Source: Haloprofundus salinisoli (GTDB taxonomy: Archaea; Halobacteriota; Halobacteria; Halobacteriales; Haloferacaceae). Taken from it: a DNA stretch of 64,000 nt. The position numbers were made by a program, and so were the translations under genes. The stretch is from contig NZ_CP083663.1 of NCBI RefSeq assembly GCF_020097815.1, positions 186,001 through 250,000 on the forward strand, in the 5' to 3' direction. Shown one piece after another: positions 1-64,000 of this stretch (position 1 is its first letter; every line of letters starts with the position of its first letter). A model generated the notes under the pieces. The model worked only from the letters and a program-made list of their open reading frames with translations. It did no database searches and had not been told where the DNA came from.

Positions 1-507
1 GGCGAGCACCGCGGCGTGTGCGCCCGACTGGACCGTCTTCATCGCGCCGTCGTGCTCGCCGGCGGTCGTCTCGAAGACGGTGTTTCCGGCGGCCGCGAAC
101 GCCTCGTCGACGGCGTCGAGCGTCGGTCCGCCCTCGTCGACGACGGCGGCGACGTTGCCCGGCGCGTTCTCGGGGGCGAAGAGCGGGTGATAGCTCGCGC
201 GTTCGCGGTCGGCGGCGTGTTCGCGCAGCGTCGACAGCGGTCCGGCCATCACGCCCGTTACGTCGAAGACGGCGCTGTCGGCGTTCGGCGCGTACGCGGC
301 GACGGCCGACTCGACGGCCGAGATGGGGACGGCGAGACAGACGGCGTCGAAGCGTTCGTCAGTGTCCGTCGAGACGACGCGGCCGCCGTGGGCCGTCGCC
401 GCCGCCTCGGCGGCCTCCGACTCCGTATCGACGAACGCCACCTCCGCCGAGAGCGTGTCGGCGACCCATCGACCCATCGACCCGGCGCCGACGATGAGCA
501 GTTTCAT
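1..507 (-). CDS. tyrA: Prephenate dehydrogenase, N-terminal part (runs off window)
   Basis: Reading leftwards from an ATG at 507, the protein opens MKLLIVGAGSMGRW, a Rossmann nucleotide-binding start with glycines at residues 7, 9 and 12. It continues with FDAVCLAVPISAVESAV and a SYHPLFAPENAPGN segment, as in stand-alone TyrA proteins that oxidise prephenate to 4-hydroxyphenylpyruvate for tyrosine. About 169 residues are present and the C-terminus lies beyond position 1. aroA and aroC lie within 8 kb, which supports a role in aromatic amino-acid synthesis. Another NAD(P)-dependent dehydrogenase with a similar N-terminus is possible but less likely. Cytosolic. Confidence 0.8.
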   Translation of the reverse strand, partial: MKLLIVGAGSMGRWVADTLSAEVAFVDTESEAAEAAATAHGGRVVSTDTDERFDAVCLAVPISAVESAVAAYAPNADSAVFDVTGVMAGPLSTLREHAADRERASYHPLFAPENAPGNVAAVVDEGGPTLDAVDEAFAAAGNTVFETTAGEHDGAMKTVQSGAHAAVLA

Positions 508-584
508 TGCGCCTTCGTAGCCAACGCCGTCGCAAAAGGCGTTCGATGCCGCCCGTATCGCATTCGAACCTGTTAGACGTCCAA

Positions 585-591
585 CTTTATT
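585..591 (+). promoter_or_regulatory. TATA-like box before the 616 gene
   Basis: A TTTATTA stretch stands out in GC-rich sequence and is centred about 28 bases before the ATG at 616. That spacing fits a leaderless haloarchaeal transcript and supports the 616 start over the GTG at 598. Confidence 0.45.
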
Positions 592-615
592 ACGGCCGTG
601 CGAGACGGTGACGGT

Positions 616-834
616 ATGAGAGATACGAGAGCCGAGGACGCCAGACGGCGAACGCTCGGGGCGGCCGCGTTCGCCCTGTTGGCCGTCGCCGCGGTCGTCA
701 GCCCGTTTCTCGCGGGTGCACACGCCCTCTGGATAGCGTTCGGGGTCGGGGCCGGCGTCGTCCTACTGGTCGTCTCGCTCACTATCGCGACGGGCTCTGA
801 CCTGAACGGGCCACCGCCGCAGCGAATCGGCTGA
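616..834 (+). CDS. Small two-helix membrane protein, function unknown
   Basis: A 72-residue protein. After a charged N-terminus (MRDTRAEDARRR) come two hydrophobic stretches, about residues 14-38 and 44-64, separated by a short loop, then a polar tail. This looks like a small integral membrane protein with two helices. The ATG at 616 is chosen over an upstream GTG (598) because a TATA-like box lies 25-30 bases upstream. It stands alone: tyrA is divergent on one side and the MFS gene converges on the other. I do not recognise the family. Confidence 0.6.
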   Translation: MRDTRAEDARRRTLGAAAFALLAVAAVVSPFLAGAHALWIAFGVGAGVVLLVVSLTIATGSDLNGPPPQRIG

Positions 835-835
835 C

Positions 836-846
836 CGCTCTTTTTC
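836..846 (+). terminator. Possible T-tract terminator
   Basis: A run of five T residues (CGCTCTTTTTCC) begins a few bases after the 616-834 stop codon. Archaeal termination commonly uses short T-tracts like this one. Weak evidence on its own. Confidence 0.3.
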
Positions 847-860
847 CGCGTAACCCGCCC

Positions 861-2033
861 TCACAGCCCCAACTTCAACGCCCGATTCACCGCGAGCACC
901 GAAAACCCGACGCCCATCACGGCGACGAGCAGACCGAGGGCGACGTCCCACCCCGCCGCGTCCGAGAGCGCGCCGACGACGAAACTCCCCGTCGCGCCCA
1001 GAAGCATGTACACCGTCCGGACGAGGCCGAACCCCACACCGCGCTCGTCGGCGGAGAGTTTGTCGATGAAGCGCGACTGAATCGGCGCGCCCCAACTCAT
1101 CGCCACGCCGACCATGCACGCACCGACGACGAAGACGGGGAGCGTTGAGCCCTCGATGAGCGTCGCGTAGCCGACCACGCCGAGGCCCATCGACAGCGAG
1201 GCGGCGGCGTCTCGGTCGAAACGGTCCGACAGGTAGCCCATGACGGGCTGGGTCGCGCCGTGGACGACGAAGTACAGCGAGAAGAGCGCGCTCGCCGTCG
1301 CCACGGAGAGGTCGTGGTAGACGACGAAAAACGTCGGCAGGAAGGAAGCCGTCGCCTGCCAGGTGAACGCGCCGGCGACGGCCAGAACCGTGGTGTAGAC
1401 GATTTCGGGCCGCGAGAGCAACTCGACGAGCGGCGCGAACGCGAACCGCTCGCGCATCGGCTGGTCGGGACGCTCGGGCGTCGTGGGCTCGATACGCCGC
1501 TGGAACAGGAGGAACACCGGAACCGCGGCGATAGCGCCGAGCAGCATCGAGGTGCGCCAGTCGTAGCGGGTGGCGACGAGCGCCGCGATCACCGGCACTG
1601 AGAGCCCCGCGAGCGGCCCGCCGGCGACGTGGACGCCGATGGCGCGTCCGATGTTGGAGAACTGCTTGGAGATGAACGTCGTGGCGACGGTGTAGTGGAG
1701 TCCCGCGCCCGCACCGAGCGCGAGGGTAAACAGCGCGAACGTCGGAAACGACGGCGAGACGGCCAGAAGGAGGCTGCCGACCGCGGTGAGTCCGACGGCG
1801 GTGAGGATGACGCGACGCTCGCCGAACCTGTCGCCGAGGACGCCGCTGGGAAACTGCATCGTCGCGTAGGCGGCCCACATTCCCGCGAGGGCGAGACCGA
1901 CCGCGCCGTTCGAAACGTCGAACTGCGCTGTGATGTCGGGGACGACCGGACTGATAGCGAGGCGCGCGACCATCGTCGCGAAGAACGCGAGCGTACAGAG
2001 GACGAGCACCGTGTTCCGGTAACGCCAGTTCAC
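861..2033 (-). CDS. Major facilitator superfamily transporter
   Basis: About 390 residues with some twelve hydrophobic helices, the usual size for an MFS secondary transporter. Between helices 2 and 3 lies GVLGDRFGERRVIL, the MFS loop signature G-x3-D-R-x-G-x-R-R, and the second half has a weaker copy (MGYLSDRFDRDAAA). It would sit in the cytoplasmic membrane and use ion gradients; the substrate cannot be deduced. The GTG at 2033 (VNWRYRNTVLVLC) is chosen because the first helix follows directly. A GTG 18 bases upstream is an alternative. The truncated epimerase gene lies divergently about 105 bases away. Confidence 0.85.
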   Translation of the reverse strand: MNWRYRNTVLVLCTLAFFATMVARLAISPVVPDITAQFDVSNGAVGLALAGMWAAYATMQFPSGVLGDRFGERRVILTAVGLTAVGSLLLAVSPSFPTFALFTLALGAGAGLHYTVATTFISKQFSNIGRAIGVHVAGGPLAGLSVPVIAALVATRYDWRTSMLLGAIAAVPVFLLFQRRIEPTTPERPDQPMRERFAFAPLVELLSRPEIVYTTVLAVAGAFTWQATASFLPTFFVVYHDLSVATASALFSLYFVVHGATQPVMGYLSDRFDRDAAASLSMGLGVVGYATLIEGSTLPVFVVGACMVGVAMSWGAPIQSRFIDKLSADERGVGFGLVRTVYMLLGATGSFVVGALSDAAGWDVALGLLVAVMGVGFSVLAVNRALKLGL

Positions 2034-2138
2034 GCCGAGAGTTGTCGACACCGGGGCAAGTGGGTTCTGATACCGGCACGCCGGGCGAGTGTCTGTAATC
2101 TGAGCAGCACTTTTGTCTGTGCGTTCGGCTTCCACCGT

Positions 2139-2438
2139 CTGCGCGTATTCGTGGCCGGGGCGACCGGCGTGTTGGGACGCCGACTCGTCTCGCAGTTCGT
2201 CGACCGCGGACACGAGGTGGTCGGCTTGACGCGCGACGCCGAGGGCGACGACCACGTCGCCGACCGCGGCGGCGAACCGTACCGGAGGGTCCTCTTCGAC
2301 GCGGACTCGCTGGCGCTGGCCGCCGAAGGAGTGGACGTCGTCGTCCACGCCGCGGCGTCGATTCCGACCGACGACCGGAATGCTGTAGCGAAGCAGACAC
2401 GAACAGTCAAGGTCCGACCACGTCAACGTGGTCCATGA
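2139..2438 (+). pseudogene. Truncated NAD-dependent epimerase/dehydratase (N-terminal fragment)
   Basis: The + strand reads LRVFVAGATGVLGRRLVSQF followed by VDRGHEVVGLTRDAEGD and GVDVVVHAAASIPT. This is the N-terminal Rossmann half of an extended SDR/epimerase (GATGVLG nucleotide loop, HAA motif). Only about 90 recognisable residues remain, then unrelated sequence to a stop at 2436-2438. The catalytic YxxxK and C-terminal domain are missing. No ATG or GTG opens the homologous frame: the expected start is CTG at 2139. The last four bases overlap the ATG of the SDR gene, so a deletion probably fused the remnant to its neighbour. Confidence 0.75.
2416..2433. repeat. 18-bp palindrome abutting the SDR start codon
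   Basis: Arms GACCACGT and ACGTGGTC are perfect complements around a 2-base centre and end one base before the ATG at 2435. It may be an operator at the transcription start, a hairpin, or a deletion-junction feature. Confidence 0.5.
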
Positions 2439-3280
2439 CCGACAAACCGCTCGACGGGCGCGTCGCCTTCATCACCGGAACCAGTCGCGGAATCGGCAAG
2501 GCGCTGGCGCTGGCGTTCGCCGACGCCGGGGCCGCCGTCGTCTCGACGGGGAAGACGATGGACGAACACGAGCGACTGCCGGGAACCGTCACGCGGACGA
2601 CCGAGGAGATACGCGAACGCGGCGGCGAGTCCATCGCCCTCCAGCTCGACGTGCGCGACGAGTCGAACGTCGAATCGGCCATCGAGGAGACCGTCGACGA
2701 GTTCGGCGGCATCGACCTCCTCGTCAACAACGCGGGCGCGATCCAGTTCGGCGGCGTCGACGAGATTCCCGCCAAGCGCTTCGACCTCCTGATGGACGTC
2801 AACGCCCGCGGGGCGTACGTGACGACGCGCGCGGCGCTGCCGCACCTCCGCGAGAGCGACCACGCCCACGTCGTGATGAACTCGCCGCCGACGACGATGG
2901 AGCCCTCGCCCGGGAAGGCGGCCTACGCGCTCTCGAAGTACGGGATGACGTTCCTCGCCCGGTCGTTCGCCCACGAACTGCAGAGCGACGAGGTTGCCGT
3001 CAACAGCGTCTGGCCCGCCTCGGCCATCGAGACGGAGGCGACGCGCCACTTCGAACTCGGCCAACCCGAGGACTGGCGCACGCCGCAGGTCGTCGTCGAC
3101 GCGATGCTCGAACTCGTGACCCGCGACCCGACGGCGTGCACGGGCAACGAGTTCTACGACGAGGAACTGCTCCGCGAGGCAGGGGTTTCGGAGTTCTCGC
3201 AGTACGCCGTCGTCGAGGGGACCGACCCCGGGCCGACGTCGGCGCAGCTGTTCGACTCGGGGTACGGGCGAGAGGAGTAG
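2435..3280 (+). CDS. Short-chain dehydrogenase/reductase (HSDL2-like)
   Basis: 281 residues. TGTSRGIG at 14-21 is the cofactor-binding T-G-x3-G-x-G motif, NNAG lies at 98-101, the likely active-site Ser is S150, and the catalytic YALSK is Y164/K168. This is a complete classical SDR oxidoreductase using NAD(P). The long segment after the glycine loop (KTMDEHERLPGTV) and the SPPTTM stretch resemble hydroxysteroid-dehydrogenase-like (HSDL2-type) SDRs. The substrate is unknown. The start overlaps the end of the truncated epimerase and directly follows a palindrome. The next gene converges, so it is likely transcribed alone. Confidence 0.85.
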   Translation: MTDKPLDGRVAFITGTSRGIGKALALAFADAGAAVVSTGKTMDEHERLPGTVTRTTEEIRERGGESIALQLDVRDESNVESAIEETVDEFGGIDLLVNNAGAIQFGGVDEIPAKRFDLLMDVNARGAYVTTRAALPHLRESDHAHVVMNSPPTTMEPSPGKAAYALSKYGMTFLARSFAHELQSDEVAVNSVWPASAIETEATRHFELGQPEDWRTPQVVVDAMLELVTRDPTACTGNEFYDEELLREAGVSEFSQYAVVEGTDPGPTSAQLFDSGYGREE

Positions 3281-3304
3281 TTCAGCAGGGCACCCGCGTC
3301 GGTC

Positions 3305-4483
3305 TCAGTCGACGACGAGTTCGACGGGGTAGTCGGTGAAGTTCTCGTAGCCGTCCTCGGTGACGACGGCGATGTCCTCGATGCGGACGCCGCCGACCGT
3401 CGGGTCGTAGAGGCCGGGCTCGATGGTGACGACGTGGCCGGGTTTCAGTTCCTCGCCGTCGCTGCTGAGACGGGGACCCTCGTGGACGTCGAGGCCGACG
3501 CCGTGGCCGGTACTGTGGATGAAGCCCGTCTCGGTCGTCGGGTCGCTTCGGAACGTCGCGTGGCCCGCGTTCTCGTACACGTCGCAGACGGCGTCGTGGA
3601 CCTCTTCTCCGGTCGCACCGGGTTCGAGGGCGTCGAACGCCGCGTCCTTCGCCTCGGCGGTCAGCTCGAACCACTCGCGGATCTCCGCTGAGGGTTCGCC
3701 CTTCACGAACGTCCGCGTCATGTCGGCGTGGTACTTGGTCGATTTACTTCGTGGGAAGATGTCGATGATGATGGACTCGTTCGCCAGGAGCGGTCCGCTA
3801 CCGCGGTCGTGGGGGTCGGCGGCGCGCTCGCCACAGGCGACGATCGTCTCGTCGAGCGCGCAGCCCTCGCGCAGGAGCGTGATTTCGATCTCCTCTTGGA
3901 CGCGCTCGCTCGTCAGCGGTTCGCCCTCGTAGACGAGCGTCCCGTCGGCGTCGACGTCGGCGGCGTGGATGAGGTCCTCCGCGGCTCTCATCGCCGCCTC
4001 GTTCGCCTTCTGGGCGGCGCGGACGTTGTCGACCTCCTCGTCGGTTTTCACCGCGCGAATGTCGCCGAGCACGTCGCGCTTTTCGACGGTCACGTCGCCG
4101 CCCTGCTCGCGGAGGCCGTCGGCGGTGCCGAGCGGGAAGCGTTCGGGCGCGAGCACGGACTCGACGCCCGCGTCGTCGAGAAACGCCGCGAGGGTCCGCG
4201 CGCGGCCCTCCTTGGATCCGTACTCGGCGAGTCGCTTCCGGTAGTCGTACTCTTCGAGGCGGAAGACGGCGTCGGCGCGACTCTCCTTCTTCGCGCGACC
4301 GTACTCCAGACCGCTGACGAGCAGGCGCGTCTCGTCGCCGGTGAACACCGTCACGAACGGGTCGGGCGCGTCGAAGCCCGACAGGTACAGCTGGTTGGAG
4401 TCGGTGCTGTCGGCGTCGAGGAGGTAGCCGTCGAAGCCTTCGGTTTCGAGATGCTCGGAGAGCGATGAGAGGTCAGGTTCCAT
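3305..4483 (-). CDS. M24 family metallopeptidase (Xaa-Pro dipeptidase-like)
   Basis: 392 residues with the creatinase-like N-terminal domain (about 1-145) followed by a pita-bread catalytic domain. The five metal ligands are all visible: D241 (IIIDIF), D254 (HADMTRT), H327 (STGHGVG), E355 (TIEPGL) and E369 (VRIEDIA). It should cleave peptides with proline in the second position using two Mn or Co ions in the cytosol. The ATG at 4483 gives [13 protein letters not shown], a typical start; the longer upstream frame would cover the promoter shared with aroA. A second M24 gene is at 22,879. Confidence 0.88.
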
Positions 4484-4531
4484 ATCTCGGAGGGGACACC
4501 GCGACGGTAAAGTGGTTCCCCTCCCGGAAGC

Positions 4532-4570
4532 GGAGGCAGGGTACGGAATGTGACCGCCTCCGGTACCCTG
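4532..4570. repeat. Interleaved inverted repeats in the M24-aroA divergent promoter
   Basis: CAGGGTAC (4537-4544) is matched by GTACCCTG (4563-4570), and GGAGGC (4532-4537) by GCCTCC (4556-4561). The two pairs alternate rather than nest. The position between divergent genes suggests regulator binding, but this is inference. Confidence 0.4.
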
Positions 4571-4596
4571 ATACCGGCCCGCACAGAGTGGCGAGT

Positions 4597-5892
4597 ATGG
4601 ACGCGGAACTCTCTCAATCTCGGGTACGCGGTACGGCACGTGCACCCCCGTCGAAGAGCTACACCCACCGGGCGATTCTCGCCGCCGGGTACAGCGATGG
4701 CGCGACCGTCTACGACCCCCTCGTCAGCGCCGACACGAAGGCGACGATGCGCGCCGTCGAAGCGTTCGGCGGCGACGTGACCCTCGAAGGTGACACGCTC
4801 GATGTCGACGGCTTCGGCGGCCGCCCCGGCGTCCCCGACGACGTCACCGACTGCGAGAACAGCGGGACGACGATGCGTCTCGTCACCGCGTGCGCGGCGC
4901 TCGCCGACGGCATCACGGTCTTGACGGGCGACGGCTCGCTCCGCTCGCGCCCGCAGGGGCCGCTTCTCGACGCGGTCTCGGACCTCGGCGGCCGCGCCGA
5001 GAGTACTCGGGGCAACGGCCAAGCGCCGCTGGTGTTGAAGGGCCCGATCTCCGGAGGAGAGGTGTCGATTCCGGGCGACGTGTCGTCGCAGTACATCTCG
5101 GCGCTGTTGATGGCCGGGGCCGTGACGGAGGACGGAATCGAGATCGAGCTCGAAACGCAGCTCAAATCCGCGCCGTACGTCGACATCACGCTCGAAGTTC
5201 TCCGCGAGTTCGGCGTCAGCGCCGAAGCGACCCAACGCGGGTTCTCGGTCGCGGGCGGGCAGTCGTACGACCCCGCCGACGGCGAGTACCGCGTCCCCGG
5301 CGACTTCTCGTCTATCTCGTACCTGCTCGCCGCGGGTGCCGTCGCCGCCGACGGGGACCACGAGGTGGTCGTCGAGGGCGCGTACCCGAGCGCGCAGGGT
5401 GACGCCGCCATCGTCGACATCCTCGAACGGATGGGCGCGGCTATCGAGTGGGACCGCGAGAACGGTCGCATCACGGTCAGGAAGTCGGAACTCTCGGGCG
5501 TCACCGTCGACGTGGGTGATACTCCCGACTTGCTCCCGACGATCGCGACGCTCGGTGCCGTCGCCGATGGCGAGACGCGCATCGAGAACTGCGAGCACGT
5601 CCGATACAAGGAGACCGACCGCGTGAGCGCGATGGCCGACGAGCTGACCGAAATGGGCGCAGTCGTCGAAGAAGAACAGGACGTGCTGACGGTGATGGGC
5701 GGCGACACGTCGCTTCTGGGCGCGACGGTCGACGGCTACCACGACCACCGCATCGTCATGGCGCTGTCGGTGGCCGGACTCGTCGCCGACGGAACCACCA
5801 TAGTCCGCGGGTCCGAACACGTCGACGTCTCGTTCCCGAACTTCTTCGACGTGTTCACCGGTCTGGGTGCGGACGTTCGGTTGCGGGAGTAG
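4597..5892 (+). CDS. aroA: 3-phosphoshikimate 1-carboxyvinyltransferase (EPSP synthase)
   Basis: 431 residues, the normal length. It joins shikimate 3-phosphate and phosphoenolpyruvate in the sixth step of the shikimate pathway. Visible signatures: [10 protein letters not shown] (K20, S21, R25) for substrate binding, ENSGTTMRL in the first domain, [10 protein letters not shown], and [11 protein letters not shown] near the C-terminus with the catalytic Glu. The two six-fold repeated domains are complete. The ATG at 4597 removes an unlikely 44-residue arginine-rich extension. It is divergent from the M24 gene across 113 bases that contain inverted repeats. aroC and tyrA are nearby. Confidence 0.95.
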
Positions 5893-6101
5893 CGCGACGC
5901 CCCGGGCGAGCAGAGCGGTGCGCGGTCGAGTTGGCTGACAGACGGCGCGTCGACTGACGCGAACCGGGACGCCGTACACCCGCCTCGGCCGGTTCGCGGC
6001 GGTTCGTCAAATCACGGGCGGTCTGGTCCCGTTTCCGTACAAAAAGGTTCGGCCGGGGACGGCGTCGACGCGCGGCGCGGAAGCGGACGGGACGCGTCGG
6101 T

Positions 6102-6575
6102 TTAGCGCTCGCTGATACCCGTGCGCCGCCGAATCGCCTCGACCCACCACGTCTTGAAGACGAGTATCCCGGCCGTGCCGACGACGGTGCCGACCGGCTT
6201 CCGTCGAACCGCCGAGACGAGCGCCAGCGCTCCCGAAACGGCGTTCAGCACGTTGAGGACGTTCGGGTAGCTCAGGTCCATCGTTCCGTTCCCGTCTCCG
6301 AGCCACGCTTTTTCGGCGAGGACGACCTCGCTGAGCCAGTTGTCGGTTCGCTCCGGGTCGCCGAACAGCACGGGGTTGACGACGGTGAAGGCGACGGCAG
6401 CCGCGAGCAGCCGCCACTTTCTGCGATAGATGGCGTACAACAACGCCGGCGTGATGGCGAAGCGCGTGCCTGCGCTCCACGGGTTCGAGTGTCTGCGCCA
6501 GAAGGTATCTTCGAGTCGCGCGCGCAGGGAGCGCTGGTCGATGTTCGACGAGTCGACGGCCGCGGGGTCGGTCAT
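6102..6575 (-). CDS. DUF6653-like small membrane protein
   Basis: 157 residues opening MTDPAAVDSSNIDQ. A conserved-looking FWRRHSNPWSAGTR segment is followed by hydrophobic stretches at roughly 45-60, 65-85 and 110-130 and an RRKPVGTVVG loop. From memory this pattern matches the uncharacterised DUF6653 family; no function is known to me. The ATG at 6575 is chosen over the longer frame that would overlap the aroC promoter. It is divergent from aroC and convergent with aroA, so it has its own promoter. Likely in the cytoplasmic membrane. Confidence 0.65.
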   Translation of the reverse strand: MTDPAAVDSSNIDQRSLRARLEDTFWRRHSNPWSAGTRFAITPALLYAIYRRKWRLLAAAVAFTVVNPVLFGDPERTDNWLSEVVLAEKAWLGDGNGTMDLSYPNVLNVLNAVSGALALVSAVRRKPVGTVVGTAGILVFKTWWVEAIRRRTGISER

Positions 6576-6697
6576 GCGAGTGGCTACGCCACCCAGTAGA
6601 ATGAGGGTTCCTCGTGCACCGGGCGAACGTTCGCCTCGCGTCGCCACGATTGCGCCTTTCTGCAAACACTAAATGGCCGCGACACCGACGCCCGGTA

Positions 6698-7855
6698 ATG
6701 AACGGCAACGGCTTCGGACGACTGTTCCAGTTTTCGACCTACGGCGAGAGCCACGGCGACGCGATGGGCGTCGTCGTCAGCGGCTGTCCCGCGGGCGTCG
6801 AACTCGACGAGGAGAAGATTCAGCGCGAACTCGACCGGCGCAAACCCGGCCAGTCGATGATCACCACCAGCAGGGGCGAACCCGACGAAGTGTCCATCCA
6901 CAGCGGCCTGCAGGACGGCTACACGACGGGGACGCCCATCGGGATGACCATCGAGAACAAGGACGCGCGCTCGGGCAAGTACGAGCCGTTCGTCACCGCG
7001 CCGCGACCGTCCCACGGCGACTTCACCTACTCGGCGAAGTTCGGCACGCGCAACTGGGGCGGCGGCGGGCGCTCCTCCGCGCGCGAGACGGTGAACTGGG
7101 TCGCCGCGGGCGCGGTCGCACAGCAGGTGCTCGACCAGTCGGAGCACGACATCCAGATTAAAGCGCACGTCAGCAAGATCGGCGACATCGAAGCGCCGGA
7201 AGTGACGTTCGAGGAGATGCTCGAACACACCGAGGTGAACGACGTCCGCTGCGCGCACCCGGAGACCGCCGAGAAGATGCGCGACCTCACCGACGAGTAC
7301 CAGAAGCAGGGTGACTCCATCGGCGGGAGCATCTACTTCGAGGCGCGCGGCGTTCCGCGCGGGCTAGGCGCGCCGCGCTTCGAGTCGTTTCCCTCGCGGT
7401 TGGGCCGGGCGATGTTCTCGATTCCGGCGACGACGAGCGTCGAGTACGGCCTCGGCAAGGAGGCCAGCGAGTGGACCGGCCACGACCGAAACGAGGACTG
7501 GGAGTTTGGAGAAGACGGCGATCCGGTCCCCGTGGGTAACAAACACGGTGGCCTGCAGGGCGGCATCACGACGGGCCAGCCGATCTACGGCGAGGCGACG
7601 TGGCACGCGCCCACCTCGATTCCGAAAGAGCAGACAACCGTCGACTGGGAGACCGGCGAGGAGAAACAGGTGCAGGTCGTCGGCCGCCACGACCCCGTGT
7701 TGCCGCCGCGGGCGGTGCCGGTCGTCGAGGCGATGCTCTGGGTGACCGTGCTCGACTTCATGCTGCTCGCGGGTCGGATCAACCCGGACCGGTTGGACGG
7801 GCAGGTCGGCGAGTACGACACCGACTACCACCCGAGCAGTCCGCAGAACGAGTAA
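6698..7855 (+). CDS. aroC: Chorismate synthase
   Basis: 385 residues, full length. It converts EPSP to chorismate, the last common step of aromatic synthesis, with reduced FMN as cofactor. Signatures: TYGESHGDAMGVVVSGCPAG near the start (H19), RRKPGQS, GGGRSSARETVNWVAAGAVA, and GNKHGGLQGGITTGQP near residue 290. The C-terminal PRAVPVVEAM segment is also typical. The start at 6698 (MNGNGFGRLFQF) matches the family; the upstream frame from 6614 lacks homology. With aroA and tyrA it makes a loose aromatic cluster. Confidence 0.95.
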   Translation: MNGNGFGRLFQFSTYGESHGDAMGVVVSGCPAGVELDEEKIQRELDRRKPGQSMITTSRGEPDEVSIHSGLQDGYTTGTPIGMTIENKDARSGKYEPFVTAPRPSHGDFTYSAKFGTRNWGGGGRSSARETVNWVAAGAVAQQVLDQSEHDIQIKAHVSKIGDIEAPEVTFEEMLEHTEVNDVRCAHPETAEKMRDLTDEYQKQGDSIGGSIYFEARGVPRGLGAPRFESFPSRLGRAMFSIPATTSVEYGLGKEASEWTGHDRNEDWEFGEDGDPVPVGNKHGGLQGGITTGQPIYGEATWHAPTSIPKEQTTVDWETGEEKQVQVVGRHDPVLPPRAVPVVEAMLWVTVLDFMLLAGRINPDRLDGQVGEYDTDYHPSSPQNE

Positions 7856-8099
7856 CGGTCCCGACGTTCGTCTCGAAGCGAGACTAACTCGGTGCTGATA
7901 GACAATTTATCGGTCCGTTCGTCGAATACATTTGTAAACGAGGAACTCGGTTCGTAGTAGTAAACGACGTGAATTTGGGGGTACACTGTCCGATTCGGCT
8001 ATCTTTCATAATCATTCTATGACAACCTATAGCAAAGACTTTACTTGGTAGATGGCTACAATCGGACACTGGCGGCCCCACACGGGCCAGGACTCAAAT
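7856..8099 (+). promoter_or_regulatory. AT-rich leader/promoter region of the oxidoreductase operon
   Basis: This 244-base gap is unusually AT-rich. CCTATAGC at 8027-8034 is a TATA-like candidate. TGTCCGAT (7988-7995) and ATCGGACA (8061-8068) form an inverted repeat, and GGCCC/GGGCC (8074-8078/8084-8088) can form a hairpin about 12 bases before the ATG at 8100. An in-frame ATG at 8052 leaves the true start open. The gap may carry regulated transcription or leader structure. Confidence 0.4.
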
Positions 8100-10001
8100 A
8101 TGACTAACGACGAACTTATCTGGCGAATCGCAGGGGGATCCGGGGACGGGATCGCCTCGACGAGCCAGAACTTCGCAAAGGCCCTGATGCGCTCGGGCCT
8201 CAACGTTTTCACGCATCGACATTACCCGTCGCGGATTCGCGGCGGCCACACATACACGGAGATTCGGGCCTCCGCCGACCCCGTCAAGTCCCGCGGGGAC
8301 GGCTACAACTTCCTGCTGGCGCTGGGTGACTCGTTCGCCCGGAACCCGCAGCAGAACGCCTACTACGGCAACGAGGAGGTCAAACCGCTCTCGGAGAACC
8401 TCGACGAACTCCGCGAGGGCGGGGTCATCATCTACGACTCCGGCCTGCTGGACGCGTCGGAGATCGAGGACTTCGACGAGCGCGTCGAGGAGAACGACTG
8501 GCACGTCTACGACCTCGACCTGCGCACGATGGCCCGCGAACACGGCCGCGAGGTCATGCGTAACACCGCCGGTGTCGGCGCGACGTGCGCGCTCGCGGGC
8601 ATCGACCTCGAGTGGATCGAGGAACTGATGACCGACGCGATGCCGGAGAAGATCCTCGAACCGAACCTCGAAATTCTCCACGAGGCGCACGACCTCGTTC
8701 AGGAGGAGTACGACGTCGACGCCCACGACGTGAAGATTCCCGAGGGCGAACACGACGAGGAGCAGGTGCTCATGTCCGGGTCGGACGCCATCGCCTACGG
8801 CTCCATCGACGAGGGCTGCCGCTTCATCGCGGGCTACCCGATGACGCCGTGGACCGAGGTGTTCACCATCATGTCGCAGAACCTGCCCGAACTCGGCGGC
8901 ATCTCCGAGCAGGTCGAAGACGAGATCGCCGCGGCGGCGCTCGCGCTCGGCGCGAGCCACGCGGGCGTGAAGGCCATGTCCGGGTCGTCCGGCGGCGGCT
9001 TCGCGCTGATGTCGGAGCCGCTCGGCCTCGCGGAGATGACCGAGACGCCCGTCGTCCTCATCGAGGCGATGCGCGCCGGTCCATCGACCGGGATGCCGAC
9101 CAAGCCCGAACAGGGCGACCTCGAACACGTCCTGTACACCTCGCAGGGCGACTCGCACCGTATCGTCTTCGCGCCCGGCACCGTCGCCGAGGCGTACACG
9201 CAGACGCGGAAGGCGTTCCAGATCGCCTACGAGTACCAGATTCCGAGCATCGTGCTCTACGACCAGAAGCTCGGCGGCGAACTCGTGAACGTCCCGGCGA
9301 GCCACTTCGACGAGGAGCCGAACCCGTCGCTCGGCTCGACGCTCACCGAAGCCGAAATCGCGGACGCGCCGCACGACGACTCCGGCAAGTTCTCGCGCTT
9401 CAGCTACGACACGCCCAAGGACAACGGCGTCGCGCCGCGGTCGATCCCCGGCCAGAAAGGCGGGCACTTCCTCGCGACCGGTAACGAACACATGCCCGAG
9501 GGGCACATCAGCGAGGACCCCGACAACCGCGTGTTCCAGATGAACAAGCGGATGCGCAAACTCGAAGCCATCCGCGAGGAGCTCGACAGCGACGGCGTGA
9601 ACAACACCGAGTACGGCGAAGAAGACGCCCAGTACGGCTTCCTCACCTTCGGTAGCTCGCAAGGCACCGTCGAGGAGGCCGTCGACCGCCTCAACGAGAA
9701 CGGTCACTCGGTGAAGGCGCTCGGCGTCAGCGAGATGGCACCGTACCCGGTCGACCAGGTGAGAGAGTTCATCGAGAGCGTCGACGAGGTGCTCGTCGTC
9801 GAGATGAACGCCTCCGCGCAGTTCCGCGGGCTGACCCAGAAGGAAGTCGGTCAGTACGGCGAGAAACTCTCGAGCCTCCTGAAGTACAACGGCAACCCCT
9901 TCGAGCCCGAAGACATCGTCGAGGGCTTCGAGGTCAACATCGTCGAGGACGACGACCATCCCCACACGCGAACGAAGTACGTCCCAGCAGCGGGTGACTA
10001 A
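8100..10001 (+). CDS. porA: 2-oxoacid:ferredoxin oxidoreductase, alpha subunit (probably pyruvate)
   Basis: 633 residues. The N-terminal gamma-type domain (about 1-195; IAGGSGDGI, SRIRGGHTYTEIR) is fused to the alpha-type domain (from about 215; SDAIAYGSIDEGCRFIAGYP), the usual archaeal two-subunit layout. With the beta subunit it decarboxylates a 2-oxoacid to the acyl-CoA and reduces ferredoxin, replacing pyruvate dehydrogenase in halophiles. Pyruvate specificity (Por, not Kor) is inferred from remembered Haloferax gene order (porAB near dinB and tpiA) and is not proven here. The beta gene follows after two bases. An in-frame ATG at 8052 would add 16 residues. Confidence 0.85.
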   Translation: MTNDELIWRIAGGSGDGIASTSQNFAKALMRSGLNVFTHRHYPSRIRGGHTYTEIRASADPVKSRGDGYNFLLALGDSFARNPQQNAYYGNEEVKPLSENLDELREGGVIIYDSGLLDASEIEDFDERVEENDWHVYDLDLRTMAREHGREVMRNTAGVGATCALAGIDLEWIEELMTDAMPEKILEPNLEILHEAHDLVQEEYDVDAHDVKIPEGEHDEEQVLMSGSDAIAYGSIDEGCRFIAGYPMTPWTEVFTIMSQNLPELGGISEQVEDEIAAAALALGASHAGVKAMSGSSGGGFALMSEPLGLAEMTETPVVLIEAMRAGPSTGMPTKPEQGDLEHVLYTSQGDSHRIVFAPGTVAEAYTQTRKAFQIAYEYQIPSIVLYDQKLGGELVNVPASHFDEEPNPSLGSTLTEAEIADAPHDDSGKFSRFSYDTPKDNGVAPRSIPGQKGGHFLATGNEHMPEGHISEDPDNRVFQMNKRMRKLEAIREELDSDGVNNTEYGEEDAQYGFLTFGSSQGTVEEAVDRLNENGHSVKALGVSEMAPYPVDQVREFIESVDEVLVVEMNASAQFRGLTQKEVGQYGEKLSSLLKYNGNPFEPEDIVEGFEVNIVEDDDHPHTRTKYVPAAGD

Positions 10002-10003
10002 TC

Positions 10004-10942
10004 ATGAGTGCATTCAGCGCAATCGGAGAAGGCAAAGAAATCGACCGCAACGACTACACGCCCGGTCTCGAACCGCAGGCGACGTGGTGTCCCGGCTGTG
10101 GTGACTTCGGCGTCCTGAAGGCGCTGAAGGGCGCGGCCGCGGAACTCGGCAAGTCGCCCGACGAGATGCTTCTCGTCACGGGTATCGGCTGCTCCGGGAA
10201 GCTCAACAGCTACTTCGAGAGCTACGGCTTCCACACCATCCACGGCCGCTCGCTGCCGGTCGCTCGCGCGGCGAAGCTCGCCAACCCCGGCGTCGAAGTC
10301 GTCGCCGCCGGCGGCGACGGCGACGGCTACGGTATCGGCGGGAACCACTTCATGCACACCGCCCGCGAGAACCACAACATGACCTACATCGTGTTCAACA
10401 ACGAGATCTTCGGCCTGACGAAGGGTCAGACCTCGCCGACGAGCCCGATGGGTCACAAGTCGAAGACGCAGCCCCACGGCAGCGCCAAGCAGCCGCTTCG
10501 GCCGCTGTCGCTGTCGCTGACCTCCGGCGCGTCGTACATCGCGCGCACCGCCGCGGTCAACCCGAACCAGGCGAAAGACATCATCGTCGAGGCGATGGAG
10601 CACGACGGGTTCTCGCACGTCGACTTCCTCACGCAGTGTCCGACGTGGAACAAGGACGCCCGACAGTACGTTCCGTACGTCGACATCCAGGAATCCGACG
10701 ACTACGACTTCGACAACACAGACCGCCGCGAGGCCGCGGAGATGATGCACGAGACCGAGGACGCCCTCCACGAGGGCAAAGTGCTCACGGGCCGCTACTA
10801 CGTCGACAGCGACCGCCCGTCCTACCAGCAGGAGAAACAGCAGATCGGCGAGATGCCCGAGGAACCGCTCGCGGAGCGGTACTTCGACGACAGCTACGAG
10901 TGGGAGCGCTCGTACGACAACTTCCTCGACAAACACAAGTAA
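10004..10942 (+). CDS. porB: 2-oxoacid:ferredoxin oxidoreductase, beta subunit (probably pyruvate)
   Basis: 312 residues. TWCPGCGDFG gives C29 and C32, GIGCSGK gives C63, and FLTQCPTWN a later Cys; these are expected to hold the [4Fe-4S] cluster. GGDGDGYGIGGNH near 107-119 is the thiamine-diphosphate and Mg-binding motif. It forms the heterodimeric enzyme with the gene two bases upstream and is certainly co-transcribed. Assignment to pyruvate rather than 2-oxoglutarate follows the same reasoning as for the alpha subunit. The Lrp-type regulator just downstream could be a local regulator. Confidence 0.85.
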   Translation: MSAFSAIGEGKEIDRNDYTPGLEPQATWCPGCGDFGVLKALKGAAAELGKSPDEMLLVTGIGCSGKLNSYFESYGFHTIHGRSLPVARAAKLANPGVEVVAAGGDGDGYGIGGNHFMHTARENHNMTYIVFNNEIFGLTKGQTSPTSPMGHKSKTQPHGSAKQPLRPLSLSLTSGASYIARTAAVNPNQAKDIIVEAMEHDGFSHVDFLTQCPTWNKDARQYVPYVDIQESDDYDFDNTDRREAAEMMHETEDALHEGKVLTGRYYVDSDRPSYQQEKQQIGEMPEEPLAERYFDDSYEWERSYDNFLDKHK

Positions 10943-11061
10943 CCGCGAGTCCCGCGACGCCGTCGCGTGATTCGACGCCTTTTCTTTCGGACGCGTACCG
11001 GTAGCGAGCGCTCTTTCCGACTGGATTTCACATCCAGAAGAACTGATTTCGCGTTCGCAAC

Positions 11062-11069
11062 ATATTTTT
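11062..11069 (+). promoter_or_regulatory. TATA-like box of the Lrp gene
   Basis: ATATTTTT is centred about 28 bases before the ATG at 11093, consistent with a leaderless mRNA. Confidence 0.5.
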
Positions 11070-11092
11070 GCCGTGAACCGAAATAAACGCAC

Positions 11093-11521
11093 ATGGGAGC
11101 CACATCCACGGAGGACCGCATCCTCGACGTCTTAGAGCAGGATGCGCAAGCCTCCTACGCCGATATCGCGGAGCGAGCGGGGGTGTCGAAACCGACCGTC
11201 CGGAAGTACATCCGGAAACTGGAGGACAGCGGCGTCATCGTCGGCTACTCCGCCGACGTCGACCCGAAGAAGCTCTCGGGGCAGTCCATCGCGCTGGTCG
11301 GCGTCGACGTCGAGAGCGAACGCTACGTCGAAGCGACGCGCGCGATGAAATCTCTGGACGCCGTCGAGGCGCTGTACACCTCGTCGGGCGACCACATGTT
11401 GATGGCCGAAGTCCGCGCGAAGGACGGCGACTCACTCGGCGACGTCATCAGCGACGATATTCTGAGCATCGACGGCGTCACCGCCGCCCACCCCTCGTTC
11501 CTCCAAGAACGACTGAAGTGA
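11093..11521 (+). CDS. Lrp/AsnC family transcriptional regulator
   Basis: 142 residues. An N-terminal winged helix-turn-helix (about 6-55; DAQASYADIAERAGVSKPTVRKYIRKLE) is joined to a C-terminal RAM/AsnC effector-binding domain (about 65-140) with a GDHMLMAEV stretch where amino-acid ligands normally bind. Such proteins form dimers or octamers on DNA and respond to amino acids. It has its own TATA box and lies 150 bases after porB. The target is unknown; regulation of porAB or of itself are the obvious options. A second Lrp is at 46,628. Confidence 0.88.
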   Translation: MGATSTEDRILDVLEQDAQASYADIAERAGVSKPTVRKYIRKLEDSGVIVGYSADVDPKKLSGQSIALVGVDVESERYVEATRAMKSLDAVEALYTSSGDHMLMAEVRAKDGDSLGDVISDDILSIDGVTAAHPSFLQERLK

Positions 11522-11528
11522 CGAGCCG

Positions 11529-11843
11529 TCAGTAACGACGACCGAGCCCCGCGAGTACGGCGACACCGGCGGAGCCGACGAGGACCGTCGCCGCGTAGCC
11601 GACCCACAACGTCGCGTTCAACCCGCTTGTAGCGGCGATAAGTCCGTACACCGCCGTCACGACGCCGACGAAAAACGAGAACCCGCCGGCGAGCTGCGCG
11701 ATTCGATCGCCGTCGGCCGTCCGCCGCGACCGAGCGTCCCGGAAGTACTCGTCGCCGTCGCCGAAGACGATGTGGGAGCCTACCCAGACGACGAGCGCAC
11801 CGGCGACGAGCAGCGTCACCCCCGTCGCCCAGTCGCCGTCCAT
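11529..11843 (-). CDS. Small membrane protein, function unknown
   Basis: 104 residues from the ATG at 11843. Three hydrophobic stretches (about 7-27, 52-70 and 78-100) are separated by a charged loop (GDGDEYFRDARSRRTADGDR), suggesting three membrane helices. No catalytic motif is visible and I do not recognise a named family. The longer frame (start 11897) would add 18 residues without hydrophobic or conserved character. It converges with the Lrp gene (7-base gap) and is divergent from dinB across 100 bases. Confidence 0.6.
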   Translation of the reverse strand: MDGDWATGVTLLVAGALVVWVGSHIVFGDGDEYFRDARSRRTADGDRIAQLAGGFSFFVGVVTAVYGLIAATSGLNATLWVGYAATVLVGSAGVAVLAGLGRRY

Positions 11844-11943
11844 ATCTCCCGTTGGTTCGCACACTGATATGAACGTTCGGACCCGAATCAGTTTCACTCC
11901 GGTTGGGAAACACTAAGAACACCCCGAGGCCAACTCCGAGACG

Positions 11944-13356
11944 ATGAGCGGCGAGACGCTTCCCGGCGCGAGAGGAGACGCCGAGGAGCGTATCGTGTTC
12001 CACGTCGACATGGACTGCTTCTACGCGTCCTGCGAGCGCCTCAAAGAACCCGAGCTCGAGGGAGAGCCCGTCGTCGTCGGCATGGGGTACGAACCCGGCG
12101 AGGGTCACGGTGCCGTCGCCACCGCGAGTTACGAGGCCCGCGAACACGGCGTCGACAGCGCCCAACCCATCACGCAGGCGCTCGACGCGCTCCCTCGCGC
12201 CGCCGGCGCCGAGTTGGACGACGACGGCACCCCCGCGGACCCCGAGATTCCGGCGGTCGGCTACTACCGCCCCGTCGACATGGAGTTCTACAAGGAGGTG
12301 AGCGCGCAGGTCAAAGAGATTCTCCACGACTGCGCCGACGTGGTTCGGGAGGTGAGCATCGACGAGGCGTACCTCGACGTGACCGAGCGGACCGCCTGGC
12401 AGACGGTGGGCGGGGAGGACGAGGGCGGATGCGAGCGAACTCTCGCGGAGGGGTACGCTCGCCACGTCAAGCAGCGAATCGACCGCGAAGTCGGCGTCAC
12501 CGCCAGCGTCGGCGTCGGCCCGAACATGAGCGTCGCCAAAGTCGCCAGCGACTACGACAAGCCGAACGGCCTCGTCGTCGTCCGACCCGAGGAGGTCCGG
12601 TCGTTTCTCGACCCGCTGGACATCGAGGAGGTCCACGGCGTCGGCCCCGTCACCGCCCGCGAACTCCGCGAGATGGGCATCGAGACGGCGGGCGACCTCG
12701 CGGCGGCGGACCCGCGACCCCTGGGGGAGAAGTTCGGCGAACGGGGGCGGGACCTGCACCGCCGCGCCCGCGGCGACGACGACAGGGCGGTGACGCCGAC
12801 GGGGCTGCCGAAGAGCCTCTCGCGGGAGTCGGCGTTCACGAAACCCACCTCCGACAGCGAGGCGATGCGCGAGAAAGTGCGGGCGCTCGCGGCGGACGTC
12901 GCAGAGCGCGCGCAGAGTCGCGGCGCGCTCTACCGAACCATCGGCATCAAAGTCGTTCAGCCGCCGTTCGAGGTGAACACCCGAGCGAAGTCGCTCCCGG
13001 GACCGGTCGACGATCCCGAACTCGTCGAGTCGGTGGCGCTGGAGTTGCTGACGGAGTTCGACGACGCTCGGGTCCGGAAACTAGGCGTCCGCGTCTCCAA
13101 CCTCGACTTCGCCGAGAGCGACCAGACCAGCCTCGACGGGTGGGAGACGACGGACGCCGACGCAGCCGAGGAACTGGCCGCGTCGTCGACGCCGACCGAC
13201 TCCGCGATGAACGACGCTGCGGCGGACCGGATAGAACCGACGCTGAGCGATTGGGCGGAGGACCGCGTCCGTTCGACCCGCCGCGAAGACGCCGACGGTG
13301 TCGAGAACCGGCCGGAGTCGACGGACGGACAAGCGTCCTTGACCGAGTTCGAGTAG
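11944..13356 (+). CDS. dinB: Y-family DNA polymerase IV
   Basis: 470 residues. It copies damaged DNA with low fidelity. VFHVDMDCFYASCE near residues 17-30 carries the first catalytic Asp, and VSIDEAYLDV near 137-146 the Asp-Glu pair; a helix-hairpin-helix (VHGVGPVTARELREMG) and little-finger domain follow. The haloarchaeal form has an acidic linker and ends QASLTEFE, which resembles a PCNA-interacting (PIP-box) tail, so it is probably recruited to the sliding clamp. The start (MSGETLPGARGDAEERI) is the first ATG; I found no clear damage-box. Confidence 0.93.
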   Translation: MSGETLPGARGDAEERIVFHVDMDCFYASCERLKEPELEGEPVVVGMGYEPGEGHGAVATASYEAREHGVDSAQPITQALDALPRAAGAELDDDGTPADPEIPAVGYYRPVDMEFYKEVSAQVKEILHDCADVVREVSIDEAYLDVTERTAWQTVGGEDEGGCERTLAEGYARHVKQRIDREVGVTASVGVGPNMSVAKVASDYDKPNGLVVVRPEEVRSFLDPLDIEEVHGVGPVTARELREMGIETAGDLAAADPRPLGEKFGERGRDLHRRARGDDDRAVTPTGLPKSLSRESAFTKPTSDSEAMREKVRALAADVAERAQSRGALYRTIGIKVVQPPFEVNTRAKSLPGPVDDPELVESVALELLTEFDDARVRKLGVRVSNLDFAESDQTSLDGWETTDADAAEELAASSTPTDSAMNDAAADRIEPTLSDWAEDRVRSTRREDADGVENRPESTDGQASLTEFE

Positions 13357-13390
13357 TGAAACAGTCACCTTACAGACAGGACACGACACT

Positions 13391-13400
13391 CTTATTTACG
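13391..13400 (+). promoter_or_regulatory. TATA-like box before the 13420 gene
   Basis: CTTATTTACG is centred about 25 bases before the ATG at 13420, which supports that start over the in-frame codon at 13402. Confidence 0.5.
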
Positions 13401-13419
13401 ATTGTTTCGCAATCGAATC

Positions 13420-14049
13420 ATGAAGAAACGAGGGCTCCTCGGCCTCGTCGCGGGGACCACACTCGGGTGGACCGCGGCGTCGTTCGTCTTTCTGAGTAGC
13501 AGCGACGACGCCGACGACGCCAGTGACGCCGACGCCGCAGTCGGCGGAAGAGACGGAGAAGCGAACCGAGGGCAAACGGGGAGCGAGACGCCTGCGGAGT
13601 CGCCCTCTCAGAGCGAGGTGACGGACCGGTGGGCCGATACGCCAGTGGACGACGAGACGGGGACAGAGACGAACGGTGGCGACGAGGAGACGGCGACTGC
13701 GACCGAGACCACGCCGGAACCCGCCGCGACTGCCGAGTCCACGCCAGAACCCGAGAACCTCCGCGAGAAGATCGACGTACACACGAACTCCGCGGGCGTC
13801 GGCGACGACCCCGGCGACGAGGTGTCTATCAACTACGTCATCCGAAACGAACACGAGTTCGCCGTCGATATCGCGTTCGAGGCGACGCTTCGTCTCGCCA
13901 ACGGAGCGACCCAGCGAACGAGGCGCACCGCTCGAATCGACGGCGGGTCACTCACGAGCGGCGAGTTCGTCTTCGACGACCACGAGCAACGCGCGACCGG
14001 ATGGGGGTTCTCGCTGCAGAGCGTCTCGCGGGCGTCGACGCAGGCCTGA
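13420..14049 (+). CDS. Membrane-anchored or secreted hypothetical protein
   Basis: 209 residues. The N-terminus MKKRGLLGLVAGTTLGWTAA plus SFVFL is a positively charged start and one hydrophobic helix, a signal peptide or anchor. A highly acidic Thr/Glu-rich low-complexity linker (about 28-115) leads to a compact domain (about 120-209; VSINYVIRNEHEFAVDIAFEA, a beta-rich look). The pattern suggests an extracellular domain on a flexible stalk, tethered to the membrane. I do not recognise the domain. It is followed at 14,136 by the HerA-like ATPase on the same strand with an 86-base gap. Confidence 0.6.
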   Translation: MKKRGLLGLVAGTTLGWTAASFVFLSSSDDADDASDADAAVGGRDGEANRGQTGSETPAESPSQSEVTDRWADTPVDDETGTETNGGDEETATATETTPEPAATAESTPEPENLREKIDVHTNSAGVGDDPGDEVSINYVIRNEHEFAVDIAFEATLRLANGATQRTRRTARIDGGSLTSGEFVFDDHEQRATGWGFSLQSVSRASTQA

Positions 14050-14135
14050 AACGGTGCGAGGCCGCGTCCATCTCCGGGGGTGCGACGACAGCAGGAACTA
14101 TAGGGCCCGCCTCTGAGTTGCCACCAACGAGTAAC

Positions 14136-16211
14136 ATGACGGACGTAGAAACCATCACCGTCGCAGATGTGAGCGACGGACCGGGCGGGACCGACGACGC
14201 CGAACCGGGAACGACCGTCCGCCTGCCGGCGGTCGAAATCCTCACCGGACGCGGCTTCATCACCGGCAAGTCGGGGTCGGGGAAGTCCAACACCGCGAGC
14301 GTCGTCATCGAGAAACTGCTCGACTCGCAGTTTCCCGTCCTCATCGTCGACACCGACGGCGAGTACTACGGACTGAAGGAGGAGTACGAGATTCTCCACG
14401 CCGGTGCCGACGAGGAGTGCGACATCGTCGTCAGCCCCGAGCACGCCGAGAAGATCGCGACGCTCGCGCTCGAACAGAACGTCCCCATCATCCTCGACGT
14501 CTCGGGCTACCTCGACGAGAGCGACGCCGAGGAGATGCTGTTGCAGACGGCCCGACAGCTGTTCGCCAAGGAGAAGAAGCTGAAGAAGCCCTTTTTGATG
14601 CTCGTCGAGGAGTGCCACGAGTACATCCCCGAGAAGGGCGGGATGGGCGAAGCCGGGAAGATGCTCATCAAAATCGGCAAGCGCGGGCGGAAACACGGGT
14701 TGGGAATCGTCGGCATCAGCCAGCGCCCTGCCGACGTGAAGAAGGACTACATCACCCAGTGCGACTGGCTGGTGTGGCATCGGCTCACATGGGGCAACGA
14801 CACGAAGGTCGTCGGCCGCATCCTCGGCAAGGAGTACGCCGACGCCATCGAGAGCATGAACGACGGCGAAGCGTTCATGATGACCGACTGGAGCGAGACC
14901 CTGCGTCGGGTGCAGTTCCGCCGCAAGCAGACGTTCGACGCGGGGGCGACGCCCGGCCTCGACGATTTCGAGCGCCCGGAGCTCAAATCCGTCAGCGGCG
15001 ATCTGGTCTCGGAGCTGCGCGACATCTCCGACGAGGAGGCTCAGAAAGAGAGCACCATCGCCGACCTCAGACAGGAGTTAGAGAAGAAAGACGCCGAGAT
15101 CCGGCGGCTCAAGCAGGAACTGGAGGAAGCACAGGACCTGAGTCGGATGGCCGACCAGTTCGCGCAGGCGCTGCTCCAGAAAGCGGAGGCACCGTACCGC
15201 GGCGGCGAGGGGCGAAATCTCGCTCGACCCGAGCACGACCAGGTGGCGCTCGGCGAGTACGAACGGGACGACGGGCCGCAGATGGTGGGACCGGTCGACC
15301 CCAGCGACCCGGCACAGCATGGAGGCCACGAGGCGACCACGGAAGCGACAGAAGCGTCGGAGGCGAGCGACGAAGAGGGTGGCGAAGACGCGACCGAACC
15401 CGTCGCAATCGGAGAGCGGTCCGACGAATCCGCGGCAGACGAGTCTCCGGCAACGCTTCCGAGCGCGGGCGTAACCCGAGACGACAGTCCGACCGGCGGT
15501 TCTCGACGTGCGATCGTCAGCGAACTTCACGAAGCCATCGAGTCGCTGGACGAGGTGACCCGCGAGATGCTCGCGTACTACAGAGCGAAGGACCTGAGCA
15601 CGCCCGTCGACGCCCACGTCGGCGCGGGTCACTCCGGCGACCAGCAACTCGCCTACGGTCGGAACCGGGCGCTCCGACAGGCGGGGTTCATCGAACACGT
15701 CGGCCGGGGACGCTACCGCTACACGCTCCCCGAACTCGTCCGCGACGAGTACGCCGACCGACTCGCCGACGGCGAGTTCGCGGCGACCGTCGCGGCCGTC
15801 GAGTCGTCGTTCTCGGACATCTCGGTCGCTCAGTTCGACGAAACCGAAACAACGCGGAGCGCCGAGGAACCCGGTTCGGCCGGTGAATCGAACGTGTCCA
15901 GCGCAGCCGCCGACACCGCCACTACTGCCGACACCGCCGATACCGACGAAACCGACGAGGTGACCACCGTCGGCGCAGAGACCGAGTCGGCTTCGGAGAC
16001 GGATGCGGGCGAGACCACACTCGCCGACGTCGGGCAGGTGACCGAAGACGCCGAACTCATCGAGGACGAGAACGTCGAACCGGTCGAGAACCGAGCGGAG
16101 TCGAGCACTACCCGGTCGGCGAATCGAAACGACTCGTCGGACGGAACAGTGAGTACGGGCGACGATACCGAGGGATCGACTCCGACCGACGACGCCGAGA
16201 TAATCGACTGA
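14136..16211 (+). CDS. HerA-like ATPase with coiled coil and winged-helix tail
   Basis: 691 residues. ITGKSGSGKSN at 42-52 is the Walker A motif and LMLVEECHEYIP near 164-175 the Walker B motif of the HerA/FtsK-type (DUF87) superfamily. QRPADVKKDYITQC is a conserved sensor-like region. A predicted coiled coil lies at about 300-345 (KESTIADLRQELEKKDAEI), then a variable acidic stretch, a likely winged-helix domain near 465-545 (DEVTREMLAYYRAKDLS) and a long acidic tail. It probably forms hexameric rings and translocates DNA. No nurA or mre11/rad50 lies beside it, so it is not the canonical end-resection HerA operon. Confidence 0.8.
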   Translation: MTDVETITVADVSDGPGGTDDAEPGTTVRLPAVEILTGRGFITGKSGSGKSNTASVVIEKLLDSQFPVLIVDTDGEYYGLKEEYEILHAGADEECDIVVSPEHAEKIATLALEQNVPIILDVSGYLDESDAEEMLLQTARQLFAKEKKLKKPFLMLVEECHEYIPEKGGMGEAGKMLIKIGKRGRKHGLGIVGISQRPADVKKDYITQCDWLVWHRLTWGNDTKVVGRILGKEYADAIESMNDGEAFMMTDWSETLRRVQFRRKQTFDAGATPGLDDFERPELKSVSGDLVSELRDISDEEAQKESTIADLRQELEKKDAEIRRLKQELEEAQDLSRMADQFAQALLQKAEAPYRGGEGRNLARPEHDQVALGEYERDDGPQMVGPVDPSDPAQHGGHEATTEATEASEASDEEGGEDATEPVAIGERSDESAADESPATLPSAGVTRDDSPTGGSRRAIVSELHEAIESLDEVTREMLAYYRAKDLSTPVDAHVGAGHSGDQQLAYGRNRALRQAGFIEHVGRGRYRYTLPELVRDEYADRLADGEFAATVAAVESSFSDISVAQFDETETTRSAEEPGSAGESNVSSAAADTATTADTADTDETDEVTTVGAETESASETDAGETTLADVGQVTEDAELIEDENVEPVENRAESSTTRSANRNDSSDGTVSTGDDTEGSTPTDDAEIID

Positions 16212-16369
16212 GCGACGACAGACGACAAACGGTGGACAATCGGCGACGGGCGGGTGAAAACTGACGACTGGTGACCGACGGCCGGTCGGCGGGATGCGAA
16301 CACAGCGTCGCAGCGGTAAGGGGTCGCTGACGGCCGGCCGGGTTCGAGATCGGTCCGACTAGGCGGCTC

Positions 16370-17014
16370 TTACAGTTCCGAAACCAGGTCTTCGAGCGCC
16401 GCTCGCGGGTCGTCGGCCTTGGCGACGCCGCTGGCGAGGAGGATGCCCTCCGCGCCCAACTCGGCGGCGGCGGTCACGTCGTCGCCCGTCGAGACGCCCG
16501 CGCCGCAGAACAGGTCGACCGAGTCGTCGACGGCGTTCACCGCGTCGACGGCGTCGCGGACGATGTCGGGGTCGGCGCTGCTGACCGAGACGTCGCCGCC
16601 GATGAGTTCCGGCGGTTCGACGGCGACGGCGTCCGGTCCGAGCGCCGCGACCGCGCCGGACTGTTCGGGGTTGTTCGCGCAGACGATGGTGTCGAGGTTC
16701 GCGCGGTCGGCCGCCTGCGTCGACGCGTCGATGTCGGCGAGTTTGAGGCGGTTCTCCGAGTGGTTGAGAAGCGTCCCGGTCGCGCCCGCTTCGGCGGCGG
16801 CCTCCGCGAGCGTGCTACCGGTGTGGCTGCCGTACTCGACGGGGCTGACGTGTTGGGCCCACGTCTCGACGTCGGTTTCGGCGACGCGCGAGAGGTGCGC
16901 CGCCTGCGGCGCGACGGCGATTCGGACGCCGGAGTCGTCGGAGACCTCGCGGGCGGCCGACGCTACTTCGACGGGGTCGCACGGGTACGCCTTCAGGTTC
17001 ACCAGGATGAACAT
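16370..17014 (-). CDS. tpiA: Triosephosphate isomerase (archaeal short form)
   Basis: 214 residues, the short archaeal TIM length. It interconverts dihydroxyacetone phosphate and glyceraldehyde 3-phosphate. FILVNLKAY places N6 and K8, LLNHSENR the catalytic H85, [10 protein letters not shown] the catalytic E133, and [11 protein letters not shown] the phosphate-binding loop. The ATG at 17014 gives the family start. It is divergent from a small membrane protein gene; the 170-base gap holds a palindromic TATA sequence at 17,137-17,146. Confidence 0.95.
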
Positions 17015-17136
17015 ACCGATAGAGGCGGCGGGGACGGCAAATAGGTTCGTCTTCCCGACGCCGAGCGAGCACCGCGTTCGACGTTCGAGTCGATCGAACG
17101 GCGGCGGTATTGACGCCTTACAGCGAGTAAGCGAGG

Positions 17137-17146
17137 TATAGCTATA
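17137..17146. promoter_or_regulatory. Palindromic TATA element in the tpiA divergent region
   Basis: TATAGCTATA is a perfect 10-base palindrome flanked by GCGA and TCGC. It lies about 45 bases before the GTG at 17188 and about 125 bases from tpiA, so it can serve as a promoter or operator. Confidence 0.4.
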
Positions 17147-17187
17147 TTCGCTCCGCGACTATGTGAGGGTATGCCAGGGGAGCAGAA

Positions 17188-17406
17188 GTGAGTGCGGGGA
17201 GTTCGCCGCAGGTCGAGGAGGTGCTCGAGGCGCTCAGGCCCGTGGTACAGGGGGTCGCCTTCTGGGCGGCGGTAGTGATACCGGCAATTCTCATCGTGCT
17301 GATCGTCACGAAACCGGGATTACAAGGAGAACGGGGAGTGTGGTTTCTCGTCTTGCTCGTATTGAACCTGATCGCACTCGTCGTCGGTCACCGCCACAAC
17401 CGGTAG
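17188..17406 (+). CDS. Small two-helix membrane protein
   Basis: 72 residues from a GTG start (MSAGSSPQVEEVLEALRP). Two hydrophobic stretches (about 21-41 and 50-66) make a helical hairpin, ending GHRHNR. The nearby ATG at 17171 is out of frame and stops after six codons, so GTG is the only sensible start. Convergent with the MBF1 gene (6-base gap). Family not recognised. Confidence 0.55.
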   Translation: MSAGSSPQVEEVLEALRPVVQGVAFWAAVVIPAILIVLIVTKPGLQGERGVWFLVLLVLNLIALVVGHRHNR

Positions 17407-17412
17407 CGCGAC

Positions 17413-17943
17413 TCAGTCTTTCCGCTTGACGACGTCGCCGAGCGTCGTCGTCGTCGACCCGCCGCCGGACCACTCGGTGTCGTCGGCGCTCCCGCCCTCG
17501 GTGAGCGAGATGTCGAGTTTGCGTTCGAGCTTCTTCCGCACGGCGTCGCTCGGGAGGATGTCGCCGCGTTCGAGCTTTCGGATGAGACTCGCCTTCTCGT
17601 TGAGTAGCTTGGCGAGGTCCTCCTGGCTGAGGCTCTCGGCCTCGCGGGCCTGGCGAATACGGTCGTCGTAGTCGCCGACGATCTCGTCCATGTCGTCGAA
17701 CATGTCGCGGCGACGTCGGCGCGACCCGCCCGAAGAGGACGAAGACGAGGAGGACGAACTGGAGGAGGACCCCGACTTCCCGGTCGACGAGGTGGAGTAC
17801 TTCGTCGACGCGGAACTGGTAGACTCAGTGCGGACCTCGGTCCCGAACCCCTTGCAGTTCTCACAGAGTTCGAGTTCGGCACCTTCGACTTTCGTGGTTG
17901 TGAGCGATGCCTGCTCGGCACCACACATCTCGCACTGTGGCAT
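17413..17943 (-). CDS. Multiprotein bridging factor type 1 (aMBF1)
   Basis: 176 residues. An N-terminal zinc ribbon (C4, C7, C27, C30; MPQCEMCGAE and LCENCKGFG) is followed by a low-complexity linker with thirteen consecutive serines and an arginine cluster (SRRRRRD). Then comes a Cro/C1-type helix-turn-helix (about 90-150; RQAREAESLSQEDLAKLLNE). Archaeal MBF1 has been linked to ribosome binding as well as transcription. The TATA-containing upstream region is short (GGTATAAAATAC just above 17,943 on the reverse strand side). The poly-Ser linker is longer than I would expect. Confidence 0.92.
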   Translation of the reverse strand: MPQCEMCGAEQASLTTTKVEGAELELCENCKGFGTEVRTESTSSASTKYSTSSTGKSGSSSSSSSSSSSSSGGSRRRRRDMFDDMDEIVGDYDDRIRQAREAESLSQEDLAKLLNEKASLIRKLERGDILPSDAVRKKLERKLDISLTEGGSADDTEWSGGGSTTTTLGDVVKRKD

Positions 17944-18000
17944 ACGCTCCGTAGACGACGACGTGGTATAAAATACACGACGGCAGCGTCGGCGTCCGGT

Positions 18001-18615
18001 TCAGTTCAGGTCCGACCACGCGCCCCAGAAACGCTGGAGCGCGGTGAGGTGGCCGACAACGGCGAACAGCACGAGCAGCAGGCCGACCGCAGAGAGTCCC
18101 GCGACCAACGGCCCGGGAACGACGGCGGCGACGACGCCGACGACGCCGACGAGCGCGAGGCGGTCCGCGCGGCCCAGCAGACCGCCGTACTGGCGGCCGA
18201 GGCCGACCGCCTGAATCTGCGTCCCCAGATAGGAGGTCATCAGCACGCCCGTCACGGCCGCGAGGCCGAGGCCGTAGCGACTGACTCCCGCTGCGAGGCC
18301 GACCAGTACGGCGATGTCGGCGTACCGGTCGAGAACGTGGTCCAAGAGATCGCCGCCCGAGGAGGCGACGCCCTGTTCGCGGGCGAGTGCGCCGTCTAAG
18401 AGGTCCAGCCAGCCGTTGACGAAGACGAAAAACGCTCCCAAAACGTACCACAGCGTCGCGTCGGCGGAGGCGATCCAGAACGCGCCGCCGGCGGCAATGG
18501 CGAAGCCGAAGGCGATGACGCTCACGCCGTCGGGCGTCAGTCCCAACTTGTTCGCCCCCGTGACGAGCGGGTCGAGCATCCGGTCTGCGACGGGGCGCAG
18601 TTGGTCAAGCGTCAT
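18001..18615 (-). CDS. pgsA: CDP-alcohol phosphatidyltransferase (archaeal lipid or inositol-phosphate synthase)
   Basis: 204 residues with five or six membrane helices. The complete family motif D-x2-D-G-x2-A-R-x8-G-x3-D-x3-D is present: D71, D74, G75, A78, R79, G88, D92, D96. It transfers a substituted phosphate from a CDP-alcohol to a second alcohol, most likely making an archaetidyl phospholipid headgroup in the membrane. The acceptor cannot be read from sequence. It overlaps adk by four bases (ATGA), and adk overlaps hisC, so the three form one operon. A distant paralogue is at 61,048. Confidence 0.85.
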   Translation of the reverse strand: MTLDQLRPVADRMLDPLVTGANKLGLTPDGVSVIAFGFAIAAGGAFWIASADATLWYVLGAFFVFVNGWLDLLDGALAREQGVASSGGDLLDHVLDRYADIAVLVGLAAGVSRYGLGLAAVTGVLMTSYLGTQIQAVGLGRQYGGLLGRADRLALVGVVGVVAAVVPGPLVAGLSAVGLLLVLFAVVGHLTALQRFWGAWSDLN

Positions 18616-19196
18616 AGATACTCCAGATAGTCGACCGTGCCGGCCGACGGCTCCCGCTCGCCGGCGACGACGGCGCGAATCGCGTCGGCGACGGCCGCCG
18701 GCGACCGGTCGGTCGTCTCGATCTCGTACACGGAGTCGACACCGTGTTCCTCGACCGCCTCGGCGAGAATCACGTCGAGCGCTTCGCTCTCTCGGTTCTC
18801 ACGAGCTTCGCGAGTGCGGGCTCGAGGCGACTTCGTCGACGCAACGTTTTCGGCCGCCCTCGCGTCGCTCTCGCCTCGGTCGAGCAGGCGAGATTCGAGC
18901 ACGTCCGGGCGACAGCGGAGCACGACGACCCGGTCGGCGGGAAGCAAGTGCGCGAGATGCGATTCGACGAGAGTCACGTCGGAGTCGTCGTCGCCCGCTT
19001 CGCCGTACTCCTCGTCGACCCAGGATTCGAGCGCGTCGACGTCGACGACGAGCGAGTCGCGCTCCTCGTCACGTTCGGTCCAAAACTCCCGGTCGCGCAC
19101 CTCGTCGTTGAGGTGGGCGACGGCGAACTCGTCTTCCAACAGCGCCGTCGCGCTCGTCTTGCCGGTGCCGGGCGTCCCGGTGACGACGACTCTCAT
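18612..19196 (-). CDS. Adenylate kinase-like NMP kinase (Fap7/hAdK6 type)
   Basis: 194 residues. GTPGTGKTS (7-15) is the P-loop, followed by short NMP-binding (HLNDEVRDREF) and lid (LRCRPDVLESRLLDRGE) regions as in the AK6/Fap7 family rather than standard adenylate kinase. These enzymes phosphorylate AMP, and eukaryotic members also help small-subunit rRNA maturation. The sequence VIETD... is replaced by SLVVDVDALESWV and VESHLAHLLPAD, typical for the family. It overlaps pgsA and hisC by four bases each. Often called adk2 in haloarchaea. Confidence 0.85.
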   Translation of the reverse strand: MRVVVTGTPGTGKTSATALLEDEFAVAHLNDEVRDREFWTERDEERDSLVVDVDALESWVDEEYGEAGDDDSDVTLVESHLAHLLPADRVVVLRCRPDVLESRLLDRGESDARAAENVASTKSPRARTREARENRESEALDVILAEAVEEHGVDSVYEIETTDRSPAAVADAIRAVVAGEREPSAGTVDYLEYL

Positions 19197-20275
19197 ACTT
19201 TGGCCTCGGTCAGCACGCGGTTGAGCGTCTCCACCGCGCGCTTCGTCTGTTCCTCGCTGCCGCAGGAGATGCGGATGCAGGCCGGGAGGCCGAAACTCGA
19301 ACAGTCGCGGACGATGACGCCCTCGCGCTGGCAGGCGTCGGCGACGGCGGTTCCGTCACCGACTTCGGCGAGTACGAAGTTGCCCGCGCTCTCCCACGTC
19401 GGCGCGTCGAGGTTCCCGTACAGGCACTCGCGTGCCCACCGAGCGCTCTTGACGGACTTCTCGACGTGTTCGTCGTCGTCGAGCGCAGCGAGCGCCGCAC
19501 GGCAGGCGAGTTCGTTCGCGGCGAAGGGGGTGTTGACTCGAACATACGCGTTTGCCCACGCCTCGGGGACGACGCCGTAGCCGATGCGGAGTCCGGCGAG
19601 GCCGTACGCCTTCGAGAACGTGCGCAAAACGGCGAGATTGTCGTGGTCGTCGAGCAGGTCGACGGCGCTCGGTTGCTCGGCGTACTCGCCGTAGGCCTCG
19701 TCGACCACGACGAGCGTGCGGTCCTCGACGGCCGAGAGCAGCGAGACGAGTTCCTCGCGCGGGAACTCCGACCCCGTCGGGTTGTGTGGCGAGGTGAGGT
19801 AGACGACGCGCTCGCCGTCGTAGACGTCGAGGAGTCCCTGGGCGGTCTGTTCGAAGTCGTCCTCCTTCGAGAGGCCGTAGGTCGACGAACTGCCGTGGAC
19901 GTACCGGGCGCTCATCGAGTAGTAGGCGAAGCCGGGTTCGGGGACGAGAATCTCGTCGCCGGGGTCGAGCATCGCGCGGTGGAGATAGTCGATAGCGCCG
20001 TCCGCGCCGGGGCTGACCCACACCTGTTCGGGCGTCACGCCCCACTTCGACGCCAGCCTCTCGGTGAGGTCGGCGTGTGAGGTGGTCGGGTAGACGTCGA
20101 GGTCCGGTGCCGCGGATTCGACCGCCGTGACCGCGTCGGGACTCGGCCCGTGGGGGTTCTCGTTCGACGAGAGTTTCACGAGGTCGTCGGGGTCGAGACC
20201 GAGTTCGCGGGCGACCTCCTCGATTCCCCGACCGGGGACGTACGGTGAGTTCGCAGAGAGGTCCCGTGGTTCCAT
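19193..20275 (-). CDS. hisC: Histidinol-phosphate aminotransferase
   Basis: 360 residues, a fold-type I PLP enzyme of normal HisC length. LSSNENPHGPSPDAV is a HisC signature; NPTGSEF, VVDEAYGEY (D192, Y195) and TFSKAYGLAGLRIGYG (K222 binds PLP) complete the active site, and IRISCGS near the end holds the carboxylate-binding Arg. It makes histidinol phosphate in histidine synthesis. The ATG at 20275 (MEPRDLSANSPYVPG) is chosen because the preceding 30 codons look non-coding. It overlaps adk by four bases and leads the hisC-adk-pgsA operon. Confidence 0.93.
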   Translation of the reverse strand: MEPRDLSANSPYVPGRGIEEVARELGLDPDDLVKLSSNENPHGPSPDAVTAVESAAPDLDVYPTTSHADLTERLASKWGVTPEQVWVSPGADGAIDYLHRAMLDPGDEILVPEPGFAYYSMSARYVHGSSSTYGLSKEDDFEQTAQGLLDVYDGERVVYLTSPHNPTGSEFPREELVSLLSAVEDRTLVVVDEAYGEYAEQPSAVDLLDDHDNLAVLRTFSKAYGLAGLRIGYGVVPEAWANAYVRVNTPFAANELACRAALAALDDDEHVEKSVKSARWARECLYGNLDAPTWESAGNFVLAEVGDGTAVADACQREGVIVRDCSSFGLPACIRISCGSEEQTKRAVETLNRVLTEAKV

Positions 20276-20476
20276 GTTCGGTACGTGTTTGTGGCGGGTC
20301 TTAAGGGTGCTTACACCGGACGAGAGACGGGTTTCAGTGAACGCCGGCGAACGACCGCTCACCACGTTCGGTGGCTTTCGTTTCGATCGATGTTCGTCGC
20401 GCGGATACCGCTGCTAGCGATGGCCTTCGTCGCCGTTCGGTAATCGACGACACGACCGAGAGACAGAGAGACCGAG

Positions 20477-21418
20477 TCAGCGAGAATCGTCGCGCTCGGC
20501 TGTTCCCCCCGTCGGTACGTACTGCTCGAACCGCGGGTCGGCCGAGAGCGCGTTCGGAACGAACAGTCGGTCGTCCCCCTCGGCCGTGTGGCTCCGAATC
20601 AGCGTCTGTCCCTCCCGACCGGTGAGAAAGCCGAGATACGCCGTCGCCAGTTCGTAGTTCACCTCGTGACGTGCTGGGTTGGTGAGGACGACGCCGTAGT
20701 CGTTTTTCAGTCGCCCGGAGCCGCCGTCGAGCGGTCCGGTGACGTGGGCGACGAGACCGGTTTCTGCCGCAGTGACCTGGTGGGTGCCGCGGTCGGTGAG
20801 CGCGTACGCGCCGCGTTGGCCCGCCTGTCGGAGCGTCGCCGCCATCCCGTTACCGGTCGCTTGGTACCACGACCCGCCGGGGTCGACGCCCGCGGCGTCC
20901 CACAGCTGTCGCTCTCGCCAGTGCGTTCCCGAGTCGTCGCCGCGGGAGAGAAACAGCGCTTCCGCGGCGGCGACGCGTCGAAACGCCTCCAAGGGGCCGT
21001 CCGCCTCACCGACCCCGGCAGGGTCGTCCGCGAGGCCGACGACCAGAAAGTCGTTGTACATCAGGTCGCGGCGGTTGATACCGTGACCCTCGCGGATGAA
21101 CGTGTCTTCGGCGCTTCGCGCATGGACGATGACCGCGTCGGCGTCGCCGTTTCCGGCCGTTTCGAGCGCCGCGCCGGTTCCCTCGACGAGCGTCTTCACC
21201 CGTACGCCGAATCGGCTCTCGAACGCCGCGTGCAACACGTCGAGCAATCCCGTGTCGTACGCCGTCGTCGCCGTGGCGAGCGTGAGGGTTCGGTCGTCGC
21301 TCGCCGCGGCGTCGTCGCTGGACGACGCGGCCCCGGGTTCTACGTCGCGCTCCGCACAGCCGCCGAGCGTCGCTGCCGTCCCTCCTACGGCCGCACTCAG
21401 AAAGCGGCGTCTCTCCAT
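20477..21418 (-). CDS. Tungstate-type ABC transporter substrate-binding lipoprotein (TupA-like)
   Basis: 313 residues. MERRRFLSAAVGGTAATLGG ending at C21 combines a twin-arginine signal with a lipobox, so it is exported folded and lipid-anchored outside the membrane. LATATTAYDTGLLDVLHAAF, VEGTGAALETAGNGDADAV and MYNDFLVVG are the pattern of TupA tungstate-binding proteins; molybdate or another oxyanion is possible. Tungsten enzymes and molybdopterin enzymes would be the users. No permease or ATPase gene lies beside it, so it is an orphan binding protein here. A TATA-like sequence precedes it at 21,446-21,458. Confidence 0.8.
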   Translation of the reverse strand: MERRRFLSAAVGGTAATLGGCAERDVEPGAASSSDDAAASDDRTLTLATATTAYDTGLLDVLHAAFESRFGVRVKTLVEGTGAALETAGNGDADAVIVHARSAEDTFIREGHGINRRDLMYNDFLVVGLADDPAGVGEADGPLEAFRRVAAAEALFLSRGDDSGTHWRERQLWDAAGVDPGGSWYQATGNGMAATLRQAGQRGAYALTDRGTHQVTAAETGLVAHVTGPLDGGSGRLKNDYGVVLTNPARHEVNYELATAYLGFLTGREGQTLIRSHTAEGDDRLFVPNALSADPRFEQYVPTGGTAERDDSR

Positions 21419-21445
21419 GCCGCGCGTTCAGACTGCTCGACGAAA

Positions 21446-21458
21446 GTATATCTGGTTT
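21446..21458 (-). promoter_or_regulatory. TATA-like box of the TupA-like gene
   Basis: On the reverse strand the sequence reads CCAGATATACTTT, about 28-40 bases before the ATG at 21418. Confidence 0.4.
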
Positions 21459-21637
21459 CGGTCCCTTTCCTGAGAAATTTCATTCGGTTCCCCGGCACGC
21501 CGAACTGCCACGCCACGAACGTTTATCACCGAGAACGGACCCAACCGTCTCCGTGAACTGAAACCGGACGTGACGGGGTCGAGGCGGATGTACGGCGCGC
21601 CCCTCACGAAACAGTCCGTGCGCCGTCTGTTCGCTAT

Positions 21638-22369
21638 CTACGGAATCCGGACGCCGTGTTCGAGCGTGCCGACGCCCTCGATCTCGACTTCGACGTGATC
21701 GCCGTCCGAGAGCGGGCCGACGCCCTCCGGCGTGCCGGTCGCGATGACGTCGCCCGGTTCGAGCGTCAGATACGTCGTTATCTCCTCGACGAGCGTCGGG
21801 ACGTCGAACACCATCTGGTCTCGGCTCCCATCCTGCTTCGTCTCGCCGTTGACGCGGAGCGTCACGCGGGCGTCGTCGGGGACGTGTTCGGGGTCGGCAA
21901 GCACCGGCCCCATCGGCGCGCTGCCGTCGAACGCCTTGCCGCGAATCCAGTTCTGCTCCTGACGCTGGTCGTCGCGGTTCGAGATGTCGTTGAAGCAGGT
22001 GAAGCCGGCGACGACGTCCATCGCGTCTTCGGCGGCGACGTTCCGGCACTGCTCGCCGATGACGACGCCCAGCTCCGCCTCCCACTCGACGCGCTCTTTC
22101 CCGGCCGGGAGCGTCACGGTGTCGCCGTGACCGGCGACCGTGTTCGGACCCTTCAGAAAGAGCATCGGTCTGTCGGGGACGTCGGCACCGTGTTCGGCCG
22201 CGTGGTCGGCGTAGTTCCGGCCGATGCAGACGATCTTCGAGGGCTCGCACGGCGGCAGAATCTCGACGTCGTCGTGGTTGTACGTCTCGCCGCCGAACGT
22301 TATCGCGTCGTCGTGCCACTCGCCGGTTCGAACCGCTCCCGCGGGGTCTCGGAATCGGACGTGATGCAT
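21638..22369 (-). CDS. Fumarylacetoacetate hydrolase family protein
   Basis: 243 residues. CIGRNYADHAAEHG, FLKGPNTVAGHGD, VEWEAELGVVIG and FDGSAPMGPVLA are the conserved FAH-fold segments; the acidic metal-binding residues lie in EWEAELG and in the following D-rich stretch. Family members hydrolyse acylpyruvates or decarboxylate oxaloacetate with a Mg or Mn ion. The short N-terminal domain suggests an acylpyruvase or oxaloacetate decarboxylase-type (FAHD1-like) enzyme, not true fumarylacetoacetase. It stands alone, and the exact substrate is not determined. Confidence 0.88.
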   Translation of the reverse strand: MHHVRFRDPAGAVRTGEWHDDAITFGGETYNHDDVEILPPCEPSKIVCIGRNYADHAAEHGADVPDRPMLFLKGPNTVAGHGDTVTLPAGKERVEWEAELGVVIGEQCRNVAAEDAMDVVAGFTCFNDISNRDDQRQEQNWIRGKAFDGSAPMGPVLADPEHVPDDARVTLRVNGETKQDGSRDQMVFDVPTLVEEITTYLTLEPGDVIATGTPEGVGPLSDGDHVEVEIEGVGTLEHGVRIP

Positions 22370-22503
22370 GGACGAGAGTGTGTAGCTCGTCGCTTAGTTC
22401 TTTGTGAGGCGGCGACTCGGACTGGTCACTCGTCGGATTCGCTCGCACCCGCGAGCGTCCCGAACGCCCCAGCGATTATCGTGCTGCTCGTTGACAGTCG
22501 CTT

Positions 22504-22827
22504 ATGCTGGTCTACCTGCATCAGTATCGGGAGTCGGACGCCAAGGAGACGGTCGGCGGCGAGAGTACGGACACGGACACCGAGTCGTACTTCGGCGAGC
22601 AACTCGACGCGACCGAGGACGAAGAGTGGGAGTCGGTCGACTACGGTGACCGGACGGTGTTGCGTCGCGCGCTCACGTTCGAGGAGGTCACCGCCGTCTC
22701 GGTGCCCAGAGACGTCGCCGAACCCGACGGTGGGCTCCCCGGCGTGGCGGTACAGATCCGCAAGGATGGAGAGGAAGAGTACGTCGACGACGCCGTCGTC
22801 GTCGAGGTGACCGACGAGAATCCGTAG
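22504..22827 (+). CDS. Acidic hypothetical protein
   Basis: 107 residues (MLVYLHQYRESDAKETVGG). The middle is rich in Asp and Glu (ESTDTDTESYFGEQLDATED), then a possible beta-rich domain (RRALTFEEVTAVSVPRDVAE) ending in a VEVTDENP strand. No motif is recognised. A GATTATCG sequence about 30 bases upstream may be the TATA box. It is followed at 52 bases by the second M24 peptidase on the same strand. Confidence 0.55.
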   Translation: MLVYLHQYRESDAKETVGGESTDTDTESYFGEQLDATEDEEWESVDYGDRTVLRRALTFEEVTAVSVPRDVAEPDGGLPGVAVQIRKDGEEEYVDDAVVVEVTDENP

Positions 22828-22878
22828 CCGACCGCCGGGAGCCATACACTTAGTAGGCGTCGTGCGTCTCGCTCACGC

Positions 22879-23991
22879 GTGACAGATAGATACGAGACTC
22901 GGCGGTCGGCGCTGTTCGACGAACTGCCGGAGTCGGTCGAGACAGTGTACGTCGCCCCGAGCGAGACGCTTCGTTATCTCTCGGGACTGTCGATGCACCA
23001 GAGCGAGCGTCCGACGCTGCTGGTCCTCTCGCGGGAGACGGAGCCGGCGGCCGTCCTTCCCAAACTGGAGACCGACCGCGTCGCAGACGCCCTCGGTGAC
23101 GACGTGTCGTTCTACACCTACGGCGACGCGACGGACCCGACGCGGGCGGCGAGCGAGGCGTTCGACCGACTCGCCGAAGAGAGGGAGCTATCCGGCGAGG
23201 CGGCCGTCGAGTTCCGTTCGACGCGCGTCCTGGAGTACAACCTCCTCACCGACTACCACGACCCAGCGTCGATACGCGACCTCGAACCCGCCGCGGCGGC
23301 GTTGCGCGCTCGAAAGGACGACTCGGAGCGCGAGTCGATGCGGAAGGCGGCACGCATCGCCGACCGCGTGTTACAGGAGACGTTCGAGGATATCGAGGTG
23401 GGGATGAGTGAGCGCGACGTAGAGCGCGCCATCGAGAAGCGCGTCATCGACAGCGACGCCGACAGCTACGCGGGTGGCATCGTCACCGTCGGCGAGCGGA
23501 CGGCGTTTCCGCACGCGGACACCGGTCACACGAAAGTCGAGGAAGGCGACCTCGTGATGATAGATTTCTACATCCGCGTCGACGGCTACTTCTCGGACAT
23601 CACCCGGACCGTCGCCGTCGGCGACCCGGGTGAGAAGTGTCGCGAGGTATATGAGGTCGTCCGCGAGGCCGCCCGCGCGGGGCGCGAAGCGGTCGCTGAG
23701 GGAGTTCCCTACCAAAACGTCGACCGCGCCGCACGACGCGTCATCGACGACGCCGGCTATGGCGACTACTTCCCGCACCGCCTCGGTCACGGTCTCGGCC
23801 TTGAGGGCCACGAACCGCCGTATCTGGTCGAAGGTAACGAGGCGACGCTCGACGTCGGCGACGCGTTCACCGTCGAACCTGGCGTCTACGTCGACGGCGT
23901 CGGCGGCGTCAGAGTCGAAGACGACGTGCTGTTGACCGAAGAGGGGGCGGAAGTGCTGACCGAGACGCCCCGGGACCTACGGATTCTGTAG
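22879..23991 (+). CDS. M24 family metallopeptidase (Xaa-Pro aminopeptidase-like)
   Basis: 370 residues from a GTG start. The N-terminal domain (about 1-150) is creatinase-like. The catalytic domain has the five ligands in VMIDFYIRVDGYFSDITRT (two Asp), LGHGLGLEGHE (His), VEPGVYVDG (Glu) and VRVEDDVLL (Glu). It should remove or cleave before proline residues in the cytosol. It is a distant paralogue of the gene at 3,305, with a shorter N-terminal domain. The GTG is only 3 codons before the conserved YETRRSALF segment; no better ATG is near. Confidence 0.87.
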   Translation: MTDRYETRRSALFDELPESVETVYVAPSETLRYLSGLSMHQSERPTLLVLSRETEPAAVLPKLETDRVADALGDDVSFYTYGDATDPTRAASEAFDRLAEERELSGEAAVEFRSTRVLEYNLLTDYHDPASIRDLEPAAAALRARKDDSERESMRKAARIADRVLQETFEDIEVGMSERDVERAIEKRVIDSDADSYAGGIVTVGERTAFPHADTGHTKVEEGDLVMIDFYIRVDGYFSDITRTVAVGDPGEKCREVYEVVREAARAGREAVAEGVPYQNVDRAARRVIDDAGYGDYFPHRLGHGLGLEGHEPPYLVEGNEATLDVGDAFTVEPGVYVDGVGGVRVEDDVLLTEEGAEVLTETPRDLRIL

Positions 23992-24090
23992 GGCGGTTCG
24001 ACGTTCCGCTCGGCAGACGCCGACTCCGACAGGTGGCGGACGCAAACGCTCGCTTGTGAGTTTTGCCGCCAGCGAATCCGACCGCCGGAC

Positions 24091-24100
24091 GTATTTTTAT
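24091..24100 (+). promoter_or_regulatory. TATA-like box of the UPF0173 gene
   Basis: GTATTTTTAT lies about 30-38 bases before the ATG at 24129. Confidence 0.45.
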
Positions 24101-24128
24101 GCGTAATTGCTCCGTAGAACGACACGCT

Positions 24129-24863
24129 ATGGAACTCACTTGGCACGGACACTCGACGTGGTACGTCACCGTCGGCGACACCGACCTGCTCATCGACCCG
24201 TTCTTCGACAACCCGAAGACGTCGCTCGACCCCTCGGACGTCGACGAGCCCGACTACGTGCTATTGACGCACGGCCACGCCGACCACATCGGCCACGCCG
24301 GCGAGTTCTCCGACGCAACGCTCGTCGCGGTGCCGGAACTCGTCTCCTACGCGAAAGAGGAGATGGGCTTCGAGGACGCCGTCGGCGGCATGGGGATGAA
24401 CATCGGCGGCACCGTCGAGTGCGGCGACGCCTACGTGACGATGCACCGCGCCGACCACACCAACGGCGTCAACACCGGCTACGAGTACGACGTCGGGATG
24501 CCCGGCGGGTTCGTCATCTCCGACACCAAGCCGACACAGATGTCCGACGAAGAGTCGACCGCCTTCTACCACGCCGGCGACACCGGGCTGATGACCGAGA
24601 TGCGCGACGTCATCGGTCCGTACCTCGAACCCGACGCGGTGGCGGTTCCCATCGGCGACCACTTCACGATGGGTCCGTGGCAGGCGGCCATCGCCGTTGA
24701 CTGGTTGGACGTCGACTACGCGTATCCGATGCACTACGACACGTTCCCGCCCATCGAACAGGACCCCGAAGCGTTCCGGCGCGAGGTGGAGGCGACGGGC
24801 TCTGACGCGGAAGTCGTCGTCCCCGAAGCGGACGAGTCGTTCACGCTCAAAGAGGGATACTGA
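24129..24863 (+). CDS. UPF0173 metal-dependent hydrolase (metallo-beta-lactamase fold)
   Basis: 244 residues. TWHGHSTW near the start and [12 protein letters not shown] (H48, H50, D52, H53) are the zinc-binding signature; further ligands are in [19 protein letters not shown] and PMHYDTFP. This combination defines the UPF0173/YtkL family of small MBL-fold hydrolases; the physiological substrate is unknown. The ATG at 24129 begins exactly at the conserved MELTWHGHS. The longer frame from 24063 would overlap the promoter. Cytosolic and monocistronic. Confidence 0.88.
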
Positions 24864-24961
24864 ACCGCGGGGTCGGTCGGCGTCAGCGATTGTTCAAATT
24901 TCGAGTTATTCATCCCACTGAAACGACCATTTTTGTGCGCGGCAGTGGTTGAGAGAGGTGT

Positions 24962-25357
24962 ATGGCGAAAGAAGTACATACCGTTTCCGAGGAAGGGTAC
25001 AGCGCGACCAGTCAGATACGGGAGTTCGAGGTGGATATCGACTCGAACGGCGAGGAGGCCCCCGACACGCTCGAGAGCCTGCTCGCCGCATACGCGTCCT
25101 GCTTCGTTCCGGCGCTCCGCGTCGGAGCGCAACAGCGGGGCGCCGACGACCTCGGACGCATCGAGATCGACGTGACCGGGGAGTTGAACGACGACGACAA
25201 GCTCGAATCGGTCACCTTCGACGTCCACGTCGAACCGACGCTCGAAGACGGTCAGGGTGAGGAGATCCTCGAGCGCGCCTTCGAACTCTGCAAGGTCCAC
25301 GACGCGCTCAAGGAGAGCCTCCACGCGGACACGACCATCGAAGGCGGGTCAGGCTAA
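24962..25357 (+). CDS. OsmC/Ohr family protein, copy 1
   Basis: 131 residues. The two redox cysteines expected in OsmC proteins are at C47 (YASCFVPALR) and C110 (ELCKVHDAL). The family reduces organic or inorganic hydroperoxides. It begins with MAKEVHTVSEEGYSATSQ, and the paralogue 163 bases downstream begins with the same SEEGYAS pattern, indicating tandem duplication. The next gene is transcribed the same way but after a sizeable gap, so separate promoters are likely. Haloarchaeal members may differ in thiol partner. Confidence 0.88.
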   Translation: MAKEVHTVSEEGYSATSQIREFEVDIDSNGEEAPDTLESLLAAYASCFVPALRVGAQQRGADDLGRIEIDVTGELNDDDKLESVTFDVHVEPTLEDGQGEEILERAFELCKVHDALKESLHADTTIEGGSG

Positions 25358-25520
25358 CCCGCAGCGGTCGGATCCACGTCGGTGGAGTCGCGTCGTCCCC
25401 GCGCGGACCCTTCGAATCGGTAGCAGGGTGACGTAGGCGATTAATTTCCAGACGACCGCGCCGTCATTTGGTCGCCGATGAAGCAATCTTTAGGACGTTC
25501 CAGTTCCACGCTTAGTACGT

Positions 25521-25916
25521 ATGACGGATATCCAGACGACCACGGTCAGCGAAGAGGGCTACGCGAGCACGAGCGAGGTCGGCGATTTCGAACTCTCTAT
25601 CGACGCCACCGGCGAGCAGGGACCGGACCCGAACTCGGTGCTCGTCGCGGACTACGCGTCGTGTTTCCTGCCCGCGTTCCGCGTCGGCGGCTCCCAGCGC
25701 GGCTTCGACGATCTCGGTACGGTCCAGATCGACGCCGAAGCGAACCTCGACGACGACGACGACCTCACGGGGATTCGCTTCGATATCTACGTCGAGGCCG
25801 ACCTCGGCGACGAAGTCGACGAAGTCGTCTCGCGTGCAGAGGACATCTGTCACGTCCACGCGGGGCTCCGCGAGGGACTGCACGCAGAGGTTTCGGTCAC
25901 CGACGACGCGTTCTAA
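25521..25916 (+). CDS. OsmC/Ohr family protein, copy 2
   Basis: 131 residues, exactly the length of its upstream neighbour, with cysteines at C48 (YASCFLPAFR) and C110 (EDICHVHAGL). The segments SEEGYASTSEVGDFEL and SQRGFDDLG align with SEEGYSATSQIREFEV and AQQRGADDLG of copy 1, so the two are tandem paralogues that have diverged substantially. Hydroperoxide reductase activity is expected from the family; different substrates for the two copies are possible. Its own short upstream region (25,358-25,520) is lower in GC. Confidence 0.88.
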   Translation: MTDIQTTTVSEEGYASTSEVGDFELSIDATGEQGPDPNSVLVADYASCFLPAFRVGGSQRGFDDLGTVQIDAEANLDDDDDLTGIRFDIYVEADLGDEVDEVVSRAEDICHVHAGLREGLHAEVSVTDDAF

Positions 25917-25973
25917 GCGACGCTCGACGCGACACCGAATTTTTTCCGGACCGGAGGACGAGTCGAGAAGTAA

Positions 25974-26105
25974 CTACTGTCGGCGATAGCTTCGATAGCT
26001 CATCGCGTGGCCGTCGACGATGACCGTCTCGCGTTCCTCGGGGTCGTACATGGGGGCAGACATCCGCTCGTCGCGGAAGCGGTAGGGACTGTCGTCACCT
26101 TCCAT
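25974..26105 (-). CDS. Small 43-residue protein, function unknown
   Basis: Reading MEGDDSPYRFRDERMSAPMY followed by DPEERETVIVDGHAMSYRSY and RRQ. The even charge distribution and the ordered look of ETVIVDGHAMSYRSY make this a plausible microprotein rather than chance. It starts 74 bases after the PfpI stop on the same strand, so it may share its transcript. I recognise no family. Moderate doubt because of its size. Confidence 0.4.
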   Translation of the reverse strand: MEGDDSPYRFRDERMSAPMYDPEERETVIVDGHAMSYRSYRRQ

Positions 26106-26179
26106 ACCATCCGTTCGTCGTTCTCGTACAAAACAGTGTGGTGTGTTCTCAATGACCACATATCGTGGGCGACTCGCTC

Positions 26180-26776
26180 TCAGTCGTCGGCCGCGACGGA
26201 GGCCGGTTCGTGGTCGACGCTCGTCCCCAAAACATTGAGGAACTGCGAGAGCCACTCGGGGTGGTCCGACCAGTCGTGGCCGGTGACGAGGTTGCCGTCG
26301 GTGGTCACCTCGTCGACCCACGCGCAACCGGCGGCCTCGCACTCGGCGCGCACAGCGGGGTAGGAGGTCATCTCGTAGCCGTCGAGGACGCCCGCCGCGG
26401 CGAGAATCTGCGGGCCGTGACAGAGCGACGCGACGGGCTTGTTCTCCTCGAAGAAGTGCCGGACGTACTCCAGCACCGCGTCGTACGTACGGAGGTACTC
26501 CGGCGCGCGCCCGCCGGGGACGACGAGGCCGTCGTACGCTTCGGGATTTACGTCGTCGAACGTCGCGTTCAGCGTGAAGTCGTGGCCGCGCTCCTCCAGA
26601 TACGTCTGGTCGCCGCGGAAGTCGTGGACGGCGGTCTTGACCGTCTCGCCCGCTTCTTTCTCCGGGCAGACGGCGTCGACTTCGTGACCGACCATCTGCA
26701 GCGCCTGGAACGGCACCATGAGTTCGAGGTCTTCGCCGAAGTCGCCGACTATCATGAGTAGTTTCTTACCTGACAT
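26180..26776 (-). CDS. DJ-1/PfpI family protein
   Basis: 198 residues. The nucleophile elbow ASLCHGPQIL gives C119 and H120, and the conserved acidic partner is E15 (GDFGEDLELM). VVPGGRAPEYLR is the other family signature. Members act as glyoxalases, deglycases or stress-related proteases. The ATG at 26776 begins MSGKKLLMIVGDFGED, the usual start; 32 upstream codons are arginine-rich and unlikely. It is divergent from the cupin-zinc ribbon gene. Confidence 0.9.
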   Translation of the reverse strand: MSGKKLLMIVGDFGEDLELMVPFQALQMVGHEVDAVCPEKEAGETVKTAVHDFRGDQTYLEERGHDFTLNATFDDVNPEAYDGLVVPGGRAPEYLRTYDAVLEYVRHFFEENKPVASLCHGPQILAAAGVLDGYEMTSYPAVRAECEAAGCAWVDEVTTDGNLVTGHDWSDHPEWLSQFLNVLGTSVDHEPASVAADD

Positions 26777-26889
26777 GGCATGTATGAGTGACTCACGCAG
26801 AGTGATAACGTTTCGTCGGAGCGCCCGTTTGCGACGCCGCCGACAGCGCCACCCCAAAGCGGTAGTACGCACCGCACGACGCGAGGAGT

Positions 26890-27453
26890 ATGAGACGAAC
26901 CGCCGTCGACGACGTCGAATCGACCACCTTCGACGACGGTACGGAGCGCCACCGCCTCTCCGATTCGCTGGAGACGGCCGCTATCGCGCTCAACCGCTAC
27001 CGCGTTCCGCCCGGCAGTGGCCTCCCCGGTGGTCTCCACGCGCACGCCGACCAAGAGGAGGCGTTCGTCGTCACGGAAGGCGAGGCGACCTTCGAGACGT
27101 TGGACGGGGAAGTCGTCGTCGAGCAGAGCGAGGTGATTCGGTTCGCTCCCGGCGAGTTCCAGTCGGGACGAAACGGTTCCGACGACGAGCTCGTGGTGCT
27201 GGCAGTCGGCGCACCCCGAGAGAGCCGCGACGTCCGAGTGCCGCTTCGGTGCCGTGAGTGCGGTCACGACGAGTTACGGCTGAGAGCCGCCGACGGCGAC
27301 CCCGAACTCATCTGTCCGGCCTGCGACGCCGCGTATTCGCCGCAACCGTGCCCGGCCTGCGGTCACGCCGAGATGCGCGTCGCGCTGAGTAAAGCGGGAA
27401 AAATCGTCGCCGCGTGTCCCGACTGCGGAGGCGAGTTCGAAGACCACATCTGA
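26890..27453 (+). CDS. Cupin domain fused to a C-terminal zinc ribbon
   Basis: 187 residues. Residues 30-110 form a cupin (PGSGLPGGLHAHADQEEAFV with H50, H52 and a Glu as metal ligands; later RFAPGEFQSG). From about 118 on come four Cys pairs: CRECG, CPAC, CPAC and CPDC, i.e. two zinc ribbons. Cupins bind small molecules or metals; the ribbons suggest binding to nucleic acid or protein. The combination is unusual but seen in haloarchaea as far as I recall. Function unknown. Convergent with the HAD gene (10-base gap). Confidence 0.8.
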   Translation: MRRTAVDDVESTTFDDGTERHRLSDSLETAAIALNRYRVPPGSGLPGGLHAHADQEEAFVVTEGEATFETLDGEVVVEQSEVIRFAPGEFQSGRNGSDDELVVLAVGAPRESRDVRVPLRCRECGHDELRLRAADGDPELICPACDAAYSPQPCPACGHAEMRVALSKAGKIVAACPDCGGEFEDHI

Positions 27454-27463
27454 GCGCGTCGGA

Positions 27464-28258
27464 TCAGAAACGGCGGCCGCCCAGCACCTGCTCGATGTCG
27501 GCGAAAGCGTCGAGTACGTAGTCGGGTTCGACCGCCGACTCGGCCAGCGCGCGGTCGTCGGTGATGCCGGTTTTCACGAGCACCGTCGTCATCCCCGCCG
27601 ACGCGCCCAGCGCGATGTCGGTGTCGAGTCTGTCGCCGACAATCAAACATCGCTCGGCGTCGTGGCCGAGGCGGTCGAGCGCCGATCGGCGGGCGTGCGC
27701 GGAGGGTTTGCCGAGCGTCGCGTCCGGCGAGCGGCCGGCGACGCCCGCGACGGCGTGGGTCATCGCCCCGGAACCCGGTACGTCGCGGTCGACCGCCGGG
27801 ATAGTCATGTCGGGGTCGGTGCTCAGGAAGGGAACCGACTCGTCTTCGAGCGCGACCATCGCCGCCACGAGGTCGTCGTAGTGGAACTCGCGGTCGACGG
27901 AGACGACGACGGCGTCGGCGGCCGTCGGGTCCGCCGTGACGGTCAGGCCCGCGTCCTCGAACTGGGCCGTGAGGCCGGTCTCGCCCACGACGAACAGCGA
28001 GTCGGCGGCGTGTTCGGCTTCGAGGTACGCCGTCGTCGCCGTCCCCGACGTGAGCACCTCGTCGGGGTCGACGTCGATACCGGCGCGGGCGAAGCGCTCG
28101 GCGTACACCGGGGGCGCTTTCGTCGGGTTGTTCGAGAAGAAGACGCGGTCGACGCCCGCCCGACGCAGGGCGTCGAGCCCGGTCGTCGCTCCCGGTATCC
28201 GTTCGTTTCCCCTGAGAACCGTCCCATCGACGTCGAGTACTGCCCCGCGAAACTCCAT
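27464..28258 (-). CDS. HAD superfamily IIA phosphatase (NagD-like)
   Basis: 264 residues. AVLDVDGTVLRG has nucleophile D9 and acid-base D11 of motif I; FFSNNPTKAP is motif II; TLGKPSAHA holds the motif III Lys, and VGDRLDTDIALG motif IV. The cap is type IIA as in NagD and 4-nitrophenyl/phosphoglycolate phosphatases. It dephosphorylates a small metabolite (a sugar phosphate or phosphoglycolate, not resolved). Divergent from arfA across 177 bases. Confidence 0.9.
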   Translation of the reverse strand: MEFRGAVLDVDGTVLRGNERIPGATTGLDALRRAGVDRVFFSNNPTKAPPVYAERFARAGIDVDPDEVLTSGTATTAYLEAEHAADSLFVVGETGLTAQFEDAGLTVTADPTAADAVVVSVDREFHYDDLVAAMVALEDESVPFLSTDPDMTIPAVDRDVPGSGAMTHAVAGVAGRSPDATLGKPSAHARRSALDRLGHDAERCLIVGDRLDTDIALGASAGMTTVLVKTGITDDRALAESAVEPDYVLDAFADIEQVLGGRRF

Positions 28259-28435
28259 CGTCCGCCGTAGGACACCCGCGATGTTGAACCCGGCGGTGAC
28301 CGTGCACCGTCAGTCGTTGTCGTGCAGTCTCCAGTGAGGCGTTCGGTCGTATTCGTCCCCGTGCAGGGCGTTTTCGCGACGACGGTCGGAATCGAACCAA
28401 AGAACAATGTATACCGAACCCTTCTATCGGCCACC

Positions 28436-29215
28436 GTGACGAACACGCAGTTGACGCTCATCCAGATAGACAACTACGGACCCTGGACGGTCACCCCCGA
28501 ACCGAGACGGGAGATGGACCTCCAGACGCTGCAGTCTCGCCTCTTTGCGGACCTCGCGCAGTTCGTCGGCAGCCGCGACGGCTACGCCTTCTTCACACGC
28601 TTCGACAACATGGTCGCGGTGACGAACGGCCTCGACCGCGCCGACCACGAGCTCATGCAGGAGTCGATTCGGAACCGCTACCCCGTGACGCTCAGCCTCG
28701 GCGTCGGCGTCGACGAGGTACCCGTCGAGGCCCTCGAACGCGCCACCGAGGAGGTTCAACTCGCCGGCAGCGCCCAGGACGGCGACCGCCGCGAGGTGCT
28801 CGGCGGCGAGTTCCACGCCTCCTCGGGCACCGACGACCTCCACATCGCCCACTTCGACGTCAACGACGCCACCGGTAAGTACACCGACCGCCTCAACGAG
28901 TTCGACTCGTTCATCCACATCGAACAGGGCTACGCGAGCCTGATGCGCCACATGCGCGAGGCCCACGGCGCGCTCTCCTTTTTCGTCGGCGGCGACAACA
29001 TCATCTCCGTCTGCCCCTCGCTGTCGGAGAGCAAGTACCGAAGCGCCATCGAACACGTCGAGTCGGAAGTCGGCGTCGAGCTGAAAGTCGGCGTCGGCGC
29101 GGGCGAGAGCGCCCACGTCGCCGGCTTCGCCGCCAAACACGCGCTCGAAGACTGTCGACACCGCGGCACCGACATCGAGTTCGCCGCCGCACCGGCGCAC
29201 GTCAGCGACGACTGA
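28436..29215 (+). CDS. arfA: GTP cyclohydrolase III
   Basis: 259 residues from a GTG. It opens GTP to 2-amino-5-formylamino-6-ribosylamino-pyrimidinone phosphate, the first step of archaeal riboflavin and F420 chromophore synthesis. TQLTLIQIDNYGPWTVTPEP, FTRFDNMVAVTNG, VTLSLGVGVDEVP and FFVGGDNIISVCPS are diagnostic; the fold is palm-like, and residues 125-140 are acidic. The GTG (28436) starts the conserved TNTQLTLIQ segment; upstream codons look non-coding. The next three genes follow with gaps of 2, 7 and 0 bases. Confidence 0.93.
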   Translation: MTNTQLTLIQIDNYGPWTVTPEPRREMDLQTLQSRLFADLAQFVGSRDGYAFFTRFDNMVAVTNGLDRADHELMQESIRNRYPVTLSLGVGVDEVPVEALERATEEVQLAGSAQDGDRREVLGGEFHASSGTDDLHIAHFDVNDATGKYTDRLNEFDSFIHIEQGYASLMRHMREAHGALSFFVGGDNIISVCPSLSESKYRSAIEHVESEVGVELKVGVGAGESAHVAGFAAKHALEDCRHRGTDIEFAAAPAHVSDD

Positions 29216-29217
29216 CC

Positions 29218-30264
29218 ATGCCCGCACGCTCCGTGACGTTCACCGCTCCACGCGAAGTCCGCGTCACGGAGTCCGAAGTTCCGACGCCCGACGACGGCGA
29301 GGTGCTCGTCGAGACGGCGTACTCGGCTATCAGTCCGGGGACGGAACTGCTCATCTACCGCGGCGAAGCCCCCCGGGAACTGGAAGCCGACGAGACCATC
29401 GGCGCGCTCGACGGCTCGCTCGACTACCCGCTGCGGTACGGCTACGCCGCCGTCGGTACCGTCGCCGCCGTCGGCGACGCCGTCGACGAGGCGTGGCTGG
29501 ACCGTCGCGTGTTCGCGTTTCACCCCCACGAGAGTCACTTCTGCGCCCCGCCGACCGAACTCCACCCGGTGCCCGACGACTGCTCGACGGCGGCGGCGGC
29601 GCTGCTTCCGAACGTCGAGACGGCGGTCAACTTCGTCATGGACGGCCGGCCGATGGTCGGCGAGCGCGTCGTCGTCTTCGGACAGGGGTTGGTCGGTCTG
29701 CTGACGACGGCAGTGCTCTCGTCGTTTCCGCTCGCCGAACTCGTCACCGTCGACAGCGTCGCCGAGCGCCGCGCCCTCTCACGGGCGTTCGGTGCCGACG
29801 AGAGCGTCGCGCCGGAGGAGATAGACGACCGCTTCGACCCCTCGGGTCCGTCGCTGGACGGCGACGCGCGCGGACACACCAGCGACGGCGCGGATCTGAC
29901 GTTCGAGCTGTCGGGTAATCCGGCGGCGCTCGACGCCGCCGTCGGCGTGACGGGGTACGACGGCCGCGTCGTCGTCGGGTCGTGGTACGGCACGAAACCG
30001 GTGACGCTCGACCTCGGCGGCCGGTTTCACCGCAGTCGGATCCGACTCCAGAACAGCCAGGTGAGCACGCTCGACCCGTCGCTTCGCGGGCGGTGGGACA
30101 GCGACCGCCGCCTCGACGTGTCGTGGGACCGCCTCGCCGACTTCGACGCCGAGGGCCTGCTCACCCACCGCGTTCCCGTCGACGAAGCTGAACGCGCCTA
30201 CGAGTTGCTCGACTCGAAATCCGAAGCCTCCGTGGGTATCCTCTTTACCTACGGCGGTCCGTAG
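29218..30264 (+). CDS. Medium-chain dehydrogenase/reductase (BchC/alcohol dehydrogenase-like)
   Basis: 348 residues, starting two bases after arfA. AISPGTELLIYRGEAP near residues 38-53 and YPLRYGYAAVGTVAAVG are typical of the zinc-dependent MDR branch that includes BchC; the nucleotide-binding GQGLVGLLTT is near 155-165. The four-cysteine structural zinc site is absent. It should oxidise or reduce a hydroxyl on an NAD(P)-dependent substrate. Its place between GTP cyclohydrolase III and a PTPS homologue suggests a GTP-derived or glycosylated substrate (inference). Confidence 0.8.
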   Translation: MPARSVTFTAPREVRVTESEVPTPDDGEVLVETAYSAISPGTELLIYRGEAPRELEADETIGALDGSLDYPLRYGYAAVGTVAAVGDAVDEAWLDRRVFAFHPHESHFCAPPTELHPVPDDCSTAAAALLPNVETAVNFVMDGRPMVGERVVVFGQGLVGLLTTAVLSSFPLAELVTVDSVAERRALSRAFGADESVAPEEIDDRFDPSGPSLDGDARGHTSDGADLTFELSGNPAALDAAVGVTGYDGRVVVGSWYGTKPVTLDLGGRFHRSRIRLQNSQVSTLDPSLRGRWDSDRRLDVSWDRLADFDAEGLLTHRVPVDEAERAYELLDSKSEASVGILFTYGGP

Positions 30265-30271
30265 CGACAGT

Positions 30272-30649
30272 ATGTACTCGGTTACCGTCCGTCGGTCGTT
30301 CATCGCCCAGCACTTCCTGACGGTCCCCGACGCCGGACCGGAGGGCGAGTTGCACTCGCATCGCTTCGGCGTCGAACTCCGGTTCGAGGGGTCGACGCTG
30401 AACGAGTACGGCTATCTCGTCGACATCGACGACGTGAAGGCGGCGCTGTCGCCGACCGTCGACCGATACCGCGACGCGACGCTGAACGACCTCCCGGAGT
30501 TCGAAGGGCAGAACCCGAGCGTCGAGCGACTCGCGCGGGTTCTCTGCGAAGCGGTCGTCGACGAGGCGACGCTCGAGAGTCCCGAACGGGTCCGCGTGAC
30601 GGTGTGGGAAGACGAGGAGGCGGCGGCGGCGTACGAGACGGCGCTCTGA
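30272..30649 (+). CDS. 6-pyruvoyl-tetrahydropterin synthase family protein
   Basis: 125 residues. Zinc ligands are H14 (FIAQHFL) and H28/H30 (ELHSHRF); NEYGYLVDIDDVK, FEGQNPSVERLA and VRVTVWED are conserved. The position before the HxH where PTPS and QueD use a catalytic Cys is occupied by E26 here, giving an ELHSH motif similar to the Glu-type PTPS-III group. So it probably acts on dihydroneopterin triphosphate or a related pterin, but not as a classical QueD. It begins 7 bases after the MDR gene and ends one base before the glycosyltransferase. Confidence 0.85.
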   Translation: MYSVTVRRSFIAQHFLTVPDAGPEGELHSHRFGVELRFEGSTLNEYGYLVDIDDVKAALSPTVDRYRDATLNDLPEFEGQNPSVERLARVLCEAVVDEATLESPERVRVTVWEDEEAAAAYETAL

Positions 30650-31747
30650 ATGCGCGTCGGCATTCTCGTCTACGGCGATCTCGACGAACGTTCCGGCGGC
30701 TTTCTCTACGACCGCCGGGTCGTCGAACATCTGCGCGAACGCGGCGACGACGTCGTCGTGTTTTCGCTGCCCGAGCGCGGCTATCTCCGCTCGACGGCGG
30801 ACAACCTCGACGGCTCGCTGCCCCGCCGCATCCGTGCGGCCGACCTCGACGTCCTGCTGCAGGATGAGCTCTGCCACCCGTCGCTGGCGTGGCTCAACCG
30901 TCGACTCGGCGTCGACGCGCCGGTCGTCGCCGTCGTCCATCACATCCGCGCCGCCGAGGCACGTTCGGTGTGGCGAAACGCGCTCGTACGGCGTCTCGAA
31001 CGGGCGTATCTCCGGTCGGTCGACGCGTTCGTCTGCAACAGCGAGACGACGCGGCGGGCCGTCTCGACGCTCGTCGGCGGCGATGCGGCCGGGACCACCG
31101 CTCCGTCGGTCGTCGCCTACCCGGCGGGCGACCGCTTCGGGACGACGGTCTCCGCCGCTCGCGTCCGCGAACGCGCGCGCGACGGTCCGCTCCGCGTCGT
31201 CTGCGTCGGCAACGTCACGAGACGCAAGAATCTGGAGACGCTCCTGGCGGGGTTGGCGCGGATTCGCCGGCCCTGGGAACTCGTCGTCGTCGGGAGCCTC
31301 GCCGTCGACGCCGAGTACGTCGCGGAACTCCGTTCTGCCGTCGACCGGTTGCGCCTCGACGGCCGGGTTCGTTTCGCCGGTCGACTCGACGACGCGGCGC
31401 TCGCGGCGCTGTACGAGCGAAGCCACCTGTTCGCGATGCCCTCGACCCACGAGGGGTTCGGCATCGCCTACGTCGAAGCGATGGGGTTCGGACTCCCGGT
31501 CGTCGCGTCCGCCGCCGGCGGCGCGAGCGAACTCGTCGCCGACAGGACGAACGGCTATCTGGTCGACCCCGCCGACCCGACGGAGGTGACGGACGCCGTC
31601 GCCCCGCTGTGCCGGAACCGCAAGCGCCTCGCGCGGATGGGGGTAGCGGCGTTGGCGACGTACGAAGCCCACCCGACGTGGGCGGAGACCGGCGCGCGCG
31701 TCGGGTCCTTTCTCGATTCGCTCGCTGCCGGGTCGGATTCGGCGTGA
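30650..31747 (+). CDS. GT4 family glycosyltransferase
   Basis: 365 residues of GT-B fold. The C-terminal Rossmann half has VVCVGNVTRRKNLETLLAGL, then MPSTHEGFGIAYVEAMGFGL with the E-x7-E donor-sugar motif, and PVVASAAGGASELV. The N-terminal half (MRVGILVYGDLDERSGGFLY) binds the acceptor. It would attach a sugar from a nucleotide donor. It starts directly after the PTPS stop, so the products should be linked: either a glycosylated pterin or an unrelated lipid or polysaccharide. No signal peptide; cytosolic. Confidence 0.88.
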   Translation: MRVGILVYGDLDERSGGFLYDRRVVEHLRERGDDVVVFSLPERGYLRSTADNLDGSLPRRIRAADLDVLLQDELCHPSLAWLNRRLGVDAPVVAVVHHIRAAEARSVWRNALVRRLERAYLRSVDAFVCNSETTRRAVSTLVGGDAAGTTAPSVVAYPAGDRFGTTVSAARVRERARDGPLRVVCVGNVTRRKNLETLLAGLARIRRPWELVVVGSLAVDAEYVAELRSAVDRLRLDGRVRFAGRLDDAALAALYERSHLFAMPSTHEGFGIAYVEAMGFGLPVVASAAGGASELVADRTNGYLVDPADPTEVTDAVAPLCRNRKRLARMGVAALATYEAHPTWAETGARVGSFLDSLAAGSDSA

Positions 31748-31910
31748 CTGGTCCGTCGAGGTGGCGGTGAACGCGTCGCGTTCGTGCCGAGAGGCCGCAC
31801 CGGTGAGAGGCCACTCTGCTGAGAGGAACGGGGAAGCGCGCCGAGAGAGCGAGCTCCAGGCCGGAAAACTCCACGGGGAGAGCGGCGACGGGGAACCTCG
31901 GGTCGGCGTG

Positions 31911-32120
31911 TTACTTTCGCTCGCGGTGTCGGTGTTGCGCGTCGGTACCCGGGACGAGTTCCAGTTCCGGGACCTGCTCGTGGACGGCGAGCGGGCCGTG
32001 TATCTCGCGGACGTGTAGTCGAAGGTTCGGGACGGCCACGGCGACGAACTGCTCCTCGCAGTCGTCGACTGGGCACGGTCCGGTGTACTGGTACGGTTCG
32101 CCTCTGGGTCGGTCGCTCAT
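31911..32120 (-). CDS. Small C2H2-type zinc-finger protein
   Basis: 69 residues from an ATG at 32120. GPCPVDDCEEQF and LRLHVREIH give C16, C21, H36 and H41 in the spacing C-x4-C-x14-H-x4-H, a zinc-finger pattern. The tail is polar (VHEQVPELELVPG). Stand-alone small zinc-finger proteins are common in haloarchaea. The upstream gap (from 31,748) holds nothing else I can identify. Function unknown. Confidence 0.6.
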   Translation of the reverse strand: MSDRPRGEPYQYTGPCPVDDCEEQFVAVAVPNLRLHVREIHGPLAVHEQVPELELVPGTDAQHRHRERK

Positions 32121-32377
32121 CGCCGCTTGCTCCCGTTCATGGGGACGCCTACGTGTCTCAGTATGTAAACCTTCTTTTCTGTGATTGCGGACGCGGCGGT
32201 AGAAGGTGGCTCGAACTCGATTCCGAGGCGTCAGTATTGGAAATATAACTGTCAGAAGTAGTAGTACGTCGGTGCGGTTTCGGGCGAAGCGAACGCCGGC
32301 CGATAACGTGGAGCACTCTACTTCTTGATAGTAATCTACGGAAACCTTATTATTAGAAAAACACATCGAGTATCTTG

Positions 32378-32572
32378 GTGTCTACAACCGACCCTCACCG
32401 AGAACCGAGCCGCCGACACGGATACTTGAAGCAACCGAGCTGCGAACTGAAACTGGGCGGCCCGCCGACCACGAACGTCGAAGACGGAATCAGCGACGAA
32501 CAGGTCGCGTGGCTGCAGCGACTGGTCGACGCGCGGAGGAGAGACAGGAGACCGAAGCCGCGCGAACCATAG
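32378..32572 (+). CDS. Possible small charged protein
   Basis: 64 residues from GTG (VSTTDPHREPSRRHGYLKQP), ending RRRDRRPKPREP. TTATTATTAG at 32,346-32,355 is a good TATA-like element about 28 bases upstream, which supports leaderless translation. The segment ISDEQVAWLQRLVDARR could be a short helix. No family recognised. It lies on the edge of the low-GC accessory stretch. Confidence 0.35.
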   Translation: MSTTDPHREPSRRHGYLKQPSCELKLGGPPTTNVEDGISDEQVAWLQRLVDARRRDRRPKPREP

Positions 32573-32839
32573 AGACCCGATTGGTAGAGCAGTTACTTCG
32601 TGCCACGGAGAACTCCTGTGGTGTGCCTCTTCTACTGGGTCGAACGCATCCCATCTAGACGAGGAGCGACAGATTTTGTATGGAGTTGTCCCAGAGAAGT
32701 TGGAGACTTACACAGAAGTACTATATCTGGAAAAAAGGGCAGCATCTCGCCAGATGGCGAATTGGTGCTGATTAAAGGCCAAGGGAATCACAACACAATG
32801 GAGTGGGTCCGACTCAAACCATCAGCATAGAGAATCTGT

Positions 32840-32977
32840 TTACCTCTCTTCGCACTCCGCCAAATGATTCGACAACGCCCCTTTCTTCACCTCCTCACCA
32901 CAGAGCGGACACTCCTCAGTCACAGTTGCTTCCCGAGCCGACCCGCGCATCTCAGTTGTTCCGTAGGGGCCAGACAT
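32840..32977 (-). CDS. 45-residue C2HC zinc-finger microprotein
   Basis: On the reverse strand from an ATG at 32977: an N-terminal arm, then EECPLCGEEVKKGALSNHLA and ECEER. C23, C26, H38 and C42 have spacing C-x2-C-x11-H-x3-C, a compact C2HC zinc finger, and the stop follows three residues later. Such a well-spaced motif in an intact frame with no other gene on that strand is unlikely by chance. The protein may bind nucleic acid or a partner protein. It is too short for most ORF callers. Confidence 0.6.
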   Translation of the reverse strand: MSGPYGTTEMRGSAREATVTEECPLCGEEVKKGALSNHLAECEER

Positions 32978-32995
32978 TCGATAGCAACCCTGCGG

Positions 32996-33007
32996 CACGT
33001 ATATGTG
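32996..33007 (+). promoter_or_regulatory. TATA-like box of the 33031 gene
   Basis: CACGTATATGTG is centred about 29 bases before the ATG at 33031. Confidence 0.4.
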
Positions 33008-33030
33008 GTCCATCTACTACGTTTCATCAG

Positions 33031-33426
33031 ATGGTCTACTTTGAGTGCGAGGTATGTGGTACACGCGTCTCAAACGAGGTGTCCGTTCTCTACGACAGGT
33101 CACGGCTGTGCGAAGACGGATGGTCGATGAAGAATCAGAAGGACTACCTCCCTGAGGGGTTCTACATCGTCGGCTCTGACGACGATATCTACCTTGACGT
33201 AGAGGGAGATTATCTCCTCAACGGAGAGGACGTTATCATGATGGACCGGTTTGAGGCAGCTCCGATAGAGGAGTACGTCACCTTCTATGGCTGTTGTGAG
33301 CTTACAGGCGAGGCTCCAAACACCTTCTGCGTCAACGGCCACAAGTATGCAACAGAAATCTCAGACCACTGTTCGCGAGTTGTTCAACTTCATCGCGACC
33401 GTGTAGTGCCTCAGTTTAGAGACTAA
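33031..33426 (+). CDS. Cysteine-rich orphan protein in the accessory stretch
   Basis: 131 residues, lower GC than the core genes. It opens MVYFECEVCGTRVSNEVS with a C-x2-C pair, and has further Cys residues (SRLCEDG, YGCCELTG, NTFCVNGH, SDHCSRV). The central YIVGSDDDIYLDVEGDYLLN is acidic and strand-rich. It could be a zinc-binding or disulphide protein; an immunity-like role is speculative. No homologue recognised. The ATG at 33031 is favoured by a TATA element 24-35 bases upstream; the longer frame from 32803 overlaps the zinc-finger microprotein. Confidence 0.55.
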   Translation: MVYFECEVCGTRVSNEVSVLYDRSRLCEDGWSMKNQKDYLPEGFYIVGSDDDIYLDVEGDYLLNGEDVIMMDRFEAAPIEEYVTFYGCCELTGEAPNTFCVNGHKYATEISDHCSRVVQLHRDRVVPQFRD

Positions 33427-33457
33427 CTCGCTACTGCGGTGTGACTTCGTACCTGAT

Positions 33458-33718
33458 TCACCCGGTTCCAATCCCGTGAGCGACGAAGTTCACCGTACTC
33501 CCTTCTCGAACCACCGACCCCGGAAACTCCGCGACGATACTCAGTATCCCGACGAACGTTCCCACCAAAATCAGAACTGCCCGCAGCTGATTCGCATTCA
33601 CCCACGGCACCAGCTCGTCGAGCGGTACTATCCACCCCTGCTTCGTCCCGACCAGAACCGCAACGAGCGCGAGCGCGCTCAAGACACCGAAGAGAATCCG
33701 AACCGGTGGCATCGCCAT
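33458..33718 (-). CDS. Three-helix membrane protein, function unknown
   Basis: 86 residues from the ATG at 33718 (MAMPPVRILFGVLSALALVA). Hydrophobic helices lie at about 6-26, 42-62 and possibly 70-84, linked by a GTKQGWIVPLDELVPWVNAN loop. I recall related small membrane proteins in other haloarchaea but cannot name a family. GC is closer to the chromosome average than the genes around it. An in-frame start at 33748 is less likely because it adds a second hydrophobic stretch with no loop. Confidence 0.55.
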   Translation of the reverse strand: MAMPPVRILFGVLSALALVAVLVGTKQGWIVPLDELVPWVNANQLRAVLILVGTFVGILSIVAEFPGSVVREGSTVNFVAHGIGTG

Positions 33719-33818
33719 CGTCACGGTTAGTTCCAGAAAGAACGTCAAGAGCAGGTATCCCAGCGCCGTCTAGATATAGTTAGTTTATTGCTGTCATGAA
33801 TATCAATTCAGAGATACG

Positions 33819-34073
33819 ATGTCCTCCATCGAGACGCACGGCCTGACGAAACGCTTCGGTGACGATGTCGTCGCCGTCGACAATCTTGATCTCACGGTTG
33901 AGCCAGGGGAAGTGTTCGGCTTTCTCGGGCCGAATGGTGCCGGGAAGTCCACGACGATCATCATGTTACTCGATTTCGTCCGGCCAACGTCGGGCGAAAT
34001 CACCGTTCTCGGATATGATCCATTCTCGGAAGCTCAATTTTGGTCTTGGCCAAATTCTCTACAATCGATATAA
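33819..34073 (+). pseudogene. Truncated ABC transporter ATP-binding protein (N-terminal fragment)
   Basis: About the first 70 residues are a clear ATPase of the CcmA/DrrA exporter type: [13 protein letters not shown], then [13 protein letters not shown] (Walker A) and [20 protein letters not shown]. After this the frame turns into unrelated sequence ([11 protein letters not shown]) and stops at 34,073. The signature LSGGQ, Walker B and H-loop are all missing and no permease gene follows. The promoter and ATG look intact. The break is close to the first copy of the TGTATTCAG repeat, so insertion or deletion by a mobile element is the likely cause. Confidence 0.8.
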
Positions 34074-34081
34074 TCTGCCTA

Positions 34082-34104
34082 CTGAATACAGAGGATGTAT
34101 TCAG
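34082..34104. repeat. Inverted repeat CTGAATACA/TGTATTCAG (copy 1 of a dispersed repeat)
   Basis: The 9-base arms are perfect complements around a GAGGA spacer. Bases 34,086-34,104 recur exactly at 34,738-34,756. The sequence lies just past the break in the ABC ATPase gene. Confidence 0.7.
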
Positions 34105-34170
34105 CAGCTAGAAGAGTAGATTCTCTGAGGACTGGTAAGGCTGGTTACCTCGTGCGGCACTGGTATCGAA

Positions 34171-34551
34171 CTATGCTAATCGATAGTAGAGTGAAGTACC
34201 GTCCTCAGTTTCGACCTCCTTGCTCGTCACAATTCCCTCTTCAACGAGTTCGTCAAGTGCCTCATCAATATCGTCAACGACGATCGTCGTAGCAGTGACA
34301 TCACCAGCGAAGTCGATTAGGCCATCAGAGAGTGAACCGAGGGGGTGTCGAGTCCGATTCATGAACACAGGGGTGAAATCGACACCGAGGACAATTTCCC
34401 GTTCGGTGAAGGCCTTGTCAGGTCGCTCGCTCAGAAACGACGTGATGAGATCCTTCTCGGTCTCGATAGGTCCTTCCTCGTCGTTGGTAATCGGGTCGTC
34501 GCCGGTCACTTCGACAGTCCCTGCTTCGAATTCATCGTTGGAAATTGGCAT
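34171..34551 (-). CDS. Winged-helix-like regulator in a repeat-flanked segment
   Basis: 126 residues. An acidic N-terminal part (MPISNDEFEAGTVEVTGDDP) leads to a helix-turn-helix-like region (about 33-60; TSFLSERPDKAFTEREIVLG), then a two-helix part ending in VEEGIVTSKEVETEDGTSLY, which could be the wing. It resembles MarR-type haloarchaeal regulators. A promoter-like ATAGATATACG precedes it. The gene lies between two exact 19-base repeats, so it may be part of a mobile or captured segment. Confidence 0.55.
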   Translation of the reverse strand: MPISNDEFEAGTVEVTGDDPITNDEEGPIETEKDLITSFLSERPDKAFTEREIVLGVDFTPVFMNRTRHPLGSLSDGLIDFAGDVTATTIVVDDIDEALDELVEEGIVTSKEVETEDGTSLYYRLA

Positions 34552-34667
34552 TCTCGTATTATCACGTATATCTATAGGACTAATTAAGTATCGAATAGGA
34601 TGGTTGGAGTTCAGCGCCCAGCAGAAAGCACCGGTACCTTCCTCCGCTATGGATGAACTCCGTTATG

Positions 34668-34692
34668 ACCGATACGCGCCCTGTATTCAGCA
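34668..34692 (+). repeat. 25-base dispersed repeat, copy A
   Basis: ACCGATACGCGCC is followed by CTGTATTCAGCA. Copy B at 35,483-35,507 has one C-to-T difference. Confidence 0.7.
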
Positions 34693-34737
34693 GTCGGTGA
34701 GCGAACTCCTCAACCACTGTCAGTAACGGAGTGCAAG

Positions 34738-34756
34738 ATACAGAGGATGTATTCAG
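34738..34756 (+). repeat. 19-base exact direct repeat of 34,086-34,104
   Basis: ATACAGAGGATGTATTCAG is identical to the first copy. The pair brackets the winged-helix gene and about 650 bases. Confidence 0.75.
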
Positions 34757-34867
34757 TAATCGTGCATCATTGCTTTTCACGTCCTTGATGGCGAAACAGC
34801 CGTTAGGTAGGTGTGCATATCTATCAAAGAACGAACCTCGATCTCACGAGTCAACATTCAACACCGC

Positions 34868-35362
34868 CTATGAAGACTTTCTTAATCTTGAATGACGATC
34901 CGTGGGCGTGCGATACACTTGATACATCAGAGCCACGGCGAACCCGCAGAGTAGTGTACCCATGAACGTACTAATGGTCAAGTAGTACACCCCGACAGCA
35001 AATACCAGAACACAGGTATAAAATCCGAAGTACTTGTAGTTGACTTTTTCAAATAAAAGGTACGCAGCTACACCGATGCTGAATCCCGCTATGACAACCC
35101 CAACTACGGTGGTCACGTAATCAGGTTGGACCACGAGCAAATACAGCGAGACAGCGAGAAACAGGAGGAAGACATATTCGTGGTTTCGATAAACAGATCT
35201 GCTGTTCCGAATCGTCACCAAAGCCATGATAAACAAACCGACAAGCGGGATCGAGGCAATGAACTCTACTTCATATTGTGCGAACAGAGACAGAAGAAGT
35301 ACTATCATCACTACCGAGATAATATTTATATTTGAAATAATCCTGTGAACCTTACTTATCAT
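34868..35362 (-). CDS. AT-rich polytopic membrane protein
   Basis: 164 residues from the ATG at 35362 (MISKVHRIISNINIISVVMI); a GTG at 35371 would add three residues. About six hydrophobic helices in pairs fill the length, separated by short loops (NSRSVYRNHEY, RTPTDRHSRLRKSS at the C-terminus). Base composition is far lower in GC than the core genes and codon use is AT-biased, suggesting recent transfer. No transport motif or homologue is recognised. Confidence 0.6.
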   Translation of the reverse strand: MISKVHRIISNINIISVVMIVLLLSLFAQYEVEFIASIPLVGLFIMALVTIRNSRSVYRNHEYVFLLFLAVSLYLLVVQPDYVTTVVGVVIAGFSIGVAAYLLFEKVNYKYFGFYTCVLVFAVGVYYLTISTFMGTLLCGFAVALMYQVYRTPTDRHSRLRKSS

Positions 35363-35482
35363 ACTACGCACAATATTACAACCTCTGCGTATAAGTTTAC
35401 TGTGGCATTCTTCAGTTCCAGTAGGTCAAAGTATGAATCGTTTGCGGATAAAATCGGTTTATGCGTACAGTTCATTGGAATC

Positions 35483-35507
35483 ACCGATACGCGCCTTGTA
35501 TTCAGCA
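35483..35507 (+). repeat. 25-base dispersed repeat, copy B
   Basis: It differs from copy A by one base (GCGCCT instead of GCGCCC) and ends TGTATTCAGCA. Confidence 0.7.
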
Positions 35508-35643
35508 CGTCCACCGGAAGCTGCCACATACGAAGAAACTCAACAGAGCTATTGAGAGAGACTGCTGCGAGTAGCCTATTCTCGGAACAATCTTTTACAT
35601 TGCTGAACCAGGTAAGATCCGAAATATGGATGTGCTGAATACA
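35497..35643. mobile_element. Possible 147-bp MITE-like element
   Basis: Its left end is TGTATTCAGCAC (35,497-35,508) and its right end GTGCTGAATACA (35,632-35,643), a perfect 12-base terminal inverted repeat. No transposase is inside. I see no clear target-site duplication, so it may be a degraded remnant instead of an intact element. Confidence 0.5.
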
Positions 35644-35819
35644 GGATTTCTCTCTCGTACGTCGATACCTTATCTCGTTTCCGCCACAGACCGGTTCTAA
35701 TCACGGGGAATGAGTGCCGTGCGACAGGCTGCCAGATTCGGACGTGCCTTGGCGTTCTCGTAGTCCGGGGTCGAATCGTCAGAGACGGCCACTCTTGCGC
35801 AATCGAGCGTCTTCCTCAG

Positions 35820-37070
35820 TCACAACACGATCAGGAACAACAGGTACGACCCGACCACAGCAAGCGTCGGAGTGAGAACCCACAGTGCTGCAATGCGCTT
35901 TACTGCTCTAGGGTCGAAGAGGCTCTCCCGATCCAGATCTGCCGCGCCTGCTTTGCCGATGTCTGGGATATCAGGCAGTTCTTCGCTCGGCTCCTCCGGA
36001 GGTGATTCGCCCCGTGCCAGGTCGCCGACGGTCGGACTCGTGGGGACGTTCTCGGCCCTGGAGGTAACGAGTGCACCCGTCGAGACATCGAGGTCGAGCT
36101 CGCGCTCGGGGACGGGAGTCGCCAGTTCAACTACTCTCACCGCCCGACTCGCACGACCCCAGCCGAGGCCGATGATACAGCAAGTGGTACTCACGGCTAA
36201 ACTTGCTGGGATGCCCAGTACCGACAACACCGTGATGATGGTCCCTCCGACAACGGAAACGATGAGTGCCGCCAGAATCGGGAGCTCGGTGATGTCGTCC
36301 CCAACGGTATCGAGCGTTCGCCTGGCGATAGTAAACGCGCCCAGCCCGAACGCGAAGACGGCCAGAAGAACACCTTGGTCGACGGTCAGCGGTCCCCCTG
36401 CGCCCACCAATGGCGCAACGGCGTTGGCCGCGTTAGATGCCCCGGCGGAGAACGCCATATAACAGGCGATGATCACAACCGTGGCTGAGCCAACGATGTC
36501 GCGTAACGATGCGTTTTCGTTGAACCGTGGCCGCGGGACAGTCCCAGAGCGGTCCAACCAAATCAGGTGAGATTCGAACCGGGTGAACGCGATTCGACGG
36601 TCGAGATACGGGTAGATGTAGCGACCGATGAACGCCCCACACGTGAACCCAACCAGCGGTGCAACGATCCAGGCCGAGACGATAGTGAACATCAGTGCCT
36701 CGTTGAGCGTCCCTGTCGCGAGTCCCAATCCCACTATAGCACCGACAGCAGTCATCGACGTCGAGGCTGGAACACCGTAGAGATTCGAGATAAGTAACGA
36801 CGTACCGGTGAAGAAGAGGACACCGATGCTGGCGACTGGCGAGAACTGCGTGGCGGGGACGATGCTGCTGCTCATCGTATCAATGACGTTCCGTCCGACG
36901 GTCCACGCGCCAACGAGTGCGAACGAAGTGAACAGTGTCGCAGCGGTTGCCTTTCGTACGAGGCGACTCCCGACGGACGGGCCGAACGCGACACCGGTCG
37001 AGGAGCCACCGATATTGAACCCGACGAACACCGCAACGAGGACGCCTATCACAGCGAGGAGGGTCACCAT
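35820..37070 (-). CDS. PiT family inorganic phosphate transporter
   Basis: 416 residues from the ATG at 37070 (MVTLLAVIGVLVAVFVGFNIGG). The two inverted halves each have the PiT signature: near the start VGFNIGGSSTGVAFG, and about residue 214 CYMAFSAGASNAANAVAPLVGA. A hydrophilic acidic loop (about 320-385) separates two helix groups. It should bring phosphate (possibly as metal phosphate) into the cell with protons or Na+. No PhoU/DUF47 gene is adjacent. GC is slightly below the core average; it is on the tRNA-proximal edge of the accessory stretch. Confidence 0.85.
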   Translation of the reverse strand: MVTLLAVIGVLVAVFVGFNIGGSSTGVAFGPSVGSRLVRKATAATLFTSFALVGAWTVGRNVIDTMSSSIVPATQFSPVASIGVLFFTGTSLLISNLYGVPASTSMTAVGAIVGLGLATGTLNEALMFTIVSAWIVAPLVGFTCGAFIGRYIYPYLDRRIAFTRFESHLIWLDRSGTVPRPRFNENASLRDIVGSATVVIIACYMAFSAGASNAANAVAPLVGAGGPLTVDQGVLLAVFAFGLGAFTIARRTLDTVGDDITELPILAALIVSVVGGTIITVLSVLGIPASLAVSTTCCIIGLGWGRASRAVRVVELATPVPERELDLDVSTGALVTSRAENVPTSPTVGDLARGESPPEEPSEELPDIPDIGKAGAADLDRESLFDPRAVKRIAALWVLTPTLAVVGSYLLFLIVL

Positions 37071-37207
37071 CTTAGCACTGGCCAATCGTAGAAACTAGCC
37101 GCACAAAACAGTGTGTATAGCAATAGTCCGGTTCTTCGCTGCATTTCCGAATCATGAATGGGCGAGCGTCGAGAGGTCTCTCCTCTCGTTGTCGTTGGTA
37201 GCGGCCA

Positions 37208-37432
37208 TCAGTTCCGCCCCCCGTGGCGACCTGGCGATGTCTCTGGGTCGGGGATACGGACTTCGCGACCTGCAGCGCTACCGCGATTGATTCTGGCGTG
37301 GGTGTCACAGTTCGGACAGCGGTGTACTCGGTCGCCGTGTTCGCCGAAAACGCGGCCGAAGCGCTCAGTGACGTGGTTGTTGCAGTAGAGACACTGCCGC
37401 TGTTCGGCGGCTGGTTCGAGGTAAGCCGCCAT
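37208..37432 (-). CDS. DUF7563-like small zinc-ribbon protein
   Basis: 74 residues (MAAYLEPAAEQRQCLYCNNH). C-x2-C pairs in QCLYCNNHVTERFGRVFG and VHRCPNCDTH form a zinc ribbon. The HVTERFxRVFG pattern matches, from memory, the haloarchaeal DUF7563 group. Function unknown; a nucleic-acid or protein adaptor role is plausible. The ATG at 37432 is preferred; a start 9 bases upstream is possible. It lies between the PiT gene and tRNA-Trp. Confidence 0.6.
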   Translation of the reverse strand: MAAYLEPAAEQRQCLYCNNHVTERFGRVFGEHGDRVHRCPNCDTHARINRGSAAGREVRIPDPETSPGRHGGRN

Positions 37433-37520
37433 CAGGCGCACCTCCGAATCGAGGTGACCTGAGAGTGGACTAACCTGTGGTTAGTAGGAGCAAGACCTTC
37501 CGCAGTTGTTTTATACGGAG

Positions 37521-37695
37521 TGGGGTCGGAGGGATTTGAACCCCCGATCGACTGATATCTCCGGTCCGCCTCGGAACTCCAGAGGGTCGTCGTCGCGAAC
37601 CGATGATCAGTCGGCCGCTCGGTATATCAGTCTGGAGTTTCGTCCCGGGCGTTGCCTCTGGAGTCAGTCGCCATGCCGGGCTTGGCCACGACCCC
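37521..37695 (-). tRNA. trnW: tRNA-Trp (CCA anticodon) with about a 101-base intron
   Basis: Exons: 37,695-37,658 (starting GGGGTCGTGGCCAAGCC and ending with the anticodon loop CTCCAG) and 37,556-37,521 (ATCAGTCGATCGGGGGTTC onwards to CGACCCCA). The acceptor stem GGGGTCG pairs with CGACCCC and the anticodon stem ACTGA with TCAGT. CCA is not encoded. The intron (37,657-37,557) contains a 10-base perfect complement to the anticodon-loop region (ACTCCAGAGG with CCTCTGGAGT) and CTGA boxes. In Haloferax the same intron acts as a box C/D guide RNA for 2'-O-methylation of its own precursor; I expect the same here. Intron boundaries are set by the bulge-helix-bulge rule and may be off by one or two bases. 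Confidence 0.93.
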
Positions 37696-37740
37696 TCGTC
37701 TCCTCATTGACGCAAAACCACTAAAGGGGTTTCGATTCGA

Positions 37741-37962
37741 CTACCGGTCGTCGTCGGCCCACTCGCAATCTTGACACTTGTAGCCGGTAACGAACTCGGT
37801 GACGCTCGGCATGTAGCCGACGCTGAGGACGTTGCCGCCGCACTCTGGGCAGTCGAAGTCGGCGTCGTCGATGCTGTCGGCCTCCATCGGGCGTTCACCC
37901 TCGATGAGTTCGGCGAGTCGCTCGGCCGTCACCATGCGGCCTTCTACGACGCGGTTTGCCAT
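37741..37962 (-). CDS. DUF5795-like small zinc-ribbon protein
   Basis: 73 residues: MANRVVEGRMVTAERLAELI, then an acidic linker and DCPECGGNVLSVGYMPSVTE with a second pair in YKCQDCEWADDDR. This sequence closely matches what I remember of haloarchaeal DUF5795 proteins. Two C-x2-C pairs bind one zinc. Function unknown. It sits next to tRNA-Trp and near the DUF5794-like gene. Confidence 0.75.
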   Translation of the reverse strand: MANRVVEGRMVTAERLAELIEGERPMEADSIDDADFDCPECGGNVLSVGYMPSVTEFVTGYKCQDCEWADDDR

Positions 37963-38063
37963 ACGCCCACCAGACGACGAATCCACCTAAGTTCTCCGTC
38001 TCCGGAGACGCTGCCGCGTCTCTAGCCCCGCGGCTCACCGGTCTTCGGCGCGAACGCTCCGCC

Positions 38064-38367
38064 ATGGTCGGCGTGAGTGGACATCTCGGACTCGCACTGG
38101 TGGCGCCGTCTCGGCGTAGGTTCCGCTCGACCGGGGTCGGCGCTGACGTTCGTCGGCGGTGCGGCCCACCTGTTCGGTGATATCCTCTCGGCACCGGACA
38201 TCGCACGACCGATAGAACCGCTGTGGCCGTTCGCTTCGGGAAGTCCGGCTATCGAGATCGTCTACTACGATTCGAACCCGGTGAACTTCGGCCTGTTCGC
38301 CGCAGGCGTCCTGTTCAAGGTCGGCCTCTGGCAGTGGCGTCGGCGCTTACAGCCACGGCGCGCGTGA
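38064..38367 (+). pseudogene. Metal-dependent membrane hydrolase (DUF457/YdjM-like) with an internal deletion
   Basis: From ATG 38064 one frame reads MVGVSGHLGLALVA, the normal start of this family. The C-terminal part appears in another frame: LTFVGGAAHLFGDILSAPDI, then EPLWPFASGSPAIEIVYYDSNPVNFGLFAAGVL. The middle, with the metal-binding His-rich region of about 80-100 residues, is gone and the two parts are out of frame by one base. A frame from GTG 38077 covers only the C-terminal portion. The gene is therefore broken. Its end overlaps the DUF5794 C-terminus by 21 bases. Confidence 0.75.
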
Positions 38368-39339
38368 GTCGTCCTCGCCGGGATAACCGTACGCCGTCCC
38401 CGGCTCGTCGTGGCCCTCGTCGGCCCCACGAACCGCAGATTTCGGCGCGTCGCCGCCATCGGCGACGGGACTGTCGACGACGCGGCCGTCCGCACTCCGG
38501 TCGTCGGGGACCCGACCGGTGGATGGCTGCTCGTCGTAGTCGCTCGGATCGCCCGTCTCGGCGACGTCGGCAACGTCGGACGCGCCGGGGTCGTACGAGA
38601 ACACCGCCGTCACGCAGAGCACGCCGAGCGCGACGGGGTAGTGGGTGTTCATGATGCCCAGCACCGACAGCGCCAGCATCGCAAGCGCCACCGAGCTGCC
38701 GAAGCGGAACCGGTCGATGTCGACCTTCCCGCGCAGGCGGTCACCGAAGAGCGCGACGCCGAGTGCGAAAGCGACACCGACGCCCGCGGCGGCCGCCCCC
38801 GCCAGCACGGTCACGGGGTCGAGGTCGACGACCAACTGCGCGCCGGCGGGGTCGAAACTTGCGACGAGACCGAGGCCGATGATGACCGCCGGTCCCGGCA
38901 GATACTTGCCGATCTCGGCGCTGGCGGTCTTGGCCGCGATGGCGATGATGACGATGCCGGCGAAGCGCTCGAAGATGGCGATCTCGAGGAGGCTCTCGAT
39001 GGTTCCGGCGAGGGCCGCTTCGATGGCCGCCAGCGGGACGAGAACCGCGCCCAAGAGGAGCACCGACTTGACCTGTTCGCGCGGCGTACCGTCCATCTCG
39101 GCGAGGATAACCGCCATCGTCGCGGAGCCACCGAAGATGAGCAGACCGGTTTCGACGATACCGACCGGCGAGAACGCCGTCGCGCCGCTGGCGGTCGTCG
39201 TCGTCAGCGCCCCCGCCAACACGAGCGCGGGGAAGATGCCATCGACGAGCGGCAGCGCCATCACCGTCGCCAGGAGGCGGGTCGCGCCGCCAACCTGCTG
39301 CTCTAGGCGTAACGCAATCGGATGCTGTGAGACACTCAT
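38347..39339 (-). CDS. DUF5794-like membrane protein
   Basis: 330 residues. Hydrophobic helices fill residues about 20-240 (seven to eight helices; MALPLVDGIFPALVLAGALT, IGLGLVASFDPAGAQ), then a long acidic cytosolic tail (240-330; DPGASDVADVAETGDPSDYD). The arrangement agrees with haloarchaeal DUF5794 as I remember it. Function unknown. Divergent from guaB across an unusually long 498-base gap. It should lie in the cytoplasmic membrane. Confidence 0.7.
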   Translation of the reverse strand: MSVSQHPIALRLEQQVGGATRLLATVMALPLVDGIFPALVLAGALTTTTASGATAFSPVGIVETGLLIFGGSATMAVILAEMDGTPREQVKSVLLLGAVLVPLAAIEAALAGTIESLLEIAIFERFAGIVIIAIAAKTASAEIGKYLPGPAVIIGLGLVASFDPAGAQLVVDLDPVTVLAGAAAAGVGVAFALGVALFGDRLRGKVDIDRFRFGSSVALAMLALSVLGIMNTHYPVALGVLCVTAVFSYDPGASDVADVAETGDPSDYDEQPSTGRVPDDRSADGRVVDSPVADGGDAPKSAVRGADEGHDEPGTAYGYPGEDDSRAPWL

Positions 39340-39650
39340 CTGAGACTAACGGCCGTCACCTTCGGCCAGACGGCGATACGAGTGCAAACCCGAGGACGCG
39401 GACCCCCACGGCCGTCCTCCGCCTACAAACCCCGATTTAATTGTGAGCCACATCGCTGTAAAGAGGGTGCCGGAGTTGCAGTCTGGTCGACCGGCAGTGC
39501 GCTGTGCGGCTGAACTCTCGGAGTTCATGGCTGAACTAATTCGGACAGAACTATTAAGTGTTGTGTGGGAAGCGAGGGCATACGCCAGCGTACTCGCGCC
39601 CTAATTTATAAGTAGGGCCTACGGTTTGACGAAGAGTTACTCGTTTTCCT

Positions 39651-39661
39651 GTAGTATCCAC
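39651..39661 (+). repeat. Direct repeat GTAGTATCCAC (upstream copy)
   Basis: It is repeated exactly at 39,735-39,745, 84 bases away, both upstream of guaB in the same orientation. Confidence 0.5.
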
Positions 39662-39734
39662 ACCGATTCGTTTTGTATGGGGCGAATATTGCACTGTGCG
39701 TCGGAGAACGGCGGACCGACCGCCGCGACGCCCG

Positions 39735-39745
39735 GTAGTATCCAC
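39735..39745 (+). repeat. Direct repeat GTAGTATCCAC (downstream copy)
   Basis: It lies 93 bases before the guaB start codon and just before the GTGTA/TACAC palindrome. Confidence 0.5.
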
Positions 39746-39749
39746 GACC

Positions 39750-39762
39750 GTGTATAGTACAC
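39750..39762. promoter_or_regulatory. Palindrome GTGTATAGTACAC upstream of guaB
   Basis: Arms GTGTA and TACAC flank TAG. It contains a TATA-like core and is 76 bases before the guaB ATG. Possible operator. Confidence 0.45.
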
Positions 39763-39837
39763 GGAGTCGCAATGAGAAACATCCACAAGAGGATGCTATC
39801 TCGCAACGTTTTTGTCCGGACGGCCGGGACCACTTAC

Positions 39838-41331
39838 ATGGCGAACGACGTTCCCGACGACACGTTCTCGGAGAAACTACGAGTACCGGAAGCGCTGACG
39901 TTCGACGACGTCCTCCTCCGACCGATGGAGAGCCGCGTCGAACCCGACGACGCGGACGTGGCGACGCGCGTCTCGAAAAACGTCGAACTCAACATCCCGG
40001 TGCTCTCGGCGGCGATGGACACGGTCACCGAGAGCGGAATGGCCATCGGGATGGCCCGCGAAGGCGGTCTCGGCGTCCTCCACCGCAACATGCCCGTCGA
40101 GGCGATGGTCGCCGAGATCGAGCGCATCAAACGCGCGGACGAACTCGTCATTCGCCGCGAGAACGTCGTCACGGCGCACCCGAGTCAGACCGTCCGCGAG
40201 GTCGACGAGATGATGGAGTCCGAGGGCGTCAGCGGCGCGCCCGTCGTCGACGACAACGACATCGTTCTCGGCATCATCTCCGGCACCGACATCCGCCCGT
40301 ACCTCGAAGTCGGCGAGAGCGACGAGGTACGTGAAGCGATGACCGACGAGGTCATCACCGCCGGCGAGGACGTCACGGCGCGCGACGCGCTCGAACTGAT
40401 GTACGACTACAAGATAGAGCGCGTCCCCATCGTCGACGAGAACGACCGACTGGTCGGACTGGTCACGATGCAGGGCATCCTCCAGCGCCGCGAGCACGAG
40501 AACGCCGCCCGTGACGACGAGGGACGACTCGTCTGCGGCGTCGCCGTCGGCCCGTTCGAGACCGACCGCGCCGTCGCCGCCGACGAGGCGGGCGCGGACG
40601 TGCTGTTCATCGACTGCGCGCACGCGCACAACCTCAACGTCATCGACAGCGCCCGCGACATCAGCTCCGAGGTCGACGCCGACGTCGTCGTCGGCAACAT
40701 CGGCACGCGCGAGGCCGCCGAGGCCGTCGTCGACTTCGCCGACGGCGTGAAAGTCGGCATCGGCCCGGGCTCCATCTGTACGACGCGCGTCGTCACCGGG
40801 TCGGGGATGCCGCAGATCACGGCCGTCGCCGAAGTCGCCGACGTTGCGAGCAGCGAGAACGTCCCGGTCATCGCCGACGGTGGCATCCGGTACTCCGGCG
40901 ACGCCATCAAGGCCGTCGCCGCCGGTGCCGACGCCGTGATGCTCGGCTCCTACTTCGCGGGGACCGAGGAAGCGCCCGGCCGCGTCATCACGATGAACGG
41001 CAAGAAGTACAAGCAGTACCGCGGCATGGGCAGCGTCGGCGCGATGCGCTCGGGTGGCGGCGACCGCTACCTCAAGGACGCCGACGAGGACGAGGAGTTC
41101 GTCCCCGAGGGCGTCGAGGCCGCCACCCCTTACAAGGGGACGCTCGCCTCCGAACTCCACCAGCTCGTCGGCGGCATGAAGTCCGGGATGGGCTACGTCG
41201 GTGCCGAGACGCTGCCCGGGTTCAAAGAGCGCGCCCGCTTCGTCCGCGTCTCCGCCGCGGGCCAGACCGAAGGTCACCCCCACGACGTGATGATCACCGA
41301 CGAAGCGCCGAACTACAGCCCGCAGGAGTAA
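39838..41331 (+). CDS. guaB: Inosine-5'-monophosphate dehydrogenase
   Basis: 497 residues. It oxidises IMP to XMP with NAD, the committed step of GMP synthesis. [14 protein letters not shown] starts the family alignment; two CBS domains lie at about 95-220; [15 protein letters not shown] has the catalytic Cys; [20 protein letters not shown] and the flap [10 protein letters not shown] follow. The ATG at 39838 ([16 protein letters not shown]) matches other archaea. An in-frame ATG at 39772 is less likely. The upstream region holds repeats. TrmB follows on the same strand after 114 bases. Confidence 0.95.
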
Positions 41332-41413
41332 CGACCGAGTAGACGCCGGCGTTTCGTTCGACGCTGGGCGACGGAATCTGTTTTACCAGGTCCAGACGAG
41401 ACGGAGGGAACAG

Positions 41414-41420
41414 TTATTAA
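41414..41420 (+). promoter_or_regulatory. TATA-like box of the TrmB-family gene
   Basis: TTATTAA is centred 29 bases before the ATG at 41446, a leaderless layout. Confidence 0.5.
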
Positions 41421-41445
41421 TCGTTATGTTGTCGATTCGACTCTG

Positions 41446-42519
41446 ATGGACACCGCGGAGTTACGTCGAGCGCTCGAAGACGCCGAGCTGTCGCAGTACC
41501 AGGCCGACGCGTACACGGCACTGCTCCGACTGGGGTCGGCCAGCGCGACCGAACTCGCCGACGCGTGTTCGGTGCCGACCGCCCGCATCTACGACGTTCT
41601 CCGCGACTTGGAGACGAAAGGGTACATCGAGACGTACGAGCAGGACAGCCTCCACGCACGCGCGAACGAACCGCAGGCCGTACTCACCTCCCTTCGCGGC
41701 AAAGCCGAGCGGTTCACCGCTGCCGCCGCCGAAATCGAGGAACGCTGGGAGCAACCCGCCGTCGACGACCACATGGTGAGCATCGTCAAGCGTTTCGAGA
41801 CGGTGTTCGACCGCGCCCGCGACATCGTCCGCGCGGCGGAGACGGAGGTTCAGGTGTCGGCGACCGTCGAACAGTTCCGACGGCTTCGGCCCGCGCTCTC
41901 GGCGGCGTACGACGAGGGGGCGGTCGTCAGCGTCTCGCTTCACACCGACTCGGAGACGACTCCCGACGCCCTGCCCCAAGCGAAGGCGTACGAAGGGGTC
42001 GCCACCGAGGTTCGCCACCGGCGACTGCCGGCCCCGTTCCTCGTCCTCGTCGACCGGAGTCAGACCTGCTTTACCCCCCACGCACGGTCGGTCAATCGGT
42101 ACGGCGTGCTCGTCGACGACTACACGCTCACGTACGTCTTTCACTGGTACTTCCAGACGTGTCTCTGGGAGGTGTGGGAGACGGTGTACGACGCGCACCC
42201 GACCGACCCCCCGCTCGTCTACGCCGACATCCGACGGTTCGTCCGCGAGATGGAACCGCTGCTCGACGACGGGGCGACGGTTCGGGTCCGCGTCGAGGGG
42301 TTCGACACGCAGGTCGGGGATGCGGTGTCGTTCGCGGGGACGCTCCTCGACGTCGCCTACGCCGGAACGTCGACGAACGGCGAACCGCCGCTGTCGCAGC
42401 TGGCGGGCGAAACCGCAGTCACGGTGGCCGTCGACGGCCAGACGCGAACCGTCGGCGGATGGGGAGCGGTCCTCGAAGATATCGAGGCCAACAGACTGAC
42501 CGTCGAGTCAGTTTCGTAG
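41446..42519 (+). CDS. TrmB family transcriptional regulator
   Basis: 357 residues. The N-terminal winged helix (about 10-80; LSQYQADAYTALLRLGSASA and TARIYDVLRDLETKGYI) is a TrmB-type DNA-binding domain. A coiled region (about 85-110) follows, then the TrmB sugar-binding-type effector domain (about 120-260) and a C-terminal extension (about 270-357; beta-rich). TrmB proteins sense sugars and control carbon-metabolism genes. This lies between guaB and a response regulator with no sugar operon nearby, so it is a paralogue with unknown targets. Effector residues are not identifiable by eye. Confidence 0.85.
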   Translation: MDTAELRRALEDAELSQYQADAYTALLRLGSASATELADACSVPTARIYDVLRDLETKGYIETYEQDSLHARANEPQAVLTSLRGKAERFTAAAAEIEERWEQPAVDDHMVSIVKRFETVFDRARDIVRAAETEVQVSATVEQFRRLRPALSAAYDEGAVVSVSLHTDSETTPDALPQAKAYEGVATEVRHRRLPAPFLVLVDRSQTCFTPHARSVNRYGVLVDDYTLTYVFHWYFQTCLWEVWETVYDAHPTDPPLVYADIRRFVREMEPLLDDGATVRVRVEGFDTQVGDAVSFAGTLLDVAYAGTSTNGEPPLSQLAGETAVTVAVDGQTRTVGGWGAVLEDIEANRLTVESVS

Positions 42520-42640
42520 CCCGAGAGGACAAATTTCTCACATTTACGTAGCTGCTATTTCGCTCACAAGAGGTATCTTGATATAGCGTCGTCCGACAAA
42601 GAGGTGATATGGGCGTTTGCCGGGCAACGAGGGGAGGCCG

Positions 42641-43240
42641 ATGACTGACCAACGGCCGCTGGTCCTGGTCGTCGAAGACGAAGTCGACCTCGCGAACCTC
42701 TACGCAGCGTGGTTGGACGATGAGTACCGAGTCCGCACCGCGTACGGCGGCCGCGAGGCCCTCTCGGAGCTGGACGACGAGGTCGATGTCGTACTGCTGG
42801 ACAGACGGATGCCGGGCCTCTCGGGCGACGAGGTTCTCGACGCCGTCAGAGAACGGGGCATCGACTGCCGCGTCGCGATGGTGACCGCCGTCGAACCCGA
42901 CTTCGACATCGTTGAGATGGGGTTCGACGACTACCTCATCAAGCCGGTCACCCGCGAGTCGCTGTTGGGAACCGTCTCGAGTCTCCTCCGCCGCAGCGAG
43001 TACGACGACGGCGTCCGCGAACTGTTCGCGCTCGCCTCGAAGAAAGCGGTACTGGAGGCCGAAAAGGACGACTCGACGCTCACCGAGACCCCGGAGTACC
43101 AGCAACTCGACGCGCAACTCAGTGAGAAACAGGCAGAGCTCGACGAACAACTGCGAGCCGGCGACCACGACAGTTTCGTCGGCATGTACAGAGATATCGA
43201 CCGCGAGAACTCGTTCGGATTCGACGAGTTCGACGAGTAA
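42641..43240 (+). CDS. HalX-domain response regulator (HoxA-type)
   Basis: 199 residues. The receiver domain (about 8-125) has phospho-acceptor D54 (VVLLDRRMPGL), acidic residues near position 12 and a conserved Lys in DDYLIKPVTR. The C-terminal half (about 130-199; KKAVLEAEKDDSTLTETPEY) is the helical HalX domain found only in haloarchaeal regulators. No histidine kinase lies nearby. GGGGAGG four bases before the ATG at 42641 is a strong ribosome-binding site, unlike most leaderless genes here, and supports this start over the upstream one. Confidence 0.88.
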   Translation: MTDQRPLVLVVEDEVDLANLYAAWLDDEYRVRTAYGGREALSELDDEVDVVLLDRRMPGLSGDEVLDAVRERGIDCRVAMVTAVEPDFDIVEMGFDDYLIKPVTRESLLGTVSSLLRRSEYDDGVRELFALASKKAVLEAEKDDSTLTETPEYQQLDAQLSEKQAELDEQLRAGDHDSFVGMYRDIDRENSFGFDEFDE

Positions 43241-43290
43241 TCTGACACCTCGGTTCCGTTCTCTCGCCTTCCCGTCTCATCCACCGCCGG

Positions 43291-43689
43291 CTATCGCCGT
43301 CCGTATCCCCACTCTTCCATCACGTCGACCACGTCGTCGACGTTCCTGAGTCCGGCCGTGACGACCGCTTCGCGCACGTCCAGCGACATCACGTCGTCGC
43401 CGTCGAACCGGTCGTCGAGTTCCCGTTCGAGCGCGTCGAGACGGTCGTCGGTCGTCGGTCTGACGTAGACGGGAAGCGCGTCGCGGTCGGCTTTCACCGT
43501 CCGTCGGGCGAAGATGAACGGGAGCGCGGAGGTTCCGCCGGTCTGCGTCGCACCCTCGTCGGTGGCGTCCGTCTCGGACGCCGCGTCGCGGTCGCCGTCG
43601 TCGGAGTCGGACCCGTTTTTGGCCGTCTCCGGCGTCGAGACGTCGCCGTACGTGTCGCCCGCAGCGCCGTACCGGTCGTCTTTGGTCAT
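43291..43689 (-). CDS. Acidic partner protein downstream of ParA
   Basis: 132 residues. The first 45 residues are an acidic disordered segment (MTKDDRYGAAGDTYGDVSTP), then FIFARRTVKADRDALPVYVR and a C-terminal helical part (RLDALERELDDRFDGDDVMS and VREAVVTAGLRNVDDVVDVM). It overlaps the ParA gene by four bases (ATGA), so it is translationally coupled. By position it could be the ParA partner, analogous to a ParB or CopG-type adaptor, but no ParB domain is visible. Confidence 0.7.
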   Translation of the reverse strand: MTKDDRYGAAGDTYGDVSTPETAKNGSDSDDGDRDAASETDATDEGATQTGGTSALPFIFARRTVKADRDALPVYVRPTTDDRLDALERELDDRFDGDDVMSLDVREAVVTAGLRNVDDVVDVMEEWGYGRR

Positions 43690-44531
43690 TGGGCCACCTC
43701 CACGTCGAGCGCCGCCTCGACGCTCCCGCGTTCGACGATGCGAGCGACGGTGTCGAACTGGTCGAGCAGGTCCTCCTCGTACGGACGGAGGTCTCTGGTC
43801 TCCGCACTGTCGGCGAACTCGAAGACGGTCATGTGGGTGCGCCACGCCTCCTTCAACACGTCGCGCTTGCGGACGCCGAACGGCGTCACCGGTTTGCCGT
43901 CGGTCTCCAGTTCCTCGCGGACCTCCCGGTAGATGTTGGAGTCGCCGACCTCGTTGGGGACGACGGCGAGGATGCCGAGCGCGAACGAGTCGTCGAACGT
44001 GCGGAACCCGCGTTCCATGCTGTCGAGAGTATCCTCCAGGCCGTCGATGGAGACGCTCCCCTTCCGCGTGAGCTCGATGGGGATGACCACGTCGCGCGCG
44101 GCGACGAGCGCGTTGTCGACGAGGACGTTCAGCGTCGCCGGCGGGTCGATGAGGAAGTAGTCGTACTCGCCCGCCAGCGGCGCGAGCGACGAGCGCAACT
44201 GGAACTCGCGCAGCGAGGTGTTGCGCGCGGCCATCTCGCTCTCGATGTTCGCCAGCCCCTCGTGGGACGGTATCAGGTCGAAATCGCCCGCGTCGACGAC
44301 TAAGTCGGACGCGTCGCGCTCCTGGTCGAGGAGAACGTCGCCGAGGTGGTCGCCGTCCGTCGACTTCAGCTCGCCGAAGCCGACGTGATCGGTCAAACTG
44401 CCGAGTTGGGGGTCCAAGTCGACGACGAGCACGTCTGCCCCGCGTCGCCCGAGCGCGGCGGCCGTGTTCGTCGCCATCGTCGTCTTCCCGACGCCGCCGG
44501 ATTCGCTCCACATCGTCACTGCCCGTTTCAT
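43686..44531 (-). CDS. ParA/MinD-type ATPase (divergent)
   Basis: 281 residues from the ATG at 44531. The P-loop reads SESGGVGKTTMATN (about 9-22); the usual ParA signature lysine before GG (K-G-G-x2-K-T) is replaced by Ser (S11), while K16 is kept. VVDLDPQLGSLTDHV is the A' motif and FLIDPPATLNVLVDNAL the Walker B region. ParA proteins position DNA or protein cargo. The partner gene overlaps its end. No origin or ParB is nearby; function may be in chromosome or protein-cluster positioning. The start is chosen because the nine upstream residues are unlike the family. Confidence 0.82.
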   Translation of the reverse strand: MKRAVTMWSESGGVGKTTMATNTAAALGRRGADVLVVDLDPQLGSLTDHVGFGELKSTDGDHLGDVLLDQERDASDLVVDAGDFDLIPSHEGLANIESEMAARNTSLREFQLRSSLAPLAGEYDYFLIDPPATLNVLVDNALVAARDVVIPIELTRKGSVSIDGLEDTLDSMERGFRTFDDSFALGILAVVPNEVGDSNIYREVREELETDGKPVTPFGVRKRDVLKEAWRTHMTVFEFADSAETRDLRPYEEDLLDQFDTVARIVERGSVEAALDVEVAQ

Positions 44532-45215
44532 AGCCTGCGCTTTCGCAGAGCCATACATAAATCTCCGTCAGACAATCGCGCTGTCGGGACTCGCTGGCCG
44601 CCTCTGTGTATATCTTCCCAAGAGTCTATGTGGTGATCCATCCAGACAGCTATTCAGAAATGTGGATAGATATACGATAGCCTGCGTTGCCGTAGCCGGA
44701 ACACAAGTCGCTTTCGGAACTGGCATACACCCTTGGGCGTGAACCGCCGCGGTCGAAGTCCTGAGACCCACCGGACGAGAGTGCACGCGACACGGGAAAC
44801 GGCCGAGGGTTGAATCAGAGTAAGGTCACGAATGCGACGACCAGAACAGAGAGTTCCGAGGCAAGTAGGCAAACCGCCGCGGCGCTGCCGAGGAGATTCC
44901 GAGACCACGGTTGCTCCGAGTCCGAGAGAGAGAGAGGCAACGAATCCGAGAGGGTCGGCCGCAGTGACCGCGTCGGGAAGCGACGGTAACGCAGTTCACT
45001 TCGAGGGCGAATGAAGCGAGAGCGCGACGAGACGACACAGCGTACCAGACAAGAAATCGGTAGGTTTCGGCCTTTGCTTCGACCGGTTTCGGTCCGCCTT
45101 CTTCGATGTTCATCTCCTCTGTGTCGACTTCCGCTTCATCGATGTGTGTCCGCTAGCTGTCGTCTCTGCCCAGCGTTCCGAAAACGGTTATCCCGGCGGC
45201 GTCTCGATTCGACCC
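44532..45215. other. Gene-poor region (684 bases)
   Basis: I find no convincing gene. Several frames stay open but lack start context, composition bias or motifs. One reverse frame near 44,815-44,880 spells a hydrophobic run (LLGSAAAVCLLASELSVLVV) but has no in-frame ATG or GTG start upstream. ATAGATATACGATAG near 44,666-44,680 is a TATA-like stretch. It may contain the ParA promoter and a degraded gene. Confidence 0.4.
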
Positions 45216-45410
45216 ATGCAGGACTCCGAACGCGTACAGAAAGCGATCCGCGAGTACAAACTCCGGAGACTCATCTCGCTGGGTTTCTTCGTCGCATTTC
45301 TCGTCGCCGTGGGGACGCTCCGGTTCGGGGTTGATGGAACGTTCGCTGCCGTGCTGTCGATGGCGTCGCTCGCACTCACCGTCGTCGTCGGGATGCGCCT
45401 GTGGCAGTGA
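45216..45410 (+). CDS. Small two-helix membrane protein
   Basis: 64 residues (MQDSERVQKAIREYKLRRLI). Two hydrophobic helices (about 18-37 and 44-62) follow a basic N-terminus, ending MRLWQ. GGTTATCCC about 30 bases upstream may be the TATA box. Family not recognised. Confidence 0.55.
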   Translation: MQDSERVQKAIREYKLRRLISLGFFVAFLVAVGTLRFGVDGTFAAVLSMASLALTVVVGMRLWQ

Positions 45411-45491
45411 CCGGTTCTCGGCGGACGCGGGGCCGGCAGCGAACCACTGACCGACGATAGTTGATATCGCAGAATGGAGTGTATGAGGAGC

Positions 45492-46631
45492 TCACCGAGC
45501 GTCGACGAACCGTTCGATACGGTTCATCGCCGTCCGCAACTCGTCGAGTCCCGTCGCGTAGGAGATGCGGAGGTGGCCTTCGCCGCCGACGCCGAACACG
45601 CTACCCGGGACGACGGCGACGTCTTCTTGCCGGAGGAGTTCCTCGGCGAAGCGCTCGTCGTCGCCGCCGCAGTGGGGGAACGCGTAGAACGCGCCGCGGG
45701 CCTCGAAGCAGTCCAGCCCCATCTCCTCGAACCGCGAGAGGACGAACCGGCGACGGCGGTCGTACTGGTCGCGCATCTCGACGACCTCGTCGCCGCACGA
45801 CCTGAGTGCTTCGAGCGCGGCGTACTGTGCTGTCGTCGGCGCGGAGAGCATCGAGTACTGGTGGATACGGTTCATCGCCCGAATCGCCTCCGGCGGCCCC
45901 AGCGCGTAGCCGAGGCGCAGGCCGGTCATCGCGTAGGCCTTCGAGAAGCCGTTGAACACCACTGTTCGCTCGCGCATTCCGGGGAACGTGGCGATGGAGG
46001 TGTGTTCGCCCACGTAGGTGAGCGCGGCGTAAATCTCGTCCGAGAGCACCGTCAGGTCGTGTTTGACGGCGAACTCCGCCACCTCGGCGAGTTCGGAGCG
46101 ACTCATCGTCGCCCCGGTCGGGTTGTTCGGATAGCAGAGCACCAACACCTCGGCGTCCTCCGCCCCCGCGTTCGTCAGGTCCTCGTAGGTAAGCGCGAAG
46201 TCGTTCTCGGGGCGCGTCGGTACGGCGAGCGGTTCGCCGCCGGCGAAGACGACGCCCGGAACGTACGAGATGTACGACGGTTGGTGGACGGCGACACAGT
46301 CGCCGGGATCGACGAACGCCCGCATCGCCACGTCGAGGGCCTCGCTCGCGCCGGTCGTCACGAGAATTTCCTCGTCGGGGTCGTAGTCGAGGTCGTAGCG
46401 CCGGACGTGGTCGGCGATCTGGGTCCGTAGCTCGCGCATCCCCCGGTTCGCCGTGTACGAGGTTCGACCGCGTTCGAGCGAGCCGATAGCGGCCGTTCTG
46501 GCTGCCCACGGCGCGCTGAAGTCCGGTTCGCCGACGCCCAGCGAGATGATCTCCTCTTTCTCCTCGGCGAGTTCGAAGAAGCGCCGAATCCCCGACGGCG
46601 GGACGCGTTCGACGCGGTCGGCGATTCTCAT
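45492..46631 (-). CDS. PLP-dependent aminotransferase class I/II
   Basis: 379 residues, fold-type I. EIISLGVGEPDFSAPW, YPNNPTGATMS (Asn-Pro), LSDEIYAAL (Asp) and VFNGFSKAYAMTGLRLGY (PLP lysine) are the conserved elements, with LRISYATGLDEL near the C-terminus holding the carboxylate-binding Arg. It is an aspartate/alanine/aromatic-type aminotransferase; exact specificity is not readable. It overlaps the upstream Lrp gene by four bases, so both are on one transcript, and the Lrp may sense its amino acid. Confidence 0.9.
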   Translation of the reverse strand: MRIADRVERVPPSGIRRFFELAEEKEEIISLGVGEPDFSAPWAARTAAIGSLERGRTSYTANRGMRELRTQIADHVRRYDLDYDPDEEILVTTGASEALDVAMRAFVDPGDCVAVHQPSYISYVPGVVFAGGEPLAVPTRPENDFALTYEDLTNAGAEDAEVLVLCYPNNPTGATMSRSELAEVAEFAVKHDLTVLSDEIYAALTYVGEHTSIATFPGMRERTVVFNGFSKAYAMTGLRLGYALGPPEAIRAMNRIHQYSMLSAPTTAQYAALEALRSCGDEVVEMRDQYDRRRRFVLSRFEEMGLDCFEARGAFYAFPHCGGDDERFAEELLRQEDVAVVPGSVFGVGGEGHLRISYATGLDELRTAMNRIERFVDAR

Positions 46632-47122
46632 GGCGAGATCGAGAGGCGGTCGTCGTCGTCCCGGTCGCCGAAGACGATGCCACGGTCCTTGTACGTCTCC
46701 ATCACGAAGTGCGTCACCGTCTGCGTCACCTCGGGGATGGGCGCGATCTGCTCGGAGATGAACTGCGAGACGTCGTGCATCGACTCGCCCTCGACGAGGA
46801 TTGCGAAGTCGTAATCACCCGAGAACAGCCGCAACGACGTCACTTGCGGGAATTTCACGATACGACGAGCGATGTCCTCGTAGCCGGTCTCGCGGTCGAG
46901 TTCCACGTTGAGTTCGACCTCCGCCTGGACGTGTTCGCCGTCGCCCGCCCGCTGCTGCCAGTCGACCACCGCCTGATACCCTCGGACGACTCCCTCGTCC
47001 TCCAGTTCGGCGATACTCTCCTCGACGGTCGCCTCGTCGAAACCGGTCTGTCTCGCGATATCGGCCGTGCTCTCCCGAGCGTTCGACAGCAGAAGATCGA
47101 GAATCTTCCGTCGCTGGTCCAT
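46628..47122 (-). CDS. Lrp/AsnC family regulator coupled to an aminotransferase
   Basis: 164 residues. The winged helix (about 5-50; STADIARQTGFDEATVEESI) and the AsnC/RAM domain (about 65-150; VTSLRLFSGDYDFAILVEGE) are both present. A longer C-terminal tail (VMETYKDRGIVFGDRDDDDR) is acidic. It starts the operon and overlaps the aminotransferase by four bases, so it probably controls amino-acid interconversion in response to the substrate. The long gap to the antiporter gene (226 bases) allows divergent promoters. Confidence 0.88.
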   Translation of the reverse strand: MDQRRKILDLLLSNARESTADIARQTGFDEATVEESIAELEDEGVVRGYQAVVDWQQRAGDGEHVQAEVELNVELDRETGYEDIARRIVKFPQVTSLRLFSGDYDFAILVEGESMHDVSQFISEQIAPIPEVTQTVTHFVMETYKDRGIVFGDRDDDDRLSISP

Positions 47123-47348
47123 ACGCCCTCGTTATCGCCATCGATGTAAGTGTTTACGCCCTACGCAATAAATCGCATACTGCGATATCAATTATGGTTG
47201 CCGGCCCACACGTAGACGAGCGAGACAGTCACAAATGTACGGCGAATACAACGTTCAAGTCGAATCGCGTACACGTATTCCGATACGAACGCTTCCGCGT
47301 CGGTGAGATACCGAACTCCGGCGTTCAGCAGCGAGAAACGGAGTTCTG

Positions 47349-49682
47349 ATGGCAGTAATCGAACCACTCGGTCACCACGAACTACTTCTGGTCATCACCC
47401 AGCTTGTGGCGTTGTTGGTCACCGCTCGGGTGCTGGGAGAGGCGTTCGGTCGCCTCGGACAGCCGACGGTCGTCGGCGAACTCCTCGCCGGGGTGCTCCT
47501 CGGACCCTCGGTTCTGGGCCTGGTACTGCCGGGAGTTTACGAGTCGCTGTTCGTCGTCTCGGAGAGCCAGTTCCATCTCCTCGAAATCGTCGCCTGGCTC
47601 GGTCTCATCATGTTACTCGTCGTCACCGGTCTGGAGACGGACGTCGACCTCATCCTCAGCAAGGGGCGGATGGCGGTCGTTCTCTCGCTCGGCGGCATCC
47701 TCGTCCCGTTCGTTACCGGATTCGCGCTGGGGTGGTATCTCCCGCTTTCGTTCATCGCCGCGCCCGAGCAGCGACTCGTGTTCAGCCTCTTTATCGCCAC
47801 GGCGATGAGCATCTCGGCCATCCCGGTCATCGCCAAGGTGCTCATCGAACTCGACGTCATCAGACGCGACGTCGGCCAACTCATCCTTGCGGCGGGGATG
47901 GTTGACGACACACTTGGATGGATTCTGCTCGCGACCATCGCCGGCCTCGCACGGAGCGGTGTCGTCGACGTGAGTACCGCCGTGACGACCGTCGTGTCGG
48001 TCGTCGCCTTCCTCGGTATCGCGTTCACCGTCGGCCAGCGCTTCGTCCGCGAACTCGTTCGTTGGATCGACAACGCCGTCGGCGGGGAGATGGCGCTTTT
48101 GACCACGCTGATGGCGCTCGCGCTCGCCGCGGGTGCAATCACGCAGTTTCTGGGTCTGGAGGCGATTCTCGGCGCGTTCGTCGTCGGTATCCTCGTCGGG
48201 CAGGTCAAGCGCTTCGACTACAGCCTGCGTCACACCTTCGAGATCGTGACGCTCGGCATCTTCGCGCCCATCTTCTTCGCCATCGCCGGACTGCGGATGA
48301 ACGTCGCGGCGCTGTTCGACCCGACGGTGTTCGCCGTCGGCCTCCTCGTTCTCGCGGTGGCGTGCTTCGGCAAGTTCGCGGGAATCATCGGGGCCTCGTG
48401 GGTCGCCGGCCTCTCGCGGTGGGAGGGCATCACCATCGGCGGCGGGATGAACGCCCGCGGAGCGATGGAGATAATCGTGGCGACCATCGGACTCGGACTG
48501 GGTATCCTGACGACGGAGATGTACAGCATCATCGTCATGGTCGCCATCGTCACCTCGCTCATGGCTCCGGCGATTATGCGGTGGTCGCTCCCGAGAATCG
48601 AGATGAGCGACGAGGAACGAACCCGACTCGAACGGGAGGCCCAGGAGCGGCGCAGTTTCGTCGACGGTATCGCCACCGTCCTGCTTCCGACCCGGTGCAG
48701 TCCCGAGTCGCAGTTCGCTGCCCGAATCGTCGGGTCGTTGAGTCGCGGTCAGGACGTCGAAATCACGAGCATGTATCTCGAACGCCCCGGCAGCGGCGAG
48801 TCGAAGGCAGGTGCGAGAGCGGCGCTCTACTCGCTGCTCGGGCGGCGAACCGAGCGCCGCCGACGGACGAACGGCGGCGGTACACGGTCGGCTGACTCCG
48901 ATACCGCGACCGATCGCACCCCTCAAGGCGACTCGTCGGCCGCACCCGAGAACGGGAGGGGGGCCGCAGAGCGCACCGACTGTCAGCGAACGATGAGAGA
49001 GCGGTTGAACCTCCCCGGTTCGCAGCTTCGGACCATCGCGCGAACGGAGCGGACGAGCGCGACGGCGACGGTTCTGGCGGAGGCCGCCGAAGGGTACGAC
49101 TTACTCGCCGTCGGCGCTTCCGAGCGAGGCGGCCGAATCGACGCACCGCTGTTCGGCGAGACGGTAGACGAGATCATCCGGGACGCCCCCTGCCCGGTGA
49201 TGGTCACGAGCGCGAGGCGCGCCGAAAGGGAGGGAGAGTACCCCGAGGACACCTCGATTCGACGGATTCTCCTGCCGACGGTCGGTACCGAGTACAACCG
49301 CCACGCCGCGGAGGTCGCGTTCACCATCGCGCGCGACCACAACGCCGTCGTCGAGATCGTCCACGTCGTCAGTTCCCCACCCGTCGACGAACAGTTCGCC
49401 AATCGACCCGATATGGAGTCGACGCTCCGACTCGGTGAGGAGATCGTCGACCGCGAAGCGGACCTCGGCCGGCGGATGGGCGCGACGGTTCGCACGAACG
49501 TCTTCGCCGGCGAAGCTGACCTCGAAGAAGAACTCGTGAATCGGGCGACCGAAGGGGGACACGACCTCGTCGTCCTCGGGAGCAACCTCCGGCCGCTGAC
49601 CAGACGGGCGTACTTCGGACACAGGGTCGACTACGTCGTCCGGAACGCGCCCTGTCCGGTCGTCGTTCTCAGTTCGGTCTGA
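47349..49682 (+). CDS. Cation:proton antiporter (CPA2/NapA type) fused to two USP domains
   Basis: 777 residues. The N-terminal 410 residues have about 12-13 helices; ELLAGVLLGPSVLGLV and AAGMVDDTLGWILL (two Asp at the ion site) are typical of CPA2 Na+/H+ or K+/H+ antiporters. The C-terminal cytosolic part holds two universal-stress-protein domains (about 440-625 and 635-777), with VGASERGGRIDAPLFGETV and VVLGSNLRPLTRRAYFGHRV as nucleotide-binding ends. A polar insert breaks the first USP domain. USP domains may bind ATP to regulate ion exchange. Homologous fused antiporters are known in haloarchaea. Confidence 0.9.
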   Translation: MAVIEPLGHHELLLVITQLVALLVTARVLGEAFGRLGQPTVVGELLAGVLLGPSVLGLVLPGVYESLFVVSESQFHLLEIVAWLGLIMLLVVTGLETDVDLILSKGRMAVVLSLGGILVPFVTGFALGWYLPLSFIAAPEQRLVFSLFIATAMSISAIPVIAKVLIELDVIRRDVGQLILAAGMVDDTLGWILLATIAGLARSGVVDVSTAVTTVVSVVAFLGIAFTVGQRFVRELVRWIDNAVGGEMALLTTLMALALAAGAITQFLGLEAILGAFVVGILVGQVKRFDYSLRHTFEIVTLGIFAPIFFAIAGLRMNVAALFDPTVFAVGLLVLAVACFGKFAGIIGASWVAGLSRWEGITIGGGMNARGAMEIIVATIGLGLGILTTEMYSIIVMVAIVTSLMAPAIMRWSLPRIEMSDEERTRLEREAQERRSFVDGIATVLLPTRCSPESQFAARIVGSLSRGQDVEITSMYLERPGSGESKAGARAALYSLLGRRTERRRRTNGGGTRSADSDTATDRTPQGDSSAAPENGRGAAERTDCQRTMRERLNLPGSQLRTIARTERTSATATVLAEAAEGYDLLAVGASERGGRIDAPLFGETVDEIIRDAPCPVMVTSARRAEREGEYPEDTSIRRILLPTVGTEYNRHAAEVAFTIARDHNAVVEIVHVVSSPPVDEQFANRPDMESTLRLGEEIVDREADLGRRMGATVRTNVFAGEADLEEELVNRATEGGHDLVVLGSNLRPLTRRAYFGHRVDYVVRNAPCPVVVLSSV

Positions 49683-49694
49683 CGCCGAGGCGCG

Positions 49695-50087
49695 CTACTC
49701 GTCGGCGGACCCGAGCAGTTCGCCGTAGCCCTCCTGCTGGGGGAACTGCGAGACGACGTCGCCGACGAGACCGGCTTCGACGGCGTCGGTGACGACGCTC
49801 ATCACCGCCTGCGACGACCGTCCCGGGCGCTCTTCGACGTCCGAAGATTCGGCTTTGTCCGCGACGCGGGCGGCGAACGCCTCGAAGTCGAACTGCTGGG
49901 CGTGGTCTACGTCGCTCAGATGCCGGCCGACTTCGAGCGGTAACTGGGAGGACAGGTCTTCGGCCTCCTGCTCGCCGATGCGCTCGCCGAGCGTCTCCAG
50001 CACTGCCCGCGTGGCGCTCGTCGCCTCTCCGCGGGAGGCGAGCTCTGTTCGGTTCTGAACCTGACCGATGAACTGGTCGTGGTCCAT
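49695..50087 (-). CDS. DUF2267 family protein
   Basis: 130 residues (MDHDQFIGQVQNRTELASRG). The all-helical pattern with LETLGERIGEQEAEDLSSQL and QFDFEAFAARVADKAES is characteristic of DUF2267. Its function is not known. It converges with the antiporter gene (12-base gap). The ATG at 50087 is the start of the conserved segment; 97 upstream codons in the frame look non-coding. Confidence 0.85.
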   Translation of the reverse strand: MDHDQFIGQVQNRTELASRGEATSATRAVLETLGERIGEQEAEDLSSQLPLEVGRHLSDVDHAQQFDFEAFAARVADKAESSDVEERPGRSSQAVMSVVTDAVEAGLVGDVVSQFPQQEGYGELLGSADE

Positions 50088-50275
50088 ACACACCCGTATC
50101 ACGAACACGCCCGTTACTGTTGGGGCAGAAATTTTGCGGCCGCGTCGGCTCGGCTCACTGTCTGCCCGATAAGACCGTTTTCGACGGTGATTCGAGCCGT
50201 CTGACCTATCACGACCGCAGGAACTCACCGCGTCAGGGAAAACCGCTTTTCTCGCGTCACGTGGTATTCCGTGAC

Positions 50276-51622
50276 ATGACAACGACCGGTGAGATAGCTG
50301 ACTTCGCACTCGAACTCTCGTACGACGATCTCTCCGAAGAGACGCGAGACGCGCTGAAACGACGGATTCTCGACTCACTCGGCATCGCGGTCGGCGCGAT
50401 GGGTTGGACGACGACCGAAACGGTCCGAGCGGCCGTCGAGGGGATGAACGAGGACGGGAGGTGTCGGCTCTGGGGGAGCGACCGGCGCGCGTCGGCGCCG
50501 GACGCGACGATGCTGAACACGGCGTTGGTTCGGTATCTCGACTACATGGACTCGTATCTCGCCCCCGACGAGACCCCGCACCCGAGCGACAACGTCGCCG
50601 CCGTCGTCGCCTGCGGCGAACTCGCCGACGCCTCCGGCGAGGAACTCCTCACCGCCATCGGCGTCGCCTACGAGGTACAGGGTCAACTCGGCTACGCCGC
50701 CCCCGTCCGCGACAAGGGGTGGGACCACGTCACCCACACCGTCGTCTCGGCGGCGGCGGGCGCGGCGAAGGTTCTGGACCTCGACCGCGAGCAGTTCCGA
50801 AACGCCGTGGGTATCGCCGCGACGGCGCACAACGCGCTCCGGGTGACCAGAACCGGCGGCATCAACGAGTGGAAAGGCGTCGCCTCCGCGAACGCCGCGC
50901 GCAACGCCGTCTACTCGGCGCTTCTCGCGCGCGAGGGTCTCGACGGCCCCGTCGACGTGTTCGAGGGGCAGAAGGGCTGGAAACGCGTCATCTCGGGGGA
51001 GTTCGAGGTCGAGTTCACGCCCGCAGAGCGCGTCCACGACGTGATGGCCAAGAAGTACGTCGCAGAGACGTACGCCCAGTCGGCTATCGAGGCCGTCATC
51101 GAACTCACCGCCGAGGAGGACATCGATCCGACGGACATCGACGCCATCCGTCTCGACACCTTCGCCGGCGCGAAACTCATCATCGGCGGCGGCGAGGGCA
51201 GTCGCTACGAAGTCGAGACCAAAGCGCAGGCCGACCACTCCTTACCGTACATGCTCGCCGTCGCCGCGCTCGACGGCGAGGTGACGACCGCGCAGTACGC
51301 AACCGAGCGAATCCAAGAAGACGACGTGCAGCGCCTCTTGCAGAGAGTCGAGGTCGAGGAAGACCCCGAGCTCACCCGACGTTTCGAGGCCGGCGAGATG
51401 CCCGCGGTTGTCGAACTCGACGTCGGGGGCGAGACGTACCGAGTCGAGAGAGACGGGTTCCCCGGTCACCCCGACGACCCGATGACGTGGGAGCAGCTCG
51501 AAGTGAAGTTCGAGTCGATGACGCGAGAGCGATACGACGAGGAGCACCGCGAACGCATCGTCGAGACGGTACGGAACCTCGGCGACGCCGACGTCGCCGG
51601 ACTCGTGGCGCTTCTCGACTGA
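50276..51622 (+). CDS. MmgE/PrpD family protein (2-methylcitrate dehydratase-like)
   Basis: 448 residues, the normal length. The all-helical N-terminal domain (about 1-260; AIGVAYEVQGQL, GWDHVTHTVVSAAAGAAKVL) and the smaller C-terminal domain are complete. Members dehydrate 2-methylcitrate or related acids (cis-aconitate decarboxylase belongs here too). HPSDNVAAVVACGELA is a family segment. The ComA homologue follows 150 bases later on the same strand. The start is at ATG 50276; the upstream frame has no conserved sequence. Confidence 0.88.
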   Translation: MTTTGEIADFALELSYDDLSEETRDALKRRILDSLGIAVGAMGWTTTETVRAAVEGMNEDGRCRLWGSDRRASAPDATMLNTALVRYLDYMDSYLAPDETPHPSDNVAAVVACGELADASGEELLTAIGVAYEVQGQLGYAAPVRDKGWDHVTHTVVSAAAGAAKVLDLDREQFRNAVGIAATAHNALRVTRTGGINEWKGVASANAARNAVYSALLAREGLDGPVDVFEGQKGWKRVISGEFEVEFTPAERVHDVMAKKYVAETYAQSAIEAVIELTAEEDIDPTDIDAIRLDTFAGAKLIIGGGEGSRYEVETKAQADHSLPYMLAVAALDGEVTTAQYATERIQEDDVQRLLQRVEVEEDPELTRRFEAGEMPAVVELDVGGETYRVERDGFPGHPDDPMTWEQLEVKFESMTRERYDEEHRERIVETVRNLGDADVAGLVALLD

Positions 51623-51771
51623 GCGGCGACGAGACCACAGCTTTGACGACCCGTTGGACGACCGAGTCGAAGGCGGCCGAGGGGGCGAAAACGCCCGCTC
51701 GTTCGGTAAGGTCTCTTTTCTGAACACGACTGAACCGCTAAGTCACCGTTCGTGGACTAGATTCACGACGT

Positions 51772-52599
51772 ATGAGCGATAGAGCATTCGACTTCCTGAC
51801 ACGGAACGACAGACCCGAGAAGCCGCGCGAGCGCGGCATCACCGAGATCCGCGGCCCGTACTACGACCCGATGGGAAAACGAGAGTTGCGCGACATCCTC
51901 GAAACCGTCGGTCGGTACGTCGACATCTACAAGTTCTCCGGCGGGTCGTTCGCGCTGATGGACGAGGAACCGCTCCGGGCGCTCATCGACACCTGCCACG
52001 AGTTCGACGTGGAGGTGTCGACCGGCGGGTTCATCGAGCGGGTGCTCGTCCGCGACCAGGGACACGTCGGCGACTACCTCGCCGCCGCCGAGGAGTACGG
52101 TTTCGACATCGTCGAAATCTCCTCGGGATTTCTCGCCATCGACGCCGACGACCTGGTCGCACTGACCGAGCGCGTCCAGGAGTACGGCCTGAAGGCGAAA
52201 CCCGAGGTGAACGTCCAGTTCGGCGCGGGCGGCGCGTCGAGCGTCGAAGCGCTCGAAGAAGAGGGCGCAATCGACCCGCAGCAGGCCGTCGACGAGGCCA
52301 ACCGCCACCTCGACGCCGGCGCGTACAAGGTGATGGTCGAGTCCGAGGGCATCACCGAACGCGTCCGCGACTGGCGGACTGACGTGGCGTTCGCCATCGC
52401 CGAGGGCGTCGGCGTCGAAAACTGCGTCTTCGAGGCTGCCGACCCGCCGGTGTTCGAGTGGTACATCAAGAACTTCGGCCCGAACGTCAACCTGTTCGTC
52501 GACAACTCTCAGATCGTCGAACTGGAGTGCATGCGGTCGGGGCTGTGGGGAAAGAAGGGCACGTGGGGTCGCGTCGCCTCTTACGCCGGCGAGGAGTGA
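51772..52599 (+). CDS. Phosphosulfolactate synthase (ComA) homologue
   Basis: 275 residues, a TIM-barrel. KPRERGITEIRGPYYDPMGK, VDIYKFSGGSFALMDE, DIVEISSGFLAIDADDLV, KAKPEVNVQFGAGGAS and YKVMVESEGITE are the ComA pattern. In methanogens ComA adds sulfite to phosphoenolpyruvate in coenzyme M synthesis. Haloarchaea do not make methane, so the product here is likely sulfolactate or another sulfonate. It follows MmgE/PrpD. Gene symbol not assigned because the substrate is uncertain. Cytosolic, Mg-dependent. Confidence 0.85.
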   Translation: MSDRAFDFLTRNDRPEKPRERGITEIRGPYYDPMGKRELRDILETVGRYVDIYKFSGGSFALMDEEPLRALIDTCHEFDVEVSTGGFIERVLVRDQGHVGDYLAAAEEYGFDIVEISSGFLAIDADDLVALTERVQEYGLKAKPEVNVQFGAGGASSVEALEEEGAIDPQQAVDEANRHLDAGAYKVMVESEGITERVRDWRTDVAFAIAEGVGVENCVFEAADPPVFEWYIKNFGPNVNLFVDNSQIVELECMRSGLWGKKGTWGRVASYAGEE

Positions 52600-52654
52600 G
52601 TCGCCGCCGAAGAAGCGAGTCCCCGCCGACAGGCGCGAACTACCCGCTCGCTCG

Positions 52655-52849
52655 TCAGGCGACCCACCCGTCGCCGACGAGCCCGCCGACCAGTACCTCC
52701 CAGTCGTCGAACTCGACCGAACAGTGCGGACTCTGCGAGAGATGCGTCGGGAACGCCTCGACGCCGTCGTCGAGCGTCGACAGACAGAACGGACAGCGAG
52801 ACGGGTCTGCCCACGCGTGCGTGAGATACGAGATGTGCGGAGAGTACAC
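52655..52849 (-). CDS. Small zinc-finger protein (DUF7501-like)
   Basis: 64 residues from a GTG. RCPFCLSTLDDGVEAFPTHL then SQSPHCSVEFDDWEVLVG gives a C-x2-C and H-x5-C motif around a small fold. It resembles, from memory, haloarchaeal DUF7501. The ATG at 52860 opens a different frame, so GTG is preferred. A TATA-like TATAACT lies upstream on the reverse strand (52,876-52,886). Confidence 0.6.
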   Translation of the reverse strand: MYSPHISYLTHAWADPSRCPFCLSTLDDGVEAFPTHLSQSPHCSVEFDDWEVLVGGLVGDGWVA

Positions 52850-52934
52850 GATATCGACATGATACCCCCGGGGTAGTTATACTCCGACGGTTCGCATCGA
52901 AACGTTATACCGCCCGTGGCGACCCTCCTACAGC

Positions 52935-53360
52935 ATGAACTATCTCCCGTGGGCGCTTCTGGCGCTGGTGACGTACACGCTCGTCGCACCCCTGATGAAC
53001 TTCGCGACGACTGGCGACTCCGCGGTTCCGAGCAACGTTGCGACGCTGATGTCGAACACGATTCTCGTCTTCGTCACGCTCGGTCTCGTCGCGTTCACGA
53101 ACGAGAACGCGGTTAACTATCTCACCCATCCGAAGTCGCCATACATCTACGCCGCCGGCCTCTGTCTCTCCATCGGCATCCTCTCGTACTACCGCGCGCT
53201 CTCTCTGGGACAGGTGAGCGTCGTCACCCCCGTCTTCGGCATGTTTCTAGTGACGAGTTCGATGCTCGGAATCGTCTTCCTCGACGAGTCGTTCACCGCC
53301 CGGAAGGCCGCCGGTATCGTTCTCGCCGTCGTCGCCGTCTATCTCGTCTCCGTCGACTGA
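52935..53360 (+). CDS. EamA-family (single-domain DMT) transporter
   Basis: 141 residues. Five hydrophobic helices: MNYLPWALLALVTYTLVAPL, STILVFVTLGLVAF-type, PYIYAAGLCLSIGILSYYRA, VVTPVFGMFLVTSSMLGIVF and AAGIVLAVVAVYLVSVD. The last helices carry the EamA pattern PVFG...LDESFTARKAAGI. Usual EamA permeases have two such units; this half-size protein may dimerise. The substrate is unknown. Confidence 0.75.
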   Translation: MNYLPWALLALVTYTLVAPLMNFATTGDSAVPSNVATLMSNTILVFVTLGLVAFTNENAVNYLTHPKSPYIYAAGLCLSIGILSYYRALSLGQVSVVTPVFGMFLVTSSMLGIVFLDESFTARKAAGIVLAVVAVYLVSVD

Positions 53361-53424
53361 GTCGGACGTCCGTTCTCTGGCCTCGTCGAAACCGACCTAG
53401 CGACCGCCGTCTCGGGGGAATATG

Positions 53425-53444
53425 GATAGCTATCTAGATATCTA
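53425..53444. repeat. Two adjacent perfect 10-base palindromes
   Basis: GATAGCTATC (53,425-53,434) directly abuts TAGATATCTA (53,435-53,444) in an otherwise GC-rich convergent intergenic region. Possible bidirectional terminator or protein-binding site. Confidence 0.5.
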
Positions 53445-53551
53445 TACAGATTGGCTTAGCGAAACCCAGACCGAGGGGACTCTCGGTCCGAGCCGCCGAC
53501 CACCGTCGAAAAGTCCCGTGTGACCGATGAGCGGCCGCCGTGCTGTATCGG

Positions 53552-53983
53552 TTACGCTCTCGCGGTTTCGAGTGCGTTCCGCGCGTTCTCGATGGCTGCC
53601 TCGCGCTTTGCGGGGTACGCTTCGACTTTCGCGCGGAGCGTGATTCCCTCGCCGAGGCGGACTTCGTCTCTGAACGCCGCCTGCTTGTCGAGACGGACGA
53701 AAAACGAGCAGTTGTCGTCGACTCGGTCGTCCAACTCCGCGAGGAGGCGGTCGAGTTCGTCCAGTTCGCTCATCCGCGAGAGGACGTGTCTGAGGTCGTC
53801 GGCGTTCTCGACGCGCGCCGAGAGGACGACGATTCGGTCGCCGTGATACCCTTTGTTCTCGACGCGGTCGACCTCGAACCCCTCGGGGAGGAACGTCCGG
53901 AGCGCCTCCTCGACCCGTTTTTCGTCCTCGGTCGCGTAGCAGAAGCTCCGAACGTCGATGTAGTGAAACGGAACGCTGGCCAT
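53552..53983 (-). CDS. Predicted exosome-associated RNA-binding protein (COG1325-like)
   Basis: 143 residues. MASVPFHYIDVRSFCYATED and RIVVLSARVENADDLRHVLS fit the archaeal RNA-binding family predicted as an exosome accessory. The mixed alpha/beta fold with a conserved Asp-Glu rich helix (DELDRLLAELDDRVDDNCSF) is complete. It may assist RNA processing or degradation. The adjacent small SH3-like gene lies 31 bases upstream on the same strand. Confidence 0.78.
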   Translation of the reverse strand: MASVPFHYIDVRSFCYATEDEKRVEEALRTFLPEGFEVDRVENKGYHGDRIVVLSARVENADDLRHVLSRMSELDELDRLLAELDDRVDDNCSFFVRLDKQAAFRDEVRLGEGITLRAKVEAYPAKREAAIENARNALETARA

Positions 53984-54014
53984 GAACGGGATACTCGGGG
54001 GACCGAAAAAAGCC

Positions 54015-54215
54015 CTACTCCTCGTCGGTGTCGTCTTCGTCCGCCGCTTCCAGCGAGTCGGCGGAGACGCCCGTCTCCTGTCCGTCCTCGAAGCTCACCG
54101 TGTACGTCGCCTCGCCGAACATCGTCTCCATCACCTGCGTGACGGTGCCGATGTCGCCGTCGAACTCGCTGTGCTTGTCGTGGAATACGACGCGGTCGTC
54201 TTTTTCGAAGCTCAT
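54015..54215 (-). CDS. Small SH3/KOW-like protein
   Basis: 66 residues: MSFEKDDRVVFHDKHSEFDG, then IGTVTQVMETMFGEATYTVS, a short beta-barrel like a KOW or DUF1918-type domain, and an acidic tail. The pattern G-D-x-V-x-F-x-D-K... suggests RNA or protein binding. Function unknown. It is likely co-transcribed with the COG1325-like gene. Confidence 0.65.
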   Translation of the reverse strand: MSFEKDDRVVFHDKHSEFDGDIGTVTQVMETMFGEATYTVSFEDGQETGVSADSLEAADEDDTDEE

Positions 54216-54325
54216 ACACTCCGTTCCCGTCGGTGGCTAAAAAGAACGGTGGTTCGACGCCCCCCGGTCGGATATCGGCGTGCGGAATCGGCAGGTGTTT
54301 CCCCGACTGCGACACCTCCTGAGAC

Positions 54326-54532
54326 GTGTCTCTCGTCAGCGTCAGTTGCCCCACCTGCGGCGCGTCGGTGTACGTCTCGCTCCCCGCCGGTCGTCGATTC
54401 GTGACGGCCGAACCCGGAGAAGACGTCGGAGACGACGAAGCGCGGTCGGACCTTGAGACGACGACGGCGACGTGTTCGGCGTGCGACGGGTCGTTTCCAG
54501 TGGTTCACGGCGACCGTTCAAGAGTGAAGTAA
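54326..54532 (+). CDS. Small zinc-ribbon protein
   Basis: 68 residues from a GTG (VSLVSVSCPTCGASVYVSLP). C-P-T-C and CSACDG (C-x2-C twice) enclose an acidic middle (TAEPGEDVGDDEARSD), forming one zinc ribbon. The frame has no ATG start. Function unknown. The gap to 54,672 has nothing else I can support. Confidence 0.6.
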   Translation: MSLVSVSCPTCGASVYVSLPAGRRFVTAEPGEDVGDDEARSDLETTTATCSACDGSFPVVHGDRSRVK

Positions 54533-54671
54533 GGCCGTCACTCGAAGGAGTGATAGCGAACAGGCGGCCGCCGGGCGCGCTCTGCGGTCGGTCGGCCGCA
54601 CTCCCGCCTCGTTCGACCGCGGTCGGGTCTCACCCCACGGTTATCGGTGGCTCCCTCTTCGTATTTGAAGC

Positions 54672-55106
54672 TCAGGTGACGACAGCGTAGATGAACAGAA
54701 ACCCGAAGTAGAGGACGACGAGTGCGCCGAGCGAGACGAGGCGGAACCGCTTGAGGTCGGCTTCCTCGTCCGCGTGGGCGTCGCGGTACGCCTCGCGTTC
54801 GGCCTCCGAGAGCGCGTCGACGTGGTTCAGTCCGCGGTGGAGCGCGAGATGTCGCTCCTCGACGAACGGGTCGCCGCAGTGGCGACAGCGGAAGGCCGCC
54901 TCGTCGTCGCCGGCGCGTCGCTGATTCGCCGCGTGGGCGGAGACACCGGCGGACTGTCGGTGATTTTGGTGTTGGGTTCGTGTTCCGTTCGCGCCGTCGT
55001 CGCTAACCGGTGACTCAGTCTTCGGCGCGTCGGTGCCGTCGGTGCCATCAGTGCCGTCGCTGTCGTCGGTACGGTCGGTTCGCGGTGTCGAGTTCGAGTC
55101 GGTCAT
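54672..55106 (-). CDS. C2H2 zinc-finger membrane-anchored protein
   Basis: 144 residues. A long polar Ser/Thr/Asp-rich N-terminus (about 1-72), then FRCRHCGDPFVEERHLALHR with GLNHVDAL: a classical C2H2 finger (C-x2-C-x12-H-x4-H). A C-terminal helix (LVSLGALVVLYFGFLFIYAV) anchors it. It overlaps the upstream polytopic protein by four bases (ATGA), so they are coupled. A membrane-bound zinc finger next to a membrane protein suggests a regulatory or assembly function (inference). Confidence 0.75.
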   Translation of the reverse strand: MTDSNSTPRTDRTDDSDGTDGTDGTDAPKTESPVSDDGANGTRTQHQNHRQSAGVSAHAANQRRAGDDEAAFRCRHCGDPFVEERHLALHRGLNHVDALSEAEREAYRDAHADEEADLKRFRLVSLGALVVLYFGFLFIYAVVT

Positions 55107-56557
55107 ATGTAGGGGGGCGTCGCGGGCGGTTCGCTGACGATCCAGAGGCTGACCATCGTGTACAGCACCATCACGACGGTGACGCCGTATTGGCTGTGGA
55201 TGGCTTGGAGGCGGTCGGGAAACAGTTCGTACGCCGCCGCGTGAGCGACCCAGACAGCGATGAGGTGTCCCAGCAGGACGAAGAACAGTTCGAGGCCGCC
55301 GAACCACGACGGCAACGCCGCCAGCGTGAGCGGGTTCTGCGGCGGCGAGAGCGTCGACAGCGTCACAAGGTCGACGAGCGTCGAGCCGCCGACGTCGAGA
55401 AGTGTGGGCGACAGCGACAGCATCACGCCGAGATTGTGCGCGAGGTGGTAGCCCGCCGCGATGGCGAGCAGCGACGGCGCGAACCGCTCGGCGAGGTACT
55501 CGGTGGTGTAGTACGTCTCGGCGTAGCGCCGGGCGAGTCGCGCCGACCACCAGTAGACGCGGAGAAAGAGGAGAAATCCGAGCAGGTAGACGAGCAGATA
55601 ACCGAGAAGCGGCGGCGTCCCGAGACCGACGAGTTCGATGACGAACCACGCCCAGAGGTTCGTCCCGACGAAGCCGTCGTACGTAGTGACGTAGACGACG
55701 GCGACGACGAACGCCACCTGGTCGCGGCCGACGACCAGCCCCGCCTCCGAGAGGCCCGCTCCCGGCAGGCGAAACCGGAGTCCCTCCTCGGTTCGGTCGA
55801 GCGGTGCGGCGTGGCCGTAGAACTCGAACGTCCGCGAGATGGGATCGACCGCGCCGAACCACCGGTCGGGTCCGAAGACGACGCTTCCGAGGAGCGTCAC
55901 GCCGGTGTAGGCGACGATGACCGCCGCGAGCGCCCGCGGCTCGTCGCCGATGGGCGCGACGACTTCTACGAAGATGAGCGTCAACAGGCCGGCGACGGCG
56001 GGCCACGCGCCGTACCGCTCGGGTAGTTCGCGGTCGAACGAGGGGAGCAGTTCGGCGAGCGCGCGAAACGGGTTCAGCGTCGGCCAGGTGTTGCCGACGA
56101 GGTAGACGGAGGCGACGTAGCCGCCCCACCAGCCGACCCAGACGACGAGAATCGCGAGGTTCCGGAGTTGCGTGTCCGGGCCGACGAAGCCGACGTACAC
56201 CGTGAGGACGAGCACGCCGACGCCGACGAGTCGCCCCGCCAAGCGGAGGAGACGCCCCGGCGACGGGAGCGTCCCGCCCCAGTCGTGAATCGAGCGGATG
56301 AAGCGGCGGTCGGTGACGAAACTGGCGAGCAGAAACGACGCGCCCACGGCCCCGCCGCCGGTGAGCAGAAAGAGCCACGTCGGAATCTCCAGCGTCCCCG
56401 GCGCGGCGCTGCGGACCGCCCCCGCGTGAGCGGCGGCGACGCCGGCGGCGGCGACGATCGCGCAGAGCCAGAGGGCGATGACGGCGGCGGACGCCGCGAG
56501 TCGATACGCGGTCGGTGGGCCGTCGCGGCGACCGACCGAGCGGGGACGTGGAGCCAT
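55103..56557 (-). CDS. Large polytopic membrane protein, function unknown
   Basis: 484 residues and about eleven to twelve helices. Conserved-looking segments include VYLVGNTWPTLNPFRALAEL, GPDRWFGAVDPISRTFEFYG and YHLAHNLGVMLSLSPTLLD; a His is in SIHDWGG and another in AGYHLAHN. It lies divergent from cytochrome oxidase subunit III, 136 bases away, and overlaps the zinc-finger gene. I recall similar proteins next to oxidase genes in haloarchaea but not a function. It could assist oxidase or heme handling. Confidence 0.65.
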   Translation of the reverse strand: MAPRPRSVGRRDGPPTAYRLAASAAVIALWLCAIVAAAGVAAAHAGAVRSAAPGTLEIPTWLFLLTGGGAVGASFLLASFVTDRRFIRSIHDWGGTLPSPGRLLRLAGRLVGVGVLVLTVYVGFVGPDTQLRNLAILVVWVGWWGGYVASVYLVGNTWPTLNPFRALAELLPSFDRELPERYGAWPAVAGLLTLIFVEVVAPIGDEPRALAAVIVAYTGVTLLGSVVFGPDRWFGAVDPISRTFEFYGHAAPLDRTEEGLRFRLPGAGLSEAGLVVGRDQVAFVVAVVYVTTYDGFVGTNLWAWFVIELVGLGTPPLLGYLLVYLLGFLLFLRVYWWSARLARRYAETYYTTEYLAERFAPSLLAIAAGYHLAHNLGVMLSLSPTLLDVGGSTLVDLVTLSTLSPPQNPLTLAALPSWFGGLELFFVLLGHLIAVWVAHAAAYELFPDRLQAIHSQYGVTVVMVLYTMVSLWIVSEPPATPPYI

Positions 56558-56661
56558 CGCCGAAGATAGGGCGAGTCACCACGAGTAAGTTGCGACTTCG
56601 CGCCACTTGTCGATGGTCGAACCAACCGTAGGCGGCCGCCGCGTGCGGCGCAAGTAGGGAG

Positions 56662-56669
56662 GTTTTTTA
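56662..56669 (+). promoter_or_regulatory. TATA-like box of coxC
   Basis: GTTTTTTA is centred about 29 bases before the ATG at 56694, favouring this start over the GTG at 56670. Confidence 0.5.
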
Positions 56670-56693
56670 GTGGACCGACAGCAACTCACGGGC

Positions 56694-57551
56694 ATGAGTA
56701 CGCAAGAATCACACGAGGACCACGGGCACCACCTCCCGGCCGTCGAGGACTGGCCGCGAGGGTTCGGCGAGGCGTCGTGGTGGCCGTTCGTCACCGCTAT
56801 CGGGGGCGCAGGGCTGTACGTCGGCGCGGCGCTGTACATCATCGCGTCGGGCAACCCCGACCTGCTGCCGGCGATCGCCGGTCCGGCCGTCTTCGTCGGC
56901 AGCGTCGGCCTGTTCCTCGTCGGCATCTACGGTTGGGTGTACCACGCCTTCGTGAGCCACTTCTGGTCGCGCGACACGAGCGCGAACGGGTCGCTCGCGC
57001 TGAAGTGGGGGATGGTCGCGTTCCTCGGCTCCGAACTGGCGACGTTCGGCGCGGTGTTCACGTACTACTTCTTCATCCGCGCGGGGACGTGGCCGCCCCA
57101 GGAGCTCCCACACCTGCTCAGTTCACTCGTGCTGGCGAACACGGCGCTGCTCGTCGCGTCGAGTTTCACGCTCCACTGGGCGCACGTCGCCATCCGCCGC
57201 GAGAACCGCCGTCAGTTCATCCTCGGCCTCGTCGTGACGCTCATCCTCGGCGTGGTGTTCATCGGCGGACAGGTGCTGGAGTACTACGAGTTCATCCAGA
57301 ACGAGGGCTTCACGCTCACGAGCGGTATCTTCGCCAGCGCGTTCTTCGGTCTCACCGGCCTCCACGGCCTGCACGTGAGCCTCGGCGCGGTGCTTCTCGG
57401 CATCGTGTTCGTCCGGGCGCTCGCCGGGCAGTACTCCGCCGACCGCCACGTCTCGGTCAGCACCGCCTCGATGTACTGGCACTTCGTCGACATCGTCTGG
57501 ATCTTCCTCGTCGTCGTGCTGTACGCCGGTGCCGTCGTCGGCGGCGCGTAA
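56694..57551 (+). CDS. coxC: Cytochrome c oxidase subunit III (heme-copper oxidase)
   Basis: 285 residues, seven helices. MVAFLGSELATFGAVFTYYF and FFGLTGLHGLHVSLGAVLLG are CoxC signatures; RAGTWPP and YWHFVDIVWIFLVVVLYA finish the pattern. An N-terminal His-rich stretch (HEDHGHHLP) precedes helix 1. It is the third subunit of an aa3- or ba3-type oxidase in the membrane; subunits I and II are not in the window. The TATA box and the start fit a leaderless gene. Confidence 0.92.
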   Translation: MSTQESHEDHGHHLPAVEDWPRGFGEASWWPFVTAIGGAGLYVGAALYIIASGNPDLLPAIAGPAVFVGSVGLFLVGIYGWVYHAFVSHFWSRDTSANGSLALKWGMVAFLGSELATFGAVFTYYFFIRAGTWPPQELPHLLSSLVLANTALLVASSFTLHWAHVAIRRENRRQFILGLVVTLILGVVFIGGQVLEYYEFIQNEGFTLTSGIFASAFFGLTGLHGLHVSLGAVLLGIVFVRALAGQYSADRHVSVSTASMYWHFVDIVWIFLVVVLYAGAVVGGA

Positions 57552-57572
57552 TCACTGACGAACGCCGACCCG

Positions 57573-57579
57573 CGTTTTT
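57573..57579 (+). terminator. Possible T-tract terminator after coxC
   Basis: A TTTTT run about 22 bases after the coxC stop. Confidence 0.3.
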
Positions 57580-57661
57580 CGCCCGTCTCGCTCCCGAGCG
57601 ACGGCGTCACGTGACGGTCACGGTACGCCTCCGTCGGCCTTCGCCGTTCCGAGTGCCTTCG

Positions 57662-57691
57662 TTTTTAAGCGCCCGTCGCGCAAACGACGGG
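57662..57691. promoter_or_regulatory. TATA box and inverted repeat before the TrkA-type channel
   Basis: TTTTTAAG (57,662-57,669) is 30 bases before the ATG at 57695. Between it and the expected transcription start lies a perfect 7-base inverted repeat, CCCGTCG (57,672-57,678) and CGACGGG (57,685-57,691), with a 6-base spacer. The position fits an operator or a very short 5' hairpin. Confidence 0.5.
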
Positions 57692-57694
57692 TAG

Positions 57695-59323
57695 ATGCCT
57701 GATTCGAGACGTCGGGTGGTGATTTTCACCGTCGCCGCGATAGCCGTGATGTTCGCGTACGCGTTCGCCTACCAGTACGCGATGGCGACGTACGAGGGCG
57801 TACAGATGGGGTACGTCCGGGCGCTGGCCATCGTCGTCGAGACGTTCACCACGACCGGCTACGGCGAGGACGCCACCATGTGGTCGTCGACTCCCGTGTT
57901 GTTGCTGGTGATGGCGATGCAGGCGACGGGCGTCGGCCTCCTGTTCACGACGCTGCCGCTGTTCGTCGTACCGTTGGTCGAAGAGGCGCTGGCGACGGCC
58001 CCGCCGACCGAAGTCGACCTATCGGGCCACGTCGTCATCTGCGAGTTCACGCCGCGCGGCGAGACGCTCATCGACGAACTCGAGTCGCGAGGCGTTCCGT
58101 CCGTCGTCGTCGTCGGCGACAGAGAGCGAGCCGAGCAACTGTACGAAGAGGGGCACACGATCGTCCACGGCGACCCCGAGGAACTCGACACGCTCGAGGC
58201 GGCCTCCGTAGACGACGCGCTGGCGCTCGTCGCCGACGCCGACGACGAGACGAACGCGAGCATCGTCCTCTCGGCGAAGGAGCTCCGAGACGACGTGCGC
58301 GTGGTGAGCGTCGTCGAGAACGACGAGGTAGCCGACTACCACCGCTACGCGGGCGCAGACGCCGTCCTCTCGCCGCGGCACGTCCTCGGCGAGAGCCTCG
58401 CCGGGAAAGTGACGACGGCCGTCACGACGGAGATGGCCGACGCCATCGTCGTCGGCGAGGAGTTCGGGGTGGCGGAACTCATCGTCCAGCGCGACTCGGA
58501 GCTGGTCGGCCAGACGGTCGCCGAGAGCGAAATCGGCGTCCGGACCGGCGTCAACGTCATCGGCGCGTGGTTCCGCGGCGAGTTCGTCAGTCCGCCGTCG
58601 CCGGACGCCGTCATCGACGAACACACCGTGTTGCTCGTCGCCGGTATCGAACGTCAGCTGTCGGCGCTGAAGGAGCTCACGCTGTCGGAGTCGCGCCGAC
58701 ACCGACGCGGCCAGGTACTCGTCGTCGGACGCGGCGCGGTCGGCGCGACGGTGTCGTCCGCGCTGGCGAAAGCCGACGTGCCGTACGTCGTCGTCGACAA
58801 GGAGGAGAAACCCGGCGTCGACGTGGTCGGCGACATCACCGACCGCGAAACGCTCGAAGCGGCTAACGTTCACGAGGCGAGGAGCATCGTGCTCGCGCTG
58901 AACAGCGACACGACGACCATCTTCGCGACGCTCGCGGTGAAGCAGATCGCCCCGGACGTAGAGGTTATCGCCCGGGCGAACGAGACGGGGAGCGTCGGCA
59001 AGCTCTACCGCGCCGGTGCCGAGTACGTCCTCTCGCTCTCGACGGTGAGCGGACGGATGCTCGCCTCGAATCTCCTCGACGAGGAAGTCATCGCGCCGGA
59101 CACGCAGATAGACGTGGTCCGGACGCGCGCGCCGCGGCTGGCCGGGCAGACGCTGGCGGAGGCGGACGTTCGAGCGCGGACGAACTGTACCGTCGTCGCC
59201 GTCGAACGAGACGGCGAGTTGCTGACGGATCTCGGCGCGCAGTTCCACGTCCGCGAGGGCGACGGACTCGTCATCGCGGGCCTCGACGAGGATGTCAACC
59301 GGTTCAGCGAACTGCTCGGCTAG
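57695..59323 (+). CDS. TrkA-type potassium channel (pore plus two RCK units)
   Basis: 542 residues. Two or three helices (about 5-95) flank the pore loop VETFTTTGYGEDATMW, in which TTTGYGE is a K+ selectivity filter. Two TrkA-N/TrkA-C units follow (about 105-320 and 335-542), with nucleotide-binding VVICEFTPRGETLID and VLVVGRGAVGATVSSA. The channel may be gated by NAD(H), ADP or ATP. Halophiles keep high internal K+, so this is central. An inverted repeat directly before the start suggests regulation. Confidence 0.9.
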   Translation: MPDSRRRVVIFTVAAIAVMFAYAFAYQYAMATYEGVQMGYVRALAIVVETFTTTGYGEDATMWSSTPVLLLVMAMQATGVGLLFTTLPLFVVPLVEEALATAPPTEVDLSGHVVICEFTPRGETLIDELESRGVPSVVVVGDRERAEQLYEEGHTIVHGDPEELDTLEAASVDDALALVADADDETNASIVLSAKELRDDVRVVSVVENDEVADYHRYAGADAVLSPRHVLGESLAGKVTTAVTTEMADAIVVGEEFGVAELIVQRDSELVGQTVAESEIGVRTGVNVIGAWFRGEFVSPPSPDAVIDEHTVLLVAGIERQLSALKELTLSESRRHRRGQVLVVGRGAVGATVSSALAKADVPYVVVDKEEKPGVDVVGDITDRETLEAANVHEARSIVLALNSDTTTIFATLAVKQIAPDVEVIARANETGSVGKLYRAGAEYVLSLSTVSGRMLASNLLDEEVIAPDTQIDVVRTRAPRLAGQTLAEADVRARTNCTVVAVERDGELLTDLGAQFHVREGDGLVIAGLDEDVNRFSELLG

Positions 59324-59336
59324 TCGAGGGGGACTG

Positions 59337-59963
59337 TCAGCGACGCTCGGCGCGCGTCCCCCGCCGATGCGACCCGACCGACTCCGTGGCGACCGGACTC
59401 AGCGCCAGCACCCACGCGGCGAGCATCACCGCACCGACAGTCTCGGGCAGCGCGAGGCCCGGCCCCGGAAACCGCCCGGCGGCCCACGCTGCCCACGAGA
59501 GCAGGTGGGCGACGGCGAGCGCCAGCGAGAGTCGACCGGTCCTCGCGCGTCGGCGGACGACGCCGTCCGCGCCGAGCGTCGCCGTCAGAAGCAGGTAGAA
59601 CGCCACCGCGACCGGAAAGTGCGGCGGCGTCTCCATCGGGAAGACGCCGACGAGACCCATCGCGACAGCGGTGAGCGCGAAGAGGGCGGCGACGAGACGG
59701 GCGGCGTGCGTCGTCGCCGCGGCCCACAGCGGAACCGCGTACGGGAGTGCCAACAGCGCGCCGAGAATCAAGCCGCCGTTGAACAGAAGCGCCGTCGCCG
59801 GGTCGACGCCGAGTTCCGAGAGCGCGTCGCGCGGCCACGAGAACCACGCGGCGACCGCCGCCGCCGTCAGAATCGACCCGAGCGTGACGACGGGAGCGAC
59901 TCGACCGGTCCGGCGCGCGAGTTCGACGCGTTGCATCGTCGGGTATCGAGACGAAGCGACCAT
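59337..59963 (-). CDS. DUF998 family membrane protein
   Basis: 208 residues with seven hydrophobic helices. RVAPVVTLGSILTAAAVAAW, SELGVDPATALLFNGGLILG and ALTAVAMGLVGVFPM are the DUF998 pattern. Function unknown. The ATG at 59963 (MVASSRYPT) is given as start; an ATG at 59936 (MQRVELARRTGRV) is equally possible because the TATA-like element fits neither perfectly. Divergent from the DUF488 gene. Confidence 0.75.
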   Translation of the reverse strand: MVASSRYPTMQRVELARRTGRVAPVVTLGSILTAAAVAAWFSWPRDALSELGVDPATALLFNGGLILGALLALPYAVPLWAAATTHAARLVAALFALTAVAMGLVGVFPMETPPHFPVAVAFYLLLTATLGADGVVRRRARTGRLSLALAVAHLLSWAAWAAGRFPGPGLALPETVGAVMLAAWVLALSPVATESVGSHRRGTRAERR

Positions 59964-60043
59964 AGTGGTTGCGTATTTGACTTGTTCGGTCCAGTCGTCG
60001 AACCGCCGAAACAGTTCTGTTCCGCGAGCGAGGAGTTGTTGGT

Positions 60044-60496
60044 ATGGGGACAGAGGAGACGACCGCCACGGGGTCAGGGGAACTGCACGAGACCTACGTC
60101 GCCGCGCTCCAGCACGGCTTGGTCGAACTTCCAGAAGAGGCGCGACTGGTCGGCGTCGTTCGCCGCCCGACGCGGTGGTTCCACGCCGCCGTCGACGAGA
60201 ACCGCCCGACGCTCGGGCCGCCGGAGGCGCTCCTCGACGAGTTCGCGCGGGAGCGAGACGACCTGAAGATGGCCGGTCTCTGCGATGAGGGCGCGCACAA
60301 CGCCGCGTGGGAGAACATCGACTTCGAGGGGCGCTATCGGGAGTACCTCGAAACTGAGGAACCACAGCCGGCGCTGGAGTCGCTGACGGCGGACCTCCGC
60401 GCGGGCGACGAGGTGGCGCTGGTCTGCTTCGAGAACACCGAGAAGAAGCGCTGTCACCGGACAGTCCTCCGAGACGCGCTCGCCGAGCGCGCGTGA
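60044..60496 (+). CDS. DUF488 family protein
   Basis: 150 residues. The C-terminal ALVCFENTEKKRCHRTVLRD (Cys...CHR) is the DUF488 signature. The first 80 residues are acidic (VVRRPTRWFHAAVDENR). The function is unknown; members have been proposed as nucleotide- or sugar-related enzymes but this is unproven. Start at ATG 60044 with a GGAG sequence about 10 bases upstream. Confidence 0.82.
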   Translation: MGTEETTATGSGELHETYVAALQHGLVELPEEARLVGVVRRPTRWFHAAVDENRPTLGPPEALLDEFARERDDLKMAGLCDEGAHNAAWENIDFEGRYREYLETEEPQPALESLTADLRAGDEVALVCFENTEKKRCHRTVLRDALAERA

Positions 60497-60568
60497 CCGG
60501 CGCACGGCCCCGAGTCGCCGAATCACCACGGCCAATTTGATATGTGCCCCGACAGAACGTACGGACGG

Positions 60569-60637
60569 ATGACACTCGACACGCCCGGGGGCGACCCCGT
60601 CCCCGACTTCGGCTTCGTCGCGGAGGGTTCGACGTGA
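60569..60637 (+). CDS. Possible 22-residue leader peptide
   Basis: ATG at 60569 encodes MTLDTPGGDPVPDFGFVAEG then ST and TGA. The stop overlaps the GTG start of the next gene (GTGA), the arrangement of translational coupling. A longer version from 60542 would have 31 residues. The AATTT near 60,534-60,538 is about 32 bases upstream. The tight fit to the downstream gene is the only evidence. Confidence 0.35.
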   Translation: MTLDTPGGDPVPDFGFVAEGST

Positions 60638-60978
60638 GCACCCGCACCGACTCGGCGCTCGCGCCGATACGAACCGGTCGCTACGCCGAACTCGCACTGA
60701 TTCTCGCGACCGTCGTCGGCGTCGCGGCGACGATGGTTCACTGGGCGGGTCTGCTCGTCGGCGGCGCGCTCGTCGGTCTCGTCGCCACCTCGGTCTCGCG
60801 CGCCGTCGTCAACGGCCTCACCTTCGGCTTGGTCGTCCTGTTCGCCTTCGCGGCGTGGATACTCGTCGAGGGGTTGCCCTCGGCCGCGGTGGAACTCGGA
60901 GATATCTGGGCGCTGGGCGTCGTCGCGGCGTTCGTACTCCCGTTAGCGGCTGCCGTCGCGGTTCGGGCGCTGAGCTGA
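60634..60978 (+). CDS. Membrane protein of four helices
   Basis: 114 residues from a GTG start (VSTRTDSALAPIRTGRYAEL). Helices at about 19-35, 38-58, 62-80 and 94-112 fill the length (LILATVVGVAATMVHWAGLL and WALGVVAAFVLPLAAAVAV). It overlaps a possible leader peptide by GTGA. I recognise no family. It ends 69 bases before the CDP-alcohol transferase on the same strand. Confidence 0.6.
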   Translation: MSTRTDSALAPIRTGRYAELALILATVVGVAATMVHWAGLLVGGALVGLVATSVSRAVVNGLTFGLVVLFAFAAWILVEGLPSAAVELGDIWALGVVAAFVLPLAAAVAVRALS

Positions 60979-61047
60979 AGCGGTCCCTGGCGTCTCGAAC
61001 GGCGCTCTGGCCATAGAAATTATAGTTCAAGCACCCTATAAGAACGT

Positions 61048-61866
61048 GTGTCCGGGAGTACTCGCGCCCGTCACGAGAGCGCACTCGCCAGCCTCCGCCG
61101 CCGTCTCGCGGCGTTCGCGGTCGTCGCCGCGCTCGCGACGTGTCTCGCCGGCGGCGCGCTGTTGGCGTCCCGTCTCGCGGCGGCGACGGTCGGAGCGTGG
61201 CTCTTCGTCGCAGCCGCGGTTCTCGCCGTCGAACTCGGGTGGGCCACCGGGCAGCTCGACCGAAACCGGCGGGCGGGTGAGACGCTGCTCGCCCGCCTCG
61301 GGACCGGAAATTTCGTCACGCTCGGTCGGGGGGTGTTGCTCGCGTGGGTCGCCGCGTTCGTCGTCGTGGACTGGACCGACACTGCCGCGCTCCTGTGGGT
61401 TCCGACCGCGCTCTACGGCACCGCCGCGGCGCTCGACGCCGCCGACGGCGCGCTCGCGCGTGGAAACGACCGCGTGACCGGCTTCGGCACGTCGCTGGAC
61501 CTCGAATACGACGCGCTCGGAGTGCTGGTCGCCTGTTCGGTCGGAGTCGTCGCGGGTCTGCTGCCCCTCTGGTATCTCTCGATCGGTCTCGCGCGCTACG
61601 CGTTCGGCCTCGCCCGCTACCTGCGTCGCCGCCGCGGTGTCCCCGTGTACGACCTGCCGCCGCGCGTCAGTCGCCGCCCGCTCGCAGGACTCCAGATGGC
61701 GTTTCTCGCCGCCGCTCTGTCGCCGGTTCCCGACCCGTCGGTGAGAACCGCCGGAGCGACGGTGTTCGGCGGGGCGCTGCTGCTCGGGTTCGGCCGCGAC
61801 TGGCTCTACGTCTCCGGTCGCGTCGGCGGCGACACGAAGAGTCCGACCGAACACGTCGTCGACTGA
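61048..61866 (+). CDS. CDP-alcohol phosphatidyltransferase family protein
   Basis: 272 residues from a GTG, about six helices. The motif D-x2-D-G-x2-A-R-x8-G-x3-D-x3-D is complete in DAADGALARGNDRVTGFG and SLDLEYDALG. It transfers a CDP-linked group to an alcohol acceptor in the membrane. It is larger and more divergent than the pgsA-type gene at 18,001. Its 3' end faces a methyltransferase gene (18-base gap, opposite strand). ATTATAG about 25-30 bases before the GTG supports the start. Confidence 0.82.
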   Translation: MSGSTRARHESALASLRRRLAAFAVVAALATCLAGGALLASRLAAATVGAWLFVAAAVLAVELGWATGQLDRNRRAGETLLARLGTGNFVTLGRGVLLAWVAAFVVVDWTDTAALLWVPTALYGTAAALDAADGALARGNDRVTGFGTSLDLEYDALGVLVACSVGVVAGLLPLWYLSIGLARYAFGLARYLRRRRGVPVYDLPPRVSRRPLAGLQMAFLAAALSPVPDPSVRTAGATVFGGALLLGFGRDWLYVSGRVGGDTKSPTEHVVD

Positions 61867-61884
61867 GCGCGCGGCGAAACCGAC

Positions 61885-62802
61885 TTACTCTCGCAGCCGG
61901 CCGTAGACGTCGAGGTGATGGGCGACAAACGAGAGCGCTTCGCGTTCGACCGCTGCGTGTCGCTCGTCGACCCACGCGTCGAAGCCGTCGACGTCGCCCG
62001 CTTCGCCGACAGACTGCTCGAAGAAGGAGAGCAGGTGGTGCAGAAAGTACGCCTCGTCGCCCGCGTACGGCGGGGTGACCACCCAGTCGGAGCCGCCCGC
62101 CGCGAGCACCTCGCCGCCGAACTCGGGGGCGGCCGCGAGCAGTTCTCTGCCCGTCCGACTCCCGCCGGGACGCTCCTGCGCGTCCATCGTCGCGTGGTAG
62201 GCGGCGACGATTCGGGCTTGGAGTGCGGGGTCGGCGGTCGGCGAAAAGCCCGTCTCGCCGTCGAAGGTGACCGGGAAGTACCAGCGACCGTCGTCGGCGA
62301 GCGCCGATAAGAGGGCGGGGAGCGCCGAATCGAGGTCGACGATATCGAGAAACGCGGCGGCGACGACGAGGTCCCAGGGTTCCTCGACTTCGGCGAGAAA
62401 GTCGAAGGCGTCGGCGGCGACGAACGAGACGGCGATGCGCTCGGTCTGCGTTTCGAGGACGAGGTCGGCAGTCGTCTCGTCTCCGTCGTTCTCCTCGACG
62501 GCGTACCCCGACTCTGCCGCCCACTCGACGCACCGGTCGTACCCGCGTTCGAGACTCGCTTCGTCTCTGTCGACGAGCGTGTAGGAGACCCGGTCGGGGA
62601 GGCGATTCCAGTCGAGCAGCCGGCGGAGCATCGACCCGAGACCGCCGCCGACGTCGAGCACGCGAACCTCGCCGCGGGCGGCAGCGACGTCGGCGAGGCC
62701 CGCGGCCACCGCGTCGAGCGTCGGGCGGTGGAGCGCCCGGTCGTCGATGCGCTCTTTCGCCGCGAGATAGCGCTGAAACGAGTACGACTGGGGACGTGAC
62801 AC
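61885..62802 (-). CDS. Class I SAM-dependent methyltransferase
   Basis: 305 residues from a GTG. EVRVLDVGGGLGSMLRRLLD near residues 45-64 is SAM-binding motif I and WDLVVAAAFLDIVDLDSA lies at the motif IV position. The C-terminal part (about 200-305) is an added helical domain. It methylates an unknown small molecule or lipid. Convergent with the CDP-alcohol transferase (18-base gap), so co-regulation is not implied by strand. Confidence 0.8.
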   Translation of the reverse strand: MSRPQSYSFQRYLAAKERIDDRALHRPTLDAVAAGLADVAAARGEVRVLDVGGGLGSMLRRLLDWNRLPDRVSYTLVDRDEASLERGYDRCVEWAAESGYAVEENDGDETTADLVLETQTERIAVSFVAADAFDFLAEVEEPWDLVVAAAFLDIVDLDSALPALLSALADDGRWYFPVTFDGETGFSPTADPALQARIVAAYHATMDAQERPGGSRTGRELLAAAPEFGGEVLAAGGSDWVVTPPYAGDEAYFLHHLLSFFEQSVGEAGDVDGFDAWVDERHAAVEREALSFVAHHLDVYGRLRE

Positions 62803-62927
62803 GGCCGTAGGTCGGCGGCGGGAGGCAAAGAGCTACTGACGGCGGAGACGGTTCGACCCCAGACGCGGCGGCAGTCGAAGGCCGACGGGCGGCTGACGGG
62901 CGACTGACAGCTGTCTGCGCGTCCGGA

Positions 62928-62937
62928 AAGTATTTGC
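62928..62937 (+). promoter_or_regulatory. TATA-like box before the last gene
   Basis: AAGTATTTGC lies about 30 bases before the ATG at 62963. Confidence 0.45.
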
Positions 62938-62962
62938 TTCGGGTGCGGTGAAGTAGCATCAA

Positions 62963-64000
62963 ATGGACAGCGACGTAATCGAGATAGTCACCGGGTGGGA
63001 GGAGCGACCGTTCGGCGGCGGGTTCGCCGGTCTCTCCGACCTCGCGGCCGCGGGATTCACCGGGGCCGTCAGCGCCGACATGGCGTGGGCGTTCTTCGTC
63101 AACGGCCGCGTCGTCGGCGTCTTCGAGGGGACCATCGAGTCCTTCGAGAGCGCCGAGGGAACCGCCTACACCGCACCGGACCCCTCGCTGCCGCTGCTCT
63201 TCACCATGCGAGAGCAGGGCGGCGAGACGCGGGCGAGCTACTACACGAACGAGACGTCGATCTCGGAGGCCGACGCCACGCTGAAGTCGGGGAAGTTCAC
63301 GGGATACATCGAACTCTCCGAGAACGTGCTCTCGGGCGACTACTACGTCGTCTACCACGGCGGCAAGTCGATGAGCGCCGCGTTCGTCGGCAACAACCGG
63401 ACGCTCCTGACGGGCGAGGAGGCGTTCGAGCGCGCCGACGACGAGGTGGGCATCTTCGAGGTGAAAGCCGTCGACGTCGACATCGTCGAGATTCCGGAAC
63501 CCGAACCGGAGCAGACGGCCGAGAGCTTCGACGCGGAAGACGACGACCAGGAGGACGTGACGTTCGGCGCTGTCGGGGCCGCCGACTCCGAGGCGGCGAC
63601 GGACGAGACGGCGGAGGAAACGACGGCCGCTTCGGAGTCGTCCGACCCGCTCTCGGATCCCATCGCCGAGACGGAAGAGGTCGCCGCCGCCGAGGCGGCG
63701 ACGGACCCGACACCGCCGGAAGCCGAGGCCGCCCACGCCGCGAGCGAGCAGGCGAGCGACGAACCGGCGACCGCAGACGCCGAACACGTTTCGGCGGAGG
63801 CGCCCGAAATCGACGAGGAGGAGGACGGCGAGACCGCCGCCACCGTCGACGACCCCCAGCGGGCCGATACGGCCGCCCAGACGCCCCCCGAGTCGCGCGA
63901 GCCCTCGGACGAGTCCGGAGCCACGTCCGCAGACGCGAGCGCGAAGGCCGCCAGCGGTGCCGTGGACCCCGACGTGTTCTCCGAGGAGGCCGAGTGGCGT
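62963..64000 (+). CDS. DUF7527-like acidic protein, N-terminal part (runs off window)
   Basis: 346 residues present, still open at the end. The N-terminal 170 residues are folded (VIEIVTGWEERPFGGGFAGL, VSADMAWAFFVNGRVVGVFE and YYVVYHGGKSMSAAFVGNNR), resembling haloarchaeal DUF7527 as I recall. From about residue 175 on it becomes a long acidic Ala/Glu-rich low-complexity region (EPEPEQTAESFDAEDDDQED). A coiled coil or a signalling domain may follow outside the window. Role unknown. Confidence 0.7.
   Translation, partial: MDSDVIEIVTGWEERPFGGGFAGLSDLAAAGFTGAVSADMAWAFFVNGRVVGVFEGTIESFESAEGTAYTAPDPSLPLLFTMREQGGETRASYYTNETSISEADATLKSGKFTGYIELSENVLSGDYYVVYHGGKSMSAAFVGNNRTLLTGEEAFERADDEVGIFEVKAVDVDIVEIPEPEPEQTAESFDAEDDDQEDVTFGAVGAADSEAATDETAEETTAASESSDPLSDPIAETEEVAAAEAATDPTPPEAEAAHAASEQASDEPATADAEHVSAEAPEIDEEEDGETAATVDDPQRADTAAQTPPESREPSDESGATSADASAKAASGAVDPDVFSEEAEWR

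Follow-up and report, generated by a model that had tools for sequence, protein, structure and literature searches.

A PTPS-family protein of Haloprofundus salinisoli with an invariant glutamate at the QueD cysteine position, probably from an archaeal sister branch of PTPS-IV

What might a PTPS-family protein that has no catalytic cysteine be doing in a haloarchaeon? The question is raised by a gene in a 64,000-nt stretch of the Haloprofundus salinisoli genome (contig NZ_CP083663.1, positions 186,001 to 250,000), here called the window. The original prediction, made from the letters of the window, took E26 of an ELHSH motif as the replacement for the catalytic Cys, likened the protein to PTPS-III enzymes of folate synthesis, excluded a queuosine-pathway role and allowed for a new product.

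The reading frame is a real gene of the PTPS family (Table 1), and its coordinates, its strand, H14 and the run E26-L27-H28-S29-H30 are as first described. In a Pfam profile search, PF01242 matches residues 4-122 with 94.6 bits, and against a cut-off of 22.4 bits this is not a chance match. The protein has the T-fold: the profile spans the whole domain, and an AlphaFold2 model (pLDDT 94, pTM 0.87) matches PTPS structures with Z scores of 15-19. The top solved match is 3d7j (SCO6650; Z 19.4, 1.4 Å, 125 aligned residues, 31% identity), followed in the comparison of the model with the PDB by P. horikoshii PTPS, QueD, human PTPS and Plasmodium PTPS (Z 15-17). The match to 3d7j is favoured by the AlphaFold2 input alignment, whose 39 sequences are the window PTPS and 38 bacterial members of the clade described below; in a single-sequence search the window PTPS is nearer to E. 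coli QueD (E 3e-10) than to 3d7j (2e-7). The plasmid records closest to it are those of Halobellus, Haloarcula and Halomicrococcus.

Table 1. Positions in the window of the PTPS-family gene, its key codons and the genes linked with it.
Feature	Position	Strand	Remarks
HAD-IIA hydrolase, divergent from GCH III	27464..28258	-	PF13344, 89.5 bits
GTP cyclohydrolase III (GCH III; ArfA)	28436..29215	+	PF05165, 283.4 bits; probable GTG start at 28436
MDR dehydrogenase related to BchC/threonine dehydrogenase	29218..30264	+	PF00107, 43.9 bits
PTPS-family protein	30272..30649	+	125 aa; PF01242
H14 codon	30311..30313	+	third zinc-ligand position of the family
E24 codon	30341..30343	+	motif ExxxHSH; invariant Glu at the QueD Cys27 position
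H28-S29-H30 codons	30353..30361	+	zinc-ligand positions, with H14
E113 codon	30608..30610	+	Glu at the family's pterin/purine-anchoring position
GT4-family glycosyltransferase (GT4)	30650..31747	+	PF00534, 118 bits
CDP-alcohol phosphotransferase	61048..61866	+	PF01066, 48.8 bits; the genome's match to this set member
SAM-dependent methyltransferase	61885..62802	-	PF08242, 30.7 bits; the genome's match to this set member

The absence of a catalytic cysteine was borne out, since the sole Cys of the protein, C92, is remote from the motif in sequence and lies in helix 84-98 of the model. The glutamate that takes its place is not the one first proposed. In both pairwise and multiple alignments, E24 pairs with residue Cys27 of QueD from E. 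coli, which is a Cys in chain 4ntm and an Ala in 4ntk. Position 24 is Glu in all 43 haloarchaeal sequences, the window included, and in the multiple alignment also in 5/5 other archaeal relatives. Residue 26, on the other hand, varies among the same 43 sequences (27 Glu, 6 Asp, 3 Thr, 2 Gln, 2 Ala, 2 Val and 1 Lys), and E26 was rejected as the catalytic residue on this ground. Alignment with QueD and other archaeal PTPS upholds a Glu at the Cys site, but that Glu is E24.

H14, H28, H30 and E113 are each conserved in 43 of the 43 haloarchaeal sequences. Every one of the 116 sequences in the tree (see below) has Glu in the E113 column, which we take to be the anchor position for pterin or purine, marking the binding of a 2-amino-4-oxo ring. 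At the E24 column, Cys is present in 13/13 haloarchaeal QueDs and in the 24/24 other archaeal PTPS compared, and Ala in the 31/31 bacterial clade members used. H14 and H28 are common to all sequences compared, with H30 replaced by Ala in the same 31 bacterial members. By alignment, the archaeal members of the clade keep the zinc-ligand positions and have Glu for the QueD Cys, and the bacterial members have lost both. The Asp-His dyad is D-H in all 37 QueD and other archaeal PTPS sequences; no clade member in the tree (0/79) has it.

The window PTPS departs from the family's signatures in different ways. For QueD/PTPS-I (CxxxHGH with the Asp-His dyad), it has ExxxHSH and R67-D68; the original prediction was silent on both the loss of the dyad and the change of HGH to HSH. 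There is no Cys in the motif region that would give the PTPS-II pattern CxxxxxHGH, and the FGPAQ signature of PTPS-IV is replaced by AGPEG. The PTPS-III motif had been given as ELHGH-like, but in print, in the parts available of PMC5041015 and PMC5445326, it is ExxHGH, with Glu at -3 from the first His. Here Glu is at -4, and the -3 position is Gly in 41 of the 43 haloarchaeal sequences, Ala in one and Asn in one. Because the Glu of PTPS-III is one residue nearer to the first His, the E24 substitution is of another kind.

The PTPS gene is the third of four in the run GCH III - dehydrogenase - PTPS - GT4, with gaps of 2, 7 and 0 bases, so that the ATG of the GT4 gene immediately follows the PTPS stop codon. 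The best NCBIfam match of the dehydrogenase is bchC (69.4 bits, cut-off 291). The CDP-alcohol phosphotransferase contains DAADGALAR-x8-GTSLDLEYD, which we take to be the motif of that family, and it is adjoined on the opposite strand by the methyltransferase; both are ~30 kb from the PTPS gene. A full-length RibD_C gene sits elsewhere in the genome, outside the PTPS neighbourhood. The HAD-IIA hydrolase is found near PTPS in 16/42 haloarchaeal relatives, and was not accepted as a member of the set because it is also near GCH III in 5/15 genomes that lack PTPS. It is a candidate for the phosphatase EC 3.1.3.104, listed as a gap in haloarchaeal riboflavin synthesis in the part available of PMC8305020.

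In 60 haloarchaeal genomes, this one included, PTPS is found in 43, the dehydrogenase in 42, the methyltransferase in 40 and the CDP-alcohol phosphotransferase in 38, and whole-genome searches found none of these three partners in the 17 genomes that lack PTPS (Fisher p for co-occurrence with PTPS, 5e-14 to 7e-11, uncorrected for shared ancestry). As judged by tblastn with a threshold of 1e-5, which may count paralogues, 37 of 42 relatives carry the dehydrogenase upstream of PTPS and in the same orientation, in 35 of them at 1.25 kb or less from mid to mid. GT4 is near PTPS in 29/42 (same strand in 27), the methyltransferase in 22/42, the CDP-alcohol phosphotransferase in 17/42 and GCH III in 22/42, with no GCH III found near PTPS in the other 20. 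GCH III as such is present in 57/60 genomes, a wide presence that is expected of a riboflavin enzyme. Six genomes have two full copies of GCH III, one of which is beside the gene set in all six; in the five where the other copy was examined, no dehydrogenase or PTPS is nearby. Around the GCH III of 15 PTPS-negative genomes, the dehydrogenase, PTPS and GT4 of the set were not found.

The one PTPS-bearing genome without a dehydrogenase match (G047) is ~78% complete. Two near-complete genomes with PTPS (G030 and G041) gave no CDP-alcohol phosphotransferase match in the whole genome. A third near-complete genome, G039 (locus L070), carries PTPS, dehydrogenase, methyltransferase and CDP-alcohol phosphotransferase, and gave no match to GCH III in the genome and none to GCH II around PTPS. 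Near the Haloarcula set there is a fused Gfo/Idh/MocA - aldo/keto reductase gene (L079:3919-5889), with homologues near PTPS in 9/42 relatives (L037, L045, L047, L051, L055, L059, L062, L071 and L072); a further sugar- or cyclitol-modifying step is a possible role for it. Beside the same set is a weakly sulfatase-like protein (L079:5979-6848; 21 bits, below the Pfam cut-off). A creatininase-family protein near this set reaches 21.2 bits with the ArfB model, whose cut-off is 180, and scores better with MftE and creatininase models; its role as a deformylase is unproved.

The gene set is also found in bacteria. On a Palleronia plasmid, a PTPS homologue is beside genes for GCH II, dehydrogenase, GT4, methyltransferase and a RibD-type protein, and on a Thiodictyon plasmid, one is beside dehydrogenase, GT4, methyltransferase, RibD-type and CDP-alcohol phosphotransferase genes. 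Genome contigs scanned with four such bacterial proteins gave at least 565 relatives, of which the best 80 were used (judging from the titles, largely Pseudomonadota and Actinomycetota, plus a few other phyla). Among these best 80 of at least 565 loci, the fetched stretches (tblastn threshold 1e-6, with paralogues possibly included) contain the dehydrogenase in 79, GT4 in 76, the methyltransferase in 73, the CDP-alcohol phosphotransferase in 67, a RibD-type gene in 52, an LPG_synthase_TM-type membrane protein in 46, GCH II in 35 and a creatininase-family gene in 32. RibD-type, GCH II and creatininase genes are thus absent from many of the 80, some of which are on short contigs. Both RibD-type proteins examined consist of the reductase domain only. 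FGPAQ is present in 78 of the 80 PTPS homologues and FGPAR in one, and one was not read by pattern. A large protein, for example L086:4899-7040, is encoded in 26 of the 80 loci (in one, its first part only) and belongs to a family without a Pfam match; a product that is exported or lipid-linked might be the substrate of this protein or of the sulfatase-like protein of L079.

When the haloarchaeal alignment was searched against 148 genomes from the same phylum as the window, intermediate members were found outside the window's order. One locus (L230) reads GCH II - dehydrogenase - PTPS - GT4, and another (L226) reads methyltransferase - GCH II - dehydrogenase - PTPS - GT4, followed after ~1 kb by a creatininase-family gene. 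In both, GCH II is directly upstream of the dehydrogenase, at the site of the haloarchaeal GCH III. GCH II and GCH III belong to different families and make related products, and the swap between them points to a ring-opened GTP derivative as the common feedstock. In a FastTree phylogeny of 116 sequences and 125 columns (43 haloarchaeal, 5 other archaeal, 31 bacterial, and 37 QueD and other sequences), the window PTPS, its archaeal relatives and the bacterial proteins group in a single clade apart from QueD and the other archaeal PTPS (local support 0.994); the archaeal grouping inside the clade is weak (0.629). The bacterial sample consisted of every third of the best 80 of at least 565 relatives (27/80) and four sequences from plasmids.

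At residue 105 of GCH II (E. coli numbering), the 35 copies among the best 80 of at least 565 bacterial loci have Tyr in 18, Met in 9, His in 7 and Ile in 1. A creatininase-family gene is near 17/17 of the non-Tyr105 copies and 11/18 of the Tyr105 copies (Fisher p 0.008), a weak statistic because the association follows lineages. A Streptomyces enzyme with a Tyr-to-Met change reportedly stops at the formylamino product. It is suggestive only, and by analogy, that the creatininase-type hydrolase might deformylate the formylamino product of GCH II, as do ArfB or the bacterial BrbF (PMC9478397).

We consider it probable that the window PTPS belongs to an archaeal, Glu-bearing sister branch of PTPS-IV that works in a dedicated pathway, for which the best reading is that it is none of queuosine, folate or biopterin synthesis. 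This confidence applies to the pathway assignment only; the exact reaction is a tentative proposal. The conserved gene set gives a better reason than the original prediction did to think that the product may be new. In the proposed scheme, GTP would be ring-opened to a formylamino- or diamino-pyrimidine ribosyl phosphate, and E113 of the PTPS-like enzyme would grip the 2-amino-4-oxo ring. Since there is no Cys-Asp-His triad, the enzyme is unlikely to cut the side chain as QueD, PTPS or PTPS-III does, and may instead carry out an isomerisation or ring closure. This type of reaction is proposed because GTP cyclohydrolase I, also a T-fold enzyme, takes a like intermediate through an Amadori rearrangement and a ring closure. 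In archaea E24, near zinc, would serve as acid/base, and in bacteria the reaction would be metal-free. The dehydrogenase, with the RibD-type reductase in many bacteria, would set the redox state of the side chain or ring, and GT4, the methyltransferase and the CDP-alcohol phosphotransferase would decorate the compound afterwards, giving a glycosylated, methylated and perhaps phosphodiester-linked pteridine or pyrimidine. Alternatively, the RibD-type reductase may first reduce the ribosyl chain, in which case the closure route would be blocked and a ribityl compound would be the substrate.

Other explanations differ in what they make of the residues and of the rest of the genome. We find it hardly credible that the protein is a divergent second QueD, although NCBI labels close homologues 6-carboxytetrahydropterin synthase and the NCBIfam QueD profile separates poorly: the window PTPS scores 48.6 bits against a cut-off of 89.25, and this score has little weight, since at 71.8 bits the QueD of this same genome also misses the cut-off. 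That separate QueD, found by a search of the genome at C1:2700827, has CSRPHGH and WDH, and its best match in NCBIfam is QueD; it is followed directly by a radical-SAM gene whose five best NCBIfam matches are all QueE models, below their cut-offs. With the Cys and the Asp-His dyad absent and the window PTPS outside the QueD clade, we rejected this reading, and the earlier exclusion of a queuosine role is supported. Four haloarchaeal genomes (G009, G014, G016 and G046) have the window-type PTPS yet gave no match to the QueD query. Very improbable, too, is a PTPS-III that makes 6-hydroxymethyl-dihydropterin for folate, as had been suggested. It shares with Plasmodium PTPS a Glu in place of the catalytic Cys (PMC2229834, in the part available), but the Glu position differs and the dyad is missing. 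Moreover, the archaeal dihydroneopterin aldolase PF04038 and the PF02649 cyclohydrolase are each present in 59/60 haloarchaeal genomes, this one included, with or without a window-type PTPS, which 17 of the 60 lack. The PTPS-III/folate reading was rejected on motif position, dyad and the distribution of PF04038 and PF02649. The separate QueD with its QueE-like neighbour, together with the archaeal dihydroneopterin aldolase, makes a queuosine or folate role of the window PTPS unlikely.

The losses in the clade could also mean that the protein is a non-catalytic T-fold carrier, which would bind a pterin-like intermediate and pass it to the dehydrogenase or glycosyltransferase. The triad is present in 0/79 clade members, the second His and the Glu are lost in the 31 bacterial members while E113 is kept, and 3d7j is reported to be zinc-free and inactive as a PTPS. 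We nevertheless regard a carrier as unlikely, since the invariance of the three zinc His and of the Glu at the Cys position in 43/43 haloarchaeal sequences suggests chemistry. Quite unlikely is a step in the synthesis of coenzyme F420 (or riboflavin), for which speaks the adjacent GCH III, an enzyme that feeds both. The PTPS is lacking in 17/60 haloarchaeal genomes while GCH III is in 57/60, F420 synthesis has no obvious place for a glycosyltransferase, a methyltransferase and a CDP-alcohol phosphotransferase, and the bacterial gene set is, to our knowledge, common in groups not known for F420. An F420 role of PTPS-IV is stated from unpublished work in the part available of PMC5041015. In Haloferax, deletion of the GCH III gene gives riboflavin auxotrophy; but the reconstruction of the F420 carbon-backbone pathway there names cofH, cofG and cofC, and no PTPS, in the part available (PMC8305020, which cites a COG0720 paper that may already discuss the neighbouring PTPS).

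The preferred reading, a dedicated pathway of the PTPS-IV sister branch, can be extended to a bolder form that we hold to be rather doubtful. Archaea and bacteria would then share a cofactor or membrane-linked metabolite, for which a T-fold enzyme would bring the diaminopyrimidine by closure or isomerisation to a pteridine without GTP cyclohydrolase I. Through the dehydrogenase, GT4, methyltransferase and CDP-alcohol phosphotransferase, the pteridine would then become a glycosylated phosphodiester, perhaps lipid-anchored, in keeping with an LPG_synthase_TM-type membrane partner. The zinc- and Glu-bearing enzyme of archaea would be ancestral, and that of bacteria would have derived from it as a metal-free form. 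If true, this would be a metabolite made from the GCH II/III product and common to archaea and bacteria.

The public names that assign members of this clade to 6-carboxytetrahydropterin synthase or queuosine synthesis are very likely wrong. L076, L078, L079 and L080 are annotated in this way, and their neighbourhood and residues disagree. The bacterial half of the clade is large, with at least 565 relatives, and the literature searched gives no function for it except one unpublished F420 remark (in the part available of PMC5041015). The name PTPS-IV for the subfamily is already old; the literature searched did not yield the full gene set, its occurrence in both domains, the Glu-bearing archaeal branch or the exchange of cyclohydrolases. 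With a compact operon in a group that has genetically tractable members, and with the GCH III product as a start, the haloarchaeal branch makes the function of PTPS-IV directly testable. If our reading is true, it would mean T-fold enzyme chemistry without the classic triad.

Of the known systems, PTPS-IV is the closest. The FGPAQ cluster of 561 sequences was given this name in the part available of PMC5445326, where its neighbours include PF00925 and PF01872. PF00925 is there labelled GTP cyclohydrolase I / FolE2, whereas in Pfam it is GTP cyclohydrolase II, and that label seems to be the basis on which the paper ties the PTPS-IV neighbourhood to folate. SCO6650 (3d7j), whose motif GPAQRLHGATF makes it a bacterial member of the clade, and PTPS-IV as a whole are like the window PTPS in clade, neighbours, closest fold, E113 and lack of the Cys-Asp-His triad. 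Unlike them, the window PTPS reads AGPEG at the signature, retains H30 and has Glu in place of the PTPS-IV Ala, and its operon uses GCH III instead of GCH II. Plasmodium PTPS (2a0s/1y13), as the PTPS-III example, is similar in its T-fold (Z 15.2-15.3), in Glu for Cys and in the His ligands of what is presumably zinc; the window PTPS differs in its Glu at -4 instead of -3, the absent dyad and the absence of a folate context. QueD/PTPS-I (4ntk and 3qna; Z 16.5-16.6) shares the T-fold, the three His and the anchor Glu, but relative to it the window PTPS has Glu for Cys27, Arg-Asp for Asp70-His71 and HSH for HGH, in a genome with a QueD of its own. Finally, the ArfA/ArfB/ArfC system and the bacterial BrbF resemble the clade loci in that GCH III or GCH II, a creatininase-family gene and a RibD_C reductase recur around them, whereas the clade loci add PTPS, dehydrogenase, GT4, methyltransferase and CDP-alcohol phosphotransferase, which are unneeded for riboflavin.
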